Notes under the pieces: generated by a model | Seen by the model: only the letters and a program-made list of their open reading frames with translations | Told to the model about the DNA's origin: nothing | Databases searched by the model: none | Assembly: GCF_014199195.1 (NCBI RefSeq) | Contig: NZ_JACIJE010000010.1 | Coordinates: 1-64,000 of the forward strand | DNA length: 64,000 nucleotides | Origin: Neoroseomonas alkaliterrae | GTDB taxonomy: Bacteria > Pseudomonadota > Alphaproteobacteria > Acetobacterales > Acetobacteraceae | Reading direction: 5' to 3' | In this document: positions 1-64,000 of the stretch, in pieces | Layout of the letters: every line of letters begins with the position of its first letter | Numbering within the stretch: the stretch's first letter is position 1 | Program-made: the position numbers and the translations under genes

Positions 1-516
1 CAGAGCAGGGGCGCGCGGCGTAGCCATCCAAATAGCGCAGCCGCGCGTCCCTGCGGGCCACGCAGAAGGGCCTTGCATTGCATGACGGTATCTGACGCTG
101 TCCACGACGGCGCCGGTGCCGTCCGCGTTCTCGTAGGCGACGACGTTGAGCACGTCGCTGTCGGCGAAGAAGTCGCCCGCCTGGAAGGTCAGGCCCGTCA
201 CGGCCTGCGAGAAGCTGAGCAGGAAGGGCGCCGCCTGCGGATCGAAGAAGGGGCTCAACGTCGCCGCGCCAAAGGCGGCGGGCGCGCCTGTGAAGGACGA
301 AATGTCGCGGATGTCGAACCTCACCGTGCCGCCGCGCGAGAAGGTCGCCGTCAGGCCGCTGTCGCTGAGCGAGAGGCTCGTGTAGCCGCCGGTGTTGCCG
401 GTGGTCGTCACCCCTTCGAAATTGTAGGTCGCGGTCGCCGCCGAGGCCGCCGCCGGCAGCGTGGCAGTCAATGCGACGGCAAGAACGCAAGCCAGATGAC
501 TCCGATGGTCAGCCAT
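1..516 (-). CDS. Secreted protein of unknown function, 3' end outside the window
   Basis: The reading frame is open from an ATG at 516 to the window edge (172 codons, no stop). Residues 1-27 form a plausible Sec signal peptide: a hydrophobic stretch followed by an Ala-rich end (PAAASAA). The next ~110 residues are rich in Gly, Thr, Ser and Phe with alternating polar and hydrophobic residues (for example FSRGGTVRFDI), which suggests an exported beta-sheet protein. The style resembles PEP-CTERM-type secreted proteins, but the C-terminus that would show a sorting signal is not in the window. Third-position G/C is high down to about base 94 and then collapses in this frame while rising in another, so a frameshift near 73-93 is likely (see findings). 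Function not recognised. Confidence 0.6.
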   Translation of the reverse strand, partial: MADHRSHLACVLAVALTATLPAAASAATATYNFEGVTTTGNTGGYTSLSLSDSGLTATFSRGGTVRFDIRDISSFTGAPAAFGAATLSPFFDPQAAPFLLSFSQAVTGLTFQAGDFFADSDVLNVVAYENADGTGAVVDSVRYRHAMQGPSAWPAGTRGCAIWMATPRAPAL

Positions 517-742
517 CGGAACCTTCCATGAAGAATGACACCCGGCGCAAGGCTGGATAGCAAGATCTGAGCCACCCTAGGGAATCAGACACTTCCGCTG
601 CGGGAACAGGCGCGTTGCTGGTGGAGTGTCAGATTTCCCGACATCGGAATGATCATGCGGTCCAAACCGCGCAACCGCGTCGCCGGCGACGGAGGGATGG
701 GGCAACATCGGCGCTGATGTCGGAACCCCTGATGCCTGACCG

Positions 743-1546
743 CTACCGCGGCACCCCGCGCAGGAAGGCCAGGACCGCCCGCACCCCTTCCCCGCCCGGA
801 TCGTTGAGCACCGCCGGATGCGCCCCGCCCGGCAGCATGACAAGCCGCCCCTCGCGCGCACCGGTCGCCATGCGGCGCGCATGGTCGGCCGGGGTGATGC
901 GGTCCTGCTCGCTCGCCACAACCAGCACCGGGGCGCGCACGCCGGGCAGGCGTGAGAGGCTCTCGAAGGGGTGGCGCAGCAGCATGTCGGTGGGCAGCCA
1001 GGGATACATCCCGGCGGCGAGTTCGCGCACCGAGGTGAAGGGGCTCTCCAGCACGATGGCGGCGATGTCCGCGCGCCCTTCGGCCAGGCGCGTCACCACG
1101 CCCGAGCCCAGGCTTTCGCCCCACAGCGCGATCCGCGCGGCGGGGAAGCGCGCCCGCGTCCAGTCGAGATAGGCGCGGGCATCGGCGGCGAAGGCCTCCT
1201 CGGAGGGGCGACCCGGATTGCCGCCATAGCCGCGGTATTCGGCGAGCACCACGCCGAAGCCGGCGCGGTTGAGCAGCGTCCCGAGCCCGGCACGGTCGCC
1301 CGCATTGCCGCCATTGCCGTGGAAATGGAGGATGACCATGCCCTCGGGCCCCGGCGGCGGGGCGGCGAGGAAGGCGAGGTCGAGCCCGTCCGCCGTGCGC
1401 AGGCTCGGCCTCTCCCAGCCCGCGGGGGCGCTGAGCCGGCGGGGATCGGGCAGGAAGATCAGCCTCTCCTGCCCCGCCCAGAGCGCGCCGCCGAGCAGCA
1501 GCGGTATGGCGATGACGATGGCCGTGGCGGTCAGCACGCGACGCAT
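743..1546 (-). CDS. Alpha/beta hydrolase, membrane-anchored, Bem46/ABHD13-like
   Basis: The product is a 267-residue serine hydrolase. Residues 5-25 form an N-terminal signal anchor. The oxyanion-hole motif HGNGG is at 76-80, the nucleophile elbow GESLG at 143-147 (Ser145), the probable acid Asp215 (SEQDR) and the base His243 (GGAHP). The order and spacing fit the Bem46/ABHD13-like group, usually called alpha/beta hydrolase of unknown substrate. I chose the ATG at 1546 because the hydrophobic anchor begins there. The frame stays open to 1951, but the extra 135 residues are Arg/Pro/Ala-rich low-complexity sequence without homology-like features. No good Shine-Dalgarno precedes 1546, so the start is uncertain. 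It appears monocistronic. Confidence 0.8.
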   Translation of the reverse strand: MRRVLTATAIVIAIPLLLGGALWAGQERLIFLPDPRRLSAPAGWERPSLRTADGLDLAFLAAPPPGPEGMVILHFHGNGGNAGDRAGLGTLLNRAGFGVVLAEYRGYGGNPGRPSEEAFAADARAYLDWTRARFPAARIALWGESLGSGVVTRLAEGRADIAAIVLESPFTSVRELAAGMYPWLPTDMLLRHPFESLSRLPGVRAPVLVVASEQDRITPADHARRMATGAREGRLVMLPGGAHPAVLNDPGGEGVRAVLAFLRGVPR

Positions 1547-1975
1547 GGGGGGCTGGCGCGGGTCATGGTGGGGGATGTGGCCGGCGGGTGCTCCGGGCGC
1601 AATGGCGGCTCGGCCGCCCCCCCGAGCGCGCGCCCCGCATGGCGCCGGGCGCGCCTGATGCCCGGAAGGCTTGGACCGGCGGCTGCGGCCAGGGAGCAGC
1701 CGCGCCGTTCGCGCGTGACCACAACGCCAGCCCGCGCTCACGGCACCGGCGCGCCCAGGTTCCGCGCTGAGGGCCACCAGCGAAGGAACACCGCTCGGCG
1801 GCGGCCGAGTCCATGCCCCGAAGGCTGCCCGGCCACCAGTCGGGCCGGATCGGGCGACCGGCCGGCTTGCGCTTGACACGCGGCGGGCCGTGCGAGCCGG
1901 AACTGCCGCGCAACCTCGGAGCATCCACGCAGGAGGGGAGCACGGTCCCAAAGCACGCCGGGGCCGCGCGCGGCA
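1547..1975. other. Intergenic region of 429 bases without a convincing gene
   Basis: Both flanking genes run on the minus strand. Open frames here are Arg/Pro/Ala-rich shadows of GC-rich DNA. A TTGACA-like hexamer lies on the plus strand near 1873, but no plus-strand gene follows it, so it is not called as a promoter. The segment presumably holds the upstream control region of the hydrolase or, less likely, an N-terminal extension of it. Confidence 0.5.
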
Positions 1976-2272
1976 TCAATCCTTCGGCAGCCCGCCCGGC
2001 GGTGGCGGAGGGGCGGGCGGCGCGCAGGGCTGGCTGCCGATCGCCGCCCCCGCCGCAGCACCCAGGCCCGCCCCGATCAGCGCCCCGCGCCCGGCATCCG
2101 CGCTCGGCGAGCCCGCGAGCGCGCCGAGCCCCGCACCGAGCGCGGCACCCAGCGCCGCACCCGCGGCGGGGTCATCGCAGACCGGGCCCGCCGGCACCGC
2201 GACGGGCACCGGCCGGACCATGACGCAGGCCGCGAGCGGCACGGCCAGGAGCAGCGGAAGCGCGATCCTCAT
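1976..2272 (-). CDS. Glycine-zipper outer-membrane lipoprotein
   Basis: This is a 98-residue lipoprotein. The signal peptide ends in a lipobox, LAAC, with the lipidated Cys at residue 16. Residues ~35-82 form a glycine-zipper segment (repeats of GAALGAALGAGLGAL type, then GALIGAGLGAAAGAAIG) of the kind found in the SlyB/Rick_17kDa/YmgG superfamily, which inserts in or packs against the membrane. The tail is Pro-rich. The ATG at 2272 is preferred over an in-frame ATG 11 codons upstream because it puts the charged n-region directly before the hydrophobic core. A structural envelope role is inferred from the family. Confidence 0.75.
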   Translation of the reverse strand: MRIALPLLLAVPLAACVMVRPVPVAVPAGPVCDDPAAGAALGAALGAGLGALAGSPSADAGRGALIGAGLGAAAGAAIGSQPCAPPAPPPPPGGLPKD

Positions 2273-2329
2273 GACCGCAGGATGCCCGCGCTTCGCGGCG
2301 GGCATGTGGCGGCGCGGCGGGTAGCCCGC

Positions 2330-3298
2330 TCAGTCGGGGCGGATGTTGTTCTCCCGCACCACGCGGCCCCAGATCTCCATCTGGCGCGCGATGAAGGGGC
2401 CGAACACCGCCTCGCCCTGCGGGTCGAGGTCGATGCCGAGGGCGAGGACGCGCTCGCGGATCGCCGGCACCTCAAGGGCCGAGCGCAGCGTCGCCTCCAT
2501 CCGCTGCTTGATCGGCGCGGGCAGGTTGGCCGGGCCGAGGAAGCCCCAGAAGGCGCGGGCGTCGATGCCGGGAATGCCGGCCTCGGCGAAGGTCGGGATG
2601 TCCGGCATGGAGGGCGAGCGGGTGGCGCTGGTCTGCGCCAGCGGGATGATCGCCCCGGAATCGATGTGCACGCCGAGCGCGGGGCGGGTCGCGATGGGCA
2701 GGTCCACCTCCCCCGCCACGGCGGCGACGGCGAGCGGCCCGCCGCCGCGATAGGGCACATGGACCAGCCGGAAGCCGCCGGCGCGCTGGGCGAGTTCCAT
2801 CGTCAGATGCGCGAGCGAGCCGTTGCCGATGGTCCCGTAGGTCACCGTCTCCGGCCGGGCCTTCGCCGCCTCGATCACCTGCGCGAGGCTGCGGTAGGGG
2901 CGCGTGCGATGCGCCGTCAGCACCATCGGCGCGGTGCCGAAGAGCAGCAGCGGTGTGAGGTCGCGCTGCGTGTCGAAGCCGATATTGGGGATCAGCGCCG
3001 GGTTGACCGCATGGGTATCGAAGACGATCAGCCAAGTGTTCCCGTCCGGCGCGGCCCGGGCCACCAGCGCGGTGCCGAGCGAGCCCGAGGCGCCGCCGCG
3101 GTTCTCCACCACGATGGGCACGCCCAGTTCCTGCTGGAAGCGGGGCGCGAGCAGCCGCGCCAGCGCATCGGTCGAGCCGCCCGGCGGGAACGGCACGACG
3201 ATGCGGATGGGACCCGAGGGCCAGGCGCCCTGGGCGGTGGCGATCGAGGGGGCGGCAAGGGCCGCCGCCGCGGTCAGCAGGGCGCGACGTTCGATCAT
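2330..3298 (-). CDS. Tripartite tricarboxylate transporter receptor (Bug/TctC family)
   Basis: The product is a 322-residue periplasmic solute-binding protein. The signal peptide is at 1-23 (ends ATAQ). The family hallmark PFPPGGSTD lies at about 37-45 and the second conserved loop VENRGGASG at about 62-70. The C-terminus has the usual helix with NNIRPD. Bug proteins bind carboxylates and feed TctAB permeases, but no tctA or tctB is nearby, which is common for these expanded orphan receptors in Acetobacteraceae and Burkholderiales. A strong Shine-Dalgarno (GGGAGG) lies about 8 bases before the ATG at 3298, inside a possible hairpin (3308-3339). The ligand cannot be told from sequence. Confidence 0.92.
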   Translation of the reverse strand: MIERRALLTAAAALAAPSIATAQGAWPSGPIRIVVPFPPGGSTDALARLLAPRFQQELGVPIVVENRGGASGSLGTALVARAAPDGNTWLIVFDTHAVNPALIPNIGFDTQRDLTPLLLFGTAPMVLTAHRTRPYRSLAQVIEAAKARPETVTYGTIGNGSLAHLTMELAQRAGGFRLVHVPYRGGGPLAVAAVAGEVDLPIATRPALGVHIDSGAIIPLAQTSATRSPSMPDIPTFAEAGIPGIDARAFWGFLGPANLPAPIKQRMEATLRSALEVPAIRERVLALGIDLDPQGEAVFGPFIARQMEIWGRVVRENNIRPD

Positions 3299-3307
3299 GG
3301 TTCTCTG

Positions 3308-3339
3308 GACCTCCCGGTGTTCGGTTGAACCAGGAGGTC
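3308..3339 (-). promoter_or_regulatory. Possible Shine-Dalgarno-sequestering hairpin of the Bug receptor leader
   Basis: GACCTCC (3308-3314) pairs perfectly with GGAGGTC (3333-3339). Inside the loop GGTT-g-AACC (3323-3331) makes a second small dyad. On the minus-strand mRNA the first arm is the GGAGG ribosome-binding site of the downstream receptor, so folding would mask it. A regulatory role is inference only; 7-bp dyads also arise by chance in GC-rich DNA. Confidence 0.3.
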
Positions 3340-3381
3340 GCCCGCGAAGGGCGCGGCGTCAAGCCGGGCCCGGGCGCCGTG

Positions 3382-3918
3382 TCAGCCGCCGCCGCCGCGC
3401 ATGCCCCCGCGCAGCGCGAAGAGCGCGGGCATGATGTTGCGGTTGGGCGGCGGGCCGGCGAGCCGGCGCACCGTCTCCTGCGGCCCGAGCGGGAAGGTCG
3501 CGCGCGGCAGGGCGCGGGCAAGGGCGGCGTCGTCCCCGGCCTCGATGGCCGCCGCCGCCGCGCTCAGGCCGTTGATGACGGCCTGGGGCGAGGCGTTCCG
3601 CGGGATGCCGAGGCCCGTGCGCGCCTCGTCGCGCGCCAAGGTGAGTTGCGCCATGCCCCCGCCCGGCGCCGTGCGCCAGCGCGGCGACATCGGCAGCGAG
3701 ACGGCGAGCCATTCGATCTCGGCGATGGCGCGCGCGGCCGCCGCCGGCTGGTTCGGCTGCGGGCGGCGATAGAAGGCGGCGATGTCCTGGCCGACCTCGA
3801 CAATCGGGTCGCGCGAGACAGTGGCATCGGTCTGCCCCGGCAGCGTGACGGGTGTGGGCGGCTCCGCCGTGCAGCCCGCGAGGATGACGAGGACGCTCAG
3901 GGCCGGGATGGAGCGCAT
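3382..3918 (-). CDS. Hypothetical lipoprotein
   Basis: This is a 178-residue protein with a short signal peptide and lipobox LAGC (Cys16). The mature part begins with a Thr/Pro-rich linker, then is mainly helical and Ala-rich (residues ~35-150). It ends in a Gly-rich tail (GGMRGGGG). No catalytic motif is visible. A clear ribosome-binding site (GGAGGAAC) precedes the ATG at 3918. I do not recognise the family; it may be an envelope protein restricted to the lineage. Confidence 0.7.
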   Translation of the reverse strand: MRSIPALSVLVILAGCTAEPPTPVTLPGQTDATVSRDPIVEVGQDIAAFYRRPQPNQPAAAARAIAEIEWLAVSLPMSPRWRTAPGGGMAQLTLARDEARTGLGIPRNASPQAVINGLSAAAAAIEAGDDAALARALPRATFPLGPQETVRRLAGPPPNRNIMPALFALRGGMRGGGG

Positions 3919-4088
3919 GGGCCGTTCCTCCAAGATGTCCTGAAAGGCTAACACGCGGCCAGTTCCCGCAGGCGGGAAATCCGCCCACCGGCCCGGCGTT
4001 CGACGTGCGGCTGCCGGATGGGGGCGGTCGCGCAAATTCGGTCCCGAACACCAGCGCGCCGATGCATCCGCCGCGTCGCCAGCCGGCC

Positions 4089-4808
4089 TCAGCCGTAGCC
4101 GTCGCGGCGCAGGCGGTCGCCGATCACCTTCACCTGCACCGCGAGCGCCATGCTCTCCTGCTCCTGCAGTCGCGCGCGCAGGTTCCGCGCATCGGCCTCG
4201 AGGTCGGCGAGCAGCGCGGGCAGCCCTTCGGGCGGCGCCGCACCCGCGGCAAGGCGGGCGGTGATGCGCTCGAGGCCGTCTATGTGCAGCGCGAGCAGCT
4301 CGCGCGCCTCGGCGATGCGCTCGGGCCGCCGCGCGAGGTCGTCGAGCACGCCCTCCACGGCGAGGATCGGCGGCAGCAGCCGCGGCATGGCAAGGCCTCG
4401 GGCCCGCTCCATCAGCGCGCGGATGCGCCTGCGGGCCTCGCGCAGCGCCTCGGGCTCGGGCGGGGGTGGCGGCGCGACGGCCGGCGGCGGCGCCTCCTCG
4501 ACGCCGGCATAGAGCAGCGTTGTGCCGCCCCAGGCGCCGAGGCCGAGCAGCAGGGCCGCGACCGGCCCGGCCTCGGCGCCGAGCAGCGCGACGATGGCCG
4601 CGGCCGCACCCATGGCCAGTGCCGCGAGGCGCGCATCCCCTGCCCTGCCCCGGCGCATCAGCCAGGTGGCGCCCATCGGCAGGGCGATGCCGAGCAGGCA
4701 GCCGAGCAGCGCCCATTCCCGCCCGGCGAAAAGGTTGAACAGCGTCGCGGGCAGCAGCGGCAGGACGGTGAAGGGCAGCAGCCAGCGCCGCCAGAAGGCC
4801 GAGATCAC
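4089..4808 (-). CDS. XpaC-like membrane protein (5-bromo-4-chloroindolyl phosphate hydrolysis family)
   Basis: The product is 239 residues. The first ~105 contain four hydrophobic segments in two hairpins separated by basic loops (RRGR near 52-56). A Pro-rich linker follows (~108-120), then a helical cytoplasmic domain to the end. The helical part (RRIRALMERAR ... ERIAEARELLALHIDGL) has the pattern of XpaC (pfam10112), which in Firmicutes sits beside TelA-type genes. No telA neighbour is seen here. Translation starts at a GTG overlapping the stop of the upstream 50-residue gene (GTGA at 4805-4808), so the pair is probably translationally coupled. The biochemical role of the family is poorly defined. 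Family assignment is from recalled pattern, not a search. Confidence 0.6.
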   Translation of the reverse strand: MISAFWRRWLLPFTVLPLLPATLFNLFAGREWALLGCLLGIALPMGATWLMRRGRAGDARLAALAMGAAAAIVALLGAEAGPVAALLLGLGAWGGTTLLYAGVEEAPPPAVAPPPPPEPEALREARRRIRALMERARGLAMPRLLPPILAVEGVLDDLARRPERIAEARELLALHIDGLERITARLAAGAAPPEGLPALLADLEADARNLRARLQEQESMALAVQVKVIGDRLRRDGYG

Positions 4809-4957
4809 GGTGCGGCCACCGCCATGACGGCGCGGAACAGCGCGAACAGCCCGGCGATCCACATCGTCCCGCCGAGCAGGAAGAAGCCGATCATGCGCGT
4901 GCCGACAGGCGGCGGCGTGCTCGGCGGGGCGGAGGGTGCGTTGCGGAAGCCTGTCAC
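4805..4957 (-). CDS. Small single-pass membrane protein coupled to the XpaC-like gene
   Basis: This 50-residue frame starts at a GTG (4957). Residues 1-21 are Pro/Ser/Thr-rich and polar. Residues 22-50 form one hydrophobic helix (MIGFFLLGG, then MWIAGLFALF). An internal ATG at residue 22 (4894) is an alternative start that would leave only the helix. Its stop codon overlaps the GTG start of the downstream gene by 4 bases, the arrangement used by all the coupled operons in this window, which is the main argument that it is real. No strong ribosome-binding site is visible. Function unknown; it could be a subunit or regulator of its partner. Confidence 0.5.
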   Translation of the reverse strand: MTGFRNAPSAPPSTPPPVGTRMIGFFLLGGTMWIAGLFALFRAVMAVAAP

Positions 4958-5015
4958 GCGCCGTTAGATCGCCCCTGGCGGGGCGCCGATCAAGGCGCGC
5001 GCGGGAGGGTTGCGC

Positions 5016-5945
5016 ATGGAACGGATCGCGGTGGTGGGCGCGGGGCTGATCGGGGGCGCCTGGGCGATCGTCTTCGCGCGCGCGGGCCATGCCGTGCGGG
5101 TCTGGGATCCCGTGGAGGGCGCCGCCGCGCGGACCATGGCGGTGGTCGCGGAGCGGCTCGCGGACCTCGCCGCCGCGGGGCTCATCAGCGAGGCGCCGGA
5201 CGCCGTCGCCGCGCGCATCGGCATCGCCGCCACGCTCGAGGACTGCGTGCAGGGCGCGCAGCACGTCCAGGAGAACGGGCCGGAGCGGGTGGAGCTCAAG
5301 CGCGAGACCTTCGCGCGCCTCGATGCGCTGTGCGGGCCGGAGGTCGTGCTCGCCTCCTCGACCTCGGGCATTCCGGCGAGCGCCTTCACCGAGGGCCTGG
5401 CCGGGCGCGCGCGCTGCCTCGTCGCGCATCCGGTCAACCCGCCCTATCTCGTGCCGCTGGTCGAACTCGTCGGCGCGCCCTGGACCGATCCGGCCGTCAT
5501 CGCCCGCACCCGCGCGCTGATGGAACGCGTGGGCCAGGTGCCGGTGACCGCGATGAAGGAGACGCGCGGCTTCGTGCTGAACCGCCTGCAGGCCGCGCTG
5601 GTGGCGGAGGCCTTCCGCCTGGTGCGCGACGGCGTGATGTCGGTCGAGGATGTGGATGCCTGCGTGAAGGACGGGCTCGGGCTGCGCTGGTCCTTCATGG
5701 GCCCGTTCGAGACGATCGACATGAACGCGCCGGGCGGCGTCGCGGATTATGCGGCGCGGTTCGGCGGGCTGATGGGCGGCATCACCGAGGAGCAGACGCC
5801 CTTCCACTACGACGCCGGGACGGTGGCCAAGGTGGATGCGGCGCGCCGCGCCCTCCTGCCCCGCGAGGCGATCGGGCAGCGCAGCGGCTGGCGCGACCGG
5901 CGCCTGATGGCGCTGATCGCGCACAAGCGGGGCCAGCCGGGCTGA
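5016..5945 (+). CDS. 3-hydroxyacyl-CoA dehydrogenase family protein, lambda-crystallin/L-gulonate 3-dehydrogenase type
   Basis: The product is a 309-residue NAD-dependent dehydrogenase. The Rossmann dinucleotide motif GAGLIGG lies at 8-14. The family signature AHPVNPPYLVPLVELV lies at 137-152 with the catalytic His138, followed by the helical C-terminal domain (FVLNRLQ near 186, GLGLRW near 222). The whole pattern, including HVQENGPE and FMGPFETIDMN, matches CRYL1-like enzymes rather than FadB/PaaH. In animals CRYL1 oxidises L-gulonate; bacterial members act on 3-hydroxy acids or their CoA esters, so the substrate is open. GGGAGGG ends 7 bases before the ATG at 5016, so I prefer it to the TTG at 5010. 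Confidence 0.88.
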   Translation: MERIAVVGAGLIGGAWAIVFARAGHAVRVWDPVEGAAARTMAVVAERLADLAAAGLISEAPDAVAARIGIAATLEDCVQGAQHVQENGPERVELKRETFARLDALCGPEVVLASSTSGIPASAFTEGLAGRARCLVAHPVNPPYLVPLVELVGAPWTDPAVIARTRALMERVGQVPVTAMKETRGFVLNRLQAALVAEAFRLVRDGVMSVEDVDACVKDGLGLRWSFMGPFETIDMNAPGGVADYAARFGGLMGGITEEQTPFHYDAGTVAKVDAARRALLPREAIGQRSGWRDRRLMALIAHKRGQPG

Positions 5946-5952
5946 CGGCGCC

Positions 5953-5978
5953 GGCGGGCTTCAAAGCCTCCGCCCGCC
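5953..5978 (+). terminator. Candidate hairpin terminator after the CRYL1-like gene
   Basis: GGCGGGC (5953-5959) and GCCCGCC (5972-5978) form a perfect 7-bp stem just after the stop codon, with a smaller dyad (GGCTTcaAAGCC) inside the loop. There is no T-tract, so it may only stabilise the mRNA 3' end. Confidence 0.3.
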
Positions 5979-6058
5979 CGCGCCATGATGCACGCCGGGG
6001 CGGCGGCGAACGGGGAGAGACTTGCGCCGCGCCGCACGGCAAAGCAGGGGAGGCCGCC

Positions 6059-6856
6059 ATGGCGCTGACGATGGGAAAGGCGGGCGGCGGCAGGGCCGCG
6101 CCGCGCTGGCTCGGACCGCTGTTCCTGCTGGTGGGCCTCGGCTTGATCGCCGGGGCGGGCATCGCGGTCTGGCTCGAACTCGCCTTCCGCGAGCGGGCGG
6201 TGGAGACGGACGGGCGCATCGTCGAGATGATCCGCGAAATCACCCGCGACCGCGACGGCGGCTCGAGCACCAACTGGACGCCGGTCTTCGCCTATCGCCT
6301 GCCGGATGGGCGGGAGGTGCGGGTCACCGCCTCCTTTTCCTCCTCCCCGCCCTGTTGCAAGGTCGGGGACGCGGTGCGCGTGCGCTACGACCCGGCCGAC
6401 CCGACGCGCGGGCGGATGACGGGCTTCCTGAGTTCCTGGCTGCTGCCCACCATCCTGGGCGGGATGGGCTCGGTCTTCACGCTGCTCGGCCTCGTGCTGC
6501 CGCGCATGCTGCGCGGGAGCGCGACACTGGCCGCCGCGGGCGGCGCATTCGGCGACGCGGAGGGGCCGCCGGGTTCGGCGATTCTCGAGGTGCCGCTGGT
6601 GGGGCTCCGGCGCGCGGGCGATGCCTGCATCCTGCAGGCGCGATGGACGGACCCGCGCAGCGGCGCGCAGCGGCTTTTCGAGAGCCCGCCCATCCCCTTC
6701 GACCCGGTGCCGCAGATGCGCCACATGGACCACATCCGGGTCGCCTTCGATCCGTCGCTGCCCGATGGCCCCTACCGGATGGACCTCTCCTTCCTGCGCG
6801 ATCCGCGCGGCGGGGAGGATGCGACGATGATGGCCGGGCCGCCGCGGCGCGGGTGA
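6059..6856 (+). CDS. DUF3592-like two-TM membrane protein
   Basis: The product has 265 residues: an N-terminal TM helix (~16-40), an extracytoplasmic beta-rich segment (~45-120) and a second TM helix (~125-152), followed by a C-terminal soluble domain. The middle segment has the DUF3592 pattern: TPVFAYRLPDGREV, a CC pair, then GDAVRVRYDPADPTRGRM. The C-terminal ~100 residues (SAILEVPLVGLRR onward) are an extension I do not recognise. A good Shine-Dalgarno (GGGGAGG, 6 bases upstream) fixes the ATG at 6059. It ends 10 bases from the convergent phosphatase gene. Function unknown. Confidence 0.7.
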   Translation: MALTMGKAGGGRAAPRWLGPLFLLVGLGLIAGAGIAVWLELAFRERAVETDGRIVEMIREITRDRDGGSSTNWTPVFAYRLPDGREVRVTASFSSSPPCCKVGDAVRVRYDPADPTRGRMTGFLSSWLLPTILGGMGSVFTLLGLVLPRMLRGSATLAAAGGAFGDAEGPPGSAILEVPLVGLRRAGDACILQARWTDPRSGAQRLFESPPIPFDPVPQMRHMDHIRVAFDPSLPDGPYRMDLSFLRDPRGGEDATMMAGPPRRG

Positions 6857-6866
6857 GGCGCGGCGG

Positions 6867-7580
6867 TCAGGCCTGGAGGAAGCCGAGCGTCGCGCCCTCG
6901 AACACGCCGCAGGTGAGCGGCCCGCCCGACCAGGCGGCGGTGTCGAGGCAAATGCGGTTGTCGCGGACCACCGGGTTGAAGCCGGCGGTGTGTCCATGCA
7001 CCACCACCACGCCATGGTCGCGCTCGGAGCCGAGGAAGTCGTGGCGGATGCGCAGCAGGTCCTCGCGCGACTGTTCCTCGAGCGGGATGCCCGGGCGGAT
7101 GCCCGCATGGACGAAGAGGTATCCGCCCTCCTGGTGGTGCAGGTGAAGCCGCCGCAGGAAGCGCAGATGCGCCGCGGAGAAGTGCCGCGGCCATTCCTCG
7201 CGCGGGGTGTCGGGATCAATGCCCCAGGATTCGAGCGTGGCGCGGCCGCCGCCCCAGAGCCAGTCGGCCGCCGCCGCGCCATCGCCCGAAAGGGCGGCGA
7301 GCATCGTCTCCTCGTGGTTGCCGATCAGGTTGACCACCGGCAGGCCGGGGACGGGATCCTCCCCGATCAGGTGCTCCATCACCGCGCGGCTGTCGGCGCC
7401 CTTGTCCACATAGTCGCCGAGATGCAGCAGCAGCGCGGAGGCCACGGGGCGGCGCCGCAGATCCTCCGCGATGCGGGCGTGCAGCGCGCGCAGCTTCGTC
7501 GCCGCGCCGTGGATGTCGCCGATCGCGTAGATGCGGCGCCCGCGCGGCAGTGCCGCGGGCGCATCCCGCAGTTCGATCAT
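6867..7580 (-). CDS. Metallophosphatase of the PPP (Ser/Thr phosphatase, diadenosine tetraphosphatase-like) family
   Basis: The product is 237 residues with the full PPP signature: GDIHG (21-25), GDYVDKG (55-61), GNHEE (87-91), FVHAGIRPG (His165) and VHGHT (His201). These supply the ligands for the two active-site metals. It is the size of bacterial PrpA/PphA and lambda-phosphatase-like proteins, so the substrate may be a phosphoprotein or a dinucleotide. Its ATG overlaps the stop of the upstream dipeptide permease gene (ATGA, 7577-7580), so it is the last gene of that ABC operon. That coupling is unexplained. Confidence 0.9.
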   Translation of the reverse strand: MIELRDAPAALPRGRRIYAIGDIHGAATKLRALHARIAEDLRRRPVASALLLHLGDYVDKGADSRAVMEHLIGEDPVPGLPVVNLIGNHEETMLAALSGDGAAAADWLWGGGRATLESWGIDPDTPREEWPRHFSAAHLRFLRRLHLHHQEGGYLFVHAGIRPGIPLEEQSREDLLRIRHDFLGSERDHGVVVVHGHTAGFNPVVRDNRICLDTAAWSGGPLTCGVFEGATLGFLQA

Positions 7581-8449
7581 TTCTTCTCGGCGCGGGGATC
7601 GAGCGCGTCGCGCAACCCGTCGCCCATCAGGTTGAAGGCCAGGACCACGAGCATGATGGTGGCACCGGGAAAGATCGAGAGCCAGGGGGCCTGGGTGAGG
7701 AAGCGCTGCGAGGAGTTCAGCATCGAACCCCAGGAAGGGTGCGGCGGCTGCTGGCCGAGGCCGAGGAAGGAGAGCGCCGCCTCGGCGATGATCGCCTCGG
7801 CGATGGCGAGGCTCGCCTGCACCAGCAGCGGCGGGACGATGTTCGGCAGCACATGGACGAAGGCGGTGCGCCAGGGCGGGTTGCCCAGCGCGCGCGCGGC
7901 CTCGATCCAGTCGGTGGATTTTGCATCCAGCGCCATGCCGCGCGCGAGGCGCACGAAGACCGGCGAGGCCGTGATGGCGATGGCGAGCATCGCATTCTCG
8001 AGCGCGGGGCCGAGGAAGGCGGCGAGCGCGATGGCGAGGATCAGGAAGGGCACCGAGAGCATCGCATCGGCGATGCGGGAGATGACCGCATCCGTCCAGC
8101 CGCCCGCGAGCCCTGCGAGAAGGCCGAGCGGCACGCCGATGACGAGCGCGCCGAGCACCGAGATCACGCCGGCCATCAGCGAGGCCCGCGCCCCCCAGAT
8201 CACGCGCGAGAGGACATCGCGGCCGTTCTCGTCCGTGCCCATCCAGTGTTCCCAGGAGGGCGGCTTGCGGATCCGCGCCCAGGAGGTCTGCAGCGGGTCG
8301 TAGGGCGCGATGACGGGCGCGAGGATGGCGACGGTGACGAACAGCACCACCACCACCAGCCCGAACACCGCGAGGCGGTGGCGGAAGAAGCGGCGGATGG
8401 CGCGCCGCGTGGGGCTCTCGGCAGCGGGCAGGGCGGCGGTCGCGCTCAT
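7577..8449 (-). CDS. Dipeptide/oligopeptide ABC transporter permease (DppC-like)
   Basis: This is a 290-residue inner-membrane permease with six predicted helices. Markers are the N-terminal basic segment before TM1 (~25-45), the DppC/OppC loop HWMGTDENGRDVLSRVIWGAR (68-88), and the EAA loop around EAARALGNP near 185, which docks to the ATPases. It forms the heterodimeric channel with the DppB-like protein encoded just upstream (4-base overlap at 8446-8449). Overlap on both sides places it tightly inside the operon. The substrate class (peptide, nickel, glutathione or an opine) cannot be set from the permease. Confidence 0.93.
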   Translation of the reverse strand: MSATAALPAAESPTRRAIRRFFRHRLAVFGLVVVVLFVTVAILAPVIAPYDPLQTSWARIRKPPSWEHWMGTDENGRDVLSRVIWGARASLMAGVISVLGALVIGVPLGLLAGLAGGWTDAVISRIADAMLSVPFLILAIALAAFLGPALENAMLAIAITASPVFVRLARGMALDAKSTDWIEAARALGNPPWRTAFVHVLPNIVPPLLVQASLAIAEAIIAEAALSFLGLGQQPPHPSWGSMLNSSQRFLTQAPWLSIFPGATIMLVVLAFNLMGDGLRDALDPRAEKK

Positions 8450-9393
8450 GCCTGCCTCAGCCGCGGGTTGATGGCCATGTAGAGGAGGTCTGCGACCAGC
8501 GAGAGCAGCACGAAGATCAGCGCGGTCGCGAGCACCACGCCCTGCACCACCGGGTAGTCTCGGTTGAACACGGCATCCACGATGAGCTTGCCGAAGCCGG
8601 GGATGGTGAAGATCTGCTCGGTCAGGACGGCGCCGGCCAGCAGGCGGCCGAACTCGATCGCGCCCAGTGTGACCACCGGGATCAGCGCGTTGCGCAGCGC
8701 GTGCTTCCAGACCACGACGCGCTCCTTCAGCCCCTTCGCGCGCGCCGTGCGCACGTAGTCCTGGCTCAGCGCGGTCAGCATCGCCGCCCGCGTGTGGCGC
8801 ATCAGCACCGCCGCCACGCCGGTGCCGAGCACGAAGGCCGGCATGATGGTGGTCGCGATGGAGCGCCAGAAATCCTCGGTTATCGGGACGTAGCCGGAGG
8901 GCGGCAGCCAGCCGAGCTCCACGCTGAACAGCAGGATCATCATGATGCCGAGCCAGAAATTCGGCGTGGAGATGCCGGCGAGCGCCGCCCCGTTGGCGAG
9001 CCAGTCCGCCGGCGTGTCCTTGCGCACCGCCGAGACGATGCCGAGCGGCACGCCGATCAGGATGGCGATGAGGAAGGCCATGGAGGCGAGCTGGAAGGTG
9101 ACGGGCAGCTTGGCGAGGATGAGCTCGCTCACAGGCACGCGGATGCGCCAGGAGAAGCCGAAATCCCCGGTCAGCACCTTGCCCATCCAGATCAGGTATT
9201 GCTCGTGGATGGGGCGGTCGAGGCCGAGCTCGGCGCGGATCTGCGCGAGCACGGCCGGGTCGCCGCGTTCCTCGCCGGCGAGAATGAGCGCGGGATCGCC
9301 GGGCATCAGCTGCTGCAGCCCGAAGATCATCACGGAGAGGATCAGCAGCGTGGGGATCACCTGCCCCAGCCTGCGCAGCAGCCAGATGCCCAT
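8446..9393 (-). CDS. Dipeptide/oligopeptide ABC transporter permease (DppB-like)
   Basis: The product is a 315-residue permease with six helices. The N-terminus (LLRRLGQVIPTLLILSVMIF) and the MPGDPA motif near 30 are diagnostic of DppB/OppB. The EAA loop (VRTARAKGLKERVVVWKHAL) lies at ~205-224 and the family-typical C-terminal segment ends in DLLYMAINPRLR. It follows the binding-protein gene by 86 bases containing a strong hairpin, and overlaps dppC by 4 bases. Confidence 0.93.
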   Translation of the reverse strand: MGIWLLRRLGQVIPTLLILSVMIFGLQQLMPGDPALILAGEERGDPAVLAQIRAELGLDRPIHEQYLIWMGKVLTGDFGFSWRIRVPVSELILAKLPVTFQLASMAFLIAILIGVPLGIVSAVRKDTPADWLANGAALAGISTPNFWLGIMMILLFSVELGWLPPSGYVPITEDFWRSIATTIMPAFVLGTGVAAVLMRHTRAAMLTALSQDYVRTARAKGLKERVVVWKHALRNALIPVVTLGAIEFGRLLAGAVLTEQIFTIPGFGKLIVDAVFNRDYPVVQGVVLATALIFVLLSLVADLLYMAINPRLRQA

Positions 9394-9410
9394 GCGGCGC
9401 TACTCCCTGC

Positions 9411-9435
9411 CCGCCCGCCGGGTTGCGGCGGGCGG
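9411..9435 (-). terminator. Intercistronic stem-loop between the binding protein and permease genes
   Basis: CCGCCCGCCG (9411-9420) and CGGCGGGCGG (9426-9435) form a perfect 10-bp stem with a 5-base loop. It has no T-tract, so rather than ending transcription it probably protects or attenuates the upstream message. Such structures are common after periplasmic binding protein genes, which need more protein than their permeases. Confidence 0.5.
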
Positions 9436-9479
9436 AGCGGCGGAACGGCGGGCCGCGCAGGCCCCGGCGCGGTCGCGGA

Positions 9480-11003
9480 TCACTGCAGCCGCATGCCCTG
9501 CAGGCGGATCATCCCGTCCGAGACCGGGCGATAGCCTGTCAGGCGCGCGCTGTGCGCCATGATGTTCTTGCGGTGCCAGAGATAGATGCGCGCCACATCC
9601 TGGCCCATCGCGATCCTCAGCGCCTGGGCGTAGAGATCCTTGCGCTTCTCGAGGTCGAGTTCCGTGCGCGCCGCATCGAGCAGCCGGTCCACCTCGGGGT
9701 TGGAATAGCGGCCGTCATTCTGCCCGCCGCCCGTGCGGGTGAAGGTGAAGAAGTTCCCGTCCGGGTCGGTGCGGCCCGACCAGCCCACGAGGTAGGTCTG
9801 GAAGTCGCCGCGCTGCGCAGCCTGGAGCGAGGAGGCGAACTCCATCGCGCGCAGCGTCAGGTTGAAGCCGGCCTCGTTCACCATGGCCTGGATCACCTCG
9901 CCCACCTGGCGGAGGTCCGGGTTGTTCGGCACCGTCAGCTCGACCTGCACGGGCGTGGTGACGCCGGCCTCGCGCAGCAGGGCGCGGGCGCGCTCGACAT
10001 TGCGCTGGGTGGGCGGGAAGTCGCGCACATGGAAGGGGTTGGCCGGCGGCCAGGGCTGGCGCGTCGGCGTGTACATGCCCTGATAGACGACCTGGTTGAG
10101 CGCGGCGCGGTCGATCGCGAGTTCGAAGGCCTGGCGCACGCGCGCGTCGCGGCCGAGCGGGTTGTTGGCGCGTTCCCCGTTGGCGATGTTGATGGTGATG
10201 GACTGGTAGCCGAGCTCATCCACCGCCACCGCGCGCAGGTTGCGGTTGCGCTGGATGGTGCGCATGTCGTCGGGCTCCATGCGCTCGACGAACTCCACCG
10301 CGCCGGATTGCAGGTTGGCGAGGCGCACCGTGTTGTCGGGGATGGGCAGGTAGGTCACGCGGTCGAAGTGGATGTTCGCCGCGTCCCAGTACTCGCGGAA
10401 GCGCTCGACGACGATGCGCTCCTGCGCGACGCGCTCGACGAAGCGGAAGGGCCCGGCGCAGACCGGGCGGGTGCCGAAGTTCCGCCCCGCCGCCTCGGCC
10501 GCGCGGGGGCTGACGATCATGCCCGCGCGGTCGGTCAGCGCCGAGAGGAAGGAGGCCGAGGGCCCCTTCAGCACGATGCGCACGGTGCGCGGGTCCACCA
10601 CCTCGACGCGCTCCATGTCCGCGATCTCGCTGCGGCGGAAGGAGCCCTGCATGTTCAGGTGGCGGTCGAGCGAGTAGCGCACCGCCTCGGCGTCCATGAC
10701 CTCGCCGTCGTGGAACCGCACATTCTCGCGCAGCGTGATCAGGAGCTGCGTCGGGCTTTCCCAGCGGAAGCCGGTGGCGAGCTGCGGGACGATCTCGAGC
10801 CGCTCGTTGATGTCGAACAGCTTGTCGCACAGCGCCATGTAGACGATGCGCCCGACATAGGTGCGGCTCAGCGTCGGGTCGAGGATGTCCGGGTCCTCGC
10901 GCAGGCCGATCCGCAGATGCTGCGCGGAGGCCGGCGCGACCGCCGCGACGGCCGGGATGATGGCCGCGGCGGCCGCGAGGATGGCCTTGATGGACGCTCT
11001 CAT
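9480..11003 (-). CDS. ABC transporter substrate-binding protein, family 5 (DppA/OppA-like)
   Basis: The product is a 507-residue periplasmic binding protein of the SBP_bac_5 family. The signal peptide is at ~1-28 (ends ASAQ). Conserved landmarks are LDPTLSRTYVGRIVYMALCDKLF (42-64, read in pieces), the FHDGEVMDAEAVRYSL segment near 97-112, and the NIANGERANNPLGRDARVRQAFELAIDR region at about 270-297. It captures peptides or similar cationic ligands and delivers them to the permease encoded downstream. Its ATG overlaps the stop of the dppF-like gene (ATGA, 11000-11003). Confidence 0.93.
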   Translation of the reverse strand: MRASIKAILAAAAAIIPAVAAVAPASAQHLRIGLREDPDILDPTLSRTYVGRIVYMALCDKLFDINERLEIVPQLATGFRWESPTQLLITLRENVRFHDGEVMDAEAVRYSLDRHLNMQGSFRRSEIADMERVEVVDPRTVRIVLKGPSASFLSALTDRAGMIVSPRAAEAAGRNFGTRPVCAGPFRFVERVAQERIVVERFREYWDAANIHFDRVTYLPIPDNTVRLANLQSGAVEFVERMEPDDMRTIQRNRNLRAVAVDELGYQSITINIANGERANNPLGRDARVRQAFELAIDRAALNQVVYQGMYTPTRQPWPPANPFHVRDFPPTQRNVERARALLREAGVTTPVQVELTVPNNPDLRQVGEVIQAMVNEAGFNLTLRAMEFASSLQAAQRGDFQTYLVGWSGRTDPDGNFFTFTRTGGGQNDGRYSNPEVDRLLDAARTELDLEKRKDLYAQALRIAMGQDVARIYLWHRKNIMAHSARLTGYRPVSDGMIRLQGMRLQ

Positions 11004-12052
11004 GATTGCGCTCCCTGGTTGGGGGCCGGGGCCCGGAAGAAGGATTGCAGGCGGCGGAGCCGGTCGCCACCGGCCAGGCGCGGCGGCAGCGGTTCCGGTG
11101 CCGGGAGGCTGTCCGCCAGGTGGCAGGCGACGCGATGATCCCCGCCGCCGAGCTCCGGCACGCTGTCGCGGCAGCGCGCCTCGGCGAAGGGGCAGCGCGT
11201 GTGGAAGCGGCAGCCCGGCGGCGGCGCGATCGGCGATGGCACGTCGCCCTCGAGCGGCGGCGCCTTCACCCCATGGCCGGGCACGGCGGCAAGAAGCGCC
11301 CGCGTGTAGGGATGGCGCGGCGCCGAAAGCACCTCCCGCGCCGGCCCCTGCTCGACGATGCGGCCGAGATACATCACCGCCACCCGGTCCGCGACATGGC
11401 GCACCACGCCGAGGTCGTGGCTGATCAGCACAAAGGTCAGGCCGAGGTCGCGGATCAGGTCCGAGAGCAGGTTCACCACCTGCGCCTGCACGCTGACATC
11501 GAGCGCGCTGACCGGCTCGTCGCCGACAATCAGCCGCGGGTTGCTCGCGAGCGCGCGGGCGATGGCCACGCGCTGGCGCTGCCCGCCGGAGAACTCATGC
11601 GGCCATCGGCGCGCGAGTTCCGGGCGCAGCCCGACGCGCGAGAGCAGTTCCGCGACGCGCGCCGCCTCCTGCTCGCGCGGGACGATGCGATGGAGCCGCA
11701 GCGGCTCGGCCACCGCCTGCTCCACCGTCATGCGCGGATCGAGGCTCGCGAAGGGATCCTGGAAGATGAGCTGCATGTCCCGCCGCCGGGCACGCAGCGC
11801 GGCCGGGGAGAGCGCGCCGAGATCCTCGCCGTCGAAGCGGACGCTGCCCGCATCGGGCTCGATCAGGCGCAGCATCAGCCGGCCCAGCGTGGACTTGCCG
11901 CAGCCGGACTCGCCGACGATGGCCAGCACCTCGCCCTTCGCGACCGCGAGCGAGACGCCATCCACGGCATGAACGGCGCCGGCACGGCGGCCGAGCGCGT
12001 CACGCACCGGGAAGCGCTTCACGAGGCCGGAGAGCTCGAGCAGCGGGGTCAT
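11000..12052 (-). CDS. Peptide ABC transporter ATP-binding protein (DppF-like)
   Basis: The product is a 350-residue ABC ATPase. Walker A GESGCGKST is at about 43-51, the Q-loop in QLIFQDPFASLDPRM near 97, the signature FSGGQRQRVAIARAL near 153-167, and Walker B LIVGDEPVSALDVS follows. The C-terminal oligopeptide-transporter domain carries the Cys-rich GCRFHTRCPFAEARC motif, typical of the DppD/F and OppD/F pair and able to bind an Fe-S cluster. The ATG at 12052 gives the normal N-terminus. The frame runs 135 codons further upstream but overlaps dppD. Confidence 0.93.
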   Translation of the reverse strand: MTPLLELSGLVKRFPVRDALGRRAGAVHAVDGVSLAVAKGEVLAIVGESGCGKSTLGRLMLRLIEPDAGSVRFDGEDLGALSPAALRARRRDMQLIFQDPFASLDPRMTVEQAVAEPLRLHRIVPREQEAARVAELLSRVGLRPELARRWPHEFSGGQRQRVAIARALASNPRLIVGDEPVSALDVSVQAQVVNLLSDLIRDLGLTFVLISHDLGVVRHVADRVAVMYLGRIVEQGPAREVLSAPRHPYTRALLAAVPGHGVKAPPLEGDVPSPIAPPPGCRFHTRCPFAEARCRDSVPELGGGDHRVACHLADSLPAPEPLPPRLAGGDRLRRLQSFFRAPAPNQGAQS

Positions 12053-12061
12053 GCGGAAATC

Positions 12062-12092
12062 GGGGGGAGGGGAACTTCCCCCCGAACCCCCC
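12062..12092 (-). repeat. G/C-tract palindromic element between dppD- and dppF-like genes
   Basis: The centre GGGGAA-c-TTCCCC (12069-12081) is a perfect 6+6 dyad. It is flanked by six G (12062-12067) and six C (12087-12092) that extend the fold. It sits in the only wide gap (106 bases) of an otherwise tightly packed operon. It looks like a dispersed intergenic palindrome of GC-rich alphaproteobacteria, but a single copy cannot prove that. Confidence 0.4.
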
Positions 12093-12158
12093 AACCTTCC
12101 GTGTCCTTCGGGAACTGATGGCCGAAGCGGGGTGCCGGGGCCGTGCTGCCGGTGGGCA

Positions 12159-13139
12159 TCAGGCGGCCTCCAGCACCTGGTCGAGCGGCGCCCGCCAGCA
12201 GGCCGTGGCATGGCCGGGCGCGACCTCGACCAGCGGCGGCACGCTGTCGCAGCGCGCGACCGCGAAGGGGCAGCGCGGGGCGAAGCGGCAACCGGGCGGG
12301 GGCGCGCGCAGGTCGGGCACAGTGCCCTCGATGCTGGCCAGGCGCTCGCCCGGCTCCCCCTCCCCCGGGGCGGCGCCGAGCAGGCCGGCGGTGTAGGGAT
12401 GCTCGGGGCGGGCGAAGAGCGCCGCGGCCGGCGCCTGCTCGGCGATGCGGCCGGCATACATCACCGCGACATCGTCGGCATGATCGGCCACCACGCCGAG
12501 ATCGTGCGTGACCAGGATGACGGCCGTGCCCGTCTCCCGCTTCATCTCGTCCAGCAGCGCGAGGATCTGCGCCTGGACGGTGACGTCGAGCGCCGTGGTC
12601 GGCTCGTCGGCGATCAGCAGCCGCGGCTTGCAGGCGAGCGCCATGGCGATCATCACCCGCTGGCGCATCCCGCCCGAGAGTTGGTGCGGATACTGCTTCG
12701 CGCGGCGGGACGCGTCGGGGATTCGCACGCGGTCGAGCATCCTCACCGCCTCGGCGAAGGCGGCCGCCTTGTCGAGGCCCTGATGGAGCCGCAACGCCTC
12801 GGCCACCTGGTCCCCGGCGGTGAAGGCCGGATTGAGGCTGGTCATGGGCTCCTGGAAGATCATTGCCATCTCGCCGCCGCGCAGCAGCCGGCGTTGCTCG
12901 GCGCTCATGGCCCCGAGGTCGCGGCCGCCGAGGCGGATGGTGCCGCCGATGCGCGCCGTGCCGGGCAGCAGGCCCATGATGGCGAGCGCGGTCACCGACT
13001 TGCCGCAGCCCGATTCGCCGACGATGGCGAGCGTGCGTCCCGCCTCGACGCGGAAGGACACGCCATCGAGGACGCGCAGGCTGCGCCCTTCCTGCCGGAA
13101 GTCGAGCGTCAGGCCGATGACCTCAAGGGCGGGGGTCAT
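12159..13139 (-). CDS. Peptide ABC transporter ATP-binding protein (DppD-like)
   Basis: This 326-residue ABC ATPase is the first gene of the operon. Walker A GESGCGKSV lies at 38-46, the signature LSGGMRQRVMIAMAL near 150-165, and Walker B LLIADEPTTALDVT follows. The C-terminal domain has GCRFAPRCPFAVARC, the DppD/OppD cysteine motif. It pairs with the DppF-like ATPase to energise the DppB/C channel. The gene lies 156 bases after a chemoreceptor gene on the same strand, so the operon promoter is either in that gap or upstream of the receptor. Confidence 0.93.
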   Translation of the reverse strand: MTPALEVIGLTLDFRQEGRSLRVLDGVSFRVEAGRTLAIVGESGCGKSVTALAIMGLLPGTARIGGTIRLGGRDLGAMSAEQRRLLRGGEMAMIFQEPMTSLNPAFTAGDQVAEALRLHQGLDKAAAFAEAVRMLDRVRIPDASRRAKQYPHQLSGGMRQRVMIAMALACKPRLLIADEPTTALDVTVQAQILALLDEMKRETGTAVILVTHDLGVVADHADDVAVMYAGRIAEQAPAAALFARPEHPYTAGLLGAAPGEGEPGERLASIEGTVPDLRAPPPGCRFAPRCPFAVARCDSVPPLVEVAPGHATACWRAPLDQVLEAA

Positions 13140-13295
13140 GCGGCCCGTCCGTGCGGGCGGCTGGCGCGGCGGCGGATCATGGCCGGCAGAAAGCCCCCGC
13201 CGCGCCCCGGGCGCAAGCCCCCGAAGCGGGCACGCGGGCCCTGCCCCGCCCTGCCCGCCCGCTGTGCAGGAGGTGCCGCGCCGGCGAGCGCGGCT

Positions 13296-15008
13296 TCAGG
13301 CCGCGCGGGCCAGCGGCTGGCTCGCGGAGGTGCCCGAGCGCGCCTCGCTGACGATGCCGATCAGCGCGCGACGCAGATCGGCCATCGCGGCATCAGCCTC
13401 GATCGCAGCCTGGCGCAGCGCGGCGGCGCGCGCATCGGCGCCGCGCGTCGCCTCGCCCACGGCCTCGCAGCGCGCGGTCATGGCCTGGGCCGAGGCGGCC
13501 GCGCCGGCCGCGGTGCGCGCGATCTCGCTGGTCGCGACATTCTGCTGCGCCATGGCGCCGGCGATCGCGGCGGCGATGCCCTCCATCTCGCCCACCGTGG
13601 CGGAAATGCCCTGCACCTTCTCCACCGCCTCGCGCGTCGCGGTCACGACGGCCTGGATCTGGCGGCCGATCTCCTCGGTGCTGCGCGCGGTCTGGCTGGC
13701 CAGCGCCTTCACCTCGCCCGCCACCACGGCGAAGCCCTTGCCGGCCTCGCCCGCGCGCGCGGCCTCGATGGTGGCGTTGAGCGCGAGGAGGTTGGTCCGC
13801 GCGGCGATGTCGGATATCAGGCGCGCGACCTCCCCGATGCGCTCGACCGCCTGCTGAAGGCCGGCGATTGCCTCGCCGCCCTGCTCCGCCCCGGCCACGG
13901 CGCGGCGCGTGGCGGCGGCGGCCTGCTCGACACGCCCCGCGATCTCGCTGATGGAGGCGGAGAGTTCCTCGGCGGCGGCTGCGCTGCCGGCGGCGTGTTC
14001 GAGACTGGTGCGCGCGCCATCGGCCAGCATCGCGCCATCCTGCGCCGTCGCGCCGACCGCCGCGGCGAGGCTTTCGGCATCGCGCGCCATGGCGCCGATG
14101 CGCTGGGCGATGGCTTCCACGGCGGCGCGGGTCTCGTTCTCGATCCGGCGGCCGAGTTCCTCGATGGCGCGCAGGCGCTCGGCCTCGGCGCGGGCGCGTT
14201 CGGCGTCCTGCGTGGCGCGCAGCGCGGCATTCTCTTGCGCGTTGCGGCGGAACACCTCCACCGCGCGGGCCATGTCGCCGATCTCGTCGCGCCGCCCGGC
14301 CTCGGCGGGGGCGATGTCCGTCCGCCCTTCGGCCAGCGCGGCCATGGCCTTGGTGACCGAGGCGAGCGGCAGCGCGACGCGCGCATGGACCAGCCACGCC
14401 ACGAGGCCGCCGGCGATCAGCGTGGCCAGGGGAACCAGCAGCAGAAGGCTCGCATAGCGCCGCCCCTCGGCCTCGATCGTCGCGGCGGCGGCGACCGCGC
14501 GCTCGCGCATCGCGCCCGAGGCGGCGCTGAGCGCGCGGTTCACCTCGGTGCGGTTGGCGCGGTTCGTCTCGTTGTTGCCCATCCGGTCCGCCGCCTGCGC
14601 GCCCTCGGCGCGCGCGACGCGCGCCACCTCGTCGCGGAAGCGGGCGAACTCCGTGACCGCGGCGACGACAGGCGGGATCAGGGGGTCGGAGCCGGCGATG
14701 GCGGCCAGGGCGGCGGCGTCCTCGCGCAGCTGGGCAGTGTGGCGCAGCAGGCCGGTGCCGAAGCGTTCGATCTCGCGCGCGTCGCGGGCCATGTAGAGGC
14801 CACGGCTTTCCATCACCGTGGCATAGATGCCGGCATTGAGTCGCTGGAGGAGGTAGGCGCGCTCCTGCTCCCGCGCCATGGCCTCGACATCCTCGGCATG
14901 GCTGCGCAGGAGGCCGGCTCCGACAAGCCCGCCTGCCGCGCCGACGAGCGAGAGCACCCCGACGAGAGTGATGATCCTGCCGCGGATCGAGCGCAGCCAG
15001 TCGCGCAT
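13296..15008 (-). CDS. Methyl-accepting chemotaxis protein
   Basis: The product is a 570-residue transmembrane chemoreceptor. TM1 lies at ~12-34, followed by a helical periplasmic sensor (~40-185, four-helix-bundle style), TM2 (~187-207) and a HAMP domain (~208-262, [13 protein letters not shown]...). The rest is a long coiled-coil signalling domain. The conserved hairpin tip ([20 protein letters not shown] followed by [17 protein letters not shown]) contacts CheA/CheW. No CheB/CheR-docking pentapeptide is visible at the C-terminus. It lies upstream of the peptide ABC operon on the same strand, so it may sense the same ligand class; that link is inference. No other che genes are in the window. 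Confidence 0.92.
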
Positions 15009-15060
15009 GCCCTGTTCCCCTGCCGTGGAAGACGCCTGCAGTCTCCCAGGCAGAGGTGAA

Positions 15061-15079
15061 GCGGCGGTTGATCCGCCGC
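15061..15079 (-). terminator. Candidate terminator hairpin after hpd
   Basis: GCGGCGG (15061-15067) and CCGCCGC (15073-15079) form a perfect 7-bp stem with a 5-base loop in the gap after the hpd stop codon. No T-tract follows on the minus strand. Confidence 0.35.
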
Positions 15080-15120
15080 CGGGATTCTGATGCCCGCCGA
15101 CTGGGGTTGGGGCGGCCGCG

Positions 15121-16218
15121 TCAGGAGGCGGGCTTCAGCACGCCCCGGCGCACCTGGTCGAGCTCGATGGATTCGAACAGGGCGCGGAAGTTGCCCTCCC
15201 CGAAGCCCTGGTCGCCCTTGCGCTGGATGAGTTCGAAGAAGATCGGCCCGATCACCGTGCCGGTGAAGATCTGCAGCAGCCGCCCGCCCGAGGGGGAGCC
15301 ATCCATCAGGATGCGGTTCCTCGCCAGCCGCGCGATGTCCTCGCCGGTGTCGGGCAGGCGCTGCGGCAGCAATTCGTAGTAGGTGTCGGGCGTGTCGAGG
15401 AAGCGCACGCCGCGCTCGCGCAGCGCCTCGACGCTCGCGTGGATGTCGTCCGTGCCCATGGCGATGTGCTGGATGCCCTCGCCATTGTAGGCGCGCAGGT
15501 ATTCCTCGATCTGGCTGCGGTCGTCGCTGCTCTCGTTGATCGGGATGCGGATCTGCCCGCAGGGGCTGGTCATGGCCTTGGACTTCAGGCCCGTGAGCTT
15601 GCCCTCGATGTCGAAGTAGCGGATCTCGCGGAAGTTGAAGAGACGCTCGTAGAAGCCCGCCCAGGCGTCCATGCGGCCGCGATGGACGTTGTGAGTCAGG
15701 TGGTCGATCACCGTCAGACCGGCGCCCTTCGGGTGCTGGTCCGCGCCCTCGATGGGACGGAAATCCACCTCCCAGATGCTGCCCTTCGCGCCGTAGCGGT
15801 CCACGAGATAGATCAGGCTGCCGCCGATCCCCTCGATGGCCGGGATGTTCAGTTCCATCGGCCCCACCCGGCCGTGGAAGGGCCGTGCGCCGAGGCTGAC
15901 CGCGCGCTCGAAGGCCTGGGCGGCATCGGCGACCCGGAAGGCGATGGCGCAGCAGGAGGGGCCATGCACCCGCGCGAAGCCCTGGGCGAAGGAGGTCGGC
16001 TCGGCGTTGAGCACGAAGTTCACCTCGCCCTGACGCCACAGCGTCACCTGCTTCGAACGGTGCCGCGCCACCGGGGCGAAGCCCATGGCCCGGAACACCG
16101 ATTCCAGATGCGCCGTATCCGGGCCCGTGAACTCGACGAACTCGAACCCGTCCGTGCCCATGGGATTGGCCTCGGAGACGATGCCGGCGATGGCGGTGCG
16201 GTCGGGGGGGATGTCCAT
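15121..16218 (-). CDS. hpd: 4-hydroxyphenylpyruvate dioxygenase
   Basis: The product has 365 residues. This Fe(II) enzyme converts 4-hydroxyphenylpyruvate to homogentisate in tyrosine catabolism. The N-terminal vicinal-oxygen-chelate half runs to ~155 and the catalytic half follows. Iron ligands are His173 (IDHLTHNV), His251 (GIQHIAM) and Glu329 ([10 protein letters not shown]). The C-terminal signature [20 protein letters not shown] is complete and the length is normal. AAGGA lies about 8 bases before the ATG at 16218. It is divergent from an Lrp/AsnC regulator across a 120-base gap with three inverted repeats, so control by that regulator is likely. The rest of the homogentisate pathway is not in the window. 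Confidence 0.97.
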
Positions 16219-16265
16219 GGGCGCGTTCCTTCAAGCGGAGGGCGGGAGGATCGCCGCAGGGAGAC

Positions 16266-16317
16266 GCCGGTTTCCGGCGAATGATCGCGATCGTTGCGGT
16301 AGGATTGGTGAAATCCT
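16266..16317. promoter_or_regulatory. Divergent hpd/lrp control region with three dyads
   Basis: Three inverted repeats lie side by side: GCCGG-ttt-CCGGC (16266-16278), the palindrome GATCGCGATC (16283-16292) and AGGATT-ggtga-AATCCT (16301-16317). The last spans 17 bases and has the size of an Lrp/AsnC-family site. It lies about 22 bases before the regulator start, as expected for autoregulation. Binding is inferred. Confidence 0.45.
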
Positions 16318-16338
16318 CTGCACGCACAGGATCAGACG

Positions 16339-16809
16339 ATGGATTCCGCCACGCAACTCGATGCCACCGACCGCCGCCTGCTGCGCGAGGTCCAGCGCGA
16401 CGGGCGGGCCAGCGTGGTCGCGCTGGCCGAGCGGGTGGGCCTCTCGGCCACGCCCTGCGCGCGGCGGCTGCGGCGCCTGGAGGAGGCGGGCGTCATCGCG
16501 CGATACGCCGCGGTGCTGGATGCGGGGCGGCTCGGCCTCGGGCTGACGGCCTTCGTGCAAGTGAGCCTCGCCTCGCGCGCGGAGGAGACAGTCGAGGCCT
16601 TCCACGCCGCGATCGGCCGCATGCCCGAGATCCTCGCCGCCTGGGCGATGAGCGGGGAGACCGACTATCTGCTGCAGGTCGTGGCCCGCGACCTCGAGGA
16701 TTACGGCGAATTCGCCACGCGGCGCCTGCTGCGCCTGCCCGGGGTGAAGGACACGCGCAGCGCCTTCGTGCTGCGCACGGTCAAGCCGCCGGCGGGCCTG
16801 CCCGTGTGA
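16339..16809 (+). CDS. Lrp/AsnC family transcriptional regulator
   Basis: The product is 156 residues. The N-terminal winged HTH (~7-62; TDRRLLREVQRDGRAS then LAERVGLSATPCARRLRRLEEAGVI) is followed by the ligand-binding RAM domain (~68-150) with GETDYLLQVVARDLEDYGEF. Such proteins form octamers and respond to amino acids. Its position back-to-back with hpd, an arrangement I recall from other Proteobacteria, suggests it senses an aromatic amino acid or its keto acid and controls hpd. A weak AGGA precedes the ATG. Confidence 0.93.
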   Translation: MDSATQLDATDRRLLREVQRDGRASVVALAERVGLSATPCARRLRRLEEAGVIARYAAVLDAGRLGLGLTAFVQVSLASRAEETVEAFHAAIGRMPEILAAWAMSGETDYLLQVVARDLEDYGEFATRRLLRLPGVKDTRSAFVLRTVKPPAGLPV

Positions 16810-16892
16810 GGGCAGGTCAGGCGCAGAACTTTTGCGCGGCCGTGGCGCGCCCGGGCCATTTGTCTGAGCGCCGTTCCCGCGCAGAAACAGGA

Positions 16893-16918
16893 GACGGCCG
16901 GCGAGAGCGCCGGCCGTC
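16893..16918 (+). terminator. Strong hairpin downstream of the lrp-type gene
   Basis: GACGGCCGGC (16893-16902) and GCCGGCCGTC (16909-16918) form a perfect 10-bp stem with a 6-base loop, 84 bases after the regulator stop. No T-tract follows. It may act as a bidirectional stop between two convergent units. Confidence 0.5.
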
Positions 16919-16941
16919 GGAACGATGCCTGCCGTAAGGGC

Positions 16942-16966
16942 GGGCGGGGGCTCGAGCCCCCTGCCC
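16942..16966 (-). terminator. Hairpin directly after livM
   Basis: The palindrome GGGGGCTCGAGCCCCC (16946-16961) is extended by GGGC/GCCC arms with one bulged base (16942-16966). It begins three bases after the livM stop on the minus strand. There is no T-tract; it is probably the 3' end of the liv operon message. Confidence 0.5.
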
Positions 16967-16968
16967 GG

Positions 16969-17955
16969 TCACAGCTTCACGCGCAGCAGGTTCGCGATCT
17001 CGCCGACGATGCCGCGGCGGAAGGCGAGCACGATGATGACGAAGATGACGCCCTGGATCACCGTCACCCAGGCGCCCATCTCGGCGAGGTAGTTCTGCAT
17101 GGTCACGATGACCGCCGCACCCACCACCGGCCCGAAGACCGTGCCGATGCCGCCGACCAGCGTCATCAGCACCGCCTCGCCCGACATCGCCCAGAAGACG
17201 TCGGTCAGCGTCGCGATGCCGAAGACGAGCGACTTCACGCCGCCCGCGACGCCCGAGATGGTGGCCGAGAGGATGAAGGCGACCAGCTTGTAGTCGTCCG
17301 TGCGGTAGCCGAGCGAGGTCGCGCGCGGCTCGTTCTCCCGGATCGCCTTCAGCACCTGGCCGTAGGGCGAGTGGATGATGCGGTGGATGAAGAGGAACCC
17401 CGCCAGGAACACCGCCGCGACGAACCAGTACATCGTCATGTCGGGCTCGAGGCTGATGACGCCGAACAGGCTGCCGCGCGGGATGGCCTGGATGCCGTCC
17501 TCGCCGCCCGTGAAGGGCGCCTGCAGGCAGAAGAAGTAGACCATCTGGGCGAGCGCCAGCGTGATCATCGCGAAGTAGATGCCCTGGCGGCGGATGGCGA
17601 TCCAGCCGAAGATCCAGCCCTGCACGCAGGCGAAGGCCGCACCCGCGAGCACCGCGAGTTCGGGCGTCAGCCCCCAGACCTTCGCGGTATGGCCGGCGAT
17701 GTAGCCGCCCATGCCGAAATAGGCCGCATGGCCGAAGGAGAGCAGCCCGACATAGCCGATCAGCAGGTTGAAGGCGCAGGCGAAGAGGGCGAAGCAGAGC
17801 AGCTTCATCAGGAAGACGGGGTAGAGGAAGTACGGCGCGACCGCGATGAAGGCGATCAGCACGGCAAGCGCCGCGAGCTGGGGCTTGGAGAAGCCCCAGA
17901 AGCCGATCTCGTCCCTCGGGCTGGCGATGGCGCCGGCGGTGGTCTCGGATGCCAT
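16969..17955 (-). CDS. livM: Branched-chain amino acid ABC transporter permease (LivM-like)
   Basis: The product is a 328-residue inner-membrane permease with about nine helices. Family markers are the LLIGYVGLLSFGHAAYFGMGGYIAG motif (~65-90, in two blocks), YFAMITLALAQMVYF near 128-142, and the EAA-like RENEPRATSLGY loop near 215-226. It forms the channel with LivH, encoded 3 bases upstream. It is the last gene of the seven-gene operon. Liv-type systems also carry urea, amides or aromatic compounds, so the true ligand may differ from branched-chain amino acids. Confidence 0.93.
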   Translation of the reverse strand: MASETTAGAIASPRDEIGFWGFSKPQLAALAVLIAFIAVAPYFLYPVFLMKLLCFALFACAFNLLIGYVGLLSFGHAAYFGMGGYIAGHTAKVWGLTPELAVLAGAAFACVQGWIFGWIAIRRQGIYFAMITLALAQMVYFFCLQAPFTGGEDGIQAIPRGSLFGVISLEPDMTMYWFVAAVFLAGFLFIHRIIHSPYGQVLKAIRENEPRATSLGYRTDDYKLVAFILSATISGVAGGVKSLVFGIATLTDVFWAMSGEAVLMTLVGGIGTVFGPVVGAAVIVTMQNYLAEMGAWVTVIQGVIFVIIVLAFRRGIVGEIANLLRVKL

Positions 17956-17958
17956 GGC

Positions 17959-18843
17959 TCACGCCCTCCCGAACAGGCCGGCGGGTCGCGTGACGAGCAC
18001 GATCGCCATGATGACGAAGATGACGGTCGCGGAGGCCTCGGGCCAGAACACCCTTGTCAACCCCTCGACGACGCCGAGGCCGAAACCGGTGAGCACGGAG
18101 CCGAGGATCGAGCCCATGCCGCCGATCACCACCACGGCGAAGACGATGATGATGAGGTTGGTGCCCATCTGCGGGTTGACCGAATAGATCGGCGCCGCCA
18201 GCACGCCCGCCAGCGCGGCGAGCGCCACGCCGAAGCCGTAGGTCAGCGTGATCAGGCGCGGCACGTTCACGCCGAAGGCCTGCACCAGCGCCGCGTTCTC
18301 GGTGGCGGCGCGGAGATAGGCGCCCAGCCGCGTCTTCTCGATCATCAGCCAGGTCGCGAGGCAGACGACGAGCGAGAACACGACGACCCAGAACCGGTAG
18401 ACCGGCATGAACATGAAGCCGAGATCCCAGCCGCCCTGCAGTTCGGCCGGCGGCCGGTAGGGCAGGCCCGAGGAGCCGAAGTAGTTGCGGAACACGCCCT
18501 CGATGATCAGCCCGATGCCAAAGGTCAGCAGCAGGCCGTAGAGGTGGTCGAGCTTGTAGAGCCTGCTGATCATCGTTCGCTCGATGATCACCCCCGATAG
18601 CCCGACGATCAGCGGGGCGAGCAGCAGCGCCCACCAGTAGCCGAGGCCGAGCCAGTTCAGCAGCATCCAGGCGACGAAGGCGCCCATCATGAACTGGGCG
18701 CCATGGGTGAAGTTGATGATGTTGAGCAGCCCGAAGATCACCGCGAGGCCGAGCGACAGCATCGCGTAGAAGGCGCCGTTGATGAGGCCGAGCAGCAGCT
18801 GCCCGAAGAGCAGCGGCGCCGGTATGCCGAATATCTCGTCCAT
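17959..18843 (-). CDS. livH: Branched-chain amino acid ABC transporter permease (LivH-like)
   Basis: The product is 294 residues with about eight helices. The N-terminus has the LivH pattern: LLLGLINGAFYAMLSLGLAVIFG at ~16-38, then NFTHGAQFMMGAFVA. Further on are the conserved RAATENAALVQAFGVN loop (EAA-equivalent) and the PQMGTNLIIIVFAVVVIGGMGSILGS segment. It starts 18 bases after the third binding protein gene (SBP1) and its stop is 3 bases before livM. Confidence 0.93.
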   Translation of the reverse strand: MDEIFGIPAPLLFGQLLLGLINGAFYAMLSLGLAVIFGLLNIINFTHGAQFMMGAFVAWMLLNWLGLGYWWALLLAPLIVGLSGVIIERTMISRLYKLDHLYGLLLTFGIGLIIEGVFRNYFGSSGLPYRPPAELQGGWDLGFMFMPVYRFWVVVFSLVVCLATWLMIEKTRLGAYLRAATENAALVQAFGVNVPRLITLTYGFGVALAALAGVLAAPIYSVNPQMGTNLIIIVFAVVVIGGMGSILGSVLTGFGLGVVEGLTRVFWPEASATVIFVIMAIVLVTRPAGLFGRA

Positions 18844-18861
18844 GCGGTGGTCAGGCTCCTG

Positions 18862-20100
18862 TCAGGAACGCACGAGGGCGCAGCCGCCCTCGCCGAGCGG
18901 CCGGAATGCTTCGGCCGCCGGCGTGGTCTGCACAAGCTTGAGGTAGTCCCAGGGCCCGCGGCTCTCGGCGGGCGACTTCACCTCGAAGAGGTAGGAGGGA
19001 ATGAGGCGGCGCCCGTCGGGGCGCACCTGGCCGGCGCCGAAGGCATCGTCCTCGGTCGGCATGGCCTTCATGCGGTTGATGATGTCCACGCCCGAGGCCT
19101 TCGCCGCCGCCACGCCCATGTCGGCAATCGCCTTGAGGAAGTGCAGCGTGCCCGAATAGCACCCGGCATGGATCATGTTCGGGTAGTTGTTCGGCGTGCG
19201 CGGCAGGACGCGCTGGGTGAAGGCCCGCGTCCGGTCATTGAGGTCCCAGTAGAAGGTCTCGGTGCAGGTCAGGCCCTGGGCGGTCTGCAGCCCGAGGCCG
19301 TGCACGTCGTTGATGAAGAGCAGCAGCGAGGCGAGCTTGATCCCGCGCCGCGTGATGCCGAACTCGGCCGCCTGCTTCACGCAGTTCTGCGTGTCCGCCC
19401 CGGCATTGGCGAGGCCGATGACCTTCGCGCGCGAGGCCTGCGCCTGAACGAGGAAGCTGCTGAAGTCGGTCGTGCCCGGGAAGGGCGTGCGCACCTGTCC
19501 GATCACCCGCCCGCCCGAGGCACGCACGAAATTCGCCGTGTCGCGCTCGAGCGCATGGCCGAAGGCGTAGTCGGCGGTGATGAAGAACCAGGTGTCCCCG
19601 CCCGCGCGCACGGTCGCGCCGCCATTCGACTTGGCGAGCATCCAGGTGTCGTAGGCCCAGTGCACGGTGTTCGGGCTGCATTGCGCGCCGGTGAGGTCCG
19701 CGGTCGCCGAGCCCACATTGATGTAGGCCTTGTTCTTCTCGCGCGCGATCTGGTTGACGGCGAGGCCGACCGAGGAGGTGGGCACGTCGATGATCACGTC
19801 CACGCCCTGGTCGTACCATTGCCGCGCGAGGTTCACCCCGACATCGGGACGGTTCTGGTGGTCGGCCTCGATGACCTCGACGTTGAAGCCGCGCTGCCCG
19901 AACTCCGCCACGGCCTGGCGCGCGCAGGCGACCGAGGTCGGGCCGGTGTTGTCGCGGTACATGCCGGACATGTCCGTCAGCACGCCGATGCGGATGGTGT
20001 TGGCAGCCTGCGCCTTCGCCGAACGGTAGGGCAGGCCGCCGATGCCGGCGCCGAAGGCGAGTGCCGTGCCCGCGAGGGCGGAGCGGCGGGTGATCTGCAT
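18862..20100 (-). CDS. Liv-type ABC substrate-binding protein, paralogue 1
   Basis: The product is a 412-residue periplasmic type I binding protein (LivJ/AmiC superfamily). The signal peptide is at ~1-31. The mature start TIRIGVLTDMSGMYRD is typical. The central block AGGDTWFFITADYAFGHALERD is shared nearly unchanged with the two upstream paralogues. It is the last of three tandem copies and is nearest to livH. Differences cluster in the first ~100 mature residues (EFGQRGFNVEVIEADHQ) and around 290-320 (VLPRTPNNYPN), the likely ligand pocket and lobe edges, suggesting related but distinct ligands for one permease. A hairpin separates it from paralogue 2. Confidence 0.92.
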   Translation of the reverse strand: MQITRRSALAGTALAFGAGIGGLPYRSAKAQAANTIRIGVLTDMSGMYRDNTGPTSVACARQAVAEFGQRGFNVEVIEADHQNRPDVGVNLARQWYDQGVDVIIDVPTSSVGLAVNQIAREKNKAYINVGSATADLTGAQCSPNTVHWAYDTWMLAKSNGGATVRAGGDTWFFITADYAFGHALERDTANFVRASGGRVIGQVRTPFPGTTDFSSFLVQAQASRAKVIGLANAGADTQNCVKQAAEFGITRRGIKLASLLLFINDVHGLGLQTAQGLTCTETFYWDLNDRTRAFTQRVLPRTPNNYPNMIHAGCYSGTLHFLKAIADMGVAAAKASGVDIINRMKAMPTEDDAFGAGQVRPDGRRLIPSYLFEVKSPAESRGPWDYLKLVQTTPAAEAFRPLGEGGCALVRS

Positions 20101-20146
20101 CCTGGACGTCCTTCCACCTGTTGTCGGGTTCTGATTCTCGTTATGG

Positions 20147-20174
20147 CCGGGCGGAGCCGTCAGGCCCCGCCCGG
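20147..20174 (-). terminator. Intercistronic hairpin between binding-protein paralogues 2 and 1
   Basis: CCGGGCGG (20147-20154) pairs with CCGCCCGG (20167-20174). After one A-C mismatch, GCC/GGC extends the stem to a GTCA loop. There is no T-tract. It has the same architecture as the hairpin at 21471-21492. Confidence 0.55.
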
Positions 20175-20191
20175 ATGTCCGCCGTGACGGA

Positions 20192-21439
20192 TCAGCTCCG
20201 CACGAGCGCGCAGCCGCCCTCGGCGATGGGGCGGAAGGCCTCCTCGCCGGGGGTCGTCTGCAGCAGCTTGTAGTAGTCCCAGGCGCCGCGGCTCTCGTTC
20301 GGGGCCTTCACCTCGAAGAGATAGGCCGGCGTCAGGCGGCGCCCGTCGGCGCGGATGGTGCCGGCCCCGAAGGCGTCGTCCTCGGTCGGCATCGCCTTCA
20401 TGCGCGCGACCGTCGCCGCGCCATCGGCCTTGGCCTGCGCCGCGCCCATGTCCGCCACGGTCTTGAGGTAGTGCAGCACCGCCGAATAGCAGCCGGCCTG
20501 CGCCATGCCGGGCCGCAGCCCCTGCGGCATGTTCGGCACAACGCGGGAGGTGAAGGCGCGCGTGCGGTCGTTGAGGTCCCAGTAGAAGGTCTCGGTGCAG
20601 ACGAGGCCCTGCGCCGTCTGCAGCCCCAGCGCGTGCACGTCCGAGATGAACATCAGCAGCGCGGCGAGCTTCACGCCGCGGCGCGTGATGCCGAACTCGG
20701 CCGCCTGCTTGATGGTGTTGATGGTGTCGCCGCCGGCATTGGCCATGCCGATCACCTTCGCGCGCGAGGCCTGCGCCTGCACGAGGAAGCTGCTGAAGTC
20801 CGTCGTGCCCGGGAAGGGCGTCCGCACCTGGCCGAGCACGCGGCCGCCGGCCGCGCGCACGAAGTTCGCCGTGTCGCGCTCGAGCGCATGGCCGAAGGCG
20901 TAGTCGGCGGTGATGAAGAACCAGGTGTCCCCGCCCGCGCGCACCATCGCCCCGCCGGTGGACTTCGCCAGCATGTAGGTGTCGTAGGTCCAGTGCACCG
21001 TGTTCGGGCTGCACTGCGCGCCCGTCAGGTCCGAGGTTGCGGCGGAGGAGTTCAGGAAGACCTTGTTCTTTTCCCGCACCACCGTGTTGATCGCGAGCGC
21101 GACCGAGGAGGTCGGAACGTCGAGGATGACGTCCACGCCGTCACGGTCGATCCACTGCCGCGCGATGTTGACGCCGACATCGGGGCGGTTCTGGTGGTCG
21201 CCCGCGACGATCTCGACATTGATGCCGCGCGCCGTGACGCCGGAATCCACCACCGCCTGCCGGGCGCAGACGACGGAGCCGGGCCCGTTCACGTCGCGGT
21301 AGAGGCCGGACATGTCGTTCAGCACGCCGATCCTGATGGTGTTGGCCGCCTGCGCGCGGGCGCGGGCGACAGGCAGGGCGCCGAAGGCGGCCCCGGCGGC
21401 GGAGGCGGCGAGAAGGCCGCGGCGGTTGAGATCGGTCAT
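20192..21439 (-). CDS. Liv-type ABC substrate-binding protein, paralogue 2
   Basis: This 415-residue periplasmic binding protein is the middle copy of the tandem. The signal peptide is at ~1-30 (ends ARAQ). It reads TIRIGVLNDMSGLYRD, then a lobe 1 with DHQNRPDVGVNIARQW, and the shared AGGDTWFFITADYAFGHAL block. Compared with paralogue 1 it matches almost throughout lobe 2. Compared with paralogue 3 it contains a 105-base stretch of identical DNA (20855-20959 versus 22172-22276). Same operon and presumably the same permease. Confidence 0.92.
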   Translation of the reverse strand: MTDLNRRGLLAASAAGAAFGALPVARARAQAANTIRIGVLNDMSGLYRDVNGPGSVVCARQAVVDSGVTARGINVEIVAGDHQNRPDVGVNIARQWIDRDGVDVILDVPTSSVALAINTVVREKNKVFLNSSAATSDLTGAQCSPNTVHWTYDTYMLAKSTGGAMVRAGGDTWFFITADYAFGHALERDTANFVRAAGGRVLGQVRTPFPGTTDFSSFLVQAQASRAKVIGMANAGGDTINTIKQAAEFGITRRGVKLAALLMFISDVHALGLQTAQGLVCTETFYWDLNDRTRAFTSRVVPNMPQGLRPGMAQAGCYSAVLHYLKTVADMGAAQAKADGAATVARMKAMPTEDDAFGAGTIRADGRRLTPAYLFEVKAPNESRGAWDYYKLLQTTPGEEAFRPIAEGGCALVRS

Positions 21440-21470
21440 GCGTATCCCTCTGTCCTCGCTGTGGGGCGTC

Positions 21471-21492
21471 CCGGGCAGGCGTGCCCGCCCGG
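21471..21492 (-). terminator. Intercistronic hairpin between binding-protein paralogues 3 and 2
   Basis: CCGGGC (21471-21476) pairs with GCCCGG (21487-21492). After one A-C mismatch, GGC/GCC continue to a 2-base loop. It is a shorter copy of the design at 20147-20174, as expected if the hairpin was duplicated with the gene. Confidence 0.5.
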
Positions 21493-21508
21493 CCCGTCCC
21501 GGTTCACG

Positions 21509-22747
21509 TCAGCTGCGGACCATGGCGCAGCCGCCCTCGGCCAAGGGCCGGAAGGCGTCATCCGCCGCGCTGGTCTGCAGCAGCTTGTAGTAGTCGTGCT
21601 GGCCGCGGCTCTCGGCCGGGCTCTTCACCTCGAACAGGTAGGCCGGGTGCATCTTGCGGCCATCGGCGCGGATCGTGCCTTCGCCGAAGGCGTCGTCCGA
21701 GGTCGGCATCGCCTTCATGCGCGCGACCACGGCCCGGCCATCCGCCTTGGCCGCCGCCGCCCCCATCTCGGCCGCGGCCTTGAGGTAATGCAGCGTGGCC
21801 GAATAGTCGCCCGCATGGGCCATGGTGACGGGCGTGTCGTTGTTGACGCCCGCGCGGATGCGGCGGGCGATCGCGCGCGTCCGGTCGTTGAGATCCCAGT
21901 AGTAGGAGGCGCTGCAGACGAGCCCCTGCGCCGTCTCGAGCCCGAGCGCATGGACGTCCGAGATGAACATCAGCATGGAGGCGAGCTTGATGCCGCGCCG
22001 CGCCAGGCCGAACTCCGCCGCCTGCTTGATGCAGTTCGTGGTGTCCGTGCCCGCGTTGGCGAGGCCGATCACCTTCGCGCGCGAGGCCTGCGCCTGCAGC
22101 AGGAAGGAGGAGAAGTCCGTCGTGCCCGGGAAGGGCGTGCGGACCGCGCCCACCACGCGGCCGCCGGCATTGCGCACGAAGTTCGCCGTGTCGCGCTCGA
22201 GCGCATGGCCGAAGGCGTAGTCGGCGGTGATGAAGAACCAGGTGTCCCCGCCCGCGCGCACCATCGCCCCGCCGGTCGATTTCGCCAGCATGTAGGTGTC
22301 GTACACCCAGTGGATGGTGTTCGCGTTGCAGGCCCGGCCCGTGAGGTCGGAGGTGGCGGTCGAGGTGGCGATCGCGACCTTGTTCCGCTCGCGCGCGAGG
22401 TCCGAGACCGCCAGCGCCACCGAGGAGGCGGCGAGGTTCAGCACCATGTCCACGCCGTCGCGGTCGAACCACTGGCGCGTGATGTTCACCCCGACATCGG
22501 GCCGGTTCTGGTGGTCGGCGACGAGCAGCTCCGCGTTGATCCGCGGCGCCATCTCCTGGATCGCGACGCGGGCCGCTGCGATGCTGTTCGGCCCGTTCAG
22601 GTCGCGATACGGCCCCGACATGTCGGAAAGCAGCCCGATCTTCATCGGCGCGCCCTGGGCGCGCGCGCCGCGCGGCAGGGCGAGGCCGGCGGCGATGGGA
22701 AGGGCGCCGGCGCCCGCGAGGACCGTTCGTCTGCTGGTCTCGGTCAT
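21509..22747 (-). CDS. Liv-type ABC substrate-binding protein, paralogue 3
   Basis: This 412-residue periplasmic binding protein is the first copy after the ATPase genes. The signal peptide is at ~1-31 with a Ser-Arg-Arg n-region (TSRRTVLAGAGA) that could suit Tat or Sec. The mature protein starts MKIGLLSDMSGPYRD. It is the most divergent of the three in lobe 1 (EMAPRINAELLVADHQ, LNLAASSVALAVSDL) and in the RRIRAGVNNDTPVTM region, yet identical in the central FFITADYAFGHAL block. The ATG at 22747 gives the signal peptide. Upstream codons in the same frame belong to the antisense of livF. Confidence 0.9.
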   Translation of the reverse strand: MTETSRRTVLAGAGALPIAAGLALPRGARAQGAPMKIGLLSDMSGPYRDLNGPNSIAAARVAIQEMAPRINAELLVADHQNRPDVGVNITRQWFDRDGVDMVLNLAASSVALAVSDLARERNKVAIATSTATSDLTGRACNANTIHWVYDTYMLAKSTGGAMVRAGGDTWFFITADYAFGHALERDTANFVRNAGGRVVGAVRTPFPGTTDFSSFLLQAQASRAKVIGLANAGTDTTNCIKQAAEFGLARRGIKLASMLMFISDVHALGLETAQGLVCSASYYWDLNDRTRAIARRIRAGVNNDTPVTMAHAGDYSATLHYLKAAAEMGAAAAKADGRAVVARMKAMPTSDDAFGEGTIRADGRKMHPAYLFEVKSPAESRGQHDYYKLLQTSAADDAFRPLAEGGCAMVRS

Positions 22748-22797
22748 TCCTGTCGTCTCCCTGTTGTCCTGGTTTCCGGCCAGCCCTCTAGTGGGGC

Positions 22798-23544
22798 CTA
22801 GACGCCGAGGTATTCGTGCAGGCGGTCCATCGAGGCGTTGAGATCCTCGTTGCGGACCATGTCCACCACCTTGCCGTGTTCCATCACATAGTGGCGGTCC
22901 GCGACCGTCTGGGCGAAGCGGAAATTCTGCTCCACCAGCAGCACGGTGAAGCCGCGCTGCTTCAGTTCGCGGATGGTGCGGCCGATCTGCTGGACGATGA
23001 CCGGCGCGAGGCCCTCGGACGGCTCGTCGAGCAGCAGCAGCTTGGCGCCCGTGCGCAGGATGCGCGCGATGGCGAGCATCTGCTGCTCGCCGCCCGAAAG
23101 CTTCGTCCCCTGGCTGCGCGCCCGTTCCTTCAGGTTCGGGAAGAGTTCGTAGATCGTCTCGAGCGGCAGGCCGCCCGGCCGCACCACCGGGGGCAGCATC
23201 AGGTTCTCGGTCACGTCGAGCGAGGCGAAGATGCCGCGCTCCTCCGGGCAATAGGCGATGCCCGCGCGGGCGATGGCGTCCGAGCGCGCGCCGATCAGCT
23301 CGCGCCCCGCGTAATGGACCGAACCGGAGCGCTTCGGCACGAGGCCCATGATCGAGCGCAGCGTCGTCGTCTTGCCCGCGCCGTTGCGGCCGAGCAGCGT
23401 GACCACCTCGCCCTCGTGCACGTCGAGCGTCACGCCGTGCAGCACGTGGCTCTCGCCATACCAGGCTTCGAGGCCGCGCACCGCGAGCAGCGGGGAGGCG
23501 CCTTCCTGCGCGGCGATCGGCAGATCGGCGAGGGCGTCAGCCAT
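22798..23544 (-). CDS. livF: Branched-chain amino acid ABC transporter ATP-binding protein (LivF-like)
   Basis: The product is a 248-residue ABC ATPase. Walker A GRNGAGKTT lies at about 52-60, the Q-loop region AYCPEERGIFASLDVTENL near 100, the signature LSGGEQQMLAIARIL near 148-162, and Walker B LLLLDEPSEGLAP follows. The GIFASL(D/T)V segment is typical of LivF rather than LivG. Its start overlaps livG by 8 bases. Confidence 0.94.
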   Translation of the reverse strand: MADALADLPIAAQEGASPLLAVRGLEAWYGESHVLHGVTLDVHEGEVVTLLGRNGAGKTTTLRSIMGLVPKRSGSVHYAGRELIGARSDAIARAGIAYCPEERGIFASLDVTENLMLPPVVRPGGLPLETIYELFPNLKERARSQGTKLSGGEQQMLAIARILRTGAKLLLLDEPSEGLAPVIVQQIGRTIRELKQRGFTVLLVEQNFRFAQTVADRHYVMEHGKVVDMVRNEDLNASMDRLHEYLGV

Positions 23545-24310
23545 GGGCGGCCTCCACGGGCGGGGCTTCGGTGCCGAGATAGGCGGCGATCACATCCGGG
23601 TTGCGGGAGACGGCGGCGTAGTCGCCCTCGGCCAGCACCGCTCCGCGGGCCAGCACGGTGATGGTGTCGCACAGGCCCTGCACGACCTTGAGGTTGTGCT
23701 CCACCAGCAGCACCGTCCGCCCCTGCGCGACCCGCTTCACCAGCGCGACGACGCGGTCCACGTCCTCATGCGTCATGCCCGCGGTCGGCTCGTCGAGCAG
23801 CAGCATCACCGGGTCGAGCGCGAGCGTCGTCGCGATCTCGAGGGCGCGCTTGCGGCCGTAGGGAAGGTCGCTCGCCTGAAGATTGGCGTAGGCCGAAAGC
23901 CCGACATCCTCGAGCAGTTCGCGCGCCCGGTCCTCGTAGCGGCGCAGCAGCGTCTCGGAGCGCCAGAAGTCGAAGGAGCCGCCGCGCTCGCGCTGCAGCG
24001 CCACGCGCACGTTCTCGAGCACGCTGAGGTGCGGGAAGACCGCCGAGATCTGGAAGGAGCGCACCAGGCCGAGCCGCGCCACCTCCGCCGGCTTCATGCC
24101 GGTGATGTCGCGCCCGTCGTAGCGGATGGTCCCGCGCGTCGGCGGCAGGAACTTGGTGAGCAGGTTGAAGCAGGTCGTCTTGCCGGCGCCGTTCGGCCCG
24201 ATGAGACCATGGATCGTGCCGCGGCGGACGGTCAGGTTGACGTCGTTCACGGCCACGAAGCCGCGGAACTCCTTCGTCAGGCCTGTCGTCTCCAGGATGG
24301 CGTCGGACAC
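23537..24310 (-). CDS. livG: Branched-chain amino acid ABC transporter ATP-binding protein (LivG-like)
   Basis: The product is a 257-residue ABC ATPase and the first gene of the operon. Walker A GPNGAGKTT is at ~37-45. LivG-type features are RSFQISAVFPHLSVLENVRVAL, Walker B VMLLLDEPTAGMTHEDVDR and the H-loop VEHNLKVV. I chose the GTG at 24310 because GGGGAG stands about 10 bases upstream and the protein then starts as other LivG do (SDAILETTGLTKEF). An ATG 12 codons upstream lacks a ribosome-binding site. Confidence 0.9.
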   Translation of the reverse strand: MSDAILETTGLTKEFRGFVAVNDVNLTVRRGTIHGLIGPNGAGKTTCFNLLTKFLPPTRGTIRYDGRDITGMKPAEVARLGLVRSFQISAVFPHLSVLENVRVALQRERGGSFDFWRSETLLRRYEDRARELLEDVGLSAYANLQASDLPYGRKRALEIATTLALDPVMLLLDEPTAGMTHEDVDRVVALVKRVAQGRTVLLVEHNLKVVQGLCDTITVLARGAVLAEGDYAAVSRNPDVIAAYLGTEAPPVEAAHG

Positions 24311-24369
24311 CCTTGAAGCGCTCCCCTTCCCTCTGACGGCCTGCATGGCCGCTCGTGATACTGAGCCGC

Positions 24370-24399
24370 CATCTAGGCGCGGGGCGGCGTTGCGCGCAA
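24370..24399 (-). promoter_or_regulatory. Possible sigma70-type promoter of the liv operon
   Basis: Reading the minus strand, TTGCGC (24399-24394) and TAGATG (24375-24370) are separated by 18 bases and lie about 60 bases before the livG GTG. The tig terminator is just upstream, so a promoter is needed in this gap. The match is modest. Confidence 0.3.
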
Positions 24400-24453
24400 G
24401 GCGGGGCTGCATGAAGGCCCCGCATTTTCCTCTCCCCCGCGATCGCGCGCACG

Positions 24454-24483
24454 AAAAAGGGGCAGCCGGCGCGCGGCTGCCCC
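24454..24483 (-). terminator. Rho-independent terminator of tig
   Basis: GGGGCAGCCG (24459-24468) pairs perfectly with CGGCTGCCCC (24474-24483) around a 5-base loop. On the minus strand the stem is followed at once by five T (24458-24454). It starts 28 bases after the tig stop codon and separates tig from the liv operon. Confidence 0.85.
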
Positions 24484-24510
24484 CCAGGCGAACCGGACGG
24501 TTCCCCGCCT

Positions 24511-26289
24511 TCAGGCGGCGGTCAGCTCCTCGGGGCTGACCTGGCGCTCCGTCACCTTGGCCAGCTCGATCATGAAATCCACGACTTTCTCCTCGAACAG
24601 CGGCGCGCGCAGGCTTTCGGCCGCCTGCGGGTTCTTGCGGAAGAATTCGAGCACCTGCTGCTCCTGGCCGGGGTAGCGCATCGCCTCCTGGCGGACGGCG
24701 CGCGCCATCTCCTCCTGGCCGACCTGCACGTTGTTGGCGCGGCCGATCTCGGACAGAAGGAGGCCGAGGCGGATGCGGCGCTCGGCGATGGCGCGGTACT
24801 CCGCCTTCAGCGTCGCCTCGTCCTTGCCCTGGTCGTCGGCATCGAGGCGCCCGGCCTTGAGGTCGGCCTCCACGCGCTGCCAGATCTGCGCGAACTCGGC
24901 CTCGACCATGCCTTCCGGCACCGGGAAGCTCGCCTTCTCGGCCAGCGCATCGAGCAGCGCGCGCTTGAGCCGCATGCGCGAGAGCGAATCGTATTCCCGC
25001 TGCAGGGAGGAGCGGATGGCCTCCTTCAGCTTGGCGAGATCCTCCATCCCCACGGCCTTGGCGAGCTCGTCGTCCACCGCGCGCGGCTTGCGCGTCTTGA
25101 GCGCCTTGGCCGCGATGGTGAAGCGCGCGCGCTTGCCGGCGAGCTCGGCCGAGCCGTAGTCGGCGGGGAACACCACGTCGATGTCCCGGCTCTCGCCGGG
25201 CGTGAGGCCGATCATCTGCTCGGTGAAGCCGGGGATGAAGCCCTGGCCGCCGACCTCGATCGGCATGTCGGAGGCGGCGCCGCCCGCAAAGGCGCGCGCC
25301 TCGGGCTCCTCGGTCCCGGCGAAGGCGCGGGCGGGGCCGATGCGCAGCGCCACGTCGAGCGCGCCGGCCGGCAGCGCGATCTCGAGCGCCGCGGCGGGGT
25401 CATCGGCATCGGCGACGAGGCATGCGCGCAGCGCCGCGGCCCCGAGGCTCACGCCCTGGCGCGCGCCGCCCAGGACCAGCGCCGCCTCGGCCCCGCCCGG
25501 CAGGGCACCGGCGACAACCGTGGCGCGCCCCTCGAGCGTCACGGCCTGGCCCGCCTTGGCGGCGATGCCGCCGAAGCCGATCCGCACCGCGCCCGCCTGC
25601 GCCTCGCCCTTGAGCGCGAGGTCGAAATACGGAAGGCCGGATTCGGTGCCGATCGCGGCGATCTCCTGCTCCACGCCCTCCGGCAGCGCGATGCTCCAGC
25701 CCTGCGGGGCGCTGCCGGGCCTGCCGGGCACGGCGCCGAGGCCGGGGCCGTTGGCCAGCAGGTCGGCGGGCAGGCGGCCGGAGAAGTCGCAGACCAGCAC
25801 ATCGCCCGCCGCCGCGGCGCGCGGCTCGGCATCCTCGAGCGTGCCGTTGCGCTCGGCGATGGAGGCGAGCGCCTTCTCGACCGCCTCCTCCGTCGGTTCG
25901 GCCTTCAGCCGCTCGAGCGCGATGCCGGAGAACTCGGGCATCGGGACCTCGGGCAGCACCTCGAGGTCCATGCGGAATTCGAGGTCTGCACCCTCGGCGA
26001 AGTTCACCACCTCGATCTTCGGCTGGAGGGCGGGCTTGAGGCCGCGGTCGGTGACCACCTGGCGCGAGGCCTCGGTGACCGACTGCTCCAGCACCTCGCC
26101 CAGCACGGCCGCGCCGTAGCGCTGCTTGACCACCGAGAGCGGCACCTTGCCCGGGCGGAAGCCCGGCATGGTGGCGGTCTTCGCGATCTCGGCGAGGCGC
26201 CTGTCGCGCGTCGAGGCGATGTCCCCCGCGGAGAGGGTGACGGAATAGGCGCGCTTCAGCCCGTCATTGGCGAGCTCGGTGACCTGCAT
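24511..26289 (-). CDS. tig: Trigger factor with a large domain inserted in its PPIase domain
   Basis: Trigger factor is the ribosome-docked chaperone that receives nascent chains at the exit tunnel. The ribosome-binding domain is at ~1-115 with the signature GFRPGKVP (43-50). The FKBP-type domain begins with GDVLVCDFSGRL (162-173) and resumes at AFAGGAASDMPIEVGG (333-348), GFIPGFTEQMIG (350-361) and LAGKRARFTI. The C-terminal helical chaperone domain runs ~400-592. Total length is 592 against a usual ~430-450. The excess is a single insert at about 174-330 between two adjacent strands of the FKBP domain. The frame is continuous with normal codon use. GGAAG precedes the ATG at 26289. tRNA-Leu lies 40 bases upstream; clpP, often next to tig in alphaproteobacteria, does not follow. 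Confidence 0.95.
   Translation of the reverse strand: MQVTELANDGLKRAYSVTLSAGDIASTRDRRLAEIAKTATMPGFRPGKVPLSVVKQRYGAAVLGEVLEQSVTEASRQVVTDRGLKPALQPKIEVVNFAEGADLEFRMDLEVLPEVPMPEFSGIALERLKAEPTEEAVEKALASIAERNGTLEDAEPRAAAAGDVLVCDFSGRLPADLLANGPGLGAVPGRPGSAPQGWSIALPEGVEQEIAAIGTESGLPYFDLALKGEAQAGAVRIGFGGIAAKAGQAVTLEGRATVVAGALPGGAEAALVLGGARQGVSLGAAALRACLVADADDPAAALEIALPAGALDVALRIGPARAFAGTEEPEARAFAGGAASDMPIEVGGQGFIPGFTEQMIGLTPGESRDIDVVFPADYGSAELAGKRARFTIAAKALKTRKPRAVDDELAKAVGMEDLAKLKEAIRSSLQREYDSLSRMRLKRALLDALAEKASFPVPEGMVEAEFAQIWQRVEADLKAGRLDADDQGKDEATLKAEYRAIAERRIRLGLLLSEIGRANNVQVGQEEMARAVRQEAMRYPGQEQQVLEFFRKNPQAAESLRAPLFEEKVVDFMIELAKVTERQVSPEELTAA
25300..25770 (-). other. tig: Beta-rich domain inserted in trigger factor (residues ~174-330)
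   Basis: This part of the tig frame has no counterpart in ordinary trigger factors. It reads as a beta-sandwich: GWSIALPEG (197-205), then GTESGLPYFDLALKGE (214-229), VRIGFGG, a Gln-Ala-Val strand, and GALDVALRIGPAR (309-321). The order 'WsI..G - GTE.GlPY.D(l/i)...G - ...vDvtLRIG.p' is the pattern I know from accessory, carbohydrate-binding-like domains of phage tail and structural proteins. That resemblance is from memory, not a search. The boundaries are estimated from where canonical FKBP sequence stops and resumes. Confidence 0.7.
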
Positions 26290-26328
26290 CGAGGGACTTC
26301 CAAAGGCTAGAGAAACCCGGCGGCGCCT

Positions 26329-26413
26329 TGGTGCGGGCGAAGGGATTCGAACCCCCACGGCTTGCGCCACCGGAACCTAAATCCGGCGTGTCTGCCAGTT
26401 CCACCACGCCCGC
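26329..26413 (-). tRNA. tRNA-Leu (anticodon UAG)
   Basis: The 85-base cloverleaf has acceptor arms GCGGGCG/CGCCCGC, discriminator A and an encoded CCA (26331-26329). The anticodon arm CCGGA/TCCGG has loop TTTAGGT, with the anticodon TAG complementary to 26377-26379. The T-loop GGTTCGAATCC is canonical, and a long variable arm follows, as expected for tRNA-Leu. It is transcribed toward tig, 40 bases away. Confidence 0.95.
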
Positions 26414-26445
26414 CCGCGCAGGCGCCACGCGGCGGCAGGGGGCGG

Positions 26446-26474
26446 GGTGTAGCGCAGGATGGCGGGGTTTCCAA
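26446..26474 (-). promoter_or_regulatory. Sigma70-type promoter of tRNA-Leu (and perhaps tig)
   Basis: On the minus strand TTGGAA (26474-26469) and TACACC (26451-26446) are 17 bases apart. The -10 box lies 33 bases before the tRNA 5' end, which leaves room for a short processed leader. Confidence 0.5.
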
Positions 26475-26509
26475 CCCGCCCCGGGCGCCGGAACGCCGGC
26501 CTTCGGCGC

Positions 26510-28894
26510 TCAGCCCAGCAGCGCCTCCGCGCAGGCATCGAGGATGGCCTCCGCATCGAGCCCGTATTCCCGGTAGAGGTCCGGGATGTCGCCCGCCTGG
26601 CCGAAACGGTCCACGCCGAGCGGCACCACCCGCTGCCCGCGCACCGCGCCCATCCAGGCATGGGCCGCCGGATGGCCGTCGAGCACCGTGACCAGCGCCG
26701 CATCGCGCGCGAGCGGGGCGAGGATGCGCTCGATATGGGAGGTTGCGCGGACGCCGCCGCGCACGCTGCGCCGGGCCGCCAGCCAGTCGGCGTGCAGGCG
26801 GTCGGGGCTGGTGATGGCGAGCAGGCCCGCGCCGGGTTCCTCCGCGCGCAGTTCCGAGAAGGCCTCCATGGCCTCGGGCGCGATGGCGCCCTGGTAGGCG
26901 ATGGCGATGCGTGCGCCCGCCGCGGGCGGCACGACCCAATGCGCGCCGGCGATCACCGCCGCGGGGTCGAGGGTGCGCTGCGGCTGCTCCAGCGCGCGGG
27001 TCGAGAGCCGCAGCCAGACCGCCGAGCCATCGGGCGCCTGCATGTGCGCGAAGGCGTGGCGCAGCAGGATGGCGAGCTCGTCGGCATGGGCGGGCTCGAA
27101 ACTCGCGAGCCGGTCGGCGGCCATGCCGATCAGCGGCGTGTTCACGCTCTGGTGCTGCCCGCCCTCAGGCGCCAGCGTCAGGCCCGAGGGGGTGGAGACC
27201 AGCAGGAAGCGCGCATCCTGGTAGCAGGCGTAGATCAGCGCATCGAGGCCGCGATTGACGAAGGGGTCGTAGACCGTGCCGACCGGCAGCAGCCGCGCGC
27301 CGTAGAGCCGGTCGGCCAGACCGAGGCCCGCCAGCACCAGGAACAGGTTCTGCTCCGCGATGCCGAGCTCGATGTGCTGGCCCTCGGGCGACATGCCCCA
27401 GCGCTGGGCGGAGGCGAGTTTCGCATCGCGGAAGACGTCGTTCTTCTTGTGCCGGTCGAAGATGCCGCGGCGGTTCACCCAGGGGCCGAGATTGGTGCTG
27501 ACCGTCACGTCCGGGCTGGTGGTCACGATCCGCTTCGCGAGTTCGGCGAACTCGCCCTGCCCGCGGCCGATCTCGGCCAGGATGTCGCCGAAGGCCGCCT
27601 GGGTCGCGATCCGCCGCCCCTCGCCCACCCGCGGCGGGGCGAAGGCCGCCGGGACATGGATCGCGGGCGCCGAGAGCGCGCGCCCGCCCGGCGTCAGCGG
27701 CTGCGCGAAGGGGACGGAGGCGAGGAAATCCCTCAGTTCCTGCTCGGGGATGCCGAGGCCCTCGAAGGGATCCCACTCATGCCCCTCGCGGATGCCGAGG
27801 GACTGGCGGAAGCCGGCCATCTGCTCCTTCGTCATCAGCCCGGCATGGTTGTCCTTGTGGCCGGCGAAGGGCAGGCCCATGCCCTTGATGGTGTAGGCGA
27901 TGAAGCAGGTGGGCTGGTCGCCCTCGGCGTCCTGGGCGCGGAAGGCCTCGATCAGCGTCTCGATGTCGTGCCCGCCGAGATTGGTCATCAGCGCCGCAAG
28001 TTCGTCATCGGTCAGCGGGTCGATGATGGCGCGGATGCCCTCGGAACGGCCAAGGTCAGCGAGCAGCGCCTGCCGCCAGGCCGCGCCCCCCTGGAAGGTC
28101 AGCGCGGCGTAGAGGGAGTTCGGGCAGTCGTCGATCCAGCGGCGCAGCGCCTCGCCGCCCGGCCGGGCGAAGGCGGCTTCCAGCCGGCGGCCGTATTTGA
28201 GGGTGACGACATTCCAGCCCATGTCGCGGAACAGCCCCTCGATGCGCCCGAACAGCCGGTCGGGCACCACCGAATCGAGAGACTGGCGGTTGTAGTCCAC
28301 CACCCACCAGACATTGCGGATGTCGTGCTTCCAGCCTTCGAGCAGGGCCTCGTAGATGTTGCCCTCGTCGAGCTCGGCATCGCCCACCACCGCCACATGC
28401 CGGCCCTGCGGCAGCCCCTCCGGCGCGAAGCCGTGCAGATGCACATAGTCCTGCACCAGCGAGCCGAAGGAGGCGAGCGCCACGCCGAGCCCGACCGAGC
28501 CGGTGGAAAAATCCACCTCCGCGCCGTCCTTGGTCCGCGAGGGATAGGGCTGGATGCCGCGGAACTGGCGCAGCGTCTCGAGCCGCTCGCGCTGCTGGCG
28601 GCCGAGCAGGTAGTTGATGGCATGGAAGACCGGCCCCGCATGGGGTTTCACCGCCACCCGGTCCGCCGGGCGCAGGATGCCGAAATAGAGCGCGGCGAGG
28701 ATCGAGACCGCCGAGGCGCAGGAGGCCTGGTGCCCGCCCACCTTCAGCCCGTCCCTGTTCGGGCGGATGTGGTTGGCGTGGTGGATCATCCAGGCCGAGA
28801 GCCAGAGCAGCTTGCGCTCCAGCGCGTGCAGGATCTCGACGCGCCGCGCCGCATCCGGCGTGTCGAGGCGCCTTCCCTTCCCCTGCGCGGTCAT
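26510..28894 (-). CDS. AceE-like thiamine diphosphate-dependent (transketolase superfamily) protein
   Basis: The product is 794 residues. The ThDP domain includes GGHQASCASAVSILAALYFG (53-72), STGSVGLGVALASFGSL (130-146) and the ThDP/Mg motif GDAELDEGN (171-179), followed by VVDYNRQSLDSVV. The second half has the pyrimidine domain (LGIAEQNLFLVLAGLGLAD) and a C-terminal transketolase domain. The layout and the DELDEGN-style motif fit the homodimeric pyruvate dehydrogenase E1 (AceE) group rather than transketolase, but it is about 100 residues shorter and has no E2 or E3 gene nearby. It may be a free-standing 2-oxoacid decarboxylase or transferase. Followed downstream by tRNA-Leu and tig; upstream on the same strand is a small membrane protein gene. 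Confidence 0.8.
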   Translation of the reverse strand: MTAQGKGRRLDTPDAARRVEILHALERKLLWLSAWMIHHANHIRPNRDGLKVGGHQASCASAVSILAALYFGILRPADRVAVKPHAGPVFHAINYLLGRQQRERLETLRQFRGIQPYPSRTKDGAEVDFSTGSVGLGVALASFGSLVQDYVHLHGFAPEGLPQGRHVAVVGDAELDEGNIYEALLEGWKHDIRNVWWVVDYNRQSLDSVVPDRLFGRIEGLFRDMGWNVVTLKYGRRLEAAFARPGGEALRRWIDDCPNSLYAALTFQGGAAWRQALLADLGRSEGIRAIIDPLTDDELAALMTNLGGHDIETLIEAFRAQDAEGDQPTCFIAYTIKGMGLPFAGHKDNHAGLMTKEQMAGFRQSLGIREGHEWDPFEGLGIPEQELRDFLASVPFAQPLTPGGRALSAPAIHVPAAFAPPRVGEGRRIATQAAFGDILAEIGRGQGEFAELAKRIVTTSPDVTVSTNLGPWVNRRGIFDRHKKNDVFRDAKLASAQRWGMSPEGQHIELGIAEQNLFLVLAGLGLADRLYGARLLPVGTVYDPFVNRGLDALIYACYQDARFLLVSTPSGLTLAPEGGQHQSVNTPLIGMAADRLASFEPAHADELAILLRHAFAHMQAPDGSAVWLRLSTRALEQPQRTLDPAAVIAGAHWVVPPAAGARIAIAYQGAIAPEAMEAFSELRAEEPGAGLLAITSPDRLHADWLAARRSVRGGVRATSHIERILAPLARDAALVTVLDGHPAAHAWMGAVRGQRVVPLGVDRFGQAGDIPDLYREYGLDAEAILDACAEALLG

Positions 28895-28973
28895 GTCCCG
28901 GTCTCTCCCGTCGAGGTTCGTCCGGGAGACTATGGGCGTTCCGCCGCGGGCCGAGAAGGCCGCGCGCCGCGGC

Positions 28974-29105
28974 TCAGCCGGCGCGGCGGCGCAGCGGGAA
29001 GGCGACCGGATCGCCGCCGCGGCGGGCGGCCGCGGCCGGGCGGCGGGTGCCGAGCGCCAGCAGCAGGCCAGGCAGGGCGAAGAACAGGATCACGCTGAGC
29101 GACAT
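28974..29105 (-). CDS. Small membrane protein, 43 residues
   Basis: The product starts MSLSVILFFALPGLLLALG, one N-terminal hydrophobic helix, and continues as an Arg/Ala-rich cytoplasmic tail (RRPAAAARRG, LRRRAG). GAGGAA lies about 5 bases before the ATG at 29105, better than for the longer in-frame start at 29192. It lies 79 bases upstream of the AceE-like gene on the same strand. The hydrophobic start and ribosome-binding site argue for a real gene; no family is recognised. Confidence 0.4.
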   Translation of the reverse strand: MSLSVILFFALPGLLLALGTRRPAAAARRGGDPVAFPLRRRAG

Positions 29106-29335
29106 GGCTTCCTCTCGCTCCGCGGCGCGCTGTCCGGTCCGCGGGGCGATGTGATGCGCCTTCGCGCCCGCCTCCGCCGTGATGCGCCTCACGCGGCGGG
29201 CGGAACGCCTCAGGCGGGGAAGAAAGGTTCGACCGTTCGCCCGCTGGTCTCACGCGCGGGGCTGGTGGGGTGGCCGCGCGCGGACCCCGATCCTGCTACC
29301 CTGCCGACAAAGGCCGATCCTTACTCCGAGGGGTA

Positions 29336-30787
29336 TCAGGCGCGGGCGAGGCGGCGCAGCGCGGTGGAGACGGCGCGCTTGCCCTCGCCCATGTAGATCT
29401 CGTGGTTCTCCTCGATCCGTTCCGGATCATAGAGGTAGTTCACCATCAGCCCGGCGGACTGGCGGTAGCCGTTCTCGGAGACGTCGCCGCGCCAGTTCAG
29501 CCGCTCGATCCGCGCGCCGTTGGAGAGGTGGAAATGCGCCACCGGGTCGCGCGCCCGGCCGGGCCGGCCCGGCGCGTCCTCCTTGGCGAGGTAGAGCGCG
29601 CAGAGGCGGGTCAGGATCGGCTCCAGCACCTTCTGCGCCGCCTCGTCGCGCTTCCAGGCGGTATCCGAGAGAAGCCGCTGCAGGGCGACGAGGCCGGGCG
29701 GGCGGGGCTGCGTGCCCTCGGCCTCGGGCGCGCCGGCCTCGGGCGCGGGCAGCGCCGCCTGCGGGGGCATGAGGGCGAGGAGCGCCTTTTCCTCGGCGTC
29801 GGTCAGGGCGATTTCCCCGGCCATGAGCGCCGCATCGAGCCATCGCCGATAGCCTGGAATGGGAGAAAGCGTGCAGAACGTCTTGATGTTCCTGAATTCG
29901 TTCCCCAGAACCTCGACCACGCGCTTGATCAGGAAATTGCCGAAGGAGATCCCGTCCAGGCCCCGCTGGCAGTTGTTGATGGAATAGAAGACGGCGGTGT
30001 CCGCCTCGCGCGCATCGAGGACCGGCGCCTTCTCGTCCAGCAGGCGCTGGACGCTGTCCGACATGCCCTTGACCAGCGCGACTTCGACGAAGATCAGCGG
30101 TTCCTCGGGCATCCGCGGATGGAAGAAGGCGTAGCAGCGCCGGTCGGAATCGAGCCGGTTCTTCAAGTCCCGCCAGGTGCGGATCCGATGCACCGCCTCG
30201 TACTGCACCAGCTTCTCGAGGATGACCGCCGGGGAATGCCAGTCGATCCGGCGCAGTTCCAGGAAGGCGACGTCGAACCAGGCGGCGAGCAGGCCTTTCA
30301 GGTCGGTCTCGAGCGCCTGCAGCGTCTTGTCGCCCGCCATGCCGGAGAGCAGCGCGGCACGCATCTCCACCAGCAGCTTCACCCCGTCCGGAATGGCGGC
30401 GAAGGCGGTCAGCAGGCGGATGCGCGGGGGCTCGAGGGCGCGGCGCAGGCGGGCGGTCGCAACGGCGCGCTCGGCCGGGTCCTGCGCGGCGGCCACCGCC
30501 TCCATGGCGCGGGCCACGGCGGCCGGGTCGGAATCGAAGCCGGCGAGCGCGCGCAGGAAGTCCATCCGGCCGTCGCGGTCAAGCGCGCGATAGGCCTCGG
30601 CGAGGCCGGCGGCGCGGTTGCGGGCGGAAACCTCCCCGCCGCGGCCGTCGAGCGCATCGCGCAGGCGGGCGGCAATGTCGGCCTGCTGCTCGCTGACGCC
30701 GACGGCAGCCGCCATGTCCCGCCAGAGCGAGGAGACGCGGCGCAGCGCCCTGTCGAGCAACCCGTCCTGGACGGCGACCTCGCTCAT
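29336..30787 (-). CDS. Malonyl-CoA decarboxylase
   Basis: The product is 483 residues and converts malonyl-CoA to acetyl-CoA and CO2. The N-terminal helical domain (~1-170) is followed by the GNAT-fold catalytic domain. Diagnostic pieces are EPLIFVEVALVKGMSDSVQ (229-247), NNCQRGLDGISFGNFLIKRV (271-290), FCTLSPIPGYRRWL (304-317) and the catalytic AHFHLSNGA with His420. The nucleophile-activating Ser is expected in the GMSDS segment (243 or 245). The family has its own malonate use gene cluster (matABC) in rhizobia, but no matB or matC is near; it may instead remove malonyl-CoA formed by side reactions. Alone on its strand segment. Confidence 0.95.
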   Translation of the reverse strand: MSEVAVQDGLLDRALRRVSSLWRDMAAAVGVSEQQADIAARLRDALDGRGGEVSARNRAAGLAEAYRALDRDGRMDFLRALAGFDSDPAAVARAMEAVAAAQDPAERAVATARLRRALEPPRIRLLTAFAAIPDGVKLLVEMRAALLSGMAGDKTLQALETDLKGLLAAWFDVAFLELRRIDWHSPAVILEKLVQYEAVHRIRTWRDLKNRLDSDRRCYAFFHPRMPEEPLIFVEVALVKGMSDSVQRLLDEKAPVLDAREADTAVFYSINNCQRGLDGISFGNFLIKRVVEVLGNEFRNIKTFCTLSPIPGYRRWLDAALMAGEIALTDAEEKALLALMPPQAALPAPEAGAPEAEGTQPRPPGLVALQRLLSDTAWKRDEAAQKVLEPILTRLCALYLAKEDAPGRPGRARDPVAHFHLSNGARIERLNWRGDVSENGYRQSAGLMVNYLYDPERIEENHEIYMGEGKRAVSTALRRLARA

Positions 30788-30886
30788 GGCTCACCTCAGT
30801 TCCCAACGATTGAAATCTAGCGAAACAACCGGTGAGATTCCAGCGCGGAACGGTGCCATGAGCCTGCCGTGCGGGTCACAACGGAA

Positions 30887-30916
30887 AAGGGCCGCAGGCT
30901 GATGCCCGCGGCCCTT
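30887..30916 (-). terminator. Rho-independent terminator after the 137-residue protein gene
   Basis: AAGGGCCGC (30887-30895) pairs with GCGGCCCTT (30908-30916). On the minus strand the stem runs into TTTTCC at 30888-30883. It ends the transcript of the gene at 31037-31450 before the malonyl-CoA decarboxylase gene. Confidence 0.7.
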
Positions 30917-30928
30917 CCCGATATTGCC

Positions 30929-30958
30929 GGCGCGCAGCCACCCCCATGGCTGCGCGCC
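30929..30958 (-). terminator. Second hairpin in the same terminator region
   Basis: GGCGCGCAGCCA (30929-30940) and TGGCTGCGCGCC (30947-30958) form a perfect 12-bp stem with a 6-base loop, just upstream (in transcription) of the T-tract terminator. There is no T-tract of its own. Confidence 0.55.
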
Positions 30959-31036
30959 GATCCGGGCGACGGAACCCCCATCCCGCACCCGGCGGCGCGC
31001 GGCGCGGCAACCGGCCGCGCCCCACGCCGGTCTACG

Positions 31037-31450
31037 TCAGCCCTTGCCGATCCCGAGCAGGGCCGCGCGCACGCTGGAGACGACGCTGGCGGATTCGCCG
31101 CCCACCGGCTCCGGGCCCACCATCGCCGGGGCCGGGCCGCGCACGGCATCGGCGACCGCGGCCTCGGCCGCCGCGGCGACGGGGGCAACGGCGACGGGCG
31201 CCGCGGCCGGGCCGGGCAGCGGGATGGCAGGCTCGGCCGGGCCGACGGCCATGGCGGGCGTGAGCTGGATGACCTCGCCGGCGCCGGCGGTCGCGGGCAT
31301 GTCGAGGCCCGTTGCAACCGAGGGCTGTGCGTCATAGAGCGCCAGGAGGCGACGGATGCCTTCCAGCCTCTGGAAGGGCTTGGAGGCCCGAAGCTCGGCG
31401 ACGAGTGAGCGCTCCTCATTGTGGAGCGTGGAAACGAGGCTGCTGCTCAT
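31037..31450 (-). CDS. Protein of unknown function with a helical N-domain and Ala/Pro-rich tail
   Basis: The product is 137 residues. Residues 1-43 are charged and strongly helical (EERSLVAELRASKPFQRLEGIRRLL). Residues ~50-120 are almost entirely Ala, Pro, Val and Gly, a flexible linker. A short amphipathic end follows (SVVSSVRAALLGIG). There is no signal peptide, so it is probably cytoplasmic. GGGGGA is 5 bases before the ATG. It has its own promoter-like sequence upstream and two terminator hairpins downstream, so it is expressed alone. The design (conserved helix, linker, C-terminal helix) suggests an adaptor; no family is recognised. Confidence 0.6.
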   Translation of the reverse strand: MSSSLVSTLHNEERSLVAELRASKPFQRLEGIRRLLALYDAQPSVATGLDMPATAGAGEVIQLTPAMAVGPAEPAIPLPGPAAAPVAVAPVAAAAEAAVADAVRGPAPAMVGPEPVGGESASVVSSVRAALLGIGKG

Positions 31451-31457
31451 TGGATCC

Positions 31458-31517
31458 CCCTAGGTTCCCCGATACGCAACCCTAGACGAAAAGAATCCGA
31501 AAATTCAACGCCCTAGG
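31458..31517 (-). promoter_or_regulatory. Promoter and possible operator of the 137-residue protein gene
   Basis: On the minus strand TTGAAT (31508-31503) and TAGGGT (31484-31479) are 18 bases apart, ending 28 bases before the start codon. The hexamer CCCTAG occurs three times, at 31458, 31480 and 31511 (spacings 22 and 31, near two and three helix turns), overlapping the -10 box and flanking the -35. A repressor site is plausible but unproven. Confidence 0.4.
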
Positions 31518-31695
31518 CTGCGATCATCTCATTTTGCGGGACGCGCCACATCTTGTGGAGCGCCTTGGTTCAACCACCGATATATTGGGGCAGGGCAACC
31601 TCCCGCGGCAAGGGGAGTCTCGATCCTATTTCGGTCGTCTCAGTAATAAAATCGTGGTGCGCGACGTCCGGTTTTTTACATGCGATTCAAACAAC

Positions 31696-33132
31696 TCACG
31701 TTGCGCGGCATTCCTCAAGTGTTTTCTGAAGTGCCGCGGCAAGGTCCTCCGCAACGAGGCCCGGCCCGCAGCGCAGGGCGGCATCGCCATGCAGCCATGC
31801 CGCGGCGGACGCCGCCTCGAAGGGGGGCATCCCCTGGGCGAGCAGGGCGGCGATCATCCCGGCCAGCACGTCGCCCGTTCCCGCCGTCGCCAGCCAGGGC
31901 GGTGCATGGGCATTTATCGCGGCGCGGCCATCCGGCGCCGCCACCACCGTGTCCGGCCCCTTGAGCAGCACCACCGATCCCAGTCGCGCGGCCGCCGCGC
32001 GCGCGGCGCAAAGCCTGTCCGTGCCGGGGGAACCGAACAGGCGGGTGAACTCCCCCTCATGCGGGGTCAGCACCGCCGCACCGCGCAGGCGCTCCGGCGC
32101 ACCCGCCGCCGCCGCCAGCAGCCCGGCATCGGCAACCACGCGTCGCCCCGCCGATGCCACTGCCCCGAAGGCCGCGAGCGTCCCCTCCTCCGCCGTCATG
32201 CCGGGGCCGATCACCCACACATCGCGCCGGGCATCGGCGAGCAGCGCGGCGATGGGCGCCTCGGTGACGATGACGCCGGGCTCGCCCGCGCGCAGCACGT
32301 CACCGGCAGCGCGATCCGGCGCGGCGAGGGTCACCAGCCCCGCCCCCGCGCGCCTCGCGCCCGCCGCCGCCAGGCGCGCCGCACCGGTCATCCCCGCGCC
32401 GGCCAGGATGGTGACGACGCCGCGGCTGTACTTGTGCGCGAGGGGCGTGATGGCGGGCAGGCGCCAGAGGCCAGGGCCGTTCTCCCATGTGCTGGGCCGT
32501 ACGGTTCGCAGCACCGATTCGGGAAGGCCGATATCGGCGAGCAGAATCCGCCCGCACAGCGCGCGGCCGGGCATCAGCAGATGCCCCGGTTTGCGGCGGA
32601 AGAAGGTGACGGTGAGCGCGGCCTGCGGGGCGTATCCCCTCGCCTGCCCGGTCGCGCCGTCGAGGCCCGAAGGCACGTCCACGGCCAGGATCGGCCCGCC
32701 GGCGGCGGCGAGCGTCGCGGCCACGATGCCTTCCACCGGCCGTGCCAGCCCGGCGCCGAAGACCGCATCCACCACCAGCCCGGCGCGCGCCGCCTCCTCC
32801 GGGGCGAAAGGGCGCATCGGGCCGCGCCAGCGTGTGGCGGCCCGCGCGGCATCGGAGCCTTCGCGCGGCGGCGTGAGCGCCGCGACCGCGACCGGCCAGC
32901 CGGCCTGTTCGAGCAGCCGCGCCGCGACATAGCCATCCCCGCCATTGTTGCCCGGACCGGCGAGGACCAGCGTCCGGCAGGGGCGGAAGGCGGCCATGGC
33001 GGCGCGGGCGACGGCGCGGCCGGCGGCCTCCATCAGGCGCTCGCCGGGAATGCCGCCGGCGATCGCCGCGGCATCGGCGGCGGCCATCTCCTGCGGCGTC
33101 AGCAGCGCGAGGCGACTTGCGGAGGCGCACAT
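31696..33132 (-). CDS. nnr: Bifunctional NAD(P)H-hydrate repair enzyme Nnr (epimerase and ADP-dependent dehydratase)
   Basis: The product is 478 residues and repairs damaged NAD(P)HX. The N-terminal YjeF_N epimerase domain (~1-215) has the motif GPGNNGGDGYVAARLL near 59-74 and the AVDVPSGLDGATG segment. The C-terminal carbohydrate-kinase-like dehydratase domain (~225-478) has VWVIGPGM, VLTPHEGEFTRLFG and the catalytic TAGTGDVLAGMIAALLAQG. The length is standard for the fused enzyme. Its 5' end lies 47 bases from the divergent sorA start. Housekeeping. Confidence 0.95.
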   Translation of the reverse strand: MCASASRLALLTPQEMAAADAAAIAGGIPGERLMEAAGRAVARAAMAAFRPCRTLVLAGPGNNGGDGYVAARLLEQAGWPVAVAALTPPREGSDAARAATRWRGPMRPFAPEEAARAGLVVDAVFGAGLARPVEGIVAATLAAAGGPILAVDVPSGLDGATGQARGYAPQAALTVTFFRRKPGHLLMPGRALCGRILLADIGLPESVLRTVRPSTWENGPGLWRLPAITPLAHKYSRGVVTILAGAGMTGAARLAAAGARRAGAGLVTLAAPDRAAGDVLRAGEPGVIVTEAPIAALLADARRDVWVIGPGMTAEEGTLAAFGAVASAGRRVVADAGLLAAAAGAPERLRGAAVLTPHEGEFTRLFGSPGTDRLCAARAAAARLGSVVLLKGPDTVVAAPDGRAAINAHAPPWLATAGTGDVLAGMIAALLAQGMPPFEAASAAAWLHGDAALRCGPGLVAEDLAAALQKTLEECRAT

Positions 33133-33179
33133 GTCATCGTTACCTTATATGCACCAGCGTTGAAGCAAGGGAGGACACC

Positions 33180-34487
33180 ATGCCGGGTCACAAAACGCAC
33201 GAGCGCAGCCTCGAGGAACTCTATCGCGACGACCCCGAGCGCGCCGATGCGCTCGTCTGGGGGCGCCGCGGCGCGCTGAAGGGCGCCGCGCTCGCCGCCA
33301 TGGGCGCGAGCCTGGGCGCGGCCATCCCCTTCGCCCGCAATGCCCCGCCGGGCTTCGTGCCCGCCGCGATGGCGCAGGGCTCGGGCGGGCCGCAGCTGCT
33401 GCGCATGGACGGCAAGGCGCAGCTCATCGTCCTCGGCGAGCGCCCCCTCGTGGCCGAGACACCCGAGCACATGCTCGATGACGACGTGACCCCGGCGGAC
33501 AAGTTCTTCATCCGCAACAACGGCCAGATCCCCGACCCCTTCACCGGCGACCCGCGGAGCTGGAAGATCACCATCGAGGGCGAGGTGAACAACCGCCTCG
33601 AACTCACCCTCGGCGAGCTCGAGAGCCGCTTCGAGGTGGTGACGCGGCGGCTGCAGATGGAATGCGGCGGCAATGGCCGCGCCGCCTTCAATCCGCAGAC
33701 CTCGGGCAACCAGTGGGGCAACGGCGCCATCTCCAACTGCGAATGGACCGGGGTGCGGCTGCGTGACGTGCTGCGCGCGGCCGGGCTGAAGGAGACGGGC
33801 CGCTACACCGGCCATCACGGCGTGGACAACCACCTCTCCGCGCAGGGGCCGGCGATCAGCCGCGGCATGCGCATCGCCAAGGCGATGGACGAGGATTCGA
33901 TCATCGCCTTCCGCATGAACGGCCAGCCCATCCCGCACATCCATGGCGCCCCGGCGCGCCTGATCATCCCCGGCTGGCCGGGCAGCCTGAGCCAGAAGTG
34001 GTTCAACCGCATCGAGATCCTGGCCGAGCCGCATCGCGGCCGGGGCATGGGCGGCACCTCCTACCGCCTGCCGGTCCGCCCGATCGTGCCGGGCAGCCGC
34101 AATGACGGGCGCGACTTCGCCGACATGGAGAGCATGCCCGTCCGCTCCGTGCTGACGAACATCGCCCATGGCACGCGCCTGCCCGCGGGCACGCGCGAGG
34201 TCGAGGTGCGCGGCGCCGCCTGGGCCGGCGACCTGACCGTGCGCGCGATGCATGTCTCGGTGGATTTCGGCGCGACCTGGCAGGAGGTCACACTCGGCCA
34301 GCCGCACAACCGGCACGCCTGGCAGCGCTGGACGGGCCGCGTGCGCCTGCCCTCGGACGGATACTTCGAGATCTGGTACCGCGCCACCGACAGCGAGGGC
34401 CGCATGCAGCCCCACGCGCCGGCGAACTGGAACCCCCAGGGCTATGGCGCGAACCCGGTCAGCCGGGCGGCGATCCTGGTCGGCTGA
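33180..34487 (+). CDS. sorA: Sulfite dehydrogenase, molybdenum cofactor subunit (SorA-like)
   Basis: The product is 435 residues. This periplasmic sulfite oxidase family enzyme oxidises sulfite to sulfate. The Tat-type signal GRRGALKGAALAAMG begins at residue 28 behind an unusually long charged n-region. The molybdopterin domain carries the Mo ligand Cys162 in LQMECGGNGRAAF; HHGVDN and NGQPIPHIHGAPARLIIPGWPG follow. The dimerisation domain fills the C-terminal third. GGGAGG lies 6 bases before the ATG at 33180. The next gene encodes a c-type cytochrome, as in sorAB. SoxC is the alternative, but no sox genes are present. Confidence 0.92.
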   Translation: MPGHKTHERSLEELYRDDPERADALVWGRRGALKGAALAAMGASLGAAIPFARNAPPGFVPAAMAQGSGGPQLLRMDGKAQLIVLGERPLVAETPEHMLDDDVTPADKFFIRNNGQIPDPFTGDPRSWKITIEGEVNNRLELTLGELESRFEVVTRRLQMECGGNGRAAFNPQTSGNQWGNGAISNCEWTGVRLRDVLRAAGLKETGRYTGHHGVDNHLSAQGPAISRGMRIAKAMDEDSIIAFRMNGQPIPHIHGAPARLIIPGWPGSLSQKWFNRIEILAEPHRGRGMGGTSYRLPVRPIVPGSRNDGRDFADMESMPVRSVLTNIAHGTRLPAGTREVEVRGAAWAGDLTVRAMHVSVDFGATWQEVTLGQPHNRHAWQRWTGRVRLPSDGYFEIWYRATDSEGRMQPHAPANWNPQGYGANPVSRAAILVG

Positions 34488-34496
34488 AGGGGCGAC

Positions 34497-34973
34497 ATGG
34501 CCGTCACGCAACTGATGATCGCGGGCTTCGGGGCGCTGATCCTGACGCTCGCGGTCCACCAGGGACGCCTGCAGGAGCGGAGCAAGCCCGCCCCGCCCCT
34601 GCCGCCCACGCCAGCGCGCCTCGCCTTCGAGGCCGAGCAGCGCGCCGCCGAGGCCCGCGCCGCCGAGGTCCGCCGCCAGGCGGAGGCGGCGGCCGCGGTC
34701 GCCGCCGCGAATGTCGAGGAGGAGACGGTGCTCGCCGAGGGGCCCGGCCGTTCGGAGACCTTCGGCTACTGCGTCGCCTGCCACAACACCGCGGTCATCC
34801 GCCGCAGCGCCTTCACCCGCGATCGCTGGGACGAGCTGATGGACTGGATGACCGAGAAGCACGGCATGAACCCGCTGGAAGGCGAGCTGCGCCAGACCAT
34901 CGTGGACTACCTTGCCGCCCATTACGGGCCGCGGCAGCGCGGACCGCGCGGGGGCAACCCCTTCCTGAACTGA
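34497..34973 (+). CDS. sorB: Membrane-anchored c-type cytochrome, SorB-like electron acceptor
   Basis: The product has 158 residues. A single N-terminal hydrophobic helix (1-21) has no clear cleavage site and is likely a membrane anchor. Residues 40-78 are an Ala/Glu/Arg-rich helix (coiled-coil-like spacer). The monohaem domain has CVACH at 92-96, with Met residues in DWMTEKHGM as candidate axial ligands. It starts 9 bases after sorA and should take electrons from its molybdenum centre. SorB in Starkeya is a soluble periplasmic subunit; the anchor and spacer here suggest a tethered version, which is inference. Confidence 0.85.
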   Translation: MAVTQLMIAGFGALILTLAVHQGRLQERSKPAPPLPPTPARLAFEAEQRAAEARAAEVRRQAEAAAAVAAANVEEETVLAEGPGRSETFGYCVACHNTAVIRRSAFTRDRWDELMDWMTEKHGMNPLEGELRQTIVDYLAAHYGPRQRGPRGGNPFLN

Positions 34974-34980
34974 CGTGAGC

Positions 34981-35010
34981 GGCAGGGCGGGGCGCATGGC
35001 GTGCCCTGCC
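34981..35010 (+). terminator. Candidate terminator after sorAB
   Basis: GGCAGGGC (34981-34988) and GCCCTGCC (35003-35010) form a perfect 8-bp stem 7 bases after the sorB stop. No T-tract follows. Confidence 0.4.
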
Positions 35011-35044
35011 CTGCTATGCTGCGCGGCCACATACGGAGTCGCGC

Positions 35045-35677
35045 ATGGCCTTCGTCATCGCCGTCGCGCAGCGCAAGGGCGGCGCTGGGAAATCCACGAT
35101 CGCCGCAAACCTCGCCACCGCCTTCGCCGAGGCCGGGGAGCGGGTGGCGCTGCTCGACGTGGACCCGCAGCGCAGCCTCGCCCGCTGGGACGAGTTGCGC
35201 GGCCAGGCGCGCCGCGCCCGGCCGCTGCATTTCGAGGCGCCCTCGGGCTGGCGCGTGCCGGGCGTGCTCGACCGCCTGCGGCGGGAGCAGGATATCGTGC
35301 TGCTCGACACCGCACCGCATGACGACACCGATGCGCGCGTGGCGATCCGCGCGGCCGATCTGGTGCTGGTGCCGCTGCAGCCCTCGGCGGCCGACCTGTG
35401 GTCCATGGACGCAACCCTCGACCTCGCGAAGAAGGAAGGCCGCCCGGTCGCGCTGGTTCTCAACCGCGTGCCGAGCGCGGGGCGGCTGCGCGACCAGGTG
35501 AGCGCCGCGATCGCGCAGCGCGGCCTGCCGCTGCTCGGCCCCACGCTCGGCAACCGCACCGCCTTCGCCCAGGCCTTCATGGCCGGCCTCGGCGCCGTGG
35601 AGGCCGCGCCCAAGGGGGTGGCGGCGGAGGAGACGCGGGCCCTGGCCGAGGCGCTGCGCGGATTGAGGAAAGGCTGA
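35045..35677 (+). CDS. ParA/MinD-type P-loop ATPase, orphan
   Basis: The product is 210 residues. The deviant Walker A motif KGGAGKST lies at 11-18 with the signature Lys11; DVDPQRSLARW (switch I area) is near 38-48 and LLDTAPHDDTDAR near 83-95. It is short, without the N-terminal HTH of plasmid ParA, like the VirC1/ParC and PpfA-like group that positions cytoplasmic or surface structures. There is no parB, parS-like repeat or cargo gene nearby. It is followed 2 bases later by a CopD-like gene. Role unknown. Confidence 0.88.
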   Translation: MAFVIAVAQRKGGAGKSTIAANLATAFAEAGERVALLDVDPQRSLARWDELRGQARRARPLHFEAPSGWRVPGVLDRLRREQDIVLLDTAPHDDTDARVAIRAADLVLVPLQPSAADLWSMDATLDLAKKEGRPVALVLNRVPSAGRLRDQVSAAIAQRGLPLLGPTLGNRTAFAQAFMAGLGAVEAAPKGVAAEETRALAEALRGLRKG

Positions 35678-35679
35678 GG

Positions 35680-36141
35680 ATGGCGACCACGCTCTATGTG
35701 CTGCACCTGCTGGGTGCGGTGGTCTGGGTCGGCGGCATGGCCTTCGCGATCCTGATGCTGCGGCCGGCGGCGCATGAGGCGCTGGAACCGCCGCAGCGCA
35801 TCGCGCTGATGGAGGGCGTGTTCCGCCGCTTCTTCCGGATGCTGTGGCATGTCGTGCCGGTGGTGATCCTGACCGGCTGGGCGATGTGGATCGGCTGGTA
35901 CTGGGGTTTCGCGGCGAGCATCTGGCATGTCCATGCGATGCACCTCGCGGGGCTTGGCATGGCGGGCGTGTTCCTGTTCGTCGCGCTCGGCCCCTGGGCG
36001 CGGATGCGCGCCGCGGTGGCGGCGGGCGACCGGGCGGCAGCGGCGGCCGCGCTCGACACCATCCGCAAGGCTGTCACATTCAACCTGATGCTGGGCCTGC
36101 TGACCGTCGCGGTGGCGGGCTGGGGACGTTTCGGCGGATGA
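35680..36141 (+). CDS. CopD-domain-like four-helix membrane protein
   Basis: The product is 153 residues with four hydrophobic helices (~5-28, 52-72, 82-103, 128-150). The start LYVLHLLGAVVWVGGMAFA and the later MWIGWYWG and WHVHAMHLAGLGMAG segments carry conserved His and Trp residues in the pattern of the CopD (pfam05425) and related haem-binding membrane families. It begins 2 bases after the ParA stop and overlaps the GNAT gene by 4 bases (ATGA). Copper or haem handling is possible, not shown. Confidence 0.75.
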   Translation: MATTLYVLHLLGAVVWVGGMAFAILMLRPAAHEALEPPQRIALMEGVFRRFFRMLWHVVPVVILTGWAMWIGWYWGFAASIWHVHAMHLAGLGMAGVFLFVALGPWARMRAAVAAGDRAAAAAALDTIRKAVTFNLMLGLLTVAVAGWGRFGG

Positions 36142-36572
36142 GCGCGACCGAGAAGGCCTACGAGATCGTCGAGGACGCCGCCCCGGAATTCGAGGCGGTC
36201 GGGGCCATCCAGCGCGGGCTGCACGACTTCAACCAGGCGATGGGCGGCCCGTATGACCGCGAGCCGGTGACGCTGCTGGTCCAGGATGCCGAGGGGCGCA
36301 CGGCGGGCGGGCTGCTCGGCCTGACCTTCTGGGGCTGGCTGTTCATCGACTGGCTGTGGCTCAGCGCCGAGCTGCGCGGCAAGGGCTTCGGCGGGGAGCT
36401 GCTGAAGCGCGCCGAGGCGATCGCGCGGGAGCGCGGCTGCACCAACGCCTATACCGACACCTTCTCCTTCCAGGCGCCCGGCTTCTGGCAGCGCAACGGC
36501 TATGTCGAGTTCGGCCGGCTGGAGGGCATGCCGGCGGGCCATGCCAGGGTGTGGTTCCGCAAGGCGCTGTAG
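36138..36572 (+). CDS. GNAT family N-acetyltransferase
   Basis: The product is 144 residues with a compact GNAT fold. The acetyl-CoA binding motif A is at ~70-90 (WLSAELRGKGFGGELLKRAE, with the Arg/Gln-x-x-Gly-x-Gly/Ala-type turn), followed by ARERGCTNAYTDTFSFQAPGFWQRNGYVEFG, typical of small-molecule acetyltransferases. The substrate cannot be predicted. It is the last gene of the ParA-CopD-GNAT run and is convergent with the Pot-type operon (14-base gap). Confidence 0.88.
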   Translation: MSATEKAYEIVEDAAPEFEAVGAIQRGLHDFNQAMGGPYDREPVTLLVQDAEGRTAGGLLGLTFWGWLFIDWLWLSAELRGKGFGGELLKRAEAIARERGCTNAYTDTFSFQAPGFWQRNGYVEFGRLEGMPAGHARVWFRKAL

Positions 36573-36586
36573 CGGGGCGGCCGCAC

Positions 36587-37378
36587 TCACCGGCCCTGGG
36601 ACCGCCGCCGCAGCGCGAGGTCGGCCATCAGCAGCAGCAGCGTGAACAGGATCAGCAGGACCGCGACGGCGGCCATGGCGGGGTCGAGGTTCTCGTTGAT
36701 GCCATCCCAGATCCGGCGCGGCAGGGTGAAGACGTCGCGCGAGGCGATGAACAGCACCATCACCAGCTCGTCCCAGGAATGGATGAAGGCGAAGATGGCG
36801 CCGGAGAAGATGCCCGGCGCGATGCGCGGCAGGATCACCCAGCGCAGCGTCTGCGACAGCGAGGCCCCCATGCCGCGCGCCGCCTGCTCGAGCCGCGGAT
36901 CGAAGGCGGCGAGCGCCGTCGAGACGGTGATGACGACATAGGGGATGCCCGTCACGCCATGGGCGATGACGACGCCGAGGAAGCGGTCCAGCAGGTCGAG
37001 CGCGCCGAAATAGCGATAGAGCCCGATGGCATAGACGATGGAGGGGATGATGAGCGGCAGCAGCATCAGCACGCGCACCATCTCCGTCGCGCGCCGGGAG
37101 ATCCGCCAGCAGCCTATGGCGCAGAGAGTCCCCGCCACGACCGAGAGCGCCGTCGAGGCGAGCGCGATGGTGAAGGACTGCCAGATCGAGCCGAGCCATT
37201 CGGGCGAGGTCAGCACCGTGCGGAAATGCTGGAGAGAGATCCGCTCGTAGGGAAGCGAGAGGAAACGCTGGTCCGTCAGCGCCACGGGCAGGACGATCAG
37301 GATGGGCAGCACGAGATAGAGCGCGGTGCTCCAGGCCAGGAAGCGCCCGGCGGGGCCGCTGCGGTAGGCGCCGTCCAT
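36587..37378 (-). CDS. Spermidine/putrescine-type ABC transporter permease (PotC-like)
   Basis: The product is 263 residues with six helices. The EAA loop (EQAARGMGASLSQTLRWVILP) lies at ~167-187. The family-typical FSGAIFAFIHSWDELVMVLFI follows. It is the last gene of the operon and starts 4 bases after the PotB-like stop. Confidence 0.92.
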   Translation of the reverse strand: MDGAYRSGPAGRFLAWSTALYLVLPILIVLPVALTDQRFLSLPYERISLQHFRTVLTSPEWLGSIWQSFTIALASTALSVVAGTLCAIGCWRISRRATEMVRVLMLLPLIIPSIVYAIGLYRYFGALDLLDRFLGVVIAHGVTGIPYVVITVSTALAAFDPRLEQAARGMGASLSQTLRWVILPRIAPGIFSGAIFAFIHSWDELVMVLFIASRDVFTLPRRIWDGINENLDPAMAAVAVLLILFTLLLLMADLALRRRSQGR

Positions 37379-37382
37379 CGCC

Positions 37383-38228
37383 TCAGCCCCCCGCCCCGAA
37401 GATGCGGCGCAGATCCACGATGCGCGAGAAGACGGCGAGCGTGAGCAGGATCGCCACCACCAGCATCGTCGCCATCATCGTGCCGAGGCCCCAGCGCACG
37501 AGGTCGAGGATCTGCAGGCCGATCCATTCAGCCACCATCAGGGTCTTGCCGCCGCCGAGGATCGCCGGCGTGATGTAGAAGCCGAGCGAGAAGATGAAGA
37601 CCAGCACGCCAGCCGCGATCACGCCGGGCATGGAGAGCGGCAGGAAGACCCGGCGGAACACCTCACCCCGCGAGGCGCCGAGGCCGCGCGCGGCGGCGAG
37701 CAGGCGCGGGTCTATCTCGCGCATCGAGGCGAGCATCGGCAGCACGGCGAAGGGCACCATGTAGTGCACCATGCCGACGATAATGCCGAACTCGTTCCAC
37801 ACGAGCGGCAGCGGTTCGGCGATCACGCCGAGTTCGAGCAGCGTGTTGTTCACGAGGCCCTGCCGGCGCAGGAGCGTCACCCAGGCGAAGGCGCGGACCA
37901 GCACCGAGATCCAGAGCGGCACCAGCACGGCGAGGATCCACCAGCCTCTGGCGCGCGGGCTCGCCAGCGTGATGGCATAGGCGATCGCGTAGCCGAGCAG
38001 CAGGGCGATGGCGGTGGTGATGATGCAGATGCGCAGCGTGGTGAGGATGACGCGCTGCACCGCCGGTGAGGTGAAGAGCCTTTCGTAGTTGCCGAGGCCC
38101 GGCTCCGGCTCGGTCACGCTGATCGTCAGGACCTGGGCGATCGGCGCGACGTAGAACACCACCACCAGCACCAGCGCGGGCAGCAGCAGCAGCCACCATC
38201 CCGCGCCGGGGCGGCCCGCGCCGCTCAC
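37383..38228 (-). CDS. Spermidine/putrescine-type ABC transporter permease (PotB-like)
   Basis: The product is 281 residues with six helices. The N-terminus has WWLLLLPALVLVVVFYVAP typical of PotB/MalF-like subunits; the EAA loop is AAARGLGASRGEVFRRVFLP at ~185-204. Translation starts at a GTG (38228) with GGAGGA 6 bases upstream. That GTG overlaps the stop of the ATPase gene (GTGA). Confidence 0.92.
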   Translation of the reverse strand: MSGAGRPGAGWWLLLLPALVLVVVFYVAPIAQVLTISVTEPEPGLGNYERLFTSPAVQRVILTTLRICIITTAIALLLGYAIAYAITLASPRARGWWILAVLVPLWISVLVRAFAWVTLLRRQGLVNNTLLELGVIAEPLPLVWNEFGIIVGMVHYMVPFAVLPMLASMREIDPRLLAAARGLGASRGEVFRRVFLPLSMPGVIAAGVLVFIFSLGFYITPAILGGGKTLMVAEWIGLQILDLVRWGLGTMMATMLVVAILLTLAVFSRIVDLRRIFGAGG

Positions 38229-39328
38229 GCCGCGTCCTCCTGCACCGGGACCGCGGCATCGGCCGCCCAGCCGAGACGGACGGCCAGGCCCTCGGCGGGC
38301 GCGATCGGCGCCTTCCAGGCCGGCAGGATGGCGCGGATCTCGCCGAGATGCGCGGTCTCCACGCGCAGGGCGAAGCCCGTTCCGTGATAGGCGAAGGCGA
38401 GGATGCGGCCCTCGGCGATGTTCTCGGCGCTTTCCTCCCCGCTCAGGAGGGCGACCTTCTCGGGGCGCAGCGAGAGCAGGCTGCGCGCGCCCTCGGCGGG
38501 CGGCGACTCGCCATCGGGCAGGCGGACCGCGAGGCGCGCACCGCCGACATCGAGCGCGAAGCCGCCGGGGGCCGGCCCCCACACCGTGCCTTCGAGGAAG
38601 TTCGACTTGCCGAGGAAATCCGCGACGAAGCGCGTGCGCGGCCGTTCGTAGAGCGCGCCGGGCGCGCCCGCCTGCACGAGCCTGCCGTGGTTGAGGATGG
38701 CGATCCGGTCGGAGAGCGAGAGCGCCTCCTCCTGGTCATGCGTCACGTTCACGAAGGTCCGTCCCACGCGGCGATGCAGGGCCTTCAGTTCCTCCTGCAG
38801 TTCGGCGCGCAGCTTCTTGTCGAGGGCGGAGAGCGGCTCGTCCAGCAGCAGCAGCGCCGGGTCGAAGACGAGTGCGCGGGCGAGCGCGACGCGCTGCTGC
38901 TGCCCGCCCGAGAGCTGCCTCGGCAGGCGGTCCGCGAAGGCTTCGAGCTGCACCAGGTCGAGTGCGGCGCGCACCCTGGCGTCGCGTTCGGCGCGCGGCA
39001 GCCGCCGCACGCGGAGCGGAAAGGCGACGTTCTCCGCCACCGTCATGTGCGGGAACAGCGCATAGCCCTGGAACACCATCCCGAAGTCGCGCTTCTCTGG
39101 CGGCAGCGGCGTGATGTCGCGCCCGTCGAGCAGGATCGCGCCGGCCGTGGGCGCGACGAAGCCCGCCACGGCCATCAGGATCGTCGTCTTGCCGGAGCCA
39201 GAGGGGCCGAGCAGCGTCAGGAACTCCCCGCGCCCGACATCGAGGGTGACATCGGCGACGGCGACGAAATCGCCGTACTTCTTCGTCAGGCTCAGCAGCG
39301 CGAGCGCATGGCCCTTCGGCTCGCTCAC
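38225..39328 (-). CDS. Spermidine/putrescine-type ABC transporter ATP-binding protein (PotA-like)
   Basis: The product is a 367-residue ABC ATPase. Walker A GPSGSGKTT lies at ~40-48, the Q-loop in FGMVFQGYALFPHMTV near 85-100, the signature LSGGQQQRVALARAL near 139-153, Walker B LLLLDEPLSALDKKLR next, and the C-terminal TOBE-type beta domain from ~245. It starts at a GTG (39328) that overlaps the aldolase stop by 4 bases, tying transport and metabolic genes into one translational unit. Confidence 0.93.
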   Translation of the reverse strand: MSEPKGHALALLSLTKKYGDFVAVADVTLDVGRGEFLTLLGPSGSGKTTILMAVAGFVAPTAGAILLDGRDITPLPPEKRDFGMVFQGYALFPHMTVAENVAFPLRVRRLPRAERDARVRAALDLVQLEAFADRLPRQLSGGQQQRVALARALVFDPALLLLDEPLSALDKKLRAELQEELKALHRRVGRTFVNVTHDQEEALSLSDRIAILNHGRLVQAGAPGALYERPRTRFVADFLGKSNFLEGTVWGPAPGGFALDVGGARLAVRLPDGESPPAEGARSLLSLRPEKVALLSGEESAENIAEGRILAFAYHGTGFALRVETAHLGEIRAILPAWKAPIAPAEGLAVRLGWAADAAVPVQEDAA

Positions 39329-40095
39329 GAGCGGTAGTCCGGCTGCTCGCGGTCGAGCTTGCGCCGCAGCGCCTGCCAGGGCAGCCAGCCCTTGGTGGGC
39401 CCGGTGCCGAATTGCTCGCGCGCGCGCCGGACGACCGGGGGCGGCGGCAATGCGAGCGGCGCGCCCGAGGACTGCGCCGCGAGCTGGATGCGACAGGCCT
39501 GCTCCAGGTAATACATCCAGTAGAAGGCTTCGGCGACCGTGCGGCCCACGGTCAGCAGCCCGTGATGGCGCAGGATCATGCAGGGCCTGTCGCCGAGGTC
39601 GCGCACCAGCCTTTCGCGTTCCGAGAGGTTGTCGTCCGCGGCGATGCCTTCGTAGTCGTGCAGCGCGACGCGACCGTCGAACTCCATGCTCATCTGGTTC
39701 AGCGGCAGCAGCCCGCCGGACTGCGCGGCGACGGCCATGCCGGCCAGGGTGTGCGTGTGCATCACGCACATCGCATCCGCGCGCCCGCGATGGACCGCCG
39801 AGTGGATGACGAAGCCCGCCGGATTCACCGGCCAGGCGGTCTGCTGCATCGGCTCGCCATCCGCATCCACGACGACGAGGCTGCTCGCCGTGATCTCTTC
39901 GAACAGCATGCCATAGGGGTTGACGAGGAAGCGATGCCCCTCCCCCGGCAGCCGGGCCGAGAGATGGGTGAAGACGAGATCGGTCATGCCGAACAGGGCG
40001 ATGAGCCGGTAGGCGGCGGCGAGATCCTCGCGCACCTCCTGCTCGCTCGGGACATGGGCGGGGTCCGGCTTCACCGGCGGGGGCGGGAGCGGCAT
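39325..40095 (-). CDS. Class II aldolase/adducin family protein
   Basis: The product is 256 residues. The zinc-binding His residues are visible as HTHTLAG (111-117) and RHHGLL (174-179), with MTDLVFTHLSARLPG (37-51) as the conserved N-terminal block. These enzymes cleave or decarboxylate sugar phosphates and hydroxy acids (L-fuculose-phosphate aldolase or the OtnC/YgbL-type). Overlaps on both sides place it between the hydroxyacid dehydrogenase and the transporter ATPase, so its substrate probably derives from the imported compound. Confidence 0.88.
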   Translation of the reverse strand: MPLPPPPVKPDPAHVPSEQEVREDLAAAYRLIALFGMTDLVFTHLSARLPGEGHRFLVNPYGMLFEEITASSLVVVDADGEPMQQTAWPVNPAGFVIHSAVHRGRADAMCVMHTHTLAGMAVAAQSGGLLPLNQMSMEFDGRVALHDYEGIAADDNLSERERLVRDLGDRPCMILRHHGLLTVGRTVAEAFYWMYYLEQACRIQLAAQSSGAPLALPPPPVVRRAREQFGTGPTKGWLPWQALRRKLDREQPDYRS

Positions 40096-41033
40096 CAGTA
40101 GCCTCGCTCAGGATCGTAGAGGTTGGGCAGCCTCTCGCCACGACCGAGGCGCGCGATGCAGTCGGCGACATAGCGCGCGCGCTCGCGTCGGCTCGGCAGG
40201 CTCCCGACATGCGGCGTGACGATGACGCGGGGATGCGCCCAGGCCGGGCTGTCGGGCGGCAGCGGCTCGGGCTCGAATACGTCGAGCACCGCGCCGGACA
40301 ACTGGCCGCTGTCGAGTGCGGCGAGGATGTCGGGCAGCACCTGGTGCGCGCCGCGCCCGGCCTGGACGAGACCGGCCCCGCGCGGCAGGCGCGCGAGAAG
40401 CGGCGCGGCGATGATGCCCGTGGTCTCGGGTGTCGCGGGCAGCAGGCACACCAGCACCTGGCTGCGCGCGAGGAAGGCCGTCAGTTCGTCCGGCCCCGCG
40501 AAGCACTCGACGCCGGCAAGCGCCTTGCGCGTGCGCGACCAGCCGATGACCGGCACGCCGATCGCGCGCAGCACCTCCGCCGCGCGCCGGCCCATGGCTC
40601 CGAGGCCCATGATGCCGACGGTCTGCTCGGCGGCGGCGAAGGGCGCCTCGAAATAGTCCCACGCGCGGCGGGCCTGGGCGATCGCCATGCGCCGTGCATC
40701 CCGGTTCAGCGAGAGCACCGCCCAGGCGACGAACTCGGCCATGCGTTGCGTCGCCTCGGGCGGCACGCAGCGCACGAGCGGCACATGCCGCGGCAGGTCA
40801 GGGTCGGCGGCGATCAGGTCCACCCCCGCGCCGGAGCCGAAGATCGCCCGCAGCCGCGGCATGCGGGCGAGGCGCCCGGGTTCGGGGTCCCAGACCAGCG
40901 CGAAATCCACGCTGGCGGGGTCGAGCGCCGGGTCGTCCCACCAGCGGCATTCGAGGCCGGGCGCGAACGCGGCGAAATGCTCGCGCCATTCGGGAAGGGC
41001 CGCCTCGCCGCCCGACTTCACCACCAGGATCAT
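40095..41033 (-). CDS. D-isomer-specific 2-hydroxyacid dehydrogenase, glyoxylate/hydroxypyruvate reductase A-like
   Basis: The product is 312 residues. The Rossmann motif GIMGLGAMGRRAAEVL lies at ~139-154. The catalytic Arg is in the AGRGAH segment (the usual N-x-x-R-G is here Q-A-G-R-G), and the catalytic His in VTPHVGS is near 274. The WDPEPGRLARMP and FGSGAGVDLI segments match GhrA-like reductases. It overlaps the aldolase gene by one base of the ATGA type and is 28 bases after the Pot-type binding protein gene. Expected to reduce or oxidise a small 2-oxo/2-hydroxy acid. Confidence 0.88.
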   Translation of the reverse strand: MILVVKSGGEAALPEWREHFAAFAPGLECRWWDDPALDPASVDFALVWDPEPGRLARMPRLRAIFGSGAGVDLIAADPDLPRHVPLVRCVPPEATQRMAEFVAWAVLSLNRDARRMAIAQARRAWDYFEAPFAAAEQTVGIMGLGAMGRRAAEVLRAIGVPVIGWSRTRKALAGVECFAGPDELTAFLARSQVLVCLLPATPETTGIIAAPLLARLPRGAGLVQAGRGAHQVLPDILAALDSGQLSGAVLDVFEPEPLPPDSPAWAHPRVIVTPHVGSLPSRRERARYVADCIARLGRGERLPNLYDPERGY

Positions 41034-41061
41034 GCTGCGGTCCCGCGCAGCGTGGCGCCGC

Positions 41062-42168
41062 TCAGCCGGTCACCATGTCGATGTAGTCGGCGTTCACCCG
41101 GGCGTAGTTCGCGCCCCACCACTGGCCATCCTGCGGCACCTGCACGCGCGCATTGGCGGGGTCGGTCGGGTTGAAGCGCCTGTATTCCTCGGGAACCAGG
41201 GCGGCGGCACGCGGATTGGTGGGCCCGTTGCCGAGGAACTTCAGCAGCTCGACCTGCTGCTCGGCATTCGCCAGCATGGAGGCGAGGAAGTTCTGCACCA
41301 TCGCCCCGGCGGGATTGCCGCGCGGGATCACCATGATGCCCGGCTGCAGAATGCCCTGGTTCCAGATGAACTTGATGCGGCCGTTGGTCTCCTGCTCGAG
41401 CACCTTGGCGCGGGTGTGCCAGATCTGGCCCATCACCGCCTCGCCCGTGCGCATGAACTGCTCGGATTCGGAGCCGCTGGTCCAGAAGACGAGGTTGCGC
41501 CGGATCTGGCGCACGCGCTCGAGGCTCGCGCGCACATCGAGCGGATAGAGATTCGCCGGATCCTTGCCGAGCGAGAGTTGCGCCGCGTCGAGCGCGCCGG
41601 CGGCGTCGCGGCGCAGCAGGCGCGTGCCGGGGAAGCGCTGCAGGTCCCAGAAATCCGCCCAGCCGGTGGGCGCGGTCGGGAACTTGCTGCTGTCGTAGAC
41701 GAGCACGCTGCTGAAGGAATAGGGGGCGGCGCCGAACTCCAGCGCGAAGGTCGGGCCGATCACGTCCTCGCGCTTGACCACGCCGTAATCCACCCGCGTC
41801 AGCAGGTTCATCCCGCCGAGCAGGTGCGAGGTGGTGGCGGAACTGTCGCAGATGTCCCAGGTGACGCGCCCGCTCTCGACCATCGAGCGGATGCGCCCGG
41901 CGGAAGGGCCGGTGCTGTCCTGCACCACGCGCCAGCCCGGGTTCGCCGCCATGAACGGCTCGCCGTAGAAGCGGCCGAAGCCCTGGTTGGCGATGCCGCC
42001 CCAATTGACCATGACGATCTGGCGAACCGCCTGGGCCAGCGCATCGGGCACGGCCATCGCCCCGAGGCCGAGGCCGGCAAGTCCGCGCAGCAGCGCCCGG
42101 CGCCCGACCTCGCCACGGCGGAAGCGGCGCATCGCCAGTGCGACGCAATCCTCATGGAAGCTCTGCAT
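41062..42168 (-). CDS. ABC transporter substrate-binding protein (PotD-like, SBP_bac_8 type)
   Basis: The product is 368 residues. A twin-arginine signal, GRRALLRGLAGLGLGAMA, starts at residue 22 after a long n-region, so Tat export of a folded protein is likely. The mature start IVMVNWGGIANQGFGRFYGEPF is typical of polyamine and opine-type receptors; TWDICDSSATTSHLL and WNQGILQPGIMVIPRGNP follow. GGAGGG lies 6 bases before the ATG (42168). It is the first gene of the six-gene operon and divergent from an FAD amine oxidase. Confidence 0.92.
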   Translation of the reverse strand: MQSFHEDCVALAMRRFRRGEVGRRALLRGLAGLGLGAMAVPDALAQAVRQIVMVNWGGIANQGFGRFYGEPFMAANPGWRVVQDSTGPSAGRIRSMVESGRVTWDICDSSATTSHLLGGMNLLTRVDYGVVKREDVIGPTFALEFGAAPYSFSSVLVYDSSKFPTAPTGWADFWDLQRFPGTRLLRRDAAGALDAAQLSLGKDPANLYPLDVRASLERVRQIRRNLVFWTSGSESEQFMRTGEAVMGQIWHTRAKVLEQETNGRIKFIWNQGILQPGIMVIPRGNPAGAMVQNFLASMLANAEQQVELLKFLGNGPTNPRAAALVPEEYRRFNPTDPANARVQVPQDGQWWGANYARVNADYIDMVTG

Positions 42169-42183
42169 CACCGTCCCTCCTCT

Positions 42184-42221
42184 GCAGGGCGAGGGCGATG
42201 GCGGCCGGAGCCGAGCCCTGC
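42184..42221. promoter_or_regulatory. Inverted repeat in the divergent potD/oxidase control region
   Basis: GCAGGGC (42184-42190) and GCCCTGC (42215-42221) form a perfect dyad with centres about 31 bases apart, in the 135-base gap between the divergent units. It could be an operator or a potD leader hairpin. No regulator gene is adjacent. Confidence 0.3.
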
Positions 42222-42303
42222 CTGCGAACCCACTTGCGATCGCTGCCGTGGCGGCGTGAACTCTCCCGAGGCGAAATCTGACCACGGGCGGAAGCATCCG
42301 GCA

Positions 42304-43632
42304 ATGACCCAAGACGCGTCGCCTTTCGCACCGGGCTTCAAGACGCTCCCCTGGTGGTGGGAGGCCGCGGAACCGCCGCGGCGCGACAGCGTCCTGCCGG
42401 ACCGCACCGGCGTCGCCGTGGTCGGCGGGGGCTATGCCGGGCTTTCCGCGGCGCTCACGCTGCGCAGGCTCGGCCACGACGTCTCGGTGATCGACGCCGA
42501 GCGCATCGGCTGGGGCGCCTCCTCACGCAATGGCGGGATGGTCTCGGGCGGGCTGAAGGTGGCCTCCGGCGCGCTCGAGAAGCATCACGGCAAGGAGAAG
42601 GCGCGCGCCATCGCCGAGGCCGCGGCCGCCTCCTTCCCCTTCATCGAGGAGACCATCGCACGCGAGGGGATCGACTGCGACTACGTGCGCTGCGGCCGCT
42701 TCGTGCCGGCCTGGACGCCGAGGCACTACGACGCCCTCGCCGCGCGCGCCGAGTTCATCGCCGAGGTCACGGGGCTGCCCACGCGCATGCTCCCGCGCGC
42801 GCGCCAGCGCGAGGCGCTGGGCAGCGACCACTACCATGGCGGCATGCTGGCCGATGCCTCCGGCAGCCTGCATCCGGGCAAGTATGCGCGCGGCCTCGCC
42901 GCCGCGGTGGAGGCGGCCGGCGCGCGGCTTGTGGATGGCGTGCGCGTCGGCGGCATCCGGCGGGAGGGCGAGGGTTTCCGCCTCGCGACCGATCGCGGGC
43001 AGATGCGCGCCGACGCGGTGCTGGTCGCGACCAACGGCTATTCACGGGACGCGCATGGCAACGCTGCGATGCCGTGGCTCGCGCGGCGGATGATCCCGGT
43101 CGGGTCCTACATCATCGCCACGGAGGAACTGCCCGCCGAGACGATGGACCGTCTTTTCCCCGGCCGCCGCATGATCAGCGACACGCGTCGCGTGCTGAAC
43201 TATTTCCGCCCCTCGCCGACCGGCAACCGCATCCTCTGGGGCGGGCGCGCGAGCTTCGGCCCGACCGACCCCGCGAATGCGGCGCCGGCGCTGCACCGGG
43301 CGATGACCGCCGTCTTCCCCGAAGCGAAGTCGCTGCGCATCACCCATGCATGGACCGGCAACGTCGCCTTCACCTTCGACTTCCTGCCCCATATCGGCGT
43401 GCAGGACGGCATCCACTACGCGGCGGGATGCCAGGGCTCGGGCGTGGCGATGGCGACATGGCTCGGGCACAACGCCGCGCTCAAGATCGCGGGCGCCGCG
43501 AACGCGCCCTTCGCGCTCGACGGCCTCCCCTTCCCCACCCTGCCTCTCTACAACGGCAACCCGAACTGGTTCCTGCCCGTCATCGGCGGCTGGTACCGGC
43601 TGCGCGACCACATCGACAGGGCGGCGGCATGA
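42304..43632 (+). CDS. FAD-dependent oxidoreductase (DAO family; PuuB/amine oxidase-like)
   Basis: The product is 442 residues. The N-terminal WWWEAAEPP stretch precedes the FAD-binding GGGYAGLSAALTLRRLGHDV (41-60). GASSRNGGMVSGGLK lies near 75-89, and the C-terminal FAD contact GCQGSGVAMATWLG lies near 380-394. This is the pattern of gamma-glutamylputrescine oxidase and related deaminating oxidases. Next to a polyamine-type ABC operon it probably oxidises an imported amine or amino acid. Its stop overlaps the amidohydrolase start (ATGA). Confidence 0.88.
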   Translation: MTQDASPFAPGFKTLPWWWEAAEPPRRDSVLPDRTGVAVVGGGYAGLSAALTLRRLGHDVSVIDAERIGWGASSRNGGMVSGGLKVASGALEKHHGKEKARAIAEAAAASFPFIEETIAREGIDCDYVRCGRFVPAWTPRHYDALAARAEFIAEVTGLPTRMLPRARQREALGSDHYHGGMLADASGSLHPGKYARGLAAAVEAAGARLVDGVRVGGIRREGEGFRLATDRGQMRADAVLVATNGYSRDAHGNAAMPWLARRMIPVGSYIIATEELPAETMDRLFPGRRMISDTRRVLNYFRPSPTGNRILWGGRASFGPTDPANAAPALHRAMTAVFPEAKSLRITHAWTGNVAFTFDFLPHIGVQDGIHYAAGCQGSGVAMATWLGHNAALKIAGAANAPFALDGLPFPTLPLYNGNPNWFLPVIGGWYRLRDHIDRAAA

Positions 43633-45248
43633 ACGCGGATTTCGTCCTGCTCAACGGCCGCGTCGCGACGATGGACGCGGCGGGCACGGAGGTCGCGGCC
43701 CTGGCGGCCTACGGCGGGCGCATCGTGGCGCTCGGCAGCAGCGAGGCGATGCGCGCGCATGTCGGCGCGGGCACGCGCCTGCTGGATGCCGAAGGCCGGC
43801 GCGTCATTCCCGGCATCGTGGACAGCCACGCCCACCCCGACGCCTATGCCGTGCGGCTGCGCACCTGGACCCTGGTCTCGCCCGATCGGGTGACGAGCCG
43901 CGAGGCGCTCCTCGCGACCATCCGCGCGGTGTGCCGAGGCCTGCCGCCCGGGCGCTGGGGCGCCTTCTACCGGCTGAACGAGCGCGCCTCGGGCGGCTAT
44001 CCCACGCTCGACGAACTCGATGCGGCGGGCTGCGGGCGGCCGGTCTTCATCCTGCGCACGGACGGGCATCTGGGCCTTGCCAACCGCGCCGCCTTCGCCG
44101 CCTGCGGCATCCCGCCCGACGCCCCGGATCCGCCCTTCGGCGCCTTCGACCGCGACCCCGCCACCGGCGCCTTCACCGGCCTGGTGCGCGAGACGGCGGC
44201 GCACATCTTCCTCAACGCCGTGCACGCCGCGGACAGCGAGGCCGACATCGCCGAGGGCATGGAGATGGTGCAGGACGAATGCCTGCGCCATGGCATCACC
44301 TCGGTGGCGAATTCGCTGACGCCGATCAGGGCGATCCGAGCCTACCAGCAGATGCGGCGCGACGGCCGGTGGCGGATGCGCATGGGCATCATCGCGAGCG
44401 GGCGCGACGAGCCGCTGATCCCGCATCTGATCGGCGCGGGCATCCGCTCCGGCTTCGGCGACGAATGGCTGCGGCTGATCGGCGTGGAATGGTGCCCGGA
44501 CTGTTCAACCTCGGGGCGCACCGCAGCCTATTGGGAACCCTATGTCGGCACGCCGGTCCCGGGCGAGCCGGTGCCCAACACCGGCATGCTGCTCTACGAC
44601 AAGGACGACCTGACGGCGCGCGCCACCGCCGCGCACAGGGCCGGGCTGCAGGTGATGATCGAGGGCGTGGGCGACCGCGGCATCGACTTCGCGCTGGATG
44701 TGATGGAAGCCGCCCTTGCCGCGCATCCCGTGGCCGACCACCGGATGCGCGTGGAACACTGCTGCTACGTGACGCCGCCCATCCTCGAAAGGCTGAAGCG
44801 CGGCGGCTTCGTCGATTCCTCGGCCACCGGCTTCATGGACGAGCTCGGCGAGGCCTATGTCGCCAATCGCGGCCAGGCGGCGATGCGCCACATGTGGCCG
44901 CATCGCAGCCTGATCGCCGCCGGCATCCCGGCACCGGGCCATTCGGATTTTGCGGTCTGCCGCGTCAATCCCTTCACCGCGATCGCCGCGATGGTCACGC
45001 GGCGTAGCCAGACCGGCGCCGATCTCGATGCGGCCGAAGCCGTGACGCCGATGCAGGCTCTGGCCGCCTACACGAGGCTCGGCGCCTGGGCGCAGCGGGA
45101 GGAGCACGAGAAGGGCAGTCTCGAAGTCGGGAAGCTCGCCGACCTCGCGGTGCTCGACACCGACATCCTCGCCTGCGATCCGGCCGCGATCCGGCAGACG
45201 CAGGTGGTCGCGACGGTGGTGGGCGGCGTGCTGCGCCACCAGGCATGA
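43629..45248 (+). CDS. Amidohydrolase family protein (YtcJ-like, amidohydrolase_3)
   Basis: The product is a 539-residue metal-dependent hydrolase. The metal motif DSHAHPDAY is near 67-75; RTDGHLGLAN is near 138-147, VEHCCYVTP near 375-383 and GHSDFAVCRVNP near 437-448, with a C-terminal composite beta domain (GSLEVGKLADLAVLD). The order fits the YtcJ subfamily, usually annotated amidohydrolase of unknown substrate (formamides, N-acyl compounds). Coupled to the FAD oxidase by a 4-base overlap, it likely acts in the same degradative route. Confidence 0.9.
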   Translation: MNADFVLLNGRVATMDAAGTEVAALAAYGGRIVALGSSEAMRAHVGAGTRLLDAEGRRVIPGIVDSHAHPDAYAVRLRTWTLVSPDRVTSREALLATIRAVCRGLPPGRWGAFYRLNERASGGYPTLDELDAAGCGRPVFILRTDGHLGLANRAAFAACGIPPDAPDPPFGAFDRDPATGAFTGLVRETAAHIFLNAVHAADSEADIAEGMEMVQDECLRHGITSVANSLTPIRAIRAYQQMRRDGRWRMRMGIIASGRDEPLIPHLIGAGIRSGFGDEWLRLIGVEWCPDCSTSGRTAAYWEPYVGTPVPGEPVPNTGMLLYDKDDLTARATAAHRAGLQVMIEGVGDRGIDFALDVMEAALAAHPVADHRMRVEHCCYVTPPILERLKRGGFVDSSATGFMDELGEAYVANRGQAAMRHMWPHRSLIAAGIPAPGHSDFAVCRVNPFTAIAAMVTRRSQTGADLDAAEAVTPMQALAAYTRLGAWAQREEHEKGSLEVGKLADLAVLDTDILACDPAAIRQTQVVATVVGGVLRHQA

Positions 45249-45314
45249 GCGCTGCTTGCGCGCCGGGGCGCCGATGCGACATCCTGCGCGCGCAAACGCC
45301 GCCGAGCCGTCCCG

Positions 45315-45800
45315 ATGCGCCACCTTCCGCTGATCCTTGCCGCCCTTCTCGCTCCCCTGCCGGGCGCCGCCCAGGGCCTCGTCACCGAGCGCACGGTCAG
45401 CGCCGCGCTCGCCGCCGAGGCCGCTGCCGCCGCGGTGGAGGCCTGCGCCGGGCGCGGCCACCGCGTCAGCGCCGCCGTGGTGGACCGCGCCGGGGTGCTG
45501 CGCGCGCTGCTCAGGGCGGATGGCGCGGGGCCGCACACCGTCTCCTCCGCCCAGGCCAAGGCCTACACGGCGGTCTCGATGCGCGCCAGCACGAGCCAGA
45601 TCCTGGAGACCGTCCGCACCAACCCGGGCGCCGCGCGCCTGCCCGACATCGCGGGGTTCCTGATCGTCGGCGGCGGCATGCCCATCCGGGCCGGCGAGGA
45701 GGTGGTCGGCGCGATCGGCGTCGGCGGCGCGCCCGGCGGGCATCTCGACGACCAATGCGCCGAGGCGGGCATCGCGCGGATCCGGGAGCGGCTGAACTAG
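45315..45800 (+). CDS. Secreted HbpS/GlcG-family heme-binding-like protein
   Basis: The product is 161 residues. The signal peptide (1-19, ends GAAQ) precedes one HbpS/GlcG domain: AAVEACAGRGHRVSAAVVDRAGVL, then AYTAVSMRAST, the loop GFLIVGGGMPI and VVGAIGVGGAPGG. Members bind haem or cobalamin-like ligands or act as sensors; many occur in gene clusters for small organic acids. It follows the amidohydrolase by 66 bases and is convergent with the thioesterase gene. Precise role unknown. Confidence 0.85.
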   Translation: MRHLPLILAALLAPLPGAAQGLVTERTVSAALAAEAAAAAVEACAGRGHRVSAAVVDRAGVLRALLRADGAGPHTVSSAQAKAYTAVSMRASTSQILETVRTNPGAARLPDIAGFLIVGGGMPIRAGEEVVGAIGVGGAPGGHLDDQCAEAGIARIRERLN

Positions 45801-45818
45801 ACCCGCGAGAGCCGACGC

Positions 45819-46253
45819 TCAGCGCTTCAGCGCGAGCCGCTTGGCCGGCGCCCCGGTGGCGCGCGCCGCGAAGCGCGCGATCACCTCCTCGGGCCATGCG
45901 CCGACACGCCGCGCGCCGAGATCCACGCAGAGGTAGAGCACCTCGTTCTCGGCGGCCTGCCAGCCTTCCTCCGCGTGGTACATGACGTGCCGGCACAGCA
46001 GGCGCTTCGCGTCATAGGCCAGCACCTCGCTGTCGAAGGCGAGCGGCGCGCCCTCGGTCACTTCCCGCGTATAGGCCTGCCAGGATTCCGCGGCGAAGGT
46101 GCCGAGTCCCTTCGCCTGGAACGCCTTGCCCAGCCCCAGCGACGGCCAGAGCGCATCCGTCGCCAGATCGAAGGCGACGAGGTAGTAGGCGAGGTTCATG
46201 TGCCCGTAATGGTCCACCCATCCGGGCAGCACGCGGCAGAGCGGTTCGCGCAT
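45819..46253 (-). CDS. Acyl-CoA thioesterase, hotdog fold (carnitine-pathway type)
   Basis: The product is 144 residues. The N-terminal motif WVDHYGHMN (12-20) carries the catalytic Asp14/His15 region of 4-hydroxybenzoyl-CoA thioesterase-like proteins. The YYLVAFDLATDALW pattern is close to the thioesterase partner or fused domain of L-carnitine dehydrogenase, which hydrolyses betainyl-CoA. No carnitine dehydrogenase or betaine gene is adjacent. It starts 4 bases after the RraA-like stop, so they are one operon. Confidence 0.85.
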   Translation of the reverse strand: MREPLCRVLPGWVDHYGHMNLAYYLVAFDLATDALWPSLGLGKAFQAKGLGTFAAESWQAYTREVTEGAPLAFDSEVLAYDAKRLLCRHVMYHAEEGWQAAENEVLYLCVDLGARRVGAWPEEVIARFAARATGAPAKRLALKR

Positions 46254-46257
46254 CGGC

Positions 46258-46965
46258 TCAGTGGATGTCGTCGGCCTTCGACAGGGCTTCCTTGAGCTTC
46301 GCCACGTTGAAGCCGGGCGACTTCACCATGTCGAGGATCACCTTCTCGCGCCGCGCGCCGAGCTCGATCGCCGCCGGCAGCTTCGTCACCACGTCATGCG
46401 GGATCACGACCGCCCCGTGCCGGTCGGCATGGACCACGTCGTCGTGCCGCACCTGCATGCCATGGATGGTCACGTCGAGGTTGAGCGCGACGATGTGCAC
46501 ATAGGCGTGCGACGGGTTGACCACCCCCGCGATGCCCTGGAAGCCCGGCGCGAACATGTCGAGGTCGCGCACCGAGCCGTTCGTCACCACGCCCTGCGCG
46601 CCGAGGCCCTGGTGCACCGCGCTGTTCACCTCGCCCCAGAAGGCCCCCACGCCGGGCGTGTCGTCGAGATCCTGCAGGCAGACCACGGTCGGCAGTTCGG
46701 CATTCGCGACGTATTCGTACCAGGCGATCCGCATGGCCCGGTCCGCCTCCTTCGACCGTCCCGACGGGAAGGCCGCGCGCAGGGTGCCCGTGCGCGCGAG
46801 GCCGCAGATCGGCGGCAGCTTCGGGTCCACGGCGACCATCGGCCGCACCGTGAAGCCGTGCCCGCGGCGATGCGGCGCGACGAGTTCGAGCGCGTTGCAG
46901 ATGGTCGGCGTGTCCCACTGCCGCAGGGCTTCGAGATCGGCGGCGGTGAAGGGGTAGTGAGCCAT
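46258..46965 (-). CDS. RraA-like protein, 4-hydroxy-4-methyl-2-oxoglutarate/oxaloacetate lyase type
   Basis: The product is 235 residues. The conserved RraA/HMG-aldolase core VVTNGSVRD (127-134) includes Arg133 and Asp134, which bind substrate and metal. HADRHGAVVIP lies near 181-191. Members either cleave 4-carboxy-4-hydroxy-2-oxoadipate-type compounds, act as oxaloacetate decarboxylases, or (in E. coli) bind RNase E. The lone position with a thioesterase favours a catabolic lyase. Confidence 0.88.
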   Translation of the reverse strand: MAHYPFTAADLEALRQWDTPTICNALELVAPHRRGHGFTVRPMVAVDPKLPPICGLARTGTLRAAFPSGRSKEADRAMRIAWYEYVANAELPTVVCLQDLDDTPGVGAFWGEVNSAVHQGLGAQGVVTNGSVRDLDMFAPGFQGIAGVVNPSHAYVHIVALNLDVTIHGMQVRHDDVVHADRHGAVVIPHDVVTKLPAAIELGARREKVILDMVKSPGFNVAKLKEALSKADDIH

Positions 46966-47043
46966 GTGTCTGTTCCTCCGTCACGCCAGCATCTTCCGCC
47001 TTGGCGCCCGGGTCAAAGGGGCCGCCCGGCGCGCGCGCCGGGC

Positions 47044-49230
47044 TCAGCCGGGGCCCAGGACAAGGAAGGCCAGCCGCTCCAGGAAATCCTGCCGTGCGGC
47101 GAGGTCCTCCGGCCGGCAGACCATGACATCGGTGACGCCGAGCCCGACCGTGCAGCCCGCGCCGCCGTCCTCCGCCGCGATGCGGACGCCTGCGCCGCCG
47201 TCGATCTCGACGATGATCCCCTCCTCCGTCGCCTCGGTCTCCAGGACGCAGGCGAAGCGGCGCTCCGGTTCCGCGCTGACCGACAGGAAGCGCCCGGGGC
47301 TGGCGCCGGCGCCGAATGCGCGGATGCGCGGCGCCGCATCGCCGGGCGGCATGACGCAGCCGAGATGCACGCGCCACCTGCCCCCGGCACTGCCGGCCGG
47401 CAGCCGGATGTGCAGCATCGCGACCCCCGGCCGCGTCCAGCAGCCCCAGGGCTCGAGCGGATGCCAGGCGAGCCCGTGGCGGAGGATATCCGCCATGGCC
47501 TTCAGCCGTGTCGCCTCGCCCCCGCCCGTGAGGCGCAGCGGATGCACGATGCCCGGCGCGATCACCGGCGGCGGCGCGCGCTCCTGGCTGGCCGTTGCCG
47601 CCCGCATCACCTGCTCCGCGATGTCCGACCAGCGCCTCAGGCGGACGGAATGCGGTATCCGCGCCTCGAGGCGCGCACGCTCGGCATCGTCGAAGATCAG
47701 CGTTTCGAGCTTCGCCACGAGGTCCGGCAGGTTGTTCGGCTCGAAATAGACGGCCGAATCGCCGCCCGCCTCGACGAGCGAGGTGTTGCGCGCGACCAGC
47801 GGCAGCCGGCCGAAGGCGAGGCTCTCGGTCACCGGCAGGCCCCAGCCTTCGTAGAAGCTGTTGGTCACGGTGAAGAGGGCGCGGCCATAGAGCGCGGCGA
47901 GCGCCACATCCGGCACGCCATGCGCGATCAGCACGCGCTCGCGCAGCGCCGCCGCGTTGCGCCACAGCGTCATTGCCGCATCGGCGAGCCAGCCCGGCTT
48001 GCCGACGCAGACAAGGCGCGGCACGCGCGCCGCCCCGTGCCGGCGGATCAGCGTGAGCCAGGCGTGGAACAGCATCAGGTGGTTCTTGCGGCTCTCGATG
48101 GTGCCGACGCAGAGGACGAAGGGCTCTCCCGGCTCGGGCAGGTCCGGCCGAAGGGGCCAGGATTCCGCCGCCGCCGCCCCGAGGTCCTGGCGCAGATCGG
48201 CATCGAGGGGCATGACCGAGACCGGCAAGGCGCGCTCGGGCGCGACCTCGGCGGCGATGCGCCGGGCATCCGCGGCCGACCACTCCGAAATGGCGAGCGC
48301 GCTGTCCGCCAGCATCGCCATGGAGGAGAACCACTGCGCGAACTCCTCCACGAGCAGCGGCTGGCAATGCTCGGGCGCCATGAGCGGGATGCAGTCATAG
48401 ACCAGCGGCACGTAGCGCACGCCGTGCAGGCGCGCGACATGCCGCACGCGCAGGAAGTAGTCCTTGATCCACCAGGAGGTGCCGAGGTTCACCAGTGTCG
48501 CGCCCGGCGCGAAGGCGAAGTCCGGGGCTTCCCGCAAGGCGCGGCGCAGCTCGGCCACGGCTTCCCGCCACGCCGGCGCGTCCGGGTCGCCCCCCGTGCG
48601 CGAGAGGTTCCAGATCCGCAGGAAGAGATCGCGGCCGATCTCGCGCCAGAAGCCCGAATCCTCGTCGAAGGCGACGGCTGCCGTGCTGGTGCCCTCGATC
48701 GGGTCGAGCAGCGCGCGCATGGTCACGTTGAGTTGCACGCGCTGGATGCCGGTCGGCGTCCGGTTGTGCATGACATAGGCGACGAGGTCCGAACTGTCGA
48801 AGACGAGCTGTGCGAGCTGCCCCGCCACCGGCGGGCTGACGGCCACGCCCGAAGCGACGGCGGCGAGCGAGGCCGCACCGCGCGCCGCATCCTCGTTGTC
48901 GGGCGCGAGTTCCAGGGCACGCGCATAGGAGCGCCAGGCGGCCTCCCCCTGACCCAGCAGCTTCAGCGCATGGGCGAGCTGCAGATGCGCATCCGCCGAA
49001 TGCGGCGCGGCCGAAGCCGCCTCGCGATAGGCGGCGAGCGCGGCGGCGAGATCGCCATCCTCCTTCAGGCAATGCCCCATCTGGATGCGCGCCGCCCAAT
49101 CCCCCGGATGCAGCGCGAGATGCTCCGCATAGGCCGCGGCCGCGGCCGTCCAGAGCCGCCGGTCCCGCAGCGCATCGGCGTGGCGGAGGTGGTCCCCCGC
49201 CGCGGCCGGTCCGAAATGCTCGTCAGCCAT
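47044..49230 (-). CDS. TPR-glycosyltransferase (GT4) fusion with C-terminal beta domain
   Basis: The product is 728 residues in three parts. About four TPR-like helical repeats occupy ~14-120 (YAEHLALHPGDWAARIQMG, YREAASAAPHSADAHLQLA, YARALELAPDNEDAARG). A GT4-type glycosyltransferase fills ~140-560, with PFVLCVGTIESRKNHLMLF and the E-x7-E-like NSFYEGWGLPVTESLAFG. A beta-rich ~165-residue end (IVHPLRL ... VHLGCVMPPG ... GAGVRIAAEDGG) is not recognised. The start at 49230 overlaps the preceding glycosyltransferase by 8 bases. The pair probably builds a surface polysaccharide or glycosylates a surface protein. Confidence 0.85.
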   Translation of the reverse strand: MADEHFGPAAAGDHLRHADALRDRRLWTAAAAAYAEHLALHPGDWAARIQMGHCLKEDGDLAAALAAYREAASAAPHSADAHLQLAHALKLLGQGEAAWRSYARALELAPDNEDAARGAASLAAVASGVAVSPPVAGQLAQLVFDSSDLVAYVMHNRTPTGIQRVQLNVTMRALLDPIEGTSTAAVAFDEDSGFWREIGRDLFLRIWNLSRTGGDPDAPAWREAVAELRRALREAPDFAFAPGATLVNLGTSWWIKDYFLRVRHVARLHGVRYVPLVYDCIPLMAPEHCQPLLVEEFAQWFSSMAMLADSALAISEWSAADARRIAAEVAPERALPVSVMPLDADLRQDLGAAAAESWPLRPDLPEPGEPFVLCVGTIESRKNHLMLFHAWLTLIRRHGAARVPRLVCVGKPGWLADAAMTLWRNAAALRERVLIAHGVPDVALAALYGRALFTVTNSFYEGWGLPVTESLAFGRLPLVARNTSLVEAGGDSAVYFEPNNLPDLVAKLETLIFDDAERARLEARIPHSVRLRRWSDIAEQVMRAATASQERAPPPVIAPGIVHPLRLTGGGEATRLKAMADILRHGLAWHPLEPWGCWTRPGVAMLHIRLPAGSAGGRWRVHLGCVMPPGDAAPRIRAFGAGASPGRFLSVSAEPERRFACVLETEATEEGIIVEIDGGAGVRIAAEDGGAGCTVGLGVTDVMVCRPEDLAARQDFLERLAFLVLGPG

Positions 49231-50605
49231 CCCGATCCCCGTCCCCGCGCAGCGCCCCTTCGCCGAGCCGCAGCCCGACGCGCGCATAGGCGTCGCGGAT
49301 CCGTTCCTGATAGCGTTCCGGCGCGAAGAGGGAAGCCTGTTTCGGGCCAAGATCGGCGAGGCGTCCGCGCAGGTCGGCGTCGGCGTCGAGCGCCCGGATC
49401 GCCTCCACCATGGCCCGGACATCATAGGGGTCCACCTTCAGCGCGGCATCGCCGACGACCTCGGGCATGGAGGAGGTGTTGGAGGTCATCACCGGCGTGC
49501 CGAGCAGCATCGCCTCCAGCGCCGGCAGGCCGAAGCCTTCATAGAGGGAGGGGAAGAGCACCGCCTTGGCGCCGCGGATCAGGCTGACCAGCAGGGGGAA
49601 CGGGGCATAGTCCACATGGCGCACGCGGAAGCGCGTCTCGGTCACGCCGTCGCGCGTCAGCAGGTAGCGGACATGGTCATTGCCGAAGAGCAGGCGCAGT
49701 TCCTGCTCCGACTTCCAGGCCTGCTTGCCGACCAGCACCAGAGGATCCTGCACGCCGGAACCGAGATAGGCCTCGAGGAGCCGGCCGACATTCTTCTTCG
49801 GCTCGATCGCGCCGAAGAACAGGAAGTAGCCCTTGTAGGGCAGGCCGAAGGTGCCTTCGAGCTCCGCGCGCACATCGGCGACGGGCTTGTTCGCGTAGCG
49901 CGCCGGAATCTCGACCGCCTGGTAGGTGTTGCTCACCTGCTCCGAGGGCACGCCGAGCAGGTTCACGATGTCCCGCTTCGAGGCCTCGCTGACCGTGATG
50001 ATGTGGTCCGCCCGGCGCCCGATCAGGCGCGCAAGGCGGAAGTAGCTGCGCTTGTTGTCGAGCGTCGTGTAGGGCAGCCGCAGTGGCACGAGGTCGTGGA
50101 TCGTGTAGACGTTGCGCGCCCCGCGCGCGAAGAGCGCGAGCGGGTAGGTCCAGTGCATCAGATCCGGCGGGCGGCGGAACTGCACCGCGAGCCTCGTGCG
50201 ATAGAGGCGGAAATGCACGCGCTGCGCCTCGAACAGGCCGCGGACGTTCCAGATATGGTCGAAATGCGGCAGGCGGCTGCGGAAGGTGTGGCGGATCACC
50301 TGGCCGGTGATGGGAACCTGCGTCGCGACCTCGCCGAAGGCCGAGCGCAATGGGCGGGTGTAGCGTCTGAGCGCCTCGGTGAAGGCGTTGCCGCTCGGCA
50401 TGCCGGGGTCGAAGAAGGCGATCTCGCGTAGCAGGGCATGGCGGCCGAGGGTCGAAGCCTTGGTGCCATAGAGCACCCCCACCTCGGCCCCGAGGTCGCG
50501 CAGAGAGAAGGAAAGGTTCCGAGCATAGGTCGCAACCCCCGTGCCCTGCTCGAGGGAGAGGTTGTAGCCGTCGATGAAGATCCGGGGCTTGCGGTCGCTG
50601 GGCAT
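49223..50605 (-). CDS. Glycosyltransferase family 4 protein
   Basis: The product is 460 residues with two Rossmann lobes. The N-lobe starts [24 protein letters not shown] (8-31, in pieces), typical of mannosyl/rhamnosyl GT4 enzymes. The C-lobe has [43 protein letters not shown] (the E-x7-E donor-binding motif) and [12 protein letters not shown]. It is cytoplasmic and uses a nucleotide-sugar donor. It is translationally linked to the TPR-glycosyltransferase downstream. No polysaccharide export genes are in the window. Confidence 0.92.
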
Positions 50606-50664
50606 GCATTCTCCGGGCGGTCGGCGCGCGGGGCTCGCGCCCCGTCACGCTGTTTCGCCGCCCC

Positions 50665-50686
50665 GCGGCGCCCAGGCAAGCGCCGC
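50665..50686 (-). terminator. Candidate terminator after the first dctM
   Basis: GCGGCGC (50665-50671) and GCGCCGC (50680-50686) form a perfect 7-bp stem just after the dctM stop on the minus strand. A second hairpin, CGGGGC-tcgc-GCCCCG (50629-50644), follows. Neither has a T-tract. Confidence 0.35.
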
Positions 50687-50691
50687 CTGCG

Positions 50692-52014
50692 TCAGTCAAG
50701 GAACTCCGGCGAGACCAGTTGCGGCAGGAACAGTGCGATCTTCGGGAAGATGATGACGAGCGCCAGGACCACGAACATCGGCAGCAGCATCACCGACACG
50801 TCCCGCATCACCTGCCCGAGCCGCATCCGCCCGACCGAGCAGGCGATCAGCAGGCACAGGCCGTAGGGCGGAGTCACGAGGCCGAAGGCGAGGCTGACGA
50901 TGCCGATCATCGCGAAATGCACGGGATCGAGGCCGGCCCCCAGGGCGATCGGCTGGAGGATGGCGCCGACGATGATGATCGAGGGGATCGCGTCCAGGAA
51001 GCAGCCCACCACCAGGAAGACGGCCGCGACGAAGAAGCCGGTCATGATCGGCCCCATGCCCCAGGCGGCGACCCCGGAAAGGATGGCCTCCGGGATCTTG
51101 TAGTAGGCGAGCAGCCACCCGAAGCAGGAGGCGGTGCCGACGCAGAACAGCGTCACCCCGGCCAGCCGCCCCGTCTCCCCGAGTGCGGCGAAGAGCCCCT
51201 TGAGGTCCATCTCGCGATAGACGAGCAGCGCCAGGAAGCCGGCATAGAGCACCGCGATGCAGGCGCTCTCGGTCGCCGTGAACCAGCCGAAGACCTTGCC
51301 CCCGATGATGAGCGCGGGCGTGGCCAGCGCAGGAAGGGCGACGAACGCCGCCGCACCGATCTCGCCGAGCCCCGCCCGCGGATAGGTGGGGTAGCGCCGC
51401 AGCTTCGAATAGGCGTGGACCGTGCCCATCTGCGCCAGCGCGATGAGCAGGCCGGGAATGATGCCGGCCAGGAACAGCGCGCCGATGGAGACCGTGAGCA
51501 CGCCGCCCCAGATGATCATCAGGATGGAGGGCGGGATGATGACCGCGAGAACCGAACTGACCGCGGTGATCGAGACGGCGAAGGAGGTGCTGTAGCCCTC
51601 CTTTTCCATCGCCGGGATGAAGATCTTGGACTGGCTTGCCGCATCCGCGGTCGAACTGCCGCTGATGCCCGCGAAGAAGAAGGAGAGCACGACATTCACC
51701 TGCGCGAGCGCGCCCGGGAAATGCCCCACCAGCGCGCGCGAGAGCCGCACGAGCCGCGTCGTGATCCCGCCGATGTTCATCAGGTTGGCGGTCAGCAGGA
51801 AGAAGGGCACCGCGAGCAGGATGAAGGAATTGTAGGCGTTGAAGGATTCCTGCATCAGCGTCATGGCGCCGAGGCGCGGCTCGAGCATCAGCACCGGCAG
51901 GCAGGCCAGGCCGAGGGCCACGGCGACCGGAACGCGCAGGAACAGCAACGTGAAGAAGGTGCCGAACAGGATCCAGGAGGCCTGCGCCGGATCGAGGACG
52001 TTGCCCCCCATCAT
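50692..52014 (-). CDS. TRAP transporter large permease (DctM-like), system 1
   Basis: The product is 440 residues with about twelve helices. TRAP-M landmarks are AVPFFLLTANLMNIGGIT, FFFAGISGSSTADAASQSKIFIPAM and IPPSILMIIWGGVLTV, then LDAIPSIIIVGAILQPI and FGLVTPPYGLCLLIAC. It is the Na+-coupled transport subunit. Start ATG at 52014 overlaps the dctQ stop (ATGA); a second ATG directly follows. Last gene of its operon. Confidence 0.93.
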   Translation of the reverse strand: MMGGNVLDPAQASWILFGTFFTLLFLRVPVAVALGLACLPVLMLEPRLGAMTLMQESFNAYNSFILLAVPFFLLTANLMNIGGITTRLVRLSRALVGHFPGALAQVNVVLSFFFAGISGSSTADAASQSKIFIPAMEKEGYSTSFAVSITAVSSVLAVIIPPSILMIIWGGVLTVSIGALFLAGIIPGLLIALAQMGTVHAYSKLRRYPTYPRAGLGEIGAAAFVALPALATPALIIGGKVFGWFTATESACIAVLYAGFLALLVYREMDLKGLFAALGETGRLAGVTLFCVGTASCFGWLLAYYKIPEAILSGVAAWGMGPIMTGFFVAAVFLVVGCFLDAIPSIIIVGAILQPIALGAGLDPVHFAMIGIVSLAFGLVTPPYGLCLLIACSVGRMRLGQVMRDVSVMLLPMFVVLALVIIFPKIALFLPQLVSPEFLD

Positions 52015-52520
52015 GGCCCATCGCCCCCGAACAGGATGCGGAGGTCGTCCACGAACTTCTCTCCGGCGAAGAGGATCCAGGTCGCACCAAGGATCGGCCA
52101 TGGCAGGTGGATCAGCCAGAGCGGCAGTTCCGCCAGTTCGCTGATGCGGAACCAGGCGAAGTCCACGAACTCGATGCCGTACCAGACGAAGGCCGCAGCG
52201 AAGGCCAGCACACAGACCCCGCTCACGAGGTCGAGCGCCGCCCGCGCGCGCCCGCGCAGATCGGGCCAGAGGTCCACGACGAAGTGGATCCCTTCGCGCA
52301 TGCCGACCATGGCGCCGATCATGATCATCCAGACCAGCAGGAAGCGCGCCATCTCCTCGGTCCAGATGTAGTGGGGCAGCAGCGGCGTGTAGCGCGAGAA
52401 GACCTGCAGGCTCACCGGAACGACGAGGATGAGCACCGAGACGGCCAGCAGGGCTGAGAGGAAGCGCGCATAGAGCGCGGCAGCCCGCCGGACCGCGCCG
52501 CGGATGGCGCTGGATGGCAT
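52011..52520 (-). CDS. TRAP transporter small permease (DctQ-like), system 1
   Basis: The product is 169 residues with four helices (~20-42, 56-76, 95-117, 135-155). The IWTEEMARFLLVWMIMIGAMVGMREGIHFVVD segment (read as WTEE...GxRxGxHF) is the TRAP-Q signature. The ATG at 52520 gives a normal N-terminus; the frame is open 40 codons further, over low-complexity sequence. Confidence 0.92.
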   Translation of the reverse strand: MPSSAIRGAVRRAAALYARFLSALLAVSVLILVVPVSLQVFSRYTPLLPHYIWTEEMARFLLVWMIMIGAMVGMREGIHFVVDLWPDLRGRARAALDLVSGVCVLAFAAAFVWYGIEFVDFAWFRISELAELPLWLIHLPWPILGATWILFAGEKFVDDLRILFGGDGP

Positions 52521-52581
52521 GCGGAACTCCAGGATCGGGAAGGAAGGGGCCGGGGGCGCAAAGCCCCCGGCCGCGCCGCGT

Positions 52582-53586
52582 TCAGGAGGAGAGCGCGTTG
52601 ATGCGGTTGTAGATCGCCTCGGCATCCACCTCGCGCGCATAGGCGACCATCACCGGGTCTACCGCACGCTTGAGCGCGGCGCGTTCGGTGAACTCGATGC
52701 GGCGCAGGCGGCCGGCGCGCTCCAGCGCCTCGAGCTTCTGCCCGTCCTCGGTGCTCTCCGCCTGGCGGCCGAAGGCGCCGGCCTCGCGGCCCGCGCGGCG
52801 GATCGCTTCCTGCAGCGGCGCGGGCAGCCGCGCGAGCGTCTGGGTCGAGAAGCAGATCGGGCGGATGGTGATCGCGTGCTGCGTCATGATGAGGTTGGGC
52901 GCGACCTCGTAGAAGCGCATCGCCTCCACGCCCGCCGCCTCGTTCTCGCCGGCCTCGATGACGTTGTTCTGGATGGCGTTGTAGACCTCGTTGTAGGCGA
53001 TGACCGAGGGCGACATGCCCGCCGCCTGGAAGGTGCGCGACCAGATCGGCGCTCCCTGCACGCGGACCTTGAGGCCGCGAAGCTCGGCCATGTTGGTCAC
53101 GCGCTTGTTGGCGAAGATGTTGCGCACCCCGCCACCGGCATAGCCGATCAGCGCCACGCGCGCGCGGCGCTCGATCTCCTGCGCCACGGGGGCGAAGAGG
53201 TCCTGGTCGAGCACCTGGTTCCAGTGCGCGAGGTCGCGGAACAGGAAGGGCGCGTCCACAAAGGGTGCCGCGCGGCTGAAGGTGGACATGTGGGCGGGCG
53301 AGACGATGCCGTAATCCACGGCGCCGCGGCCGGCCGACATGTACTCGAAATACTGCTTCTCCAGCCCGAGGCTCGAGTTCTTGTGCAGCACGAAGTTCAC
53401 CGGCCCGGCGGTGTAGTAGCGCTTCACCAGCTCCTCGAAGCGCACCAGGGCGCGGGTGAAGACGTGGTCATCGTTGAACTGCACCGCGCCGTTCAGCGTG
53501 ATCGCCTGCTGGGCGCGCGCGACATGCGGCAGCGCCAGCAGCGCCGTGCCGGCACCGACGCCGCGCACCAGGTCCCTGCGCTTCAT
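52582..53586 (-). CDS. TRAP transporter solute-binding protein (DctP-like), system 1
   Basis: The product is a 334-residue periplasmic receptor. The signal MKRRDLVRGVGAGTALLALP (1-25, ends ARAQ) has an Arg-Arg pair and may use Tat. DctP features include the LRGLKVRVQGAPIWSRTFQAAG segment (~165-187, with the carboxylate-binding Arg) and the following YNEVYNAIQNNVIEAGENE. The gene is first in the P-Q-M operon and divergent from an SDR gene. Confidence 0.93.
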   Translation of the reverse strand: MKRRDLVRGVGAGTALLALPHVARAQQAITLNGAVQFNDDHVFTRALVRFEELVKRYYTAGPVNFVLHKNSSLGLEKQYFEYMSAGRGAVDYGIVSPAHMSTFSRAAPFVDAPFLFRDLAHWNQVLDQDLFAPVAQEIERRARVALIGYAGGGVRNIFANKRVTNMAELRGLKVRVQGAPIWSRTFQAAGMSPSVIAYNEVYNAIQNNVIEAGENEAAGVEAMRFYEVAPNLIMTQHAITIRPICFSTQTLARLPAPLQEAIRRAGREAGAFGRQAESTEDGQKLEALERAGRLRRIEFTERAALKRAVDPVMVAYAREVDAEAIYNRINALSS

Positions 53587-53614
53587 GGATGTTCTCTCCC
53601 TCTCTCCCGCCGGC

Positions 53615-53675
53615 TTGGTGCGGGCGGTGATGCGCGACTATAGGGGCGGACCGGGCGGGTTGGGAACCGCCCGGT
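53615..53675 (+). promoter_or_regulatory. Promoter-like sequence and palindrome upstream of the SDR gene
   Basis: TTGGTG (53615-53620) and TATAGG (53639-53644) are 18 bases apart on the plus strand. Right after them ACCGGGCGG (53650-53658) and CCGCCCGGT (53667-53675) form a perfect 9-bp dyad that could be an operator at the transcription start. It sits between the divergent SDR and TRAP genes. Confidence 0.4.
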
Positions 53676-53738
53676 TACGCGGGCTTCCCCGCCGGCCCGC
53701 GCGGGACGAGACTGCACCGGCCATCGTGAGGAGGCGGC

Positions 53739-54482
53739 ATGAACCGGTTGGACCTGACAGGGCGCGTGGCCATCGTGACGGGCGCGGCGAGAGGCATCGG
53801 CCTCGCCATCGCGCGGCGCATCATCGAATCGGGCGGCTCCGTCGCGGTGTGGGACATGGACGGCGCGGCGGCGCAGGACTCGGCGCGCGCCCTCGGCCGC
53901 GCGAGCGCGCATGTTCTCGACCTGACCGATGAGGACGCGATCGCCCGCGCCCATGCCGAGACCCTCGCCGCCCATGGCAAGGTGGACGTGCTGGTGAACA
54001 ATGCCGGCATCACCGGCGGCAACGCGCCGTCCTGGGCGTTGCCGGTGGCGGAGTGGCGCCGCGTGGTCGAGGTCAACCTCATCGCGCCCTACCTCGTCAC
54101 CCGCGCGGTGGTTCCAGGGATGATCGCCGGGGGCTACGGCCGGATCGTCAACATCGCCTCGATCGCGGGCAAGGAGGGCAACCCGAACGCCTCGCACTAC
54201 AGCGCCTCGAAGGCGGGGCTGATCGGCTTCACCAAGTCGCTCGGCAAGGAACTGGCCAGAACCGGCGTGCTGGCCAACTGCATCACCCCCGCGGCGGCGG
54301 AGACGGACCTGTTCCGCCAGATGACGAGCGAGCAGATCGCGTGGATGCGGTCGAAGATCCCGATGGACCGCTTCGTGACGGTGGAGGAGATCGCGGCCAT
54401 GGCCTGCTGGCTGGCCTCGGAGGAATGCTCCTTCTCGACCGGGGCGGTCTTCGACATCTCCGGCGGACGCGCGGTCTACTGA
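53739..54482 (+). CDS. SDR family NAD(P)-dependent oxidoreductase (FabG/BDH-like)
   Basis: The product is 247 residues and a classical short-chain dehydrogenase. The cofactor loop is TGAARGIG (14-21) with VWDMDG after strand 2, whose Asp39 favours NAD. NNAG lies at 87-90; the catalytic Ser141, Tyr154 and Lys158 are all present (NIASIAG, YSASK). GAGGAGG lies 5 bases before the ATG. It is divergent from the TRAP operon and likely oxidises a hydroxy acid or alcohol that the transporter brings in. Its last 7 bases overlap the convergent hydrolase gene. Confidence 0.93.
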   Translation: MNRLDLTGRVAIVTGAARGIGLAIARRIIESGGSVAVWDMDGAAAQDSARALGRASAHVLDLTDEDAIARAHAETLAAHGKVDVLVNNAGITGGNAPSWALPVAEWRRVVEVNLIAPYLVTRAVVPGMIAGGYGRIVNIASIAGKEGNPNASHYSASKAGLIGFTKSLGKELARTGVLANCITPAAAETDLFRQMTSEQIAWMRSKIPMDRFVTVEEIAAMACWLASEECSFSTGAVFDISGGRAVY

Positions 54483-55729
54483 CCGCGCGCCACCTCGCCA
54501 AGGATGGGCAGCAGATACTCCGCGAAGAGCGCGGGGTTCTCCGCGAAGGGAAAATGGCCGATGCCGTTCATGCGCGTGAAGCGCGCGCCCTTGATCTTCG
54601 CGGCCGTCGCCTCCGACATCTCGGCGGTGCAGGAATAGTCGTACTCCCCGGTGAGCATGAAGAGCGGGCAGCGGCTGGTGTCTATGCGGTGCACGCGGTC
54701 GCGCGCGTCCCACTCGCCTGAATAGAAGCCGATGTCGCGGTCGAAGGTGGCATAGCCGCCCTGGGAATAGTGCCACCAGATGTCGGCCGCGCATTCGGCG
54801 GGGCTCTGCGGGGCGATCAGGCCGTGTATCCATTCCGGCACGAAGATCGCCTGGTTGATGCCCGGATCGTCGGCCCAGGCGCTGCGCCGCCCCGGGACAT
54901 GGTCGCAGGCCTCGCAGGCGATGATGGCGGAGAAGGCCTCCGGGTGGCGCAGCGCGACCTCGAGGCAGATCTCCCCCGACATGGAAGCGCCGAGCAGCAC
55001 CGGCTTGCGCAGCCCGAAGGCCTGCACCGCACCCATGATGAGCGCGACATAGCGATCGGTCGTCAGGCGCCAGGCGCCGGGGGCTTCGGCGGGCGGGGGG
55101 CTCTTGCCGTGCCAGGGCATGTCGAAGGCGGTCATGCGCCAGGCGCCGGTGATGCGCGGATCCGCCATCAGCCCGTGGAACTGGCGGCCATCGGCCCCGG
55201 CGGTGTGCAGGCAGAGGATGTCCCGCCCCTGCCCTGCCTGTTCGGCATAGATGCGCCAGTCGCGGCCATCCGCGGCGACGGTCGCGTAGCGCCCGGCGGG
55301 CTCGGGCCGGAGCGGCGCCGGGAGCGAGGGGCGCGGGAAGGCGGGCACGGGGCCCGCGCCATGCAGGACCAGCCAGCGCCCGATCTCGAGCACGCGGCGC
55401 GCGAGGTGGCAGTGCCGGATGAAGGCGCGCTCCTCGCCTTCCAGGCGGAACTCCGGCACGCGGTGGCGCATCGCGAAGATCGCATGGTGGTGGCGCGGCG
55501 GAACCGGCTCGAGGAAGCGCGACCAGATCCGAGGCGGCGCCGCGAGCGCGAAATCCGCCGAGGCGGCGGCATCGCCGAAGGCGAACTCGGCGCGTGCCTC
55601 CCCGCTCAGGATCGCGAAGCGCACCGCCGCGCCGCGCCGCCATTCCGCGAGCACCCCGTCCTGCGCCACCGCCGCCTGCCAGGCGGCGACGAAGCCCGGC
55701 CATGCCTCGCCCTGCGGCCAGCCTGCCAT
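54476..55729 (-). CDS. Alpha/beta hydrolase with an N-terminal SCP2-like domain
   Basis: The product is 417 residues. The first ~135 resemble a sterol-carrier/SCP2-type domain ([20 protein letters not shown], then RIWSRFL ... RHHHAIFAM). The hydrolase domain follows (~150-417): [15 protein letters not shown] (oxyanion area), the elbow GASMSGE with the nucleophile Ser, LTGEYDYSC (Asp) and [11 protein letters not shown] (His). The combination suggests esterase or CoA-ester/lactone cleavage on hydrophobic substrates bound by the front domain. GGAGG is 6 bases before the ATG at 55729. The SCP2 call is by pattern and moderate. Confidence 0.78.
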
Positions 55730-55857
55730 CACCTTCCTCCCCTTCCGATGCGGCGGGAGGATGTCAGCCACCGTGCGGGCCGGCAACCGGCGTTGCCAGG
55801 TCGGCGCGCGCCGCGCACATTGCGCGCCACGTCGCCACACGCATCGAGGAAGCGGAC

Positions 55858-56616
55858 ATGAGCACCAGCAGCAGGATCGCCGTCGTCACCGGAGCCGGCA
55901 CGGGCGTGGGAAGGGCGGCCGCGCTCGCGCTGCTCGGCGGCGGCTGGACCGTGGTGCTGACCGGCCGCCGCAAGGAGCCGCTGGAGGAAACCATCGCGCT
56001 GGCCGGCGATGCGGCCTCGCGCGCTCTCGCCATTCCCGCCGACGTGTCCGATCCCGCCGCCGTGGACGCGCTCTTCGGCGCGGTGAAGCAGAAATTCGGC
56101 CGGCTCGACCTCCTGTTCAACAATGCCGGCCAGAACGTGCCGGGCACGCCCTTCGAGGACCTGACCTATGCCGACTGGTCACGGGTGGTGGCGGTGAACC
56201 TCACCGGCTCCTTCCTCTGCGCGCAGGCCGCCTTCCGCATCATGAAGGACCAGTCGCCGCAGGGCGGGCGCATCATCAACAACGGCTCGATCAGCGCGCA
56301 TACGCCGCGGCCCGACAGCGCGCCCTACACCGCGACCAAGCACGCCATCACGGGGCTGACCAAGTCGCTGATGCTCGATGGCCGGAAATACGACATCTGC
56401 GCGGGGCAGATCGACATCGGCAATGCGGCGACCCCGATGACGCGCCGCATGGCCCAGGGCGTCAAGCAGGCCGATGGCTCCATCGCCGTCGAGCCGACGA
56501 TGGACGTCAACCATGTCGGCCAGGCGGTCCTGCACATGGCGAACCTGCCGCTCGAATCGAACATCTTCACCCTCACCATCAAGGCGACGAAAATGCCCTT
56601 CGAGGGGCGCGGCTGA
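55858..56616 (+). CDS. SDR family oxidoreductase
   Basis: The product is 252 residues. The cofactor loop is TGAGTGVG (11-18) followed by TGRRKEP, whose Arg pair favours NADP. NNAG lies at 88-91 and the catalytic Ser144, Tyr157 and Lys161 are present (YTATK). Unlike most FabG-like SDRs it has an insert ([20 protein letters not shown]) and a C-terminus ending in [11 protein letters not shown], a recognisable subgroup of unknown substrate. It is divergent from the hydrolase gene and convergent with the acyl-CoA ligase (3-base gap). Confidence 0.92.
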
Positions 56617-56619
56617 GGC

Positions 56620-58182
56620 TCAGGCCTCGCCGCGTTCCACCAGCAGCCGCCTCACCTCGTTCTTCGGCACCTTGCCGTAACCCGAGCGCGGCAGCGCATC
56701 CCACAGCACGATCCGCGACGGCCACTTGTAGCGTCCGAGCCGGCCGTCGAGATGCGCCATCACCGCGGCGGGATCGAGCGTCGCGCCGGGTTCGGGCACC
56801 AGCACGGCGATGCCGGTCTCGCCCCATTTCTCGTGCGGGACGCCGACCACGCAGGCCTCGGCGACGCCGGGGAAGGTCAGCAGGACCTCCTCGATCTCGC
56901 GCGGATACACGTTCGATCCGCCCGAGATGTACATGTCCGACTGCCGCCCGGTGATGGTGAGGAACCCGCGCTCGTCGAGGTGGCCGAGATCCCCGGTGTG
57001 GAACCAGCCGCCGGCGAAGGCCTTGGCGTTCGCCTCCGGGTTCTCGAAGTAGCCGGCCATCACCGCGGGGCCCCGCACGCAGATCTCGCCCGTGGCGCCC
57101 GGCGGCAGGCGCCTGTTCTCCGCATCGAGGATCGCCACCTCGATCCCGGTGCGCGGATACCCGCAGGAGCCGATGGGCATCGTGGGATCATCCTCGATGC
57201 TGTGCCATTCGGGCGGCAGCACCGTGATGTTGCCGGTGACCTCGCCGAGCCCGAAATACTGCACGAGGCAGAAGCCGAGCTTGCGCAGCGCGTGCTTCTG
57301 GTCCTCGCGGTACATCGGCGCGCCGGCATAGATCACGTGGCGCAGCGAGGAATGGTCGTGCGCGTCCACGCTCGGGTCGCGGCACAGCGCGTTCAGGATG
57401 GTCGGCACGGTGAACATGTTGCTCACCCGGTGCTTTTCCACGAGGCGCCAGGCTTCGGGCACGTCCAGCCTCTCGCCCGGCAGCAGCACCGAGACGGCCC
57501 CGCGCGCGACCTGCGCCATGGCGTGGATGCCCGCGCCATGGGAGAGCGGCGCCACCACCAGCGAGGCGTCGCGATGCGACAGCCCCGGCATCAGGTCCGC
57601 GATGTGGTTGGTGACGACGAAGGCGAGCTGCCCGTGCGTCAGCGTGCCGCCCTTGGGACGGCCCGTGGTGCCGGAGGTGTAGAAAAGCCAGGCCGGGTGG
57701 TCACGATCCACCGCCGCCGTCTCGCCGACCGGCGCCCCCCGCCCCTCGGCAACCAGATCATCCCAGGTGGGGCTTTCCCCCTGCCCCATCGTGACCTCGA
57801 GCGAGCAGGCCGGGTTCCCCTCGCGCGCCGCCTCCCGGTGCTGGGGGAAGCCAGGATCGAACAGATGCGCGCGGCAGCCGGCATTGGCGGCGAGCCAGGC
57901 GACCTCGGGCGGGCTGAGCCGGAAATTCGTCGGCACCCAGACCGCGCCGATCAGCCAGCAGGCCCAGCAGGATTCGAAGATCGCATTGCCGTTGCGCGCG
58001 TGGACGAGGACGCGGTCGCCGCTGCCGATGCCGCGCGCCCGGAGCGTCGCGGCCGCCGCGCGCACGCGGCCGGCGATCTCGGCCCAGCTCCAGCTCCGCT
58101 CCCGCCACACCAGCCCCGGGCGCTCGGGCAGGCGGGCGGCGGTCTGCAGCAGCAGGCTCGCGAGGTTCGAGGTCGGGATCAT
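56620..58182 (-). CDS. Class I adenylate-forming acyl-CoA synthetase
   Basis: The product is 520 residues. The P-loop FYTSGTTGRPKGG lies near 173-185, the A5-type YFGLGEVTGNITVLP motif near 313, WFHTGDLGHLDERGFLTITGRQSDMYISGG near 410-440, and the catalytic Lys region RSGYGKVPKNEVR near 508-518. It activates a carboxylic acid through an acyl-AMP and transfers it to CoA. Given the TRAP and dehydrogenase neighbours the substrate may be a short or medium aliphatic or aromatic acid. It is divergent from the second TRAP operon. Confidence 0.92.
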   Translation of the reverse strand: MIPTSNLASLLLQTAARLPERPGLVWRERSWSWAEIAGRVRAAAATLRARGIGSGDRVLVHARNGNAIFESCWACWLIGAVWVPTNFRLSPPEVAWLAANAGCRAHLFDPGFPQHREAAREGNPACSLEVTMGQGESPTWDDLVAEGRGAPVGETAAVDRDHPAWLFYTSGTTGRPKGGTLTHGQLAFVVTNHIADLMPGLSHRDASLVVAPLSHGAGIHAMAQVARGAVSVLLPGERLDVPEAWRLVEKHRVSNMFTVPTILNALCRDPSVDAHDHSSLRHVIYAGAPMYREDQKHALRKLGFCLVQYFGLGEVTGNITVLPPEWHSIEDDPTMPIGSCGYPRTGIEVAILDAENRRLPPGATGEICVRGPAVMAGYFENPEANAKAFAGGWFHTGDLGHLDERGFLTITGRQSDMYISGGSNVYPREIEEVLLTFPGVAEACVVGVPHEKWGETGIAVLVPEPGATLDPAAVMAHLDGRLGRYKWPSRIVLWDALPRSGYGKVPKNEVRRLLVERGEA

Positions 58183-58228
58183 CGGCGGTTCCTCCCCCGC
58201 CCCCTCTGCCGCGCCCGTCGCAGGCGAT

Positions 58229-58246
58229 CAAGCGCCGGGGCGCTTG
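58229..58246. promoter_or_regulatory. Palindrome in the divergent acyl-CoA synthetase/TRAP control region
   Basis: CAAGCGCC-gg-GGCGCTTG (58229-58246) is a perfect 8+8 dyad in the 146-base gap between the divergent operons. A second partial copy of the arm (AAGCGCCGG) lies at about 58288. Size and place suit an operator, but no regulator gene is adjacent. Confidence 0.4.
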
Positions 58247-58328
58247 CGGTCGGGCGGCCCGCCGGGCCAGTCTTGGCCCCAAGCGCCGGGCACCGGCGCA
58301 GGGAACGACCGTCCAGGGAGACCGCCTC

Positions 58329-59381
58329 ATGACCGCGACGATTCCGCCCGCCTCGCGCCGGACGCTGCTGCTCGGCGCCGCCGGCGCCGGCCTCGCGATC
58401 CCGCTGCGCGTGCGCGCGCAGCAGCAGTACCGGCCCGAATACAAGGTCTCGGTGGTCGGCAACCGGCCGATCCCGCTCTCGGACGGCGCCTTCGTCTGGG
58501 CCGACCTGGTGCGCGAGCGCTCGGGCGGGCGGATCAACATGAAGGTCTATCCCGGCAGCCAGCTCGTGGGCGGCGACCAGACGCGCGAACTGGTGGCGAT
58601 GCGCCAGGGCGTGATCGACATGGCCGTGTTCAGCACCATCAACATCTCGCCCCAGATCCGCGAGATGAACCTCTTCTCCCTGCCCTTCCTGCTGCGCGAC
58701 CACCGCGGCTTCGACGCGGTGATCAACGGCGAGGTCGGGCAGGACCTGTTCCGCGTGCTCGCCACGCGCGAGGTGGTGCCCGTGGCCTGGGGCGAGAACG
58801 GCTTCCGCGAACTGTCCAACTCGCGGCGCGAGGTGCGGCGGCCGGAGGATCTGCGCGGCATGAAGATCCGCTTCGCCGCGGGCGTCATCTTCAGCGAGAT
58901 CTTCACCGCCCTCGGCGCCAACCCGCTGCAGATGTCCTTCGCCGACCTCCAGCCGGCCCTCTCGACCGGCGCGGTGGACGGGCAGGAGAACCCGGTCAAC
59001 CTCTTCCTCGCCTTCCGCATGGACACGCTGGCGCAGCGGCACCTGACCATCTGGAACTACGTGGCGGATGCCGGGATCTTCGTGGTCGCGAAATCCATCA
59101 TGGACGGCTTCAACGCCGCCGACCGCGCGCTCATCACCGATGCCGCTAAGGACGCGGCGCGGCAGCAGATCGCGAACTCCCGCCGCGGCATCGGCATCGG
59201 CGGGGACCGCTCCGCGATCGAGGAATGCATCCGCCGCGGCGTCGCGGTGGCCGAGCTCACGCCGGAGGAGAAGACCGCCTTCGCCAACGCCACGCGGCCG
59301 GTCTTCGACAAATGGGCGCAGACCGTGGGCCAGACGCTGGTGCAGAAGGCGCAGGCGGCGATCAGCCGCGCCACCTCCTGA
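58329..59381 (+). CDS. TRAP transporter solute-binding protein (DctP-like), system 2
   Basis: The product is 350 residues. The signal segment ASRRTLLLGAAGAGLAIPLRVRAQ (8-31, in pieces) is twin-arginine-like. DctP features are VYPGSQLVGGDQTRELVAMRQGVIDMAV, LRGMKIRFAAGVIFSEIFTALGANPLQMSFADLQPALSTGAVDGQENP (in pieces, with the ligand Arg in MKIRF) and NVADAGIFV-like NYVADAGIFVVAKS. GGGAG lies ~8 bases before the ATG. It is followed 7 bases later by dctQ. Confidence 0.93.
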   Translation: MTATIPPASRRTLLLGAAGAGLAIPLRVRAQQQYRPEYKVSVVGNRPIPLSDGAFVWADLVRERSGGRINMKVYPGSQLVGGDQTRELVAMRQGVIDMAVFSTINISPQIREMNLFSLPFLLRDHRGFDAVINGEVGQDLFRVLATREVVPVAWGENGFRELSNSRREVRRPEDLRGMKIRFAAGVIFSEIFTALGANPLQMSFADLQPALSTGAVDGQENPVNLFLAFRMDTLAQRHLTIWNYVADAGIFVVAKSIMDGFNAADRALITDAAKDAARQQIANSRRGIGIGGDRSAIEECIRRGVAVAELTPEEKTAFANATRPVFDKWAQTVGQTLVQKAQAAISRATS

Positions 59382-59388
59382 CGCGACG

Positions 59389-59898
59389 GTGAGCGCAGAC
59401 CTGGACCCGGGCGCGCGCGCGCCGGACCCGCCGGTGCGCGTCCCGCTCGCCTTCGAGCGCGTGCTGCTCGCCGCCGCGATGGGCGCGATGGCGCTCATCA
59501 CCGCCGCCAATGTCGTGGTGCGCTATCTGACCGACGCCTCGCTGGCCGTCACCGAGGAGTACTCCGTCGTGCTGATGGTGATCGTGACCATGGTCGGCAC
59601 CGCGCTCGCGGCCGCCGGCGGGCGGCACATCCGGGTCGAGTATTTCGCCGCCCTGCTGCCGGCGGGCTGGCAGCGCGGGCTCGAGGTCGTGGCGCTGCTG
59701 CTCGCCATCCTCTGCTTCGGGCTGCTGGCCTGGTACGGGGCGTGGCTTGCCTACGACGAGTATCGCTTCGAGGTGCTCTCGAACGGGCTCGGCAATCCGA
59801 ACTGGTGGTACACGGGCTGGCTGCCGCTGCTCTCGCTGCTCGTGATCGCGCGCGCGGCCGGGCGGCTGGTGCGTCTGCTCCGCGGCGGGGCGGCATGA
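59389..59898 (+). CDS. TRAP transporter small permease (DctQ-like), system 2
   Basis: The product is 169 residues with four helices (~25-45, 55-78, 96-118, 138-158) and VTEEYSVVLMVIVTMVGTALAAAGGRHIRVEYF, the TRAP-Q signature, in the middle. It starts at a GTG (59389), 7 bases after dctP, and its stop overlaps dctM by 4 bases. Confidence 0.9.
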   Translation: MSADLDPGARAPDPPVRVPLAFERVLLAAAMGAMALITAANVVVRYLTDASLAVTEEYSVVLMVIVTMVGTALAAAGGRHIRVEYFAALLPAGWQRGLEVVALLLAILCFGLLAWYGAWLAYDEYRFEVLSNGLGNPNWWYTGWLPLLSLLVIARAAGRLVRLLRGGAA

Positions 59899-61178
59899 TC
59901 GCGGCGAGCCTCTTCATCGTCTTCGGCGTGATGCTTGCCGCGGGCGTGCCGGTGGGCGTCGGCCTCGGTCTCGCCGGGGCCTTCTCCATCTGGCTCGCCA
60001 GCCAGTCCATCATGGCGATGCCGACCAACGTCTATGCCGGCATCGCCAAGTATCCGCTGATCGCCATTCCGATGTTCGTGCTCGTCGGCTGCGTCTTCGA
60101 ACGGACGGGCGTGGCGCTGCGCCTCGTGCGCTTCGCCTCGGCGCTCGTCGGCGCGGGGCGCGGGGCGCTCGCCTCGGTCTCGGTGATGGTGGCGATGGTC
60201 CTCGGCGGCATCACCGGGTCGGGCCCGGCCTGCGCCGCGGCGGTCGGCCAGGTGATGACGAAGAGCATGGCGGAAGACGGCTACCCCCGCCCCTTCATCG
60301 CGAGCACGGTCGGGGCGGCGGCGGCGATCGACATCCTCATTCCGCCCTCGATCGCCTTCATCGTCTACGCGGTCCTGGTGCCAGGCGTCTCGGTGCCCGC
60401 GATCTTCGCCGCCGGGCTGATCCCGGGGCTGCTCGCCGGCCTCTGCATCATCGCTGCGGTGGTGATGATCTCCATCGTGAAGGATTTCGGCGGCAAGGCC
60501 CGCCGGCAGGAGGCGCTGGCCGTCTGGCAGACCTTCCGCGAGGCGATCTGGGGCCTGCTCGCCCCCGTCCTCATCCTCGGCGGCATGCGGGTCGGGCTGT
60601 TCACGCCGACCGAAGCCGCGGTCGTGGCGGTGTTCTTCGGCCTGTTCGTCGGCTTCTTCGTCTATCGCACGCTGAGCCTGCGCGATGTCTACGAGATGCT
60701 GGTCGAGGCCGGCGAGATCTCCGCCGTCATCCTGATCGTGGTCGCGCTGGCCACCGTCTTCGCCTGGTCCACCAGCACGCTCGGCATCGTGCGCCCGATC
60801 GCGGACTGGGTGGTGGGCCTCGGCTTCGGCTCGGCCGGGACGCTCGTGCTGCTGACGCTGTTCCTCGTGGTGGTCGGGATGTTCCTCGACGGCATCTCGA
60901 TCTTCCTGATCATGCTGCCGGTGCTGCTGCCGATCGCCGCCGCCTTCCAGTGGGATCTCACCTGGTTCGGCGTGGTGCTGACGATGATGATCGCGATCGG
61001 GCAGTTCACCCCGCCGATGGCGGTGAACCTGATGGTCTCCTGCCGCATCGCCGGGGTGCCGATCGAGAGCACGATCCCCTGGGTGGCATGGCTCGTCCTC
61101 GCCATGGGCGCAGCCGCGGCCGCCGTCATGGCCGTGCCCGACCTCGCCCTGTGGCTGCCGCGCTCGATGGGCCTTTAG
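59895..61178 (+). CDS. TRAP transporter large permease (DctM-like), system 2
   Basis: The product is 427 residues with about twelve helices. Landmarks are YPLIAIPMFVLVGCVFERTG, MVLGGITGSGPACAAAVGQVMTKSM, DILIPPSIAFIVYAVLVPGVSVPAIFAAGLIPG (in pieces) and QFTPPMAVNLMVSCRIAGV. The GSGPACAAA motif replaces the more usual GSSVADAAA of system 1, so the two permeases belong to different branches. Last gene of the P-Q-M operon. Confidence 0.93.
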   Translation: MIAASLFIVFGVMLAAGVPVGVGLGLAGAFSIWLASQSIMAMPTNVYAGIAKYPLIAIPMFVLVGCVFERTGVALRLVRFASALVGAGRGALASVSVMVAMVLGGITGSGPACAAAVGQVMTKSMAEDGYPRPFIASTVGAAAAIDILIPPSIAFIVYAVLVPGVSVPAIFAAGLIPGLLAGLCIIAAVVMISIVKDFGGKARRQEALAVWQTFREAIWGLLAPVLILGGMRVGLFTPTEAAVVAVFFGLFVGFFVYRTLSLRDVYEMLVEAGEISAVILIVVALATVFAWSTSTLGIVRPIADWVVGLGFGSAGTLVLLTLFLVVVGMFLDGISIFLIMLPVLLPIAAAFQWDLTWFGVVLTMMIAIGQFTPPMAVNLMVSCRIAGVPIESTIPWVAWLVLAMGAAAAAVMAVPDLALWLPRSMGL

Positions 61179-61220
61179 GACAGCCCGCAGCAGCCGCGCC
61201 CGGAGAGCGCGCGCCTGCCC

Positions 61221-62186
61221 TCAGGTCGCGGCGATGCGCCGGATCGCCTCGGCCACGCGCGCGGGCGTGATGCGGATCGCCTCCTCGAGCGGCGGGCTGA
61301 ACGGCACCGGCGCGCGCGGTGCGCCGAGGCGCTCGGCCGCGCGCAGGCCCGAAGGCCCGACCGCCTCCAGCACGCGCGCCACGACCTCCGCGCCGAAGCC
61401 CGAGACCGTCACCGCCTCATGCACCACCAGCAGCCTCCCGGTGCGCCGCACCGAGGCCAGCACAGCCGCCTCGTCCCAGGGCCAGAGGCTGCGCAGGTCG
61501 AACACGTCGCAGCCTATCCCGCTCTCGCGCGCGCCCTGCTCGACCACCGGCACCATCGCCGACCAGGTCACGACCGTCACCGCATCGCCCTCCGCCGCCC
61601 GGCGCGCCACGCCGAAGGGGATCGGCGCGACCTCCTCCGGCACCTCGCCTTCCGCGGTCCAGAGGTTCTTTGGCTCCATCAGCACCACGGGGTCGTCCGA
61701 CCGGATCGCCGCCTTGAGCAGCCCCGCCGCATCGGCCGGCGTGCCGGGCGCGGCGACGACGAGGCCCGGGATGTGCGTCAGCCACGCCTCCAGGCACTGG
61801 CTGTGCTGGGCGGCCGAGTTGCGCCACATCCCCTGCGGCATCCGCACCACCAGCGCCGCGCGCCCCTGCCCGCCGAACATGTAGCGCACCTTCGCGATCT
61901 GGCTGACCAGCTCGTCCATGGCACAGAGGGTGAAGTCGGCGATGCGCATCTCGATCACGGGCCGCGTGCCGCAGAGCGCGGCGCCGAGCCCCGCGCCCAT
62001 GATCGTGCTCTCGCTGATCGGGGTGGAGACGATGCGCTCCGGGCCGAACTCCTCGGCCAGGCCCTTGTACTGGCCGAAGATGCCGCCCTGCACGAGGTCC
62101 TCGCCCAGCGCCCAGACCAGCGGGTCGCGGCGCATCTCCTCGGCCAGCGCGCGCCGCGTCGCCTCGGCGAAGGTCATGCGCGTCAT
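61221..62186 (-). CDS. Alpha-keto acid/acetoin dehydrogenase E1 component, beta subunit
   Basis: The product is 321 residues. The pyrimidine-binding and transketolase C domains read TFAEATRRALAEEMRRDPLVWALGEDL, ISESTIMGAGLGAALCGTRPVIEM and QHSQCLEAWLTHIPGLVV, with LRSLWPWDEAAVLASVRRTGRLLVVHEA. It forms the alpha2beta2 E1 with the product of the upstream gene; its ATG overlaps that stop (ATGA). No E2 lipoyl acyltransferase or E3 gene follows: the next gene is the convergent TRAP operon. Confidence 0.92.
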   Translation of the reverse strand: MTRMTFAEATRRALAEEMRRDPLVWALGEDLVQGGIFGQYKGLAEEFGPERIVSTPISESTIMGAGLGAALCGTRPVIEMRIADFTLCAMDELVSQIAKVRYMFGGQGRAALVVRMPQGMWRNSAAQHSQCLEAWLTHIPGLVVAAPGTPADAAGLLKAAIRSDDPVVLMEPKNLWTAEGEVPEEVAPIPFGVARRAAEGDAVTVVTWSAMVPVVEQGARESGIGCDVFDLRSLWPWDEAAVLASVRRTGRLLVVHEAVTVSGFGAEVVARVLEAVGPSGLRAAERLGAPRAPVPFSPPLEEAIRITPARVAEAIRRIAAT

Positions 62187-63154
62187 GCCGGCGCCCCCGT
62201 ATCCTGGACATCGCTGAAGGCGGCCTCGGGTGGCGGCCAGGGCGCGGCAAGCGCGGCGGCGCGATGGGCCGCCATCTCCGCCGCGGCCTCGGCCTCCACC
62301 ACCGCGATCTCGCCCGGCGCGACGCCCGCCTGCTCCAGCAGCGCGGCCAGGCGCCGGATGCAGTCGCGCCCGCGCGCGGCGGCGGCCTCCTCCGCCGGGC
62401 GGTAGGCCGCGGCATCGGTGCCGGTGTGCCCCTCCCAGCGATAGCACCGCGCGTGCAGGAACTGCGGCCCCTGACCGGCGCGGATCCGCGCCACGAGCTC
62501 GGCCGCCACCGCGTCCACCGCCAGCACGTCCTCGCCGTCCACCGCGCTCGCGGGCACCCCGCAGGCCTCGGCGCGCGCGGCCGGGCCGGCGCCCGCCGTC
62601 ACCGCGCTGTTGCGGGTGAAGGCGGCGAAGCCGTTGTCCTCGCAGACGAAGAGCACCGGCAGGCGGTACAGCGCCGCCCAGTTCATGCCTTCGAGGAACG
62701 GGCCGCGGTTCACCGCGCCGTCGCCGAAGAAGCAGGCGACGATCGCCTCCTCCTTCCTCAGCCTGATGGCCTGGGCGGCGCCGCAGGCGATCGGGATGCC
62801 CGCGCCCACCACGCCATTGGCGCCCAGCATGCCCACCGCGAAATCGGCGATGTGCATCGAGCCCCCCTTGCCGCCGCAGGAGCCGCCCGCGCGGCCGTGC
62901 AGTTCGAGCATCATCGCCCGCGCATCGGCGCCCTTGGCGATGGCGTGCCCGTGGCCGCGATGGGTGCTGGTGATGCGGTCCGCGCGGCGGAGATTGCCGC
63001 AGACGCCCACCGCCACCGCCTCCTGCCCGATGGAGGGGTGCACCACACCCGGCGCCTCGCCGGATCGCATGGCGGCCACCGCCTCGCGCTCGAAGGCGCG
63101 GATGCGCGCCATGTCGCGCAGCATCGCCATCCGCCGCGCCGTCTCGTTCGACAT
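62183..63154 (-). CDS. Alpha-keto acid/acetoin dehydrogenase E1 component, alpha subunit
   Basis: The product is 323 residues. The ThDP-binding motif GDGAVN (144-149) continues to EGMNWAALYRLPVLFVCEDN. Also present are STHRGHGHAIAKGAD and GKGGSMHIADFAVGMLGANGVVGAGIPIA. GKGGSMH and the lack of a phosphorylation-loop serine pattern are typical of acetoin/TPP-type or branched-chain E1 alpha. First gene of the pair; divergent from the duplicated-domain protein across 69 bases. Confidence 0.92.
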   Translation of the reverse strand: MSNETARRMAMLRDMARIRAFEREAVAAMRSGEAPGVVHPSIGQEAVAVGVCGNLRRADRITSTHRGHGHAIAKGADARAMMLELHGRAGGSCGGKGGSMHIADFAVGMLGANGVVGAGIPIACGAAQAIRLRKEEAIVACFFGDGAVNRGPFLEGMNWAALYRLPVLFVCEDNGFAAFTRNSAVTAGAGPAARAEACGVPASAVDGEDVLAVDAVAAELVARIRAGQGPQFLHARCYRWEGHTGTDAAAYRPAEEAAAARGRDCIRRLAALLEQAGVAPGEIAVVEAEAAAEMAAHRAAALAAPWPPPEAAFSDVQDTGAPA

Positions 63155-63195
63155 GCCGTTCCTTCCCCTGTTGCCAGCCCCGCAGGCGCGCTCTA

Positions 63196-63210
63196 CTCCC
63201 GCCACGGGAG
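63196..63210 (+). promoter_or_regulatory. Small hairpin overlapping the leader of the right-edge gene
   Basis: CTCCCG (63196-63201) and CGGGAG (63205-63210) form a perfect 6-bp stem with a 3-base loop. The right arm runs into the purine-rich ribosome-binding region (GGGAGAGGGA) of the following gene, so it could dampen initiation or be a divergent operator. Confidence 0.3.
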
Positions 63211-63223
63211 AGGGAACGCGGCC

Positions 63224-64000
63224 ATGCTGGACCGGCTCATCGTGGTGGACAGCGTCACCCGGCTGGGGCCGGAGGCGCAAGGGCGCGTCATCGTCGGCGG
63301 CTCCCATGGCGGCATCTACGCCGCCTATCTCGCGGCCAAGGCGCGCGTGGCGGGCGTGCTGCTGAACGATGCGGGAATCGGACTCGAAGGCGCGGGCATC
63401 GCGGGGCTCGGCTACCTCCAGCCGCTCGGCATCCCGGCCGCCTGCTGCTCCCATCGCAGCGCGCGGATCGGGGATGGTTTCGACATGCTCGGGCGCGGCA
63501 TCGTCAGCCACGCGAACGCCGCCGCCGCCGCCCTCGGCATCGAGCCCGGCATGTGGTGCCGGGAGGCCGCGCGACGCCTCGCCGCTTCCGCCGTTCCCGC
63601 CGCCGAGGCGCCGGACAGCGTGGAATCGCGCTTTCCGCTGGAAGTCCCGGGACGCGCCCGCGCCTCGGCCATGGATTCCAACTCGCTGATGACGCCCGAC
63701 GACGACGGGACCATCGTCGTCACCGGCAGCCATGGCGCGCTGCTCGGCGGCCGGCCCGAGAGCGCGGCGCGCGCCGCGGTGTTCGCGGCACTCTACAACG
63801 ATGCCGATGGCGGCGTGGACGGCGCGGGCTACACGCGCCTTCCCGCGCTCGATGCCCGCGGCATCGCGGCGGCCACATATTCCGCCTGGACGGCGCGGAT
63901 CGGGGACGGCCGCTCCGCGGTCGCCACCGGCATCGTCTCCGCCGTCAATGCGCGCGCCGCCGCGCTCGGCCTCAGGCCCGGCGGGACGGTGCGCGAGGCG
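63224..64000 (+). CDS. Protein of unknown function made of two copies of one domain, 3' end outside the window
   Basis: The frame is open from the ATG at 63224 to the window end (259 codons). GAGAGGGA precedes the start. Residues ~22-116 and ~162-259 align as a repeat. Both have V-x-GSHG (26-30; 167-171), an N-D-A in VLLNDAG / LYNDADG, a G-AG, then GIPAACCS / GIAAATYS, SARIGDG / TARIGDG, GIVSHANAAAAALG / GIVSAVNARAAALG, and G-x-REA at the end. There is no signal peptide; the repeat looks alpha/beta with conserved Ser, His, Asp and Asn. I do not recognise the family. It faces the E1 alpha/beta operon and may belong to the same pathway. Confidence 0.8.
   Translation, partial: MLDRLIVVDSVTRLGPEAQGRVIVGGSHGGIYAAYLAAKARVAGVLLNDAGIGLEGAGIAGLGYLQPLGIPAACCSHRSARIGDGFDMLGRGIVSHANAAAAALGIEPGMWCREAARRLAASAVPAAEAPDSVESRFPLEVPGRARASAMDSNSLMTPDDDGTIVVTGSHGALLGGRPESAARAAVFAALYNDADGGVDGAGYTRLPALDARGIAAATYSAWTARIGDGRSAVATGIVSAVNARAAALGLRPGGTVREA

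Follow-up and report, generated by a model that had tools for sequence, protein, structure and literature searches.

A trigger factor of Acetobacteraceae with an inserted domain related to phage tail accessory domains in its prolyl-isomerase domain

To our knowledge, trigger factor (TF) is a nearly universal chaperone of bacteria whose architecture normally shows little variation. For Escherichia coli TF, one study assigns the hydrophobic client pocket to F168, F177, I195, F198, F217, Y221, and F233, and describes His222 as helping to hold clients (PMC6166725). Guest domains in FKBP-type isomerases have also been described: according to another report, the IF domain of SlyD sits in the FKBP flap, and guest chaperone domains placed in the flap of FKBP12 raise its folding activity, its activity on short peptides being unaltered (PMC11013033). 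Here, we describe a TF gene in a stretch of 64,000 nucleotides from Neoroseomonas alkaliterrae (hereafter, the window) whose PPIase domain is interrupted by a predicted jelly-roll domain with apparent phage relatives. Literature searches among open-access matches, subscription papers being outside their scope, listed no title or abstract start describing such a TF.

The tig ORF of the window extends from position 26289 to 24511 on the minus strand, as do all the parts given below, and comprises 592 codons and a stop. ORF translation and Pfam analysis identified its product (P0001; 24511..26289) as a TF of 592 aa with an inserted domain. The N-terminal ribosome-binding domain (aa 1-143; 25861..26289) was recognized by Pfam Trigger_N over the same residues (E 3.6e-37) and has an intact ribosome-binding signature GFRxGKxP, which reads MPGFRPGKVPLS. 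The FKBP/PPIase domain is split in two. Its first part (aa 150-173; 25771..25842), delimited by alignment with E. coli TF (1W26) up to residue 172, ends at a hairpin tip, and its second part (aa 330-401; 25087..25302) was recognized by Pfam, the same alignment, and the pocket residues F334, I352, F355, F374, Y378, and F390, the pocket being that defined in PMC6166725. The C-terminal chaperone body (aa 402-592; 24514..25086) matched Trigger_C over residues 418-574 (E 6e-38), and FKBP_C matched residues 325-386, covering the post-insert part only. In the 1W26 alignment, query residues 1-173 correspond to E. coli residues 1-172 and query residues 330-589 to 173-427; all seven pocket residues are kept, F169 being the one ahead of the insert, and the equivalent of E. 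coli His222 is Gly379. By its N-terminal domain, its PPIase pocket, and its C-terminal body, each of them recognizable at the sequence level, the protein is a TF; Pfam and the 1W26 alignment thus agree with the initial annotation, which had described a 592-residue tig product keeping the three canonical domains.

A tRNA-Leu gene (26329-26413, minus strand) is found directly upstream of tig. Within the surrounding regions (21509-24412 and 26510-30787), one flank encodes two ABC ATPases, one of the branched-chain-amino-acid type, together with a periplasmic binding protein, and the other comprises the tRNA-Leu, a transketolase-like enzyme, and a malonyl-CoA decarboxylase. The best ClpP match of this genome is on a separate contig (C9) and not near tig; proximity of tig and clpXP is reported elsewhere (PMC7804408).

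The two parts of the PPIase domain are separated by one continuous insert of 156 residues (aa 174-329; 25303..25770, minus strand), initially estimated at about 157 residues (25300-25770) and here delimited by alignment, predicted fold, and profiles. It falls between residues that are adjacent in E. coli TF (172/173), at the tip of a beta-hairpin of the PPIase domain and a few residues ahead of the active-site Phe177 (E. coli numbering). Its reading frame is unbroken and its codon use host-like, as had been noted earlier: GC at third codon positions (GC3) was 95.0% within the insert, compared with 95.4% for the remainder of tig, and was slightly lower in the insert than in the core in eight of the nine genomes computed. 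Total GC reaches up to 81% across the insert, in keeping with its Ala/Gly-rich residues. Structure prediction yielded a confidently folded CBM4-like beta-sandwich (pLDDT 94.6), so that, at the level of a model, the insert forms an entire CBM4/CenC-type jelly roll. Because the full-length TF model reached a pTM of only 0.58, the placement of the insert relative to the cleft is uncertain. The insert may plausibly project a new binding surface. No Pfam family matched the insert in a scan up to E 1, the PHROG scan of the insert alone gave a best E of 0.43, and a search of PDB sequences with the insert profile found nothing under E 0.4. Compared with the other TF1 inserts of the genus that were aligned, that of the window is shorter by 15-23 residues, with gaps at the positions where many of them have GFNERSAD..FL and FARPV; in database proteins P0002-P0011, the insert is nearly as long as in the window.

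An assembly error, or ordinary FKBP sequence taken for an insert, deserves practically no credence. TFs with the insert were identified in 33 of the 35 genomes of the window's genus (probably Neoroseomonas), its own genome counted, and no insert-free TF was seen among the 35, the two remaining genomes having no TF match (G008) or an N-terminal TF fragment only (G026). Among the 33, tig of G012 is interrupted near its start by an in-frame TAG that lies outside the insert, and no stop codon was found inside the insert in any of them. Since separate database proteins (P0002 and P0003) are 95% identical to the window over the insert and most of the genus carries it, an assembly join is excluded. 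The recurrence of the same architecture in the genus and in database proteins of other origin also argues against misread FKBP sequence, as does the alignment of E. coli TF, which covers either side of the insert and nothing between. Both versions of an artefact were rejected on these grounds, and nothing was found in their favour.

The family survey of Acetobacteraceae revealed the insert in this genus and, patchily, in seven others. TF matches were obtained in 373 of 397 family genomes and the insert in at least 28 (all 13 of the genus that were sampled, plus 15 genomes from the seven other genera), a lower bound since up to three candidates per genome were scored. With an insert profile, the domain was detected anywhere in 47 of 299 family genomes and, on our reading, in the main TF of 20 of these. 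Matches of insert length, as judged by match length, occurred at 46 of 79 loci drawn from the best 80 of 288 matches. The records concerned included Plastoroseomonas hellenica and arctica, Siccirubricoccus deserti, soli, and phaeus, Pseudoroseomonas coralli, aestuarii, oryzae, and vastitatis, Roseomonas rosea, Roseomonas sp. E05, Pararoseomonas baculiformis, and MAGs. Both states coexist within genera, with carriers representing, on our reading, 3/14 genomes in g28, 3/13 in g41, 1/6 in g40, and 1/8 in g61. The initial view of a fixed acquisition therefore holds for the window's genus, where the insert is fixed or nearly so, but needs amending, since elsewhere the insert is patchy even within genera and since it is hypervariable. 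Insert-free Roseococcus and Rubritepida display a canonical short hairpin (DGTEFEGG and similar), and other insert-free relatives a longer one with ends resembling the insert edges (Roseomonas pecuniae, GRLVEGEGDEATVGEPFPGG). These long hairpins may be scars of insert loss; alternatively, they could represent the original acceptor site. In a sample of 385 genomes of the class, which included a few members of this family and in which up to eight candidates per genome were scored, the insert profile matched two: the genome of the window and G536, where the match is to a phage-tail-like protein.

Whole-genome searches of relatives revealed the same domain in three G033 proteins (434-437 aa), where it is embedded in a baseplate protein of the Mu gp48 type. 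Pfam and PHROG scans of 10 of the 17 family carriers other than plain TFs assigned a tail-category PHROG to seven, one of which also matched Pfam GP46; the other three were L101, with a PHROG of unknown function only, L095, a divergent TF, and L115, without a match. In Azospirillum phage Cd, the domain occurs in a gene annotated as tail protein and shares 39% identity with that of L034; of the 20 matches listed in that search, the other 18 were to flanking tail-protein parts or less than 30% identical. Profile comparisons extended this kinship to the TF inserts: the genus TF-insert profile aligned with that of the phage tail/baseplate domains over 167 columns (hhalign 99.7%, E 3.9e-26), and the profile of other TF inserts over 176 columns (E 6.9e-27). 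When searched over the window's own genome, a phage-only profile recovered a second trigger factor, TF2 (E 7.7e-24), and the window TF (E 5.5e-16, 106 of 184 positions), with no copy outside these two. One of 13 phage domains gave a weak CBM_4_9 match. Near-full-length profile homology thus shows, as far as profiles reach, that the insert is homologous to accessory domains of phage baseplate and tail proteins; together with the CBM4-like predicted fold, it bears out the early suggestion of a foreign beta-rich, carbohydrate-binding-like domain of the phage-tail kind. Close relatives of the phage-type domain are scarce in phage collections (two viral-contig loci and Azospirillum phage Cd), and tblastn searches of named phages with the insert gave a weak match only (E 0.3). 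TF inserts are more acidic and contain fewer Ser/Thr/Asn/Gln than the phage domains, and tryptophan makes up 0.88% of 98 TF inserts versus 1.35% of 33 phage domains, kinship being unweighted.

Sequence variation in the insert is about threefold that in most of the TF. Across 47 related TFs (the window, 15 genus loci, and 31 database proteins, some overlapping), mean column entropy reached 1.24 bits for the insert, against 0.51 for the immediately preceding PPIase strand (150-171) and 0.38-0.39 for the three remaining parts; within the insert, both edges are conserved and the interior is variable. Insert omega exceeded core omega in 19 of 20 pairs, hand-picked and not independent, with insert values below 0.35 in 12 pairs and of 0.59-1.22 in six. 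The congeners L055 and L080 have cores 97% identical and inserts 34% identical, with fourfold-site differences of 0.16 versus 0.44 (p <0.001), a pattern that suggests replacement of the insert by a diverged copy. L004 and L006, with 67% identity in the insert, 92% in the core, and equal fourfold differences (0.17 and 0.18), suggest rapid protein change in place. Overall, an insert-core fourfold difference (p <0.05, uncorrected) was found in 12 of 37 pairs, the other 25 showing none.

A core tree of 58 rows, from which insert columns were excluded and in which long branches were flagged, mostly follows genera, yet the insert state needs eight changes on it, at least six of them forced by well-supported branches; it is thus the domain, and not the gene, that has come and gone, a count that cannot separate gain from loss. 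Transfer of whole insert-bearing tig genes is disfavoured, insert-bearing and insert-free genes being grouped by genus. Taken at the level of the trees and sequence pairs, these patterns show repeated gain, loss, or replacement of the insert. An insert tree, built from 66 of 132 filtered domain sequences (the Pseudoroseomonas aestuarii insert, L081, being absent from the 132), separated 39 TF inserts from the phage domains by a branch with support 97/94, a split that the difference in composition between the two groups may help. Trees in which the Plastoroseomonas inserts (p 0.377) or L066 (p 0.283) were grouped with the phage domains were not rejected by AU tests and, as group compositions also differ, single and multiple capture are both compatible with these data. 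Profile scores do not favour one capture, since g1 TF inserts matched other TF inserts at E 2.7e-23, versus 3.9e-26 and 6.9e-27 between TF inserts and phage domains.

Several TF paralogues also carry the insert. TF2, which is 51% identical and insert-bearing, was located at G000:C3:394820-396604 (L002) and also at L032:6170-8740. In the five TF2 copies compared, from five genus genomes, Tyr378 (E. coli Y221) is His throughout and further pocket residues vary; the GFRPGKVP of TF1 reads GFRPGEAP in L002 and GFRRGEAP in L039 and L040. TF2 insert identity was within 3 points of core identity in all 10 pairs. In G016, two contig ends (L033:1862-2584 and L043:2035-2697) apparently belong to one further paralogue, in which a divergent N-domain that lacks the GFRxGK motif is followed by the insert and a stop, and neither the PPIase remainder nor a C-domain was seen at these two ends. 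L095:706-2805 (G184:C3) is a divergent insert-bearing paralogue (Trigger_C E 2.4e-14), though the main TF of that genome (L059) is insert-free.

The explanation that we favour, and to which we give an even chance of being right, is that a phage-tail module was exapted and now serves for accessory binding next to the PPIase cleft, with a function that we infer. Roseomonas-like Acetobacteraceae would have captured the module, either on several occasions or in a single event followed by many losses, and it would form an extra binding platform beside the prolyl-isomerase cleft, holding particular nascent clients or a partner close to the active site. In principle it would work like the SlyD IF domain, from which it differs in loop and in fold, and its host is a chaperone already equipped with client sites. 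As insert-free relatives show that the TF core functions alone, the surface of the insert would be free to diversify. Against this explanation, many relatives do without the insert, which is therefore dispensable to the TF role. The threefold variability and the six pairs with omega of 0.59-1.22, out of 20, fit weak constraint or conflict better than generic client-binding. Further points against an accessory platform are the change of His222 to Gly379, an insert composition unlike that of phage domains, and the low pTM of the full-length model.

In a reading that we find doubtful, though serious, the insert is a tolerated decoration: a domain from phage DNA that landed on a permissive loop, folds by itself, does little, and persists as harmless, sometimes being lost. 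Patchy presence and high variability speak for it, as do the variable-length hairpins of insert-free relatives, as possible scars, and the shorter window copy. It accords poorly, however, with carriage by nearly the whole genus without a single internal stop, with omega below 0.35 in 12 of the 20 chosen pairs, and with the close tracking of core identity by the TF2 insert. Conflict with phages is the other serious rival, and an improbable one. The insert would be a phage-tail-derived decoy or sensor on a ribosome-bound chaperone; in the unlikely mechanism considered, it would meet nascent phage tail subunits or their partners and spoil or sense their assembly, an arms race driving its change. 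Homology to baseplate and tail domains, the hypervariable interior, the L055/L080 pair with its near-identical cores, and the forced gain or loss events all point in this direction, but relaxed constraint could account for the variation, and the window's own genome has no copy of the domain outside its two TFs. The specific proposal of a hypervariable phage-tail cassette, whose diversity would be favoured by selection because it acts as a co-translational decoy or sensor, and which sister species would acquire, exchange, and lose around a constant chaperone core, is rather unlikely. Hypervariability and patchiness count for both decoration, a doubtful reading, and conflict, an improbable one. 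Very unlikely is a retained glycan role, in which the insert would bind glycans or glycosylated or cell-wall-precursor molecules in the cytoplasm and deliver TF or its clients: the fold is predicted to be CBM4-like, but the insert matches no Pfam family, tryptophan is scarcer in TF inserts than in phage domains, and TF is inferred to be cytoplasmic.

Beside the isomerase pocket, a natural folded insertion of phage kin with both states present within genera offers a ready-made experiment on the PPIase head of TF. It also bears on the ways in which conserved chaperones acquire folded domains and on whether hosts reuse phage structural modules. In a housekeeping protein, a domain that evolves this rapidly and is gained and lost among close relatives is surprising.

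Compared with ordinary trigger factors (Tig; PF05697, PF00254, PF05698), the window TF is alike in its three domains, its ribosome signature, and its seven-residue pocket, and differs by a 156-residue folded domain at the hairpin tip (E. coli 172/173). With the accessory domain of Mu gp48/gp46-type baseplate proteins and phrog_5939/1419 tail proteins, the insert has near-full-length homology and shares the end motifs, from N..P/G..GA..G.PG..P..W to D.TLR.; in contrast to the phage domain, it is carried by a cellular chaperone, is more charged, and has fewer Ser/Thr/Asn/Gln. Relative to the phage tail accessory domain (A4-type), profile homology thus spans the domain, and the carrier is tig and not a phage structural protein. 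The predicted jelly-roll fold is like that of CBM4/CBM22/CBM16 (CBM_4_9, PF02018), but identity is only ~9% and the family profile does not match. The SlyD/SlpA IF domain has a fold unrelated to the jelly roll of the insert. The insertion site, at E. coli TF 172/173 and before F177, is set apart from what we take to be the place of the flap within TF, so that the insert occupies a different loop, and it measures 156 residues versus about 65. Both are nevertheless guest domains in an FKBP-type PPIase, lodged near its pocket.
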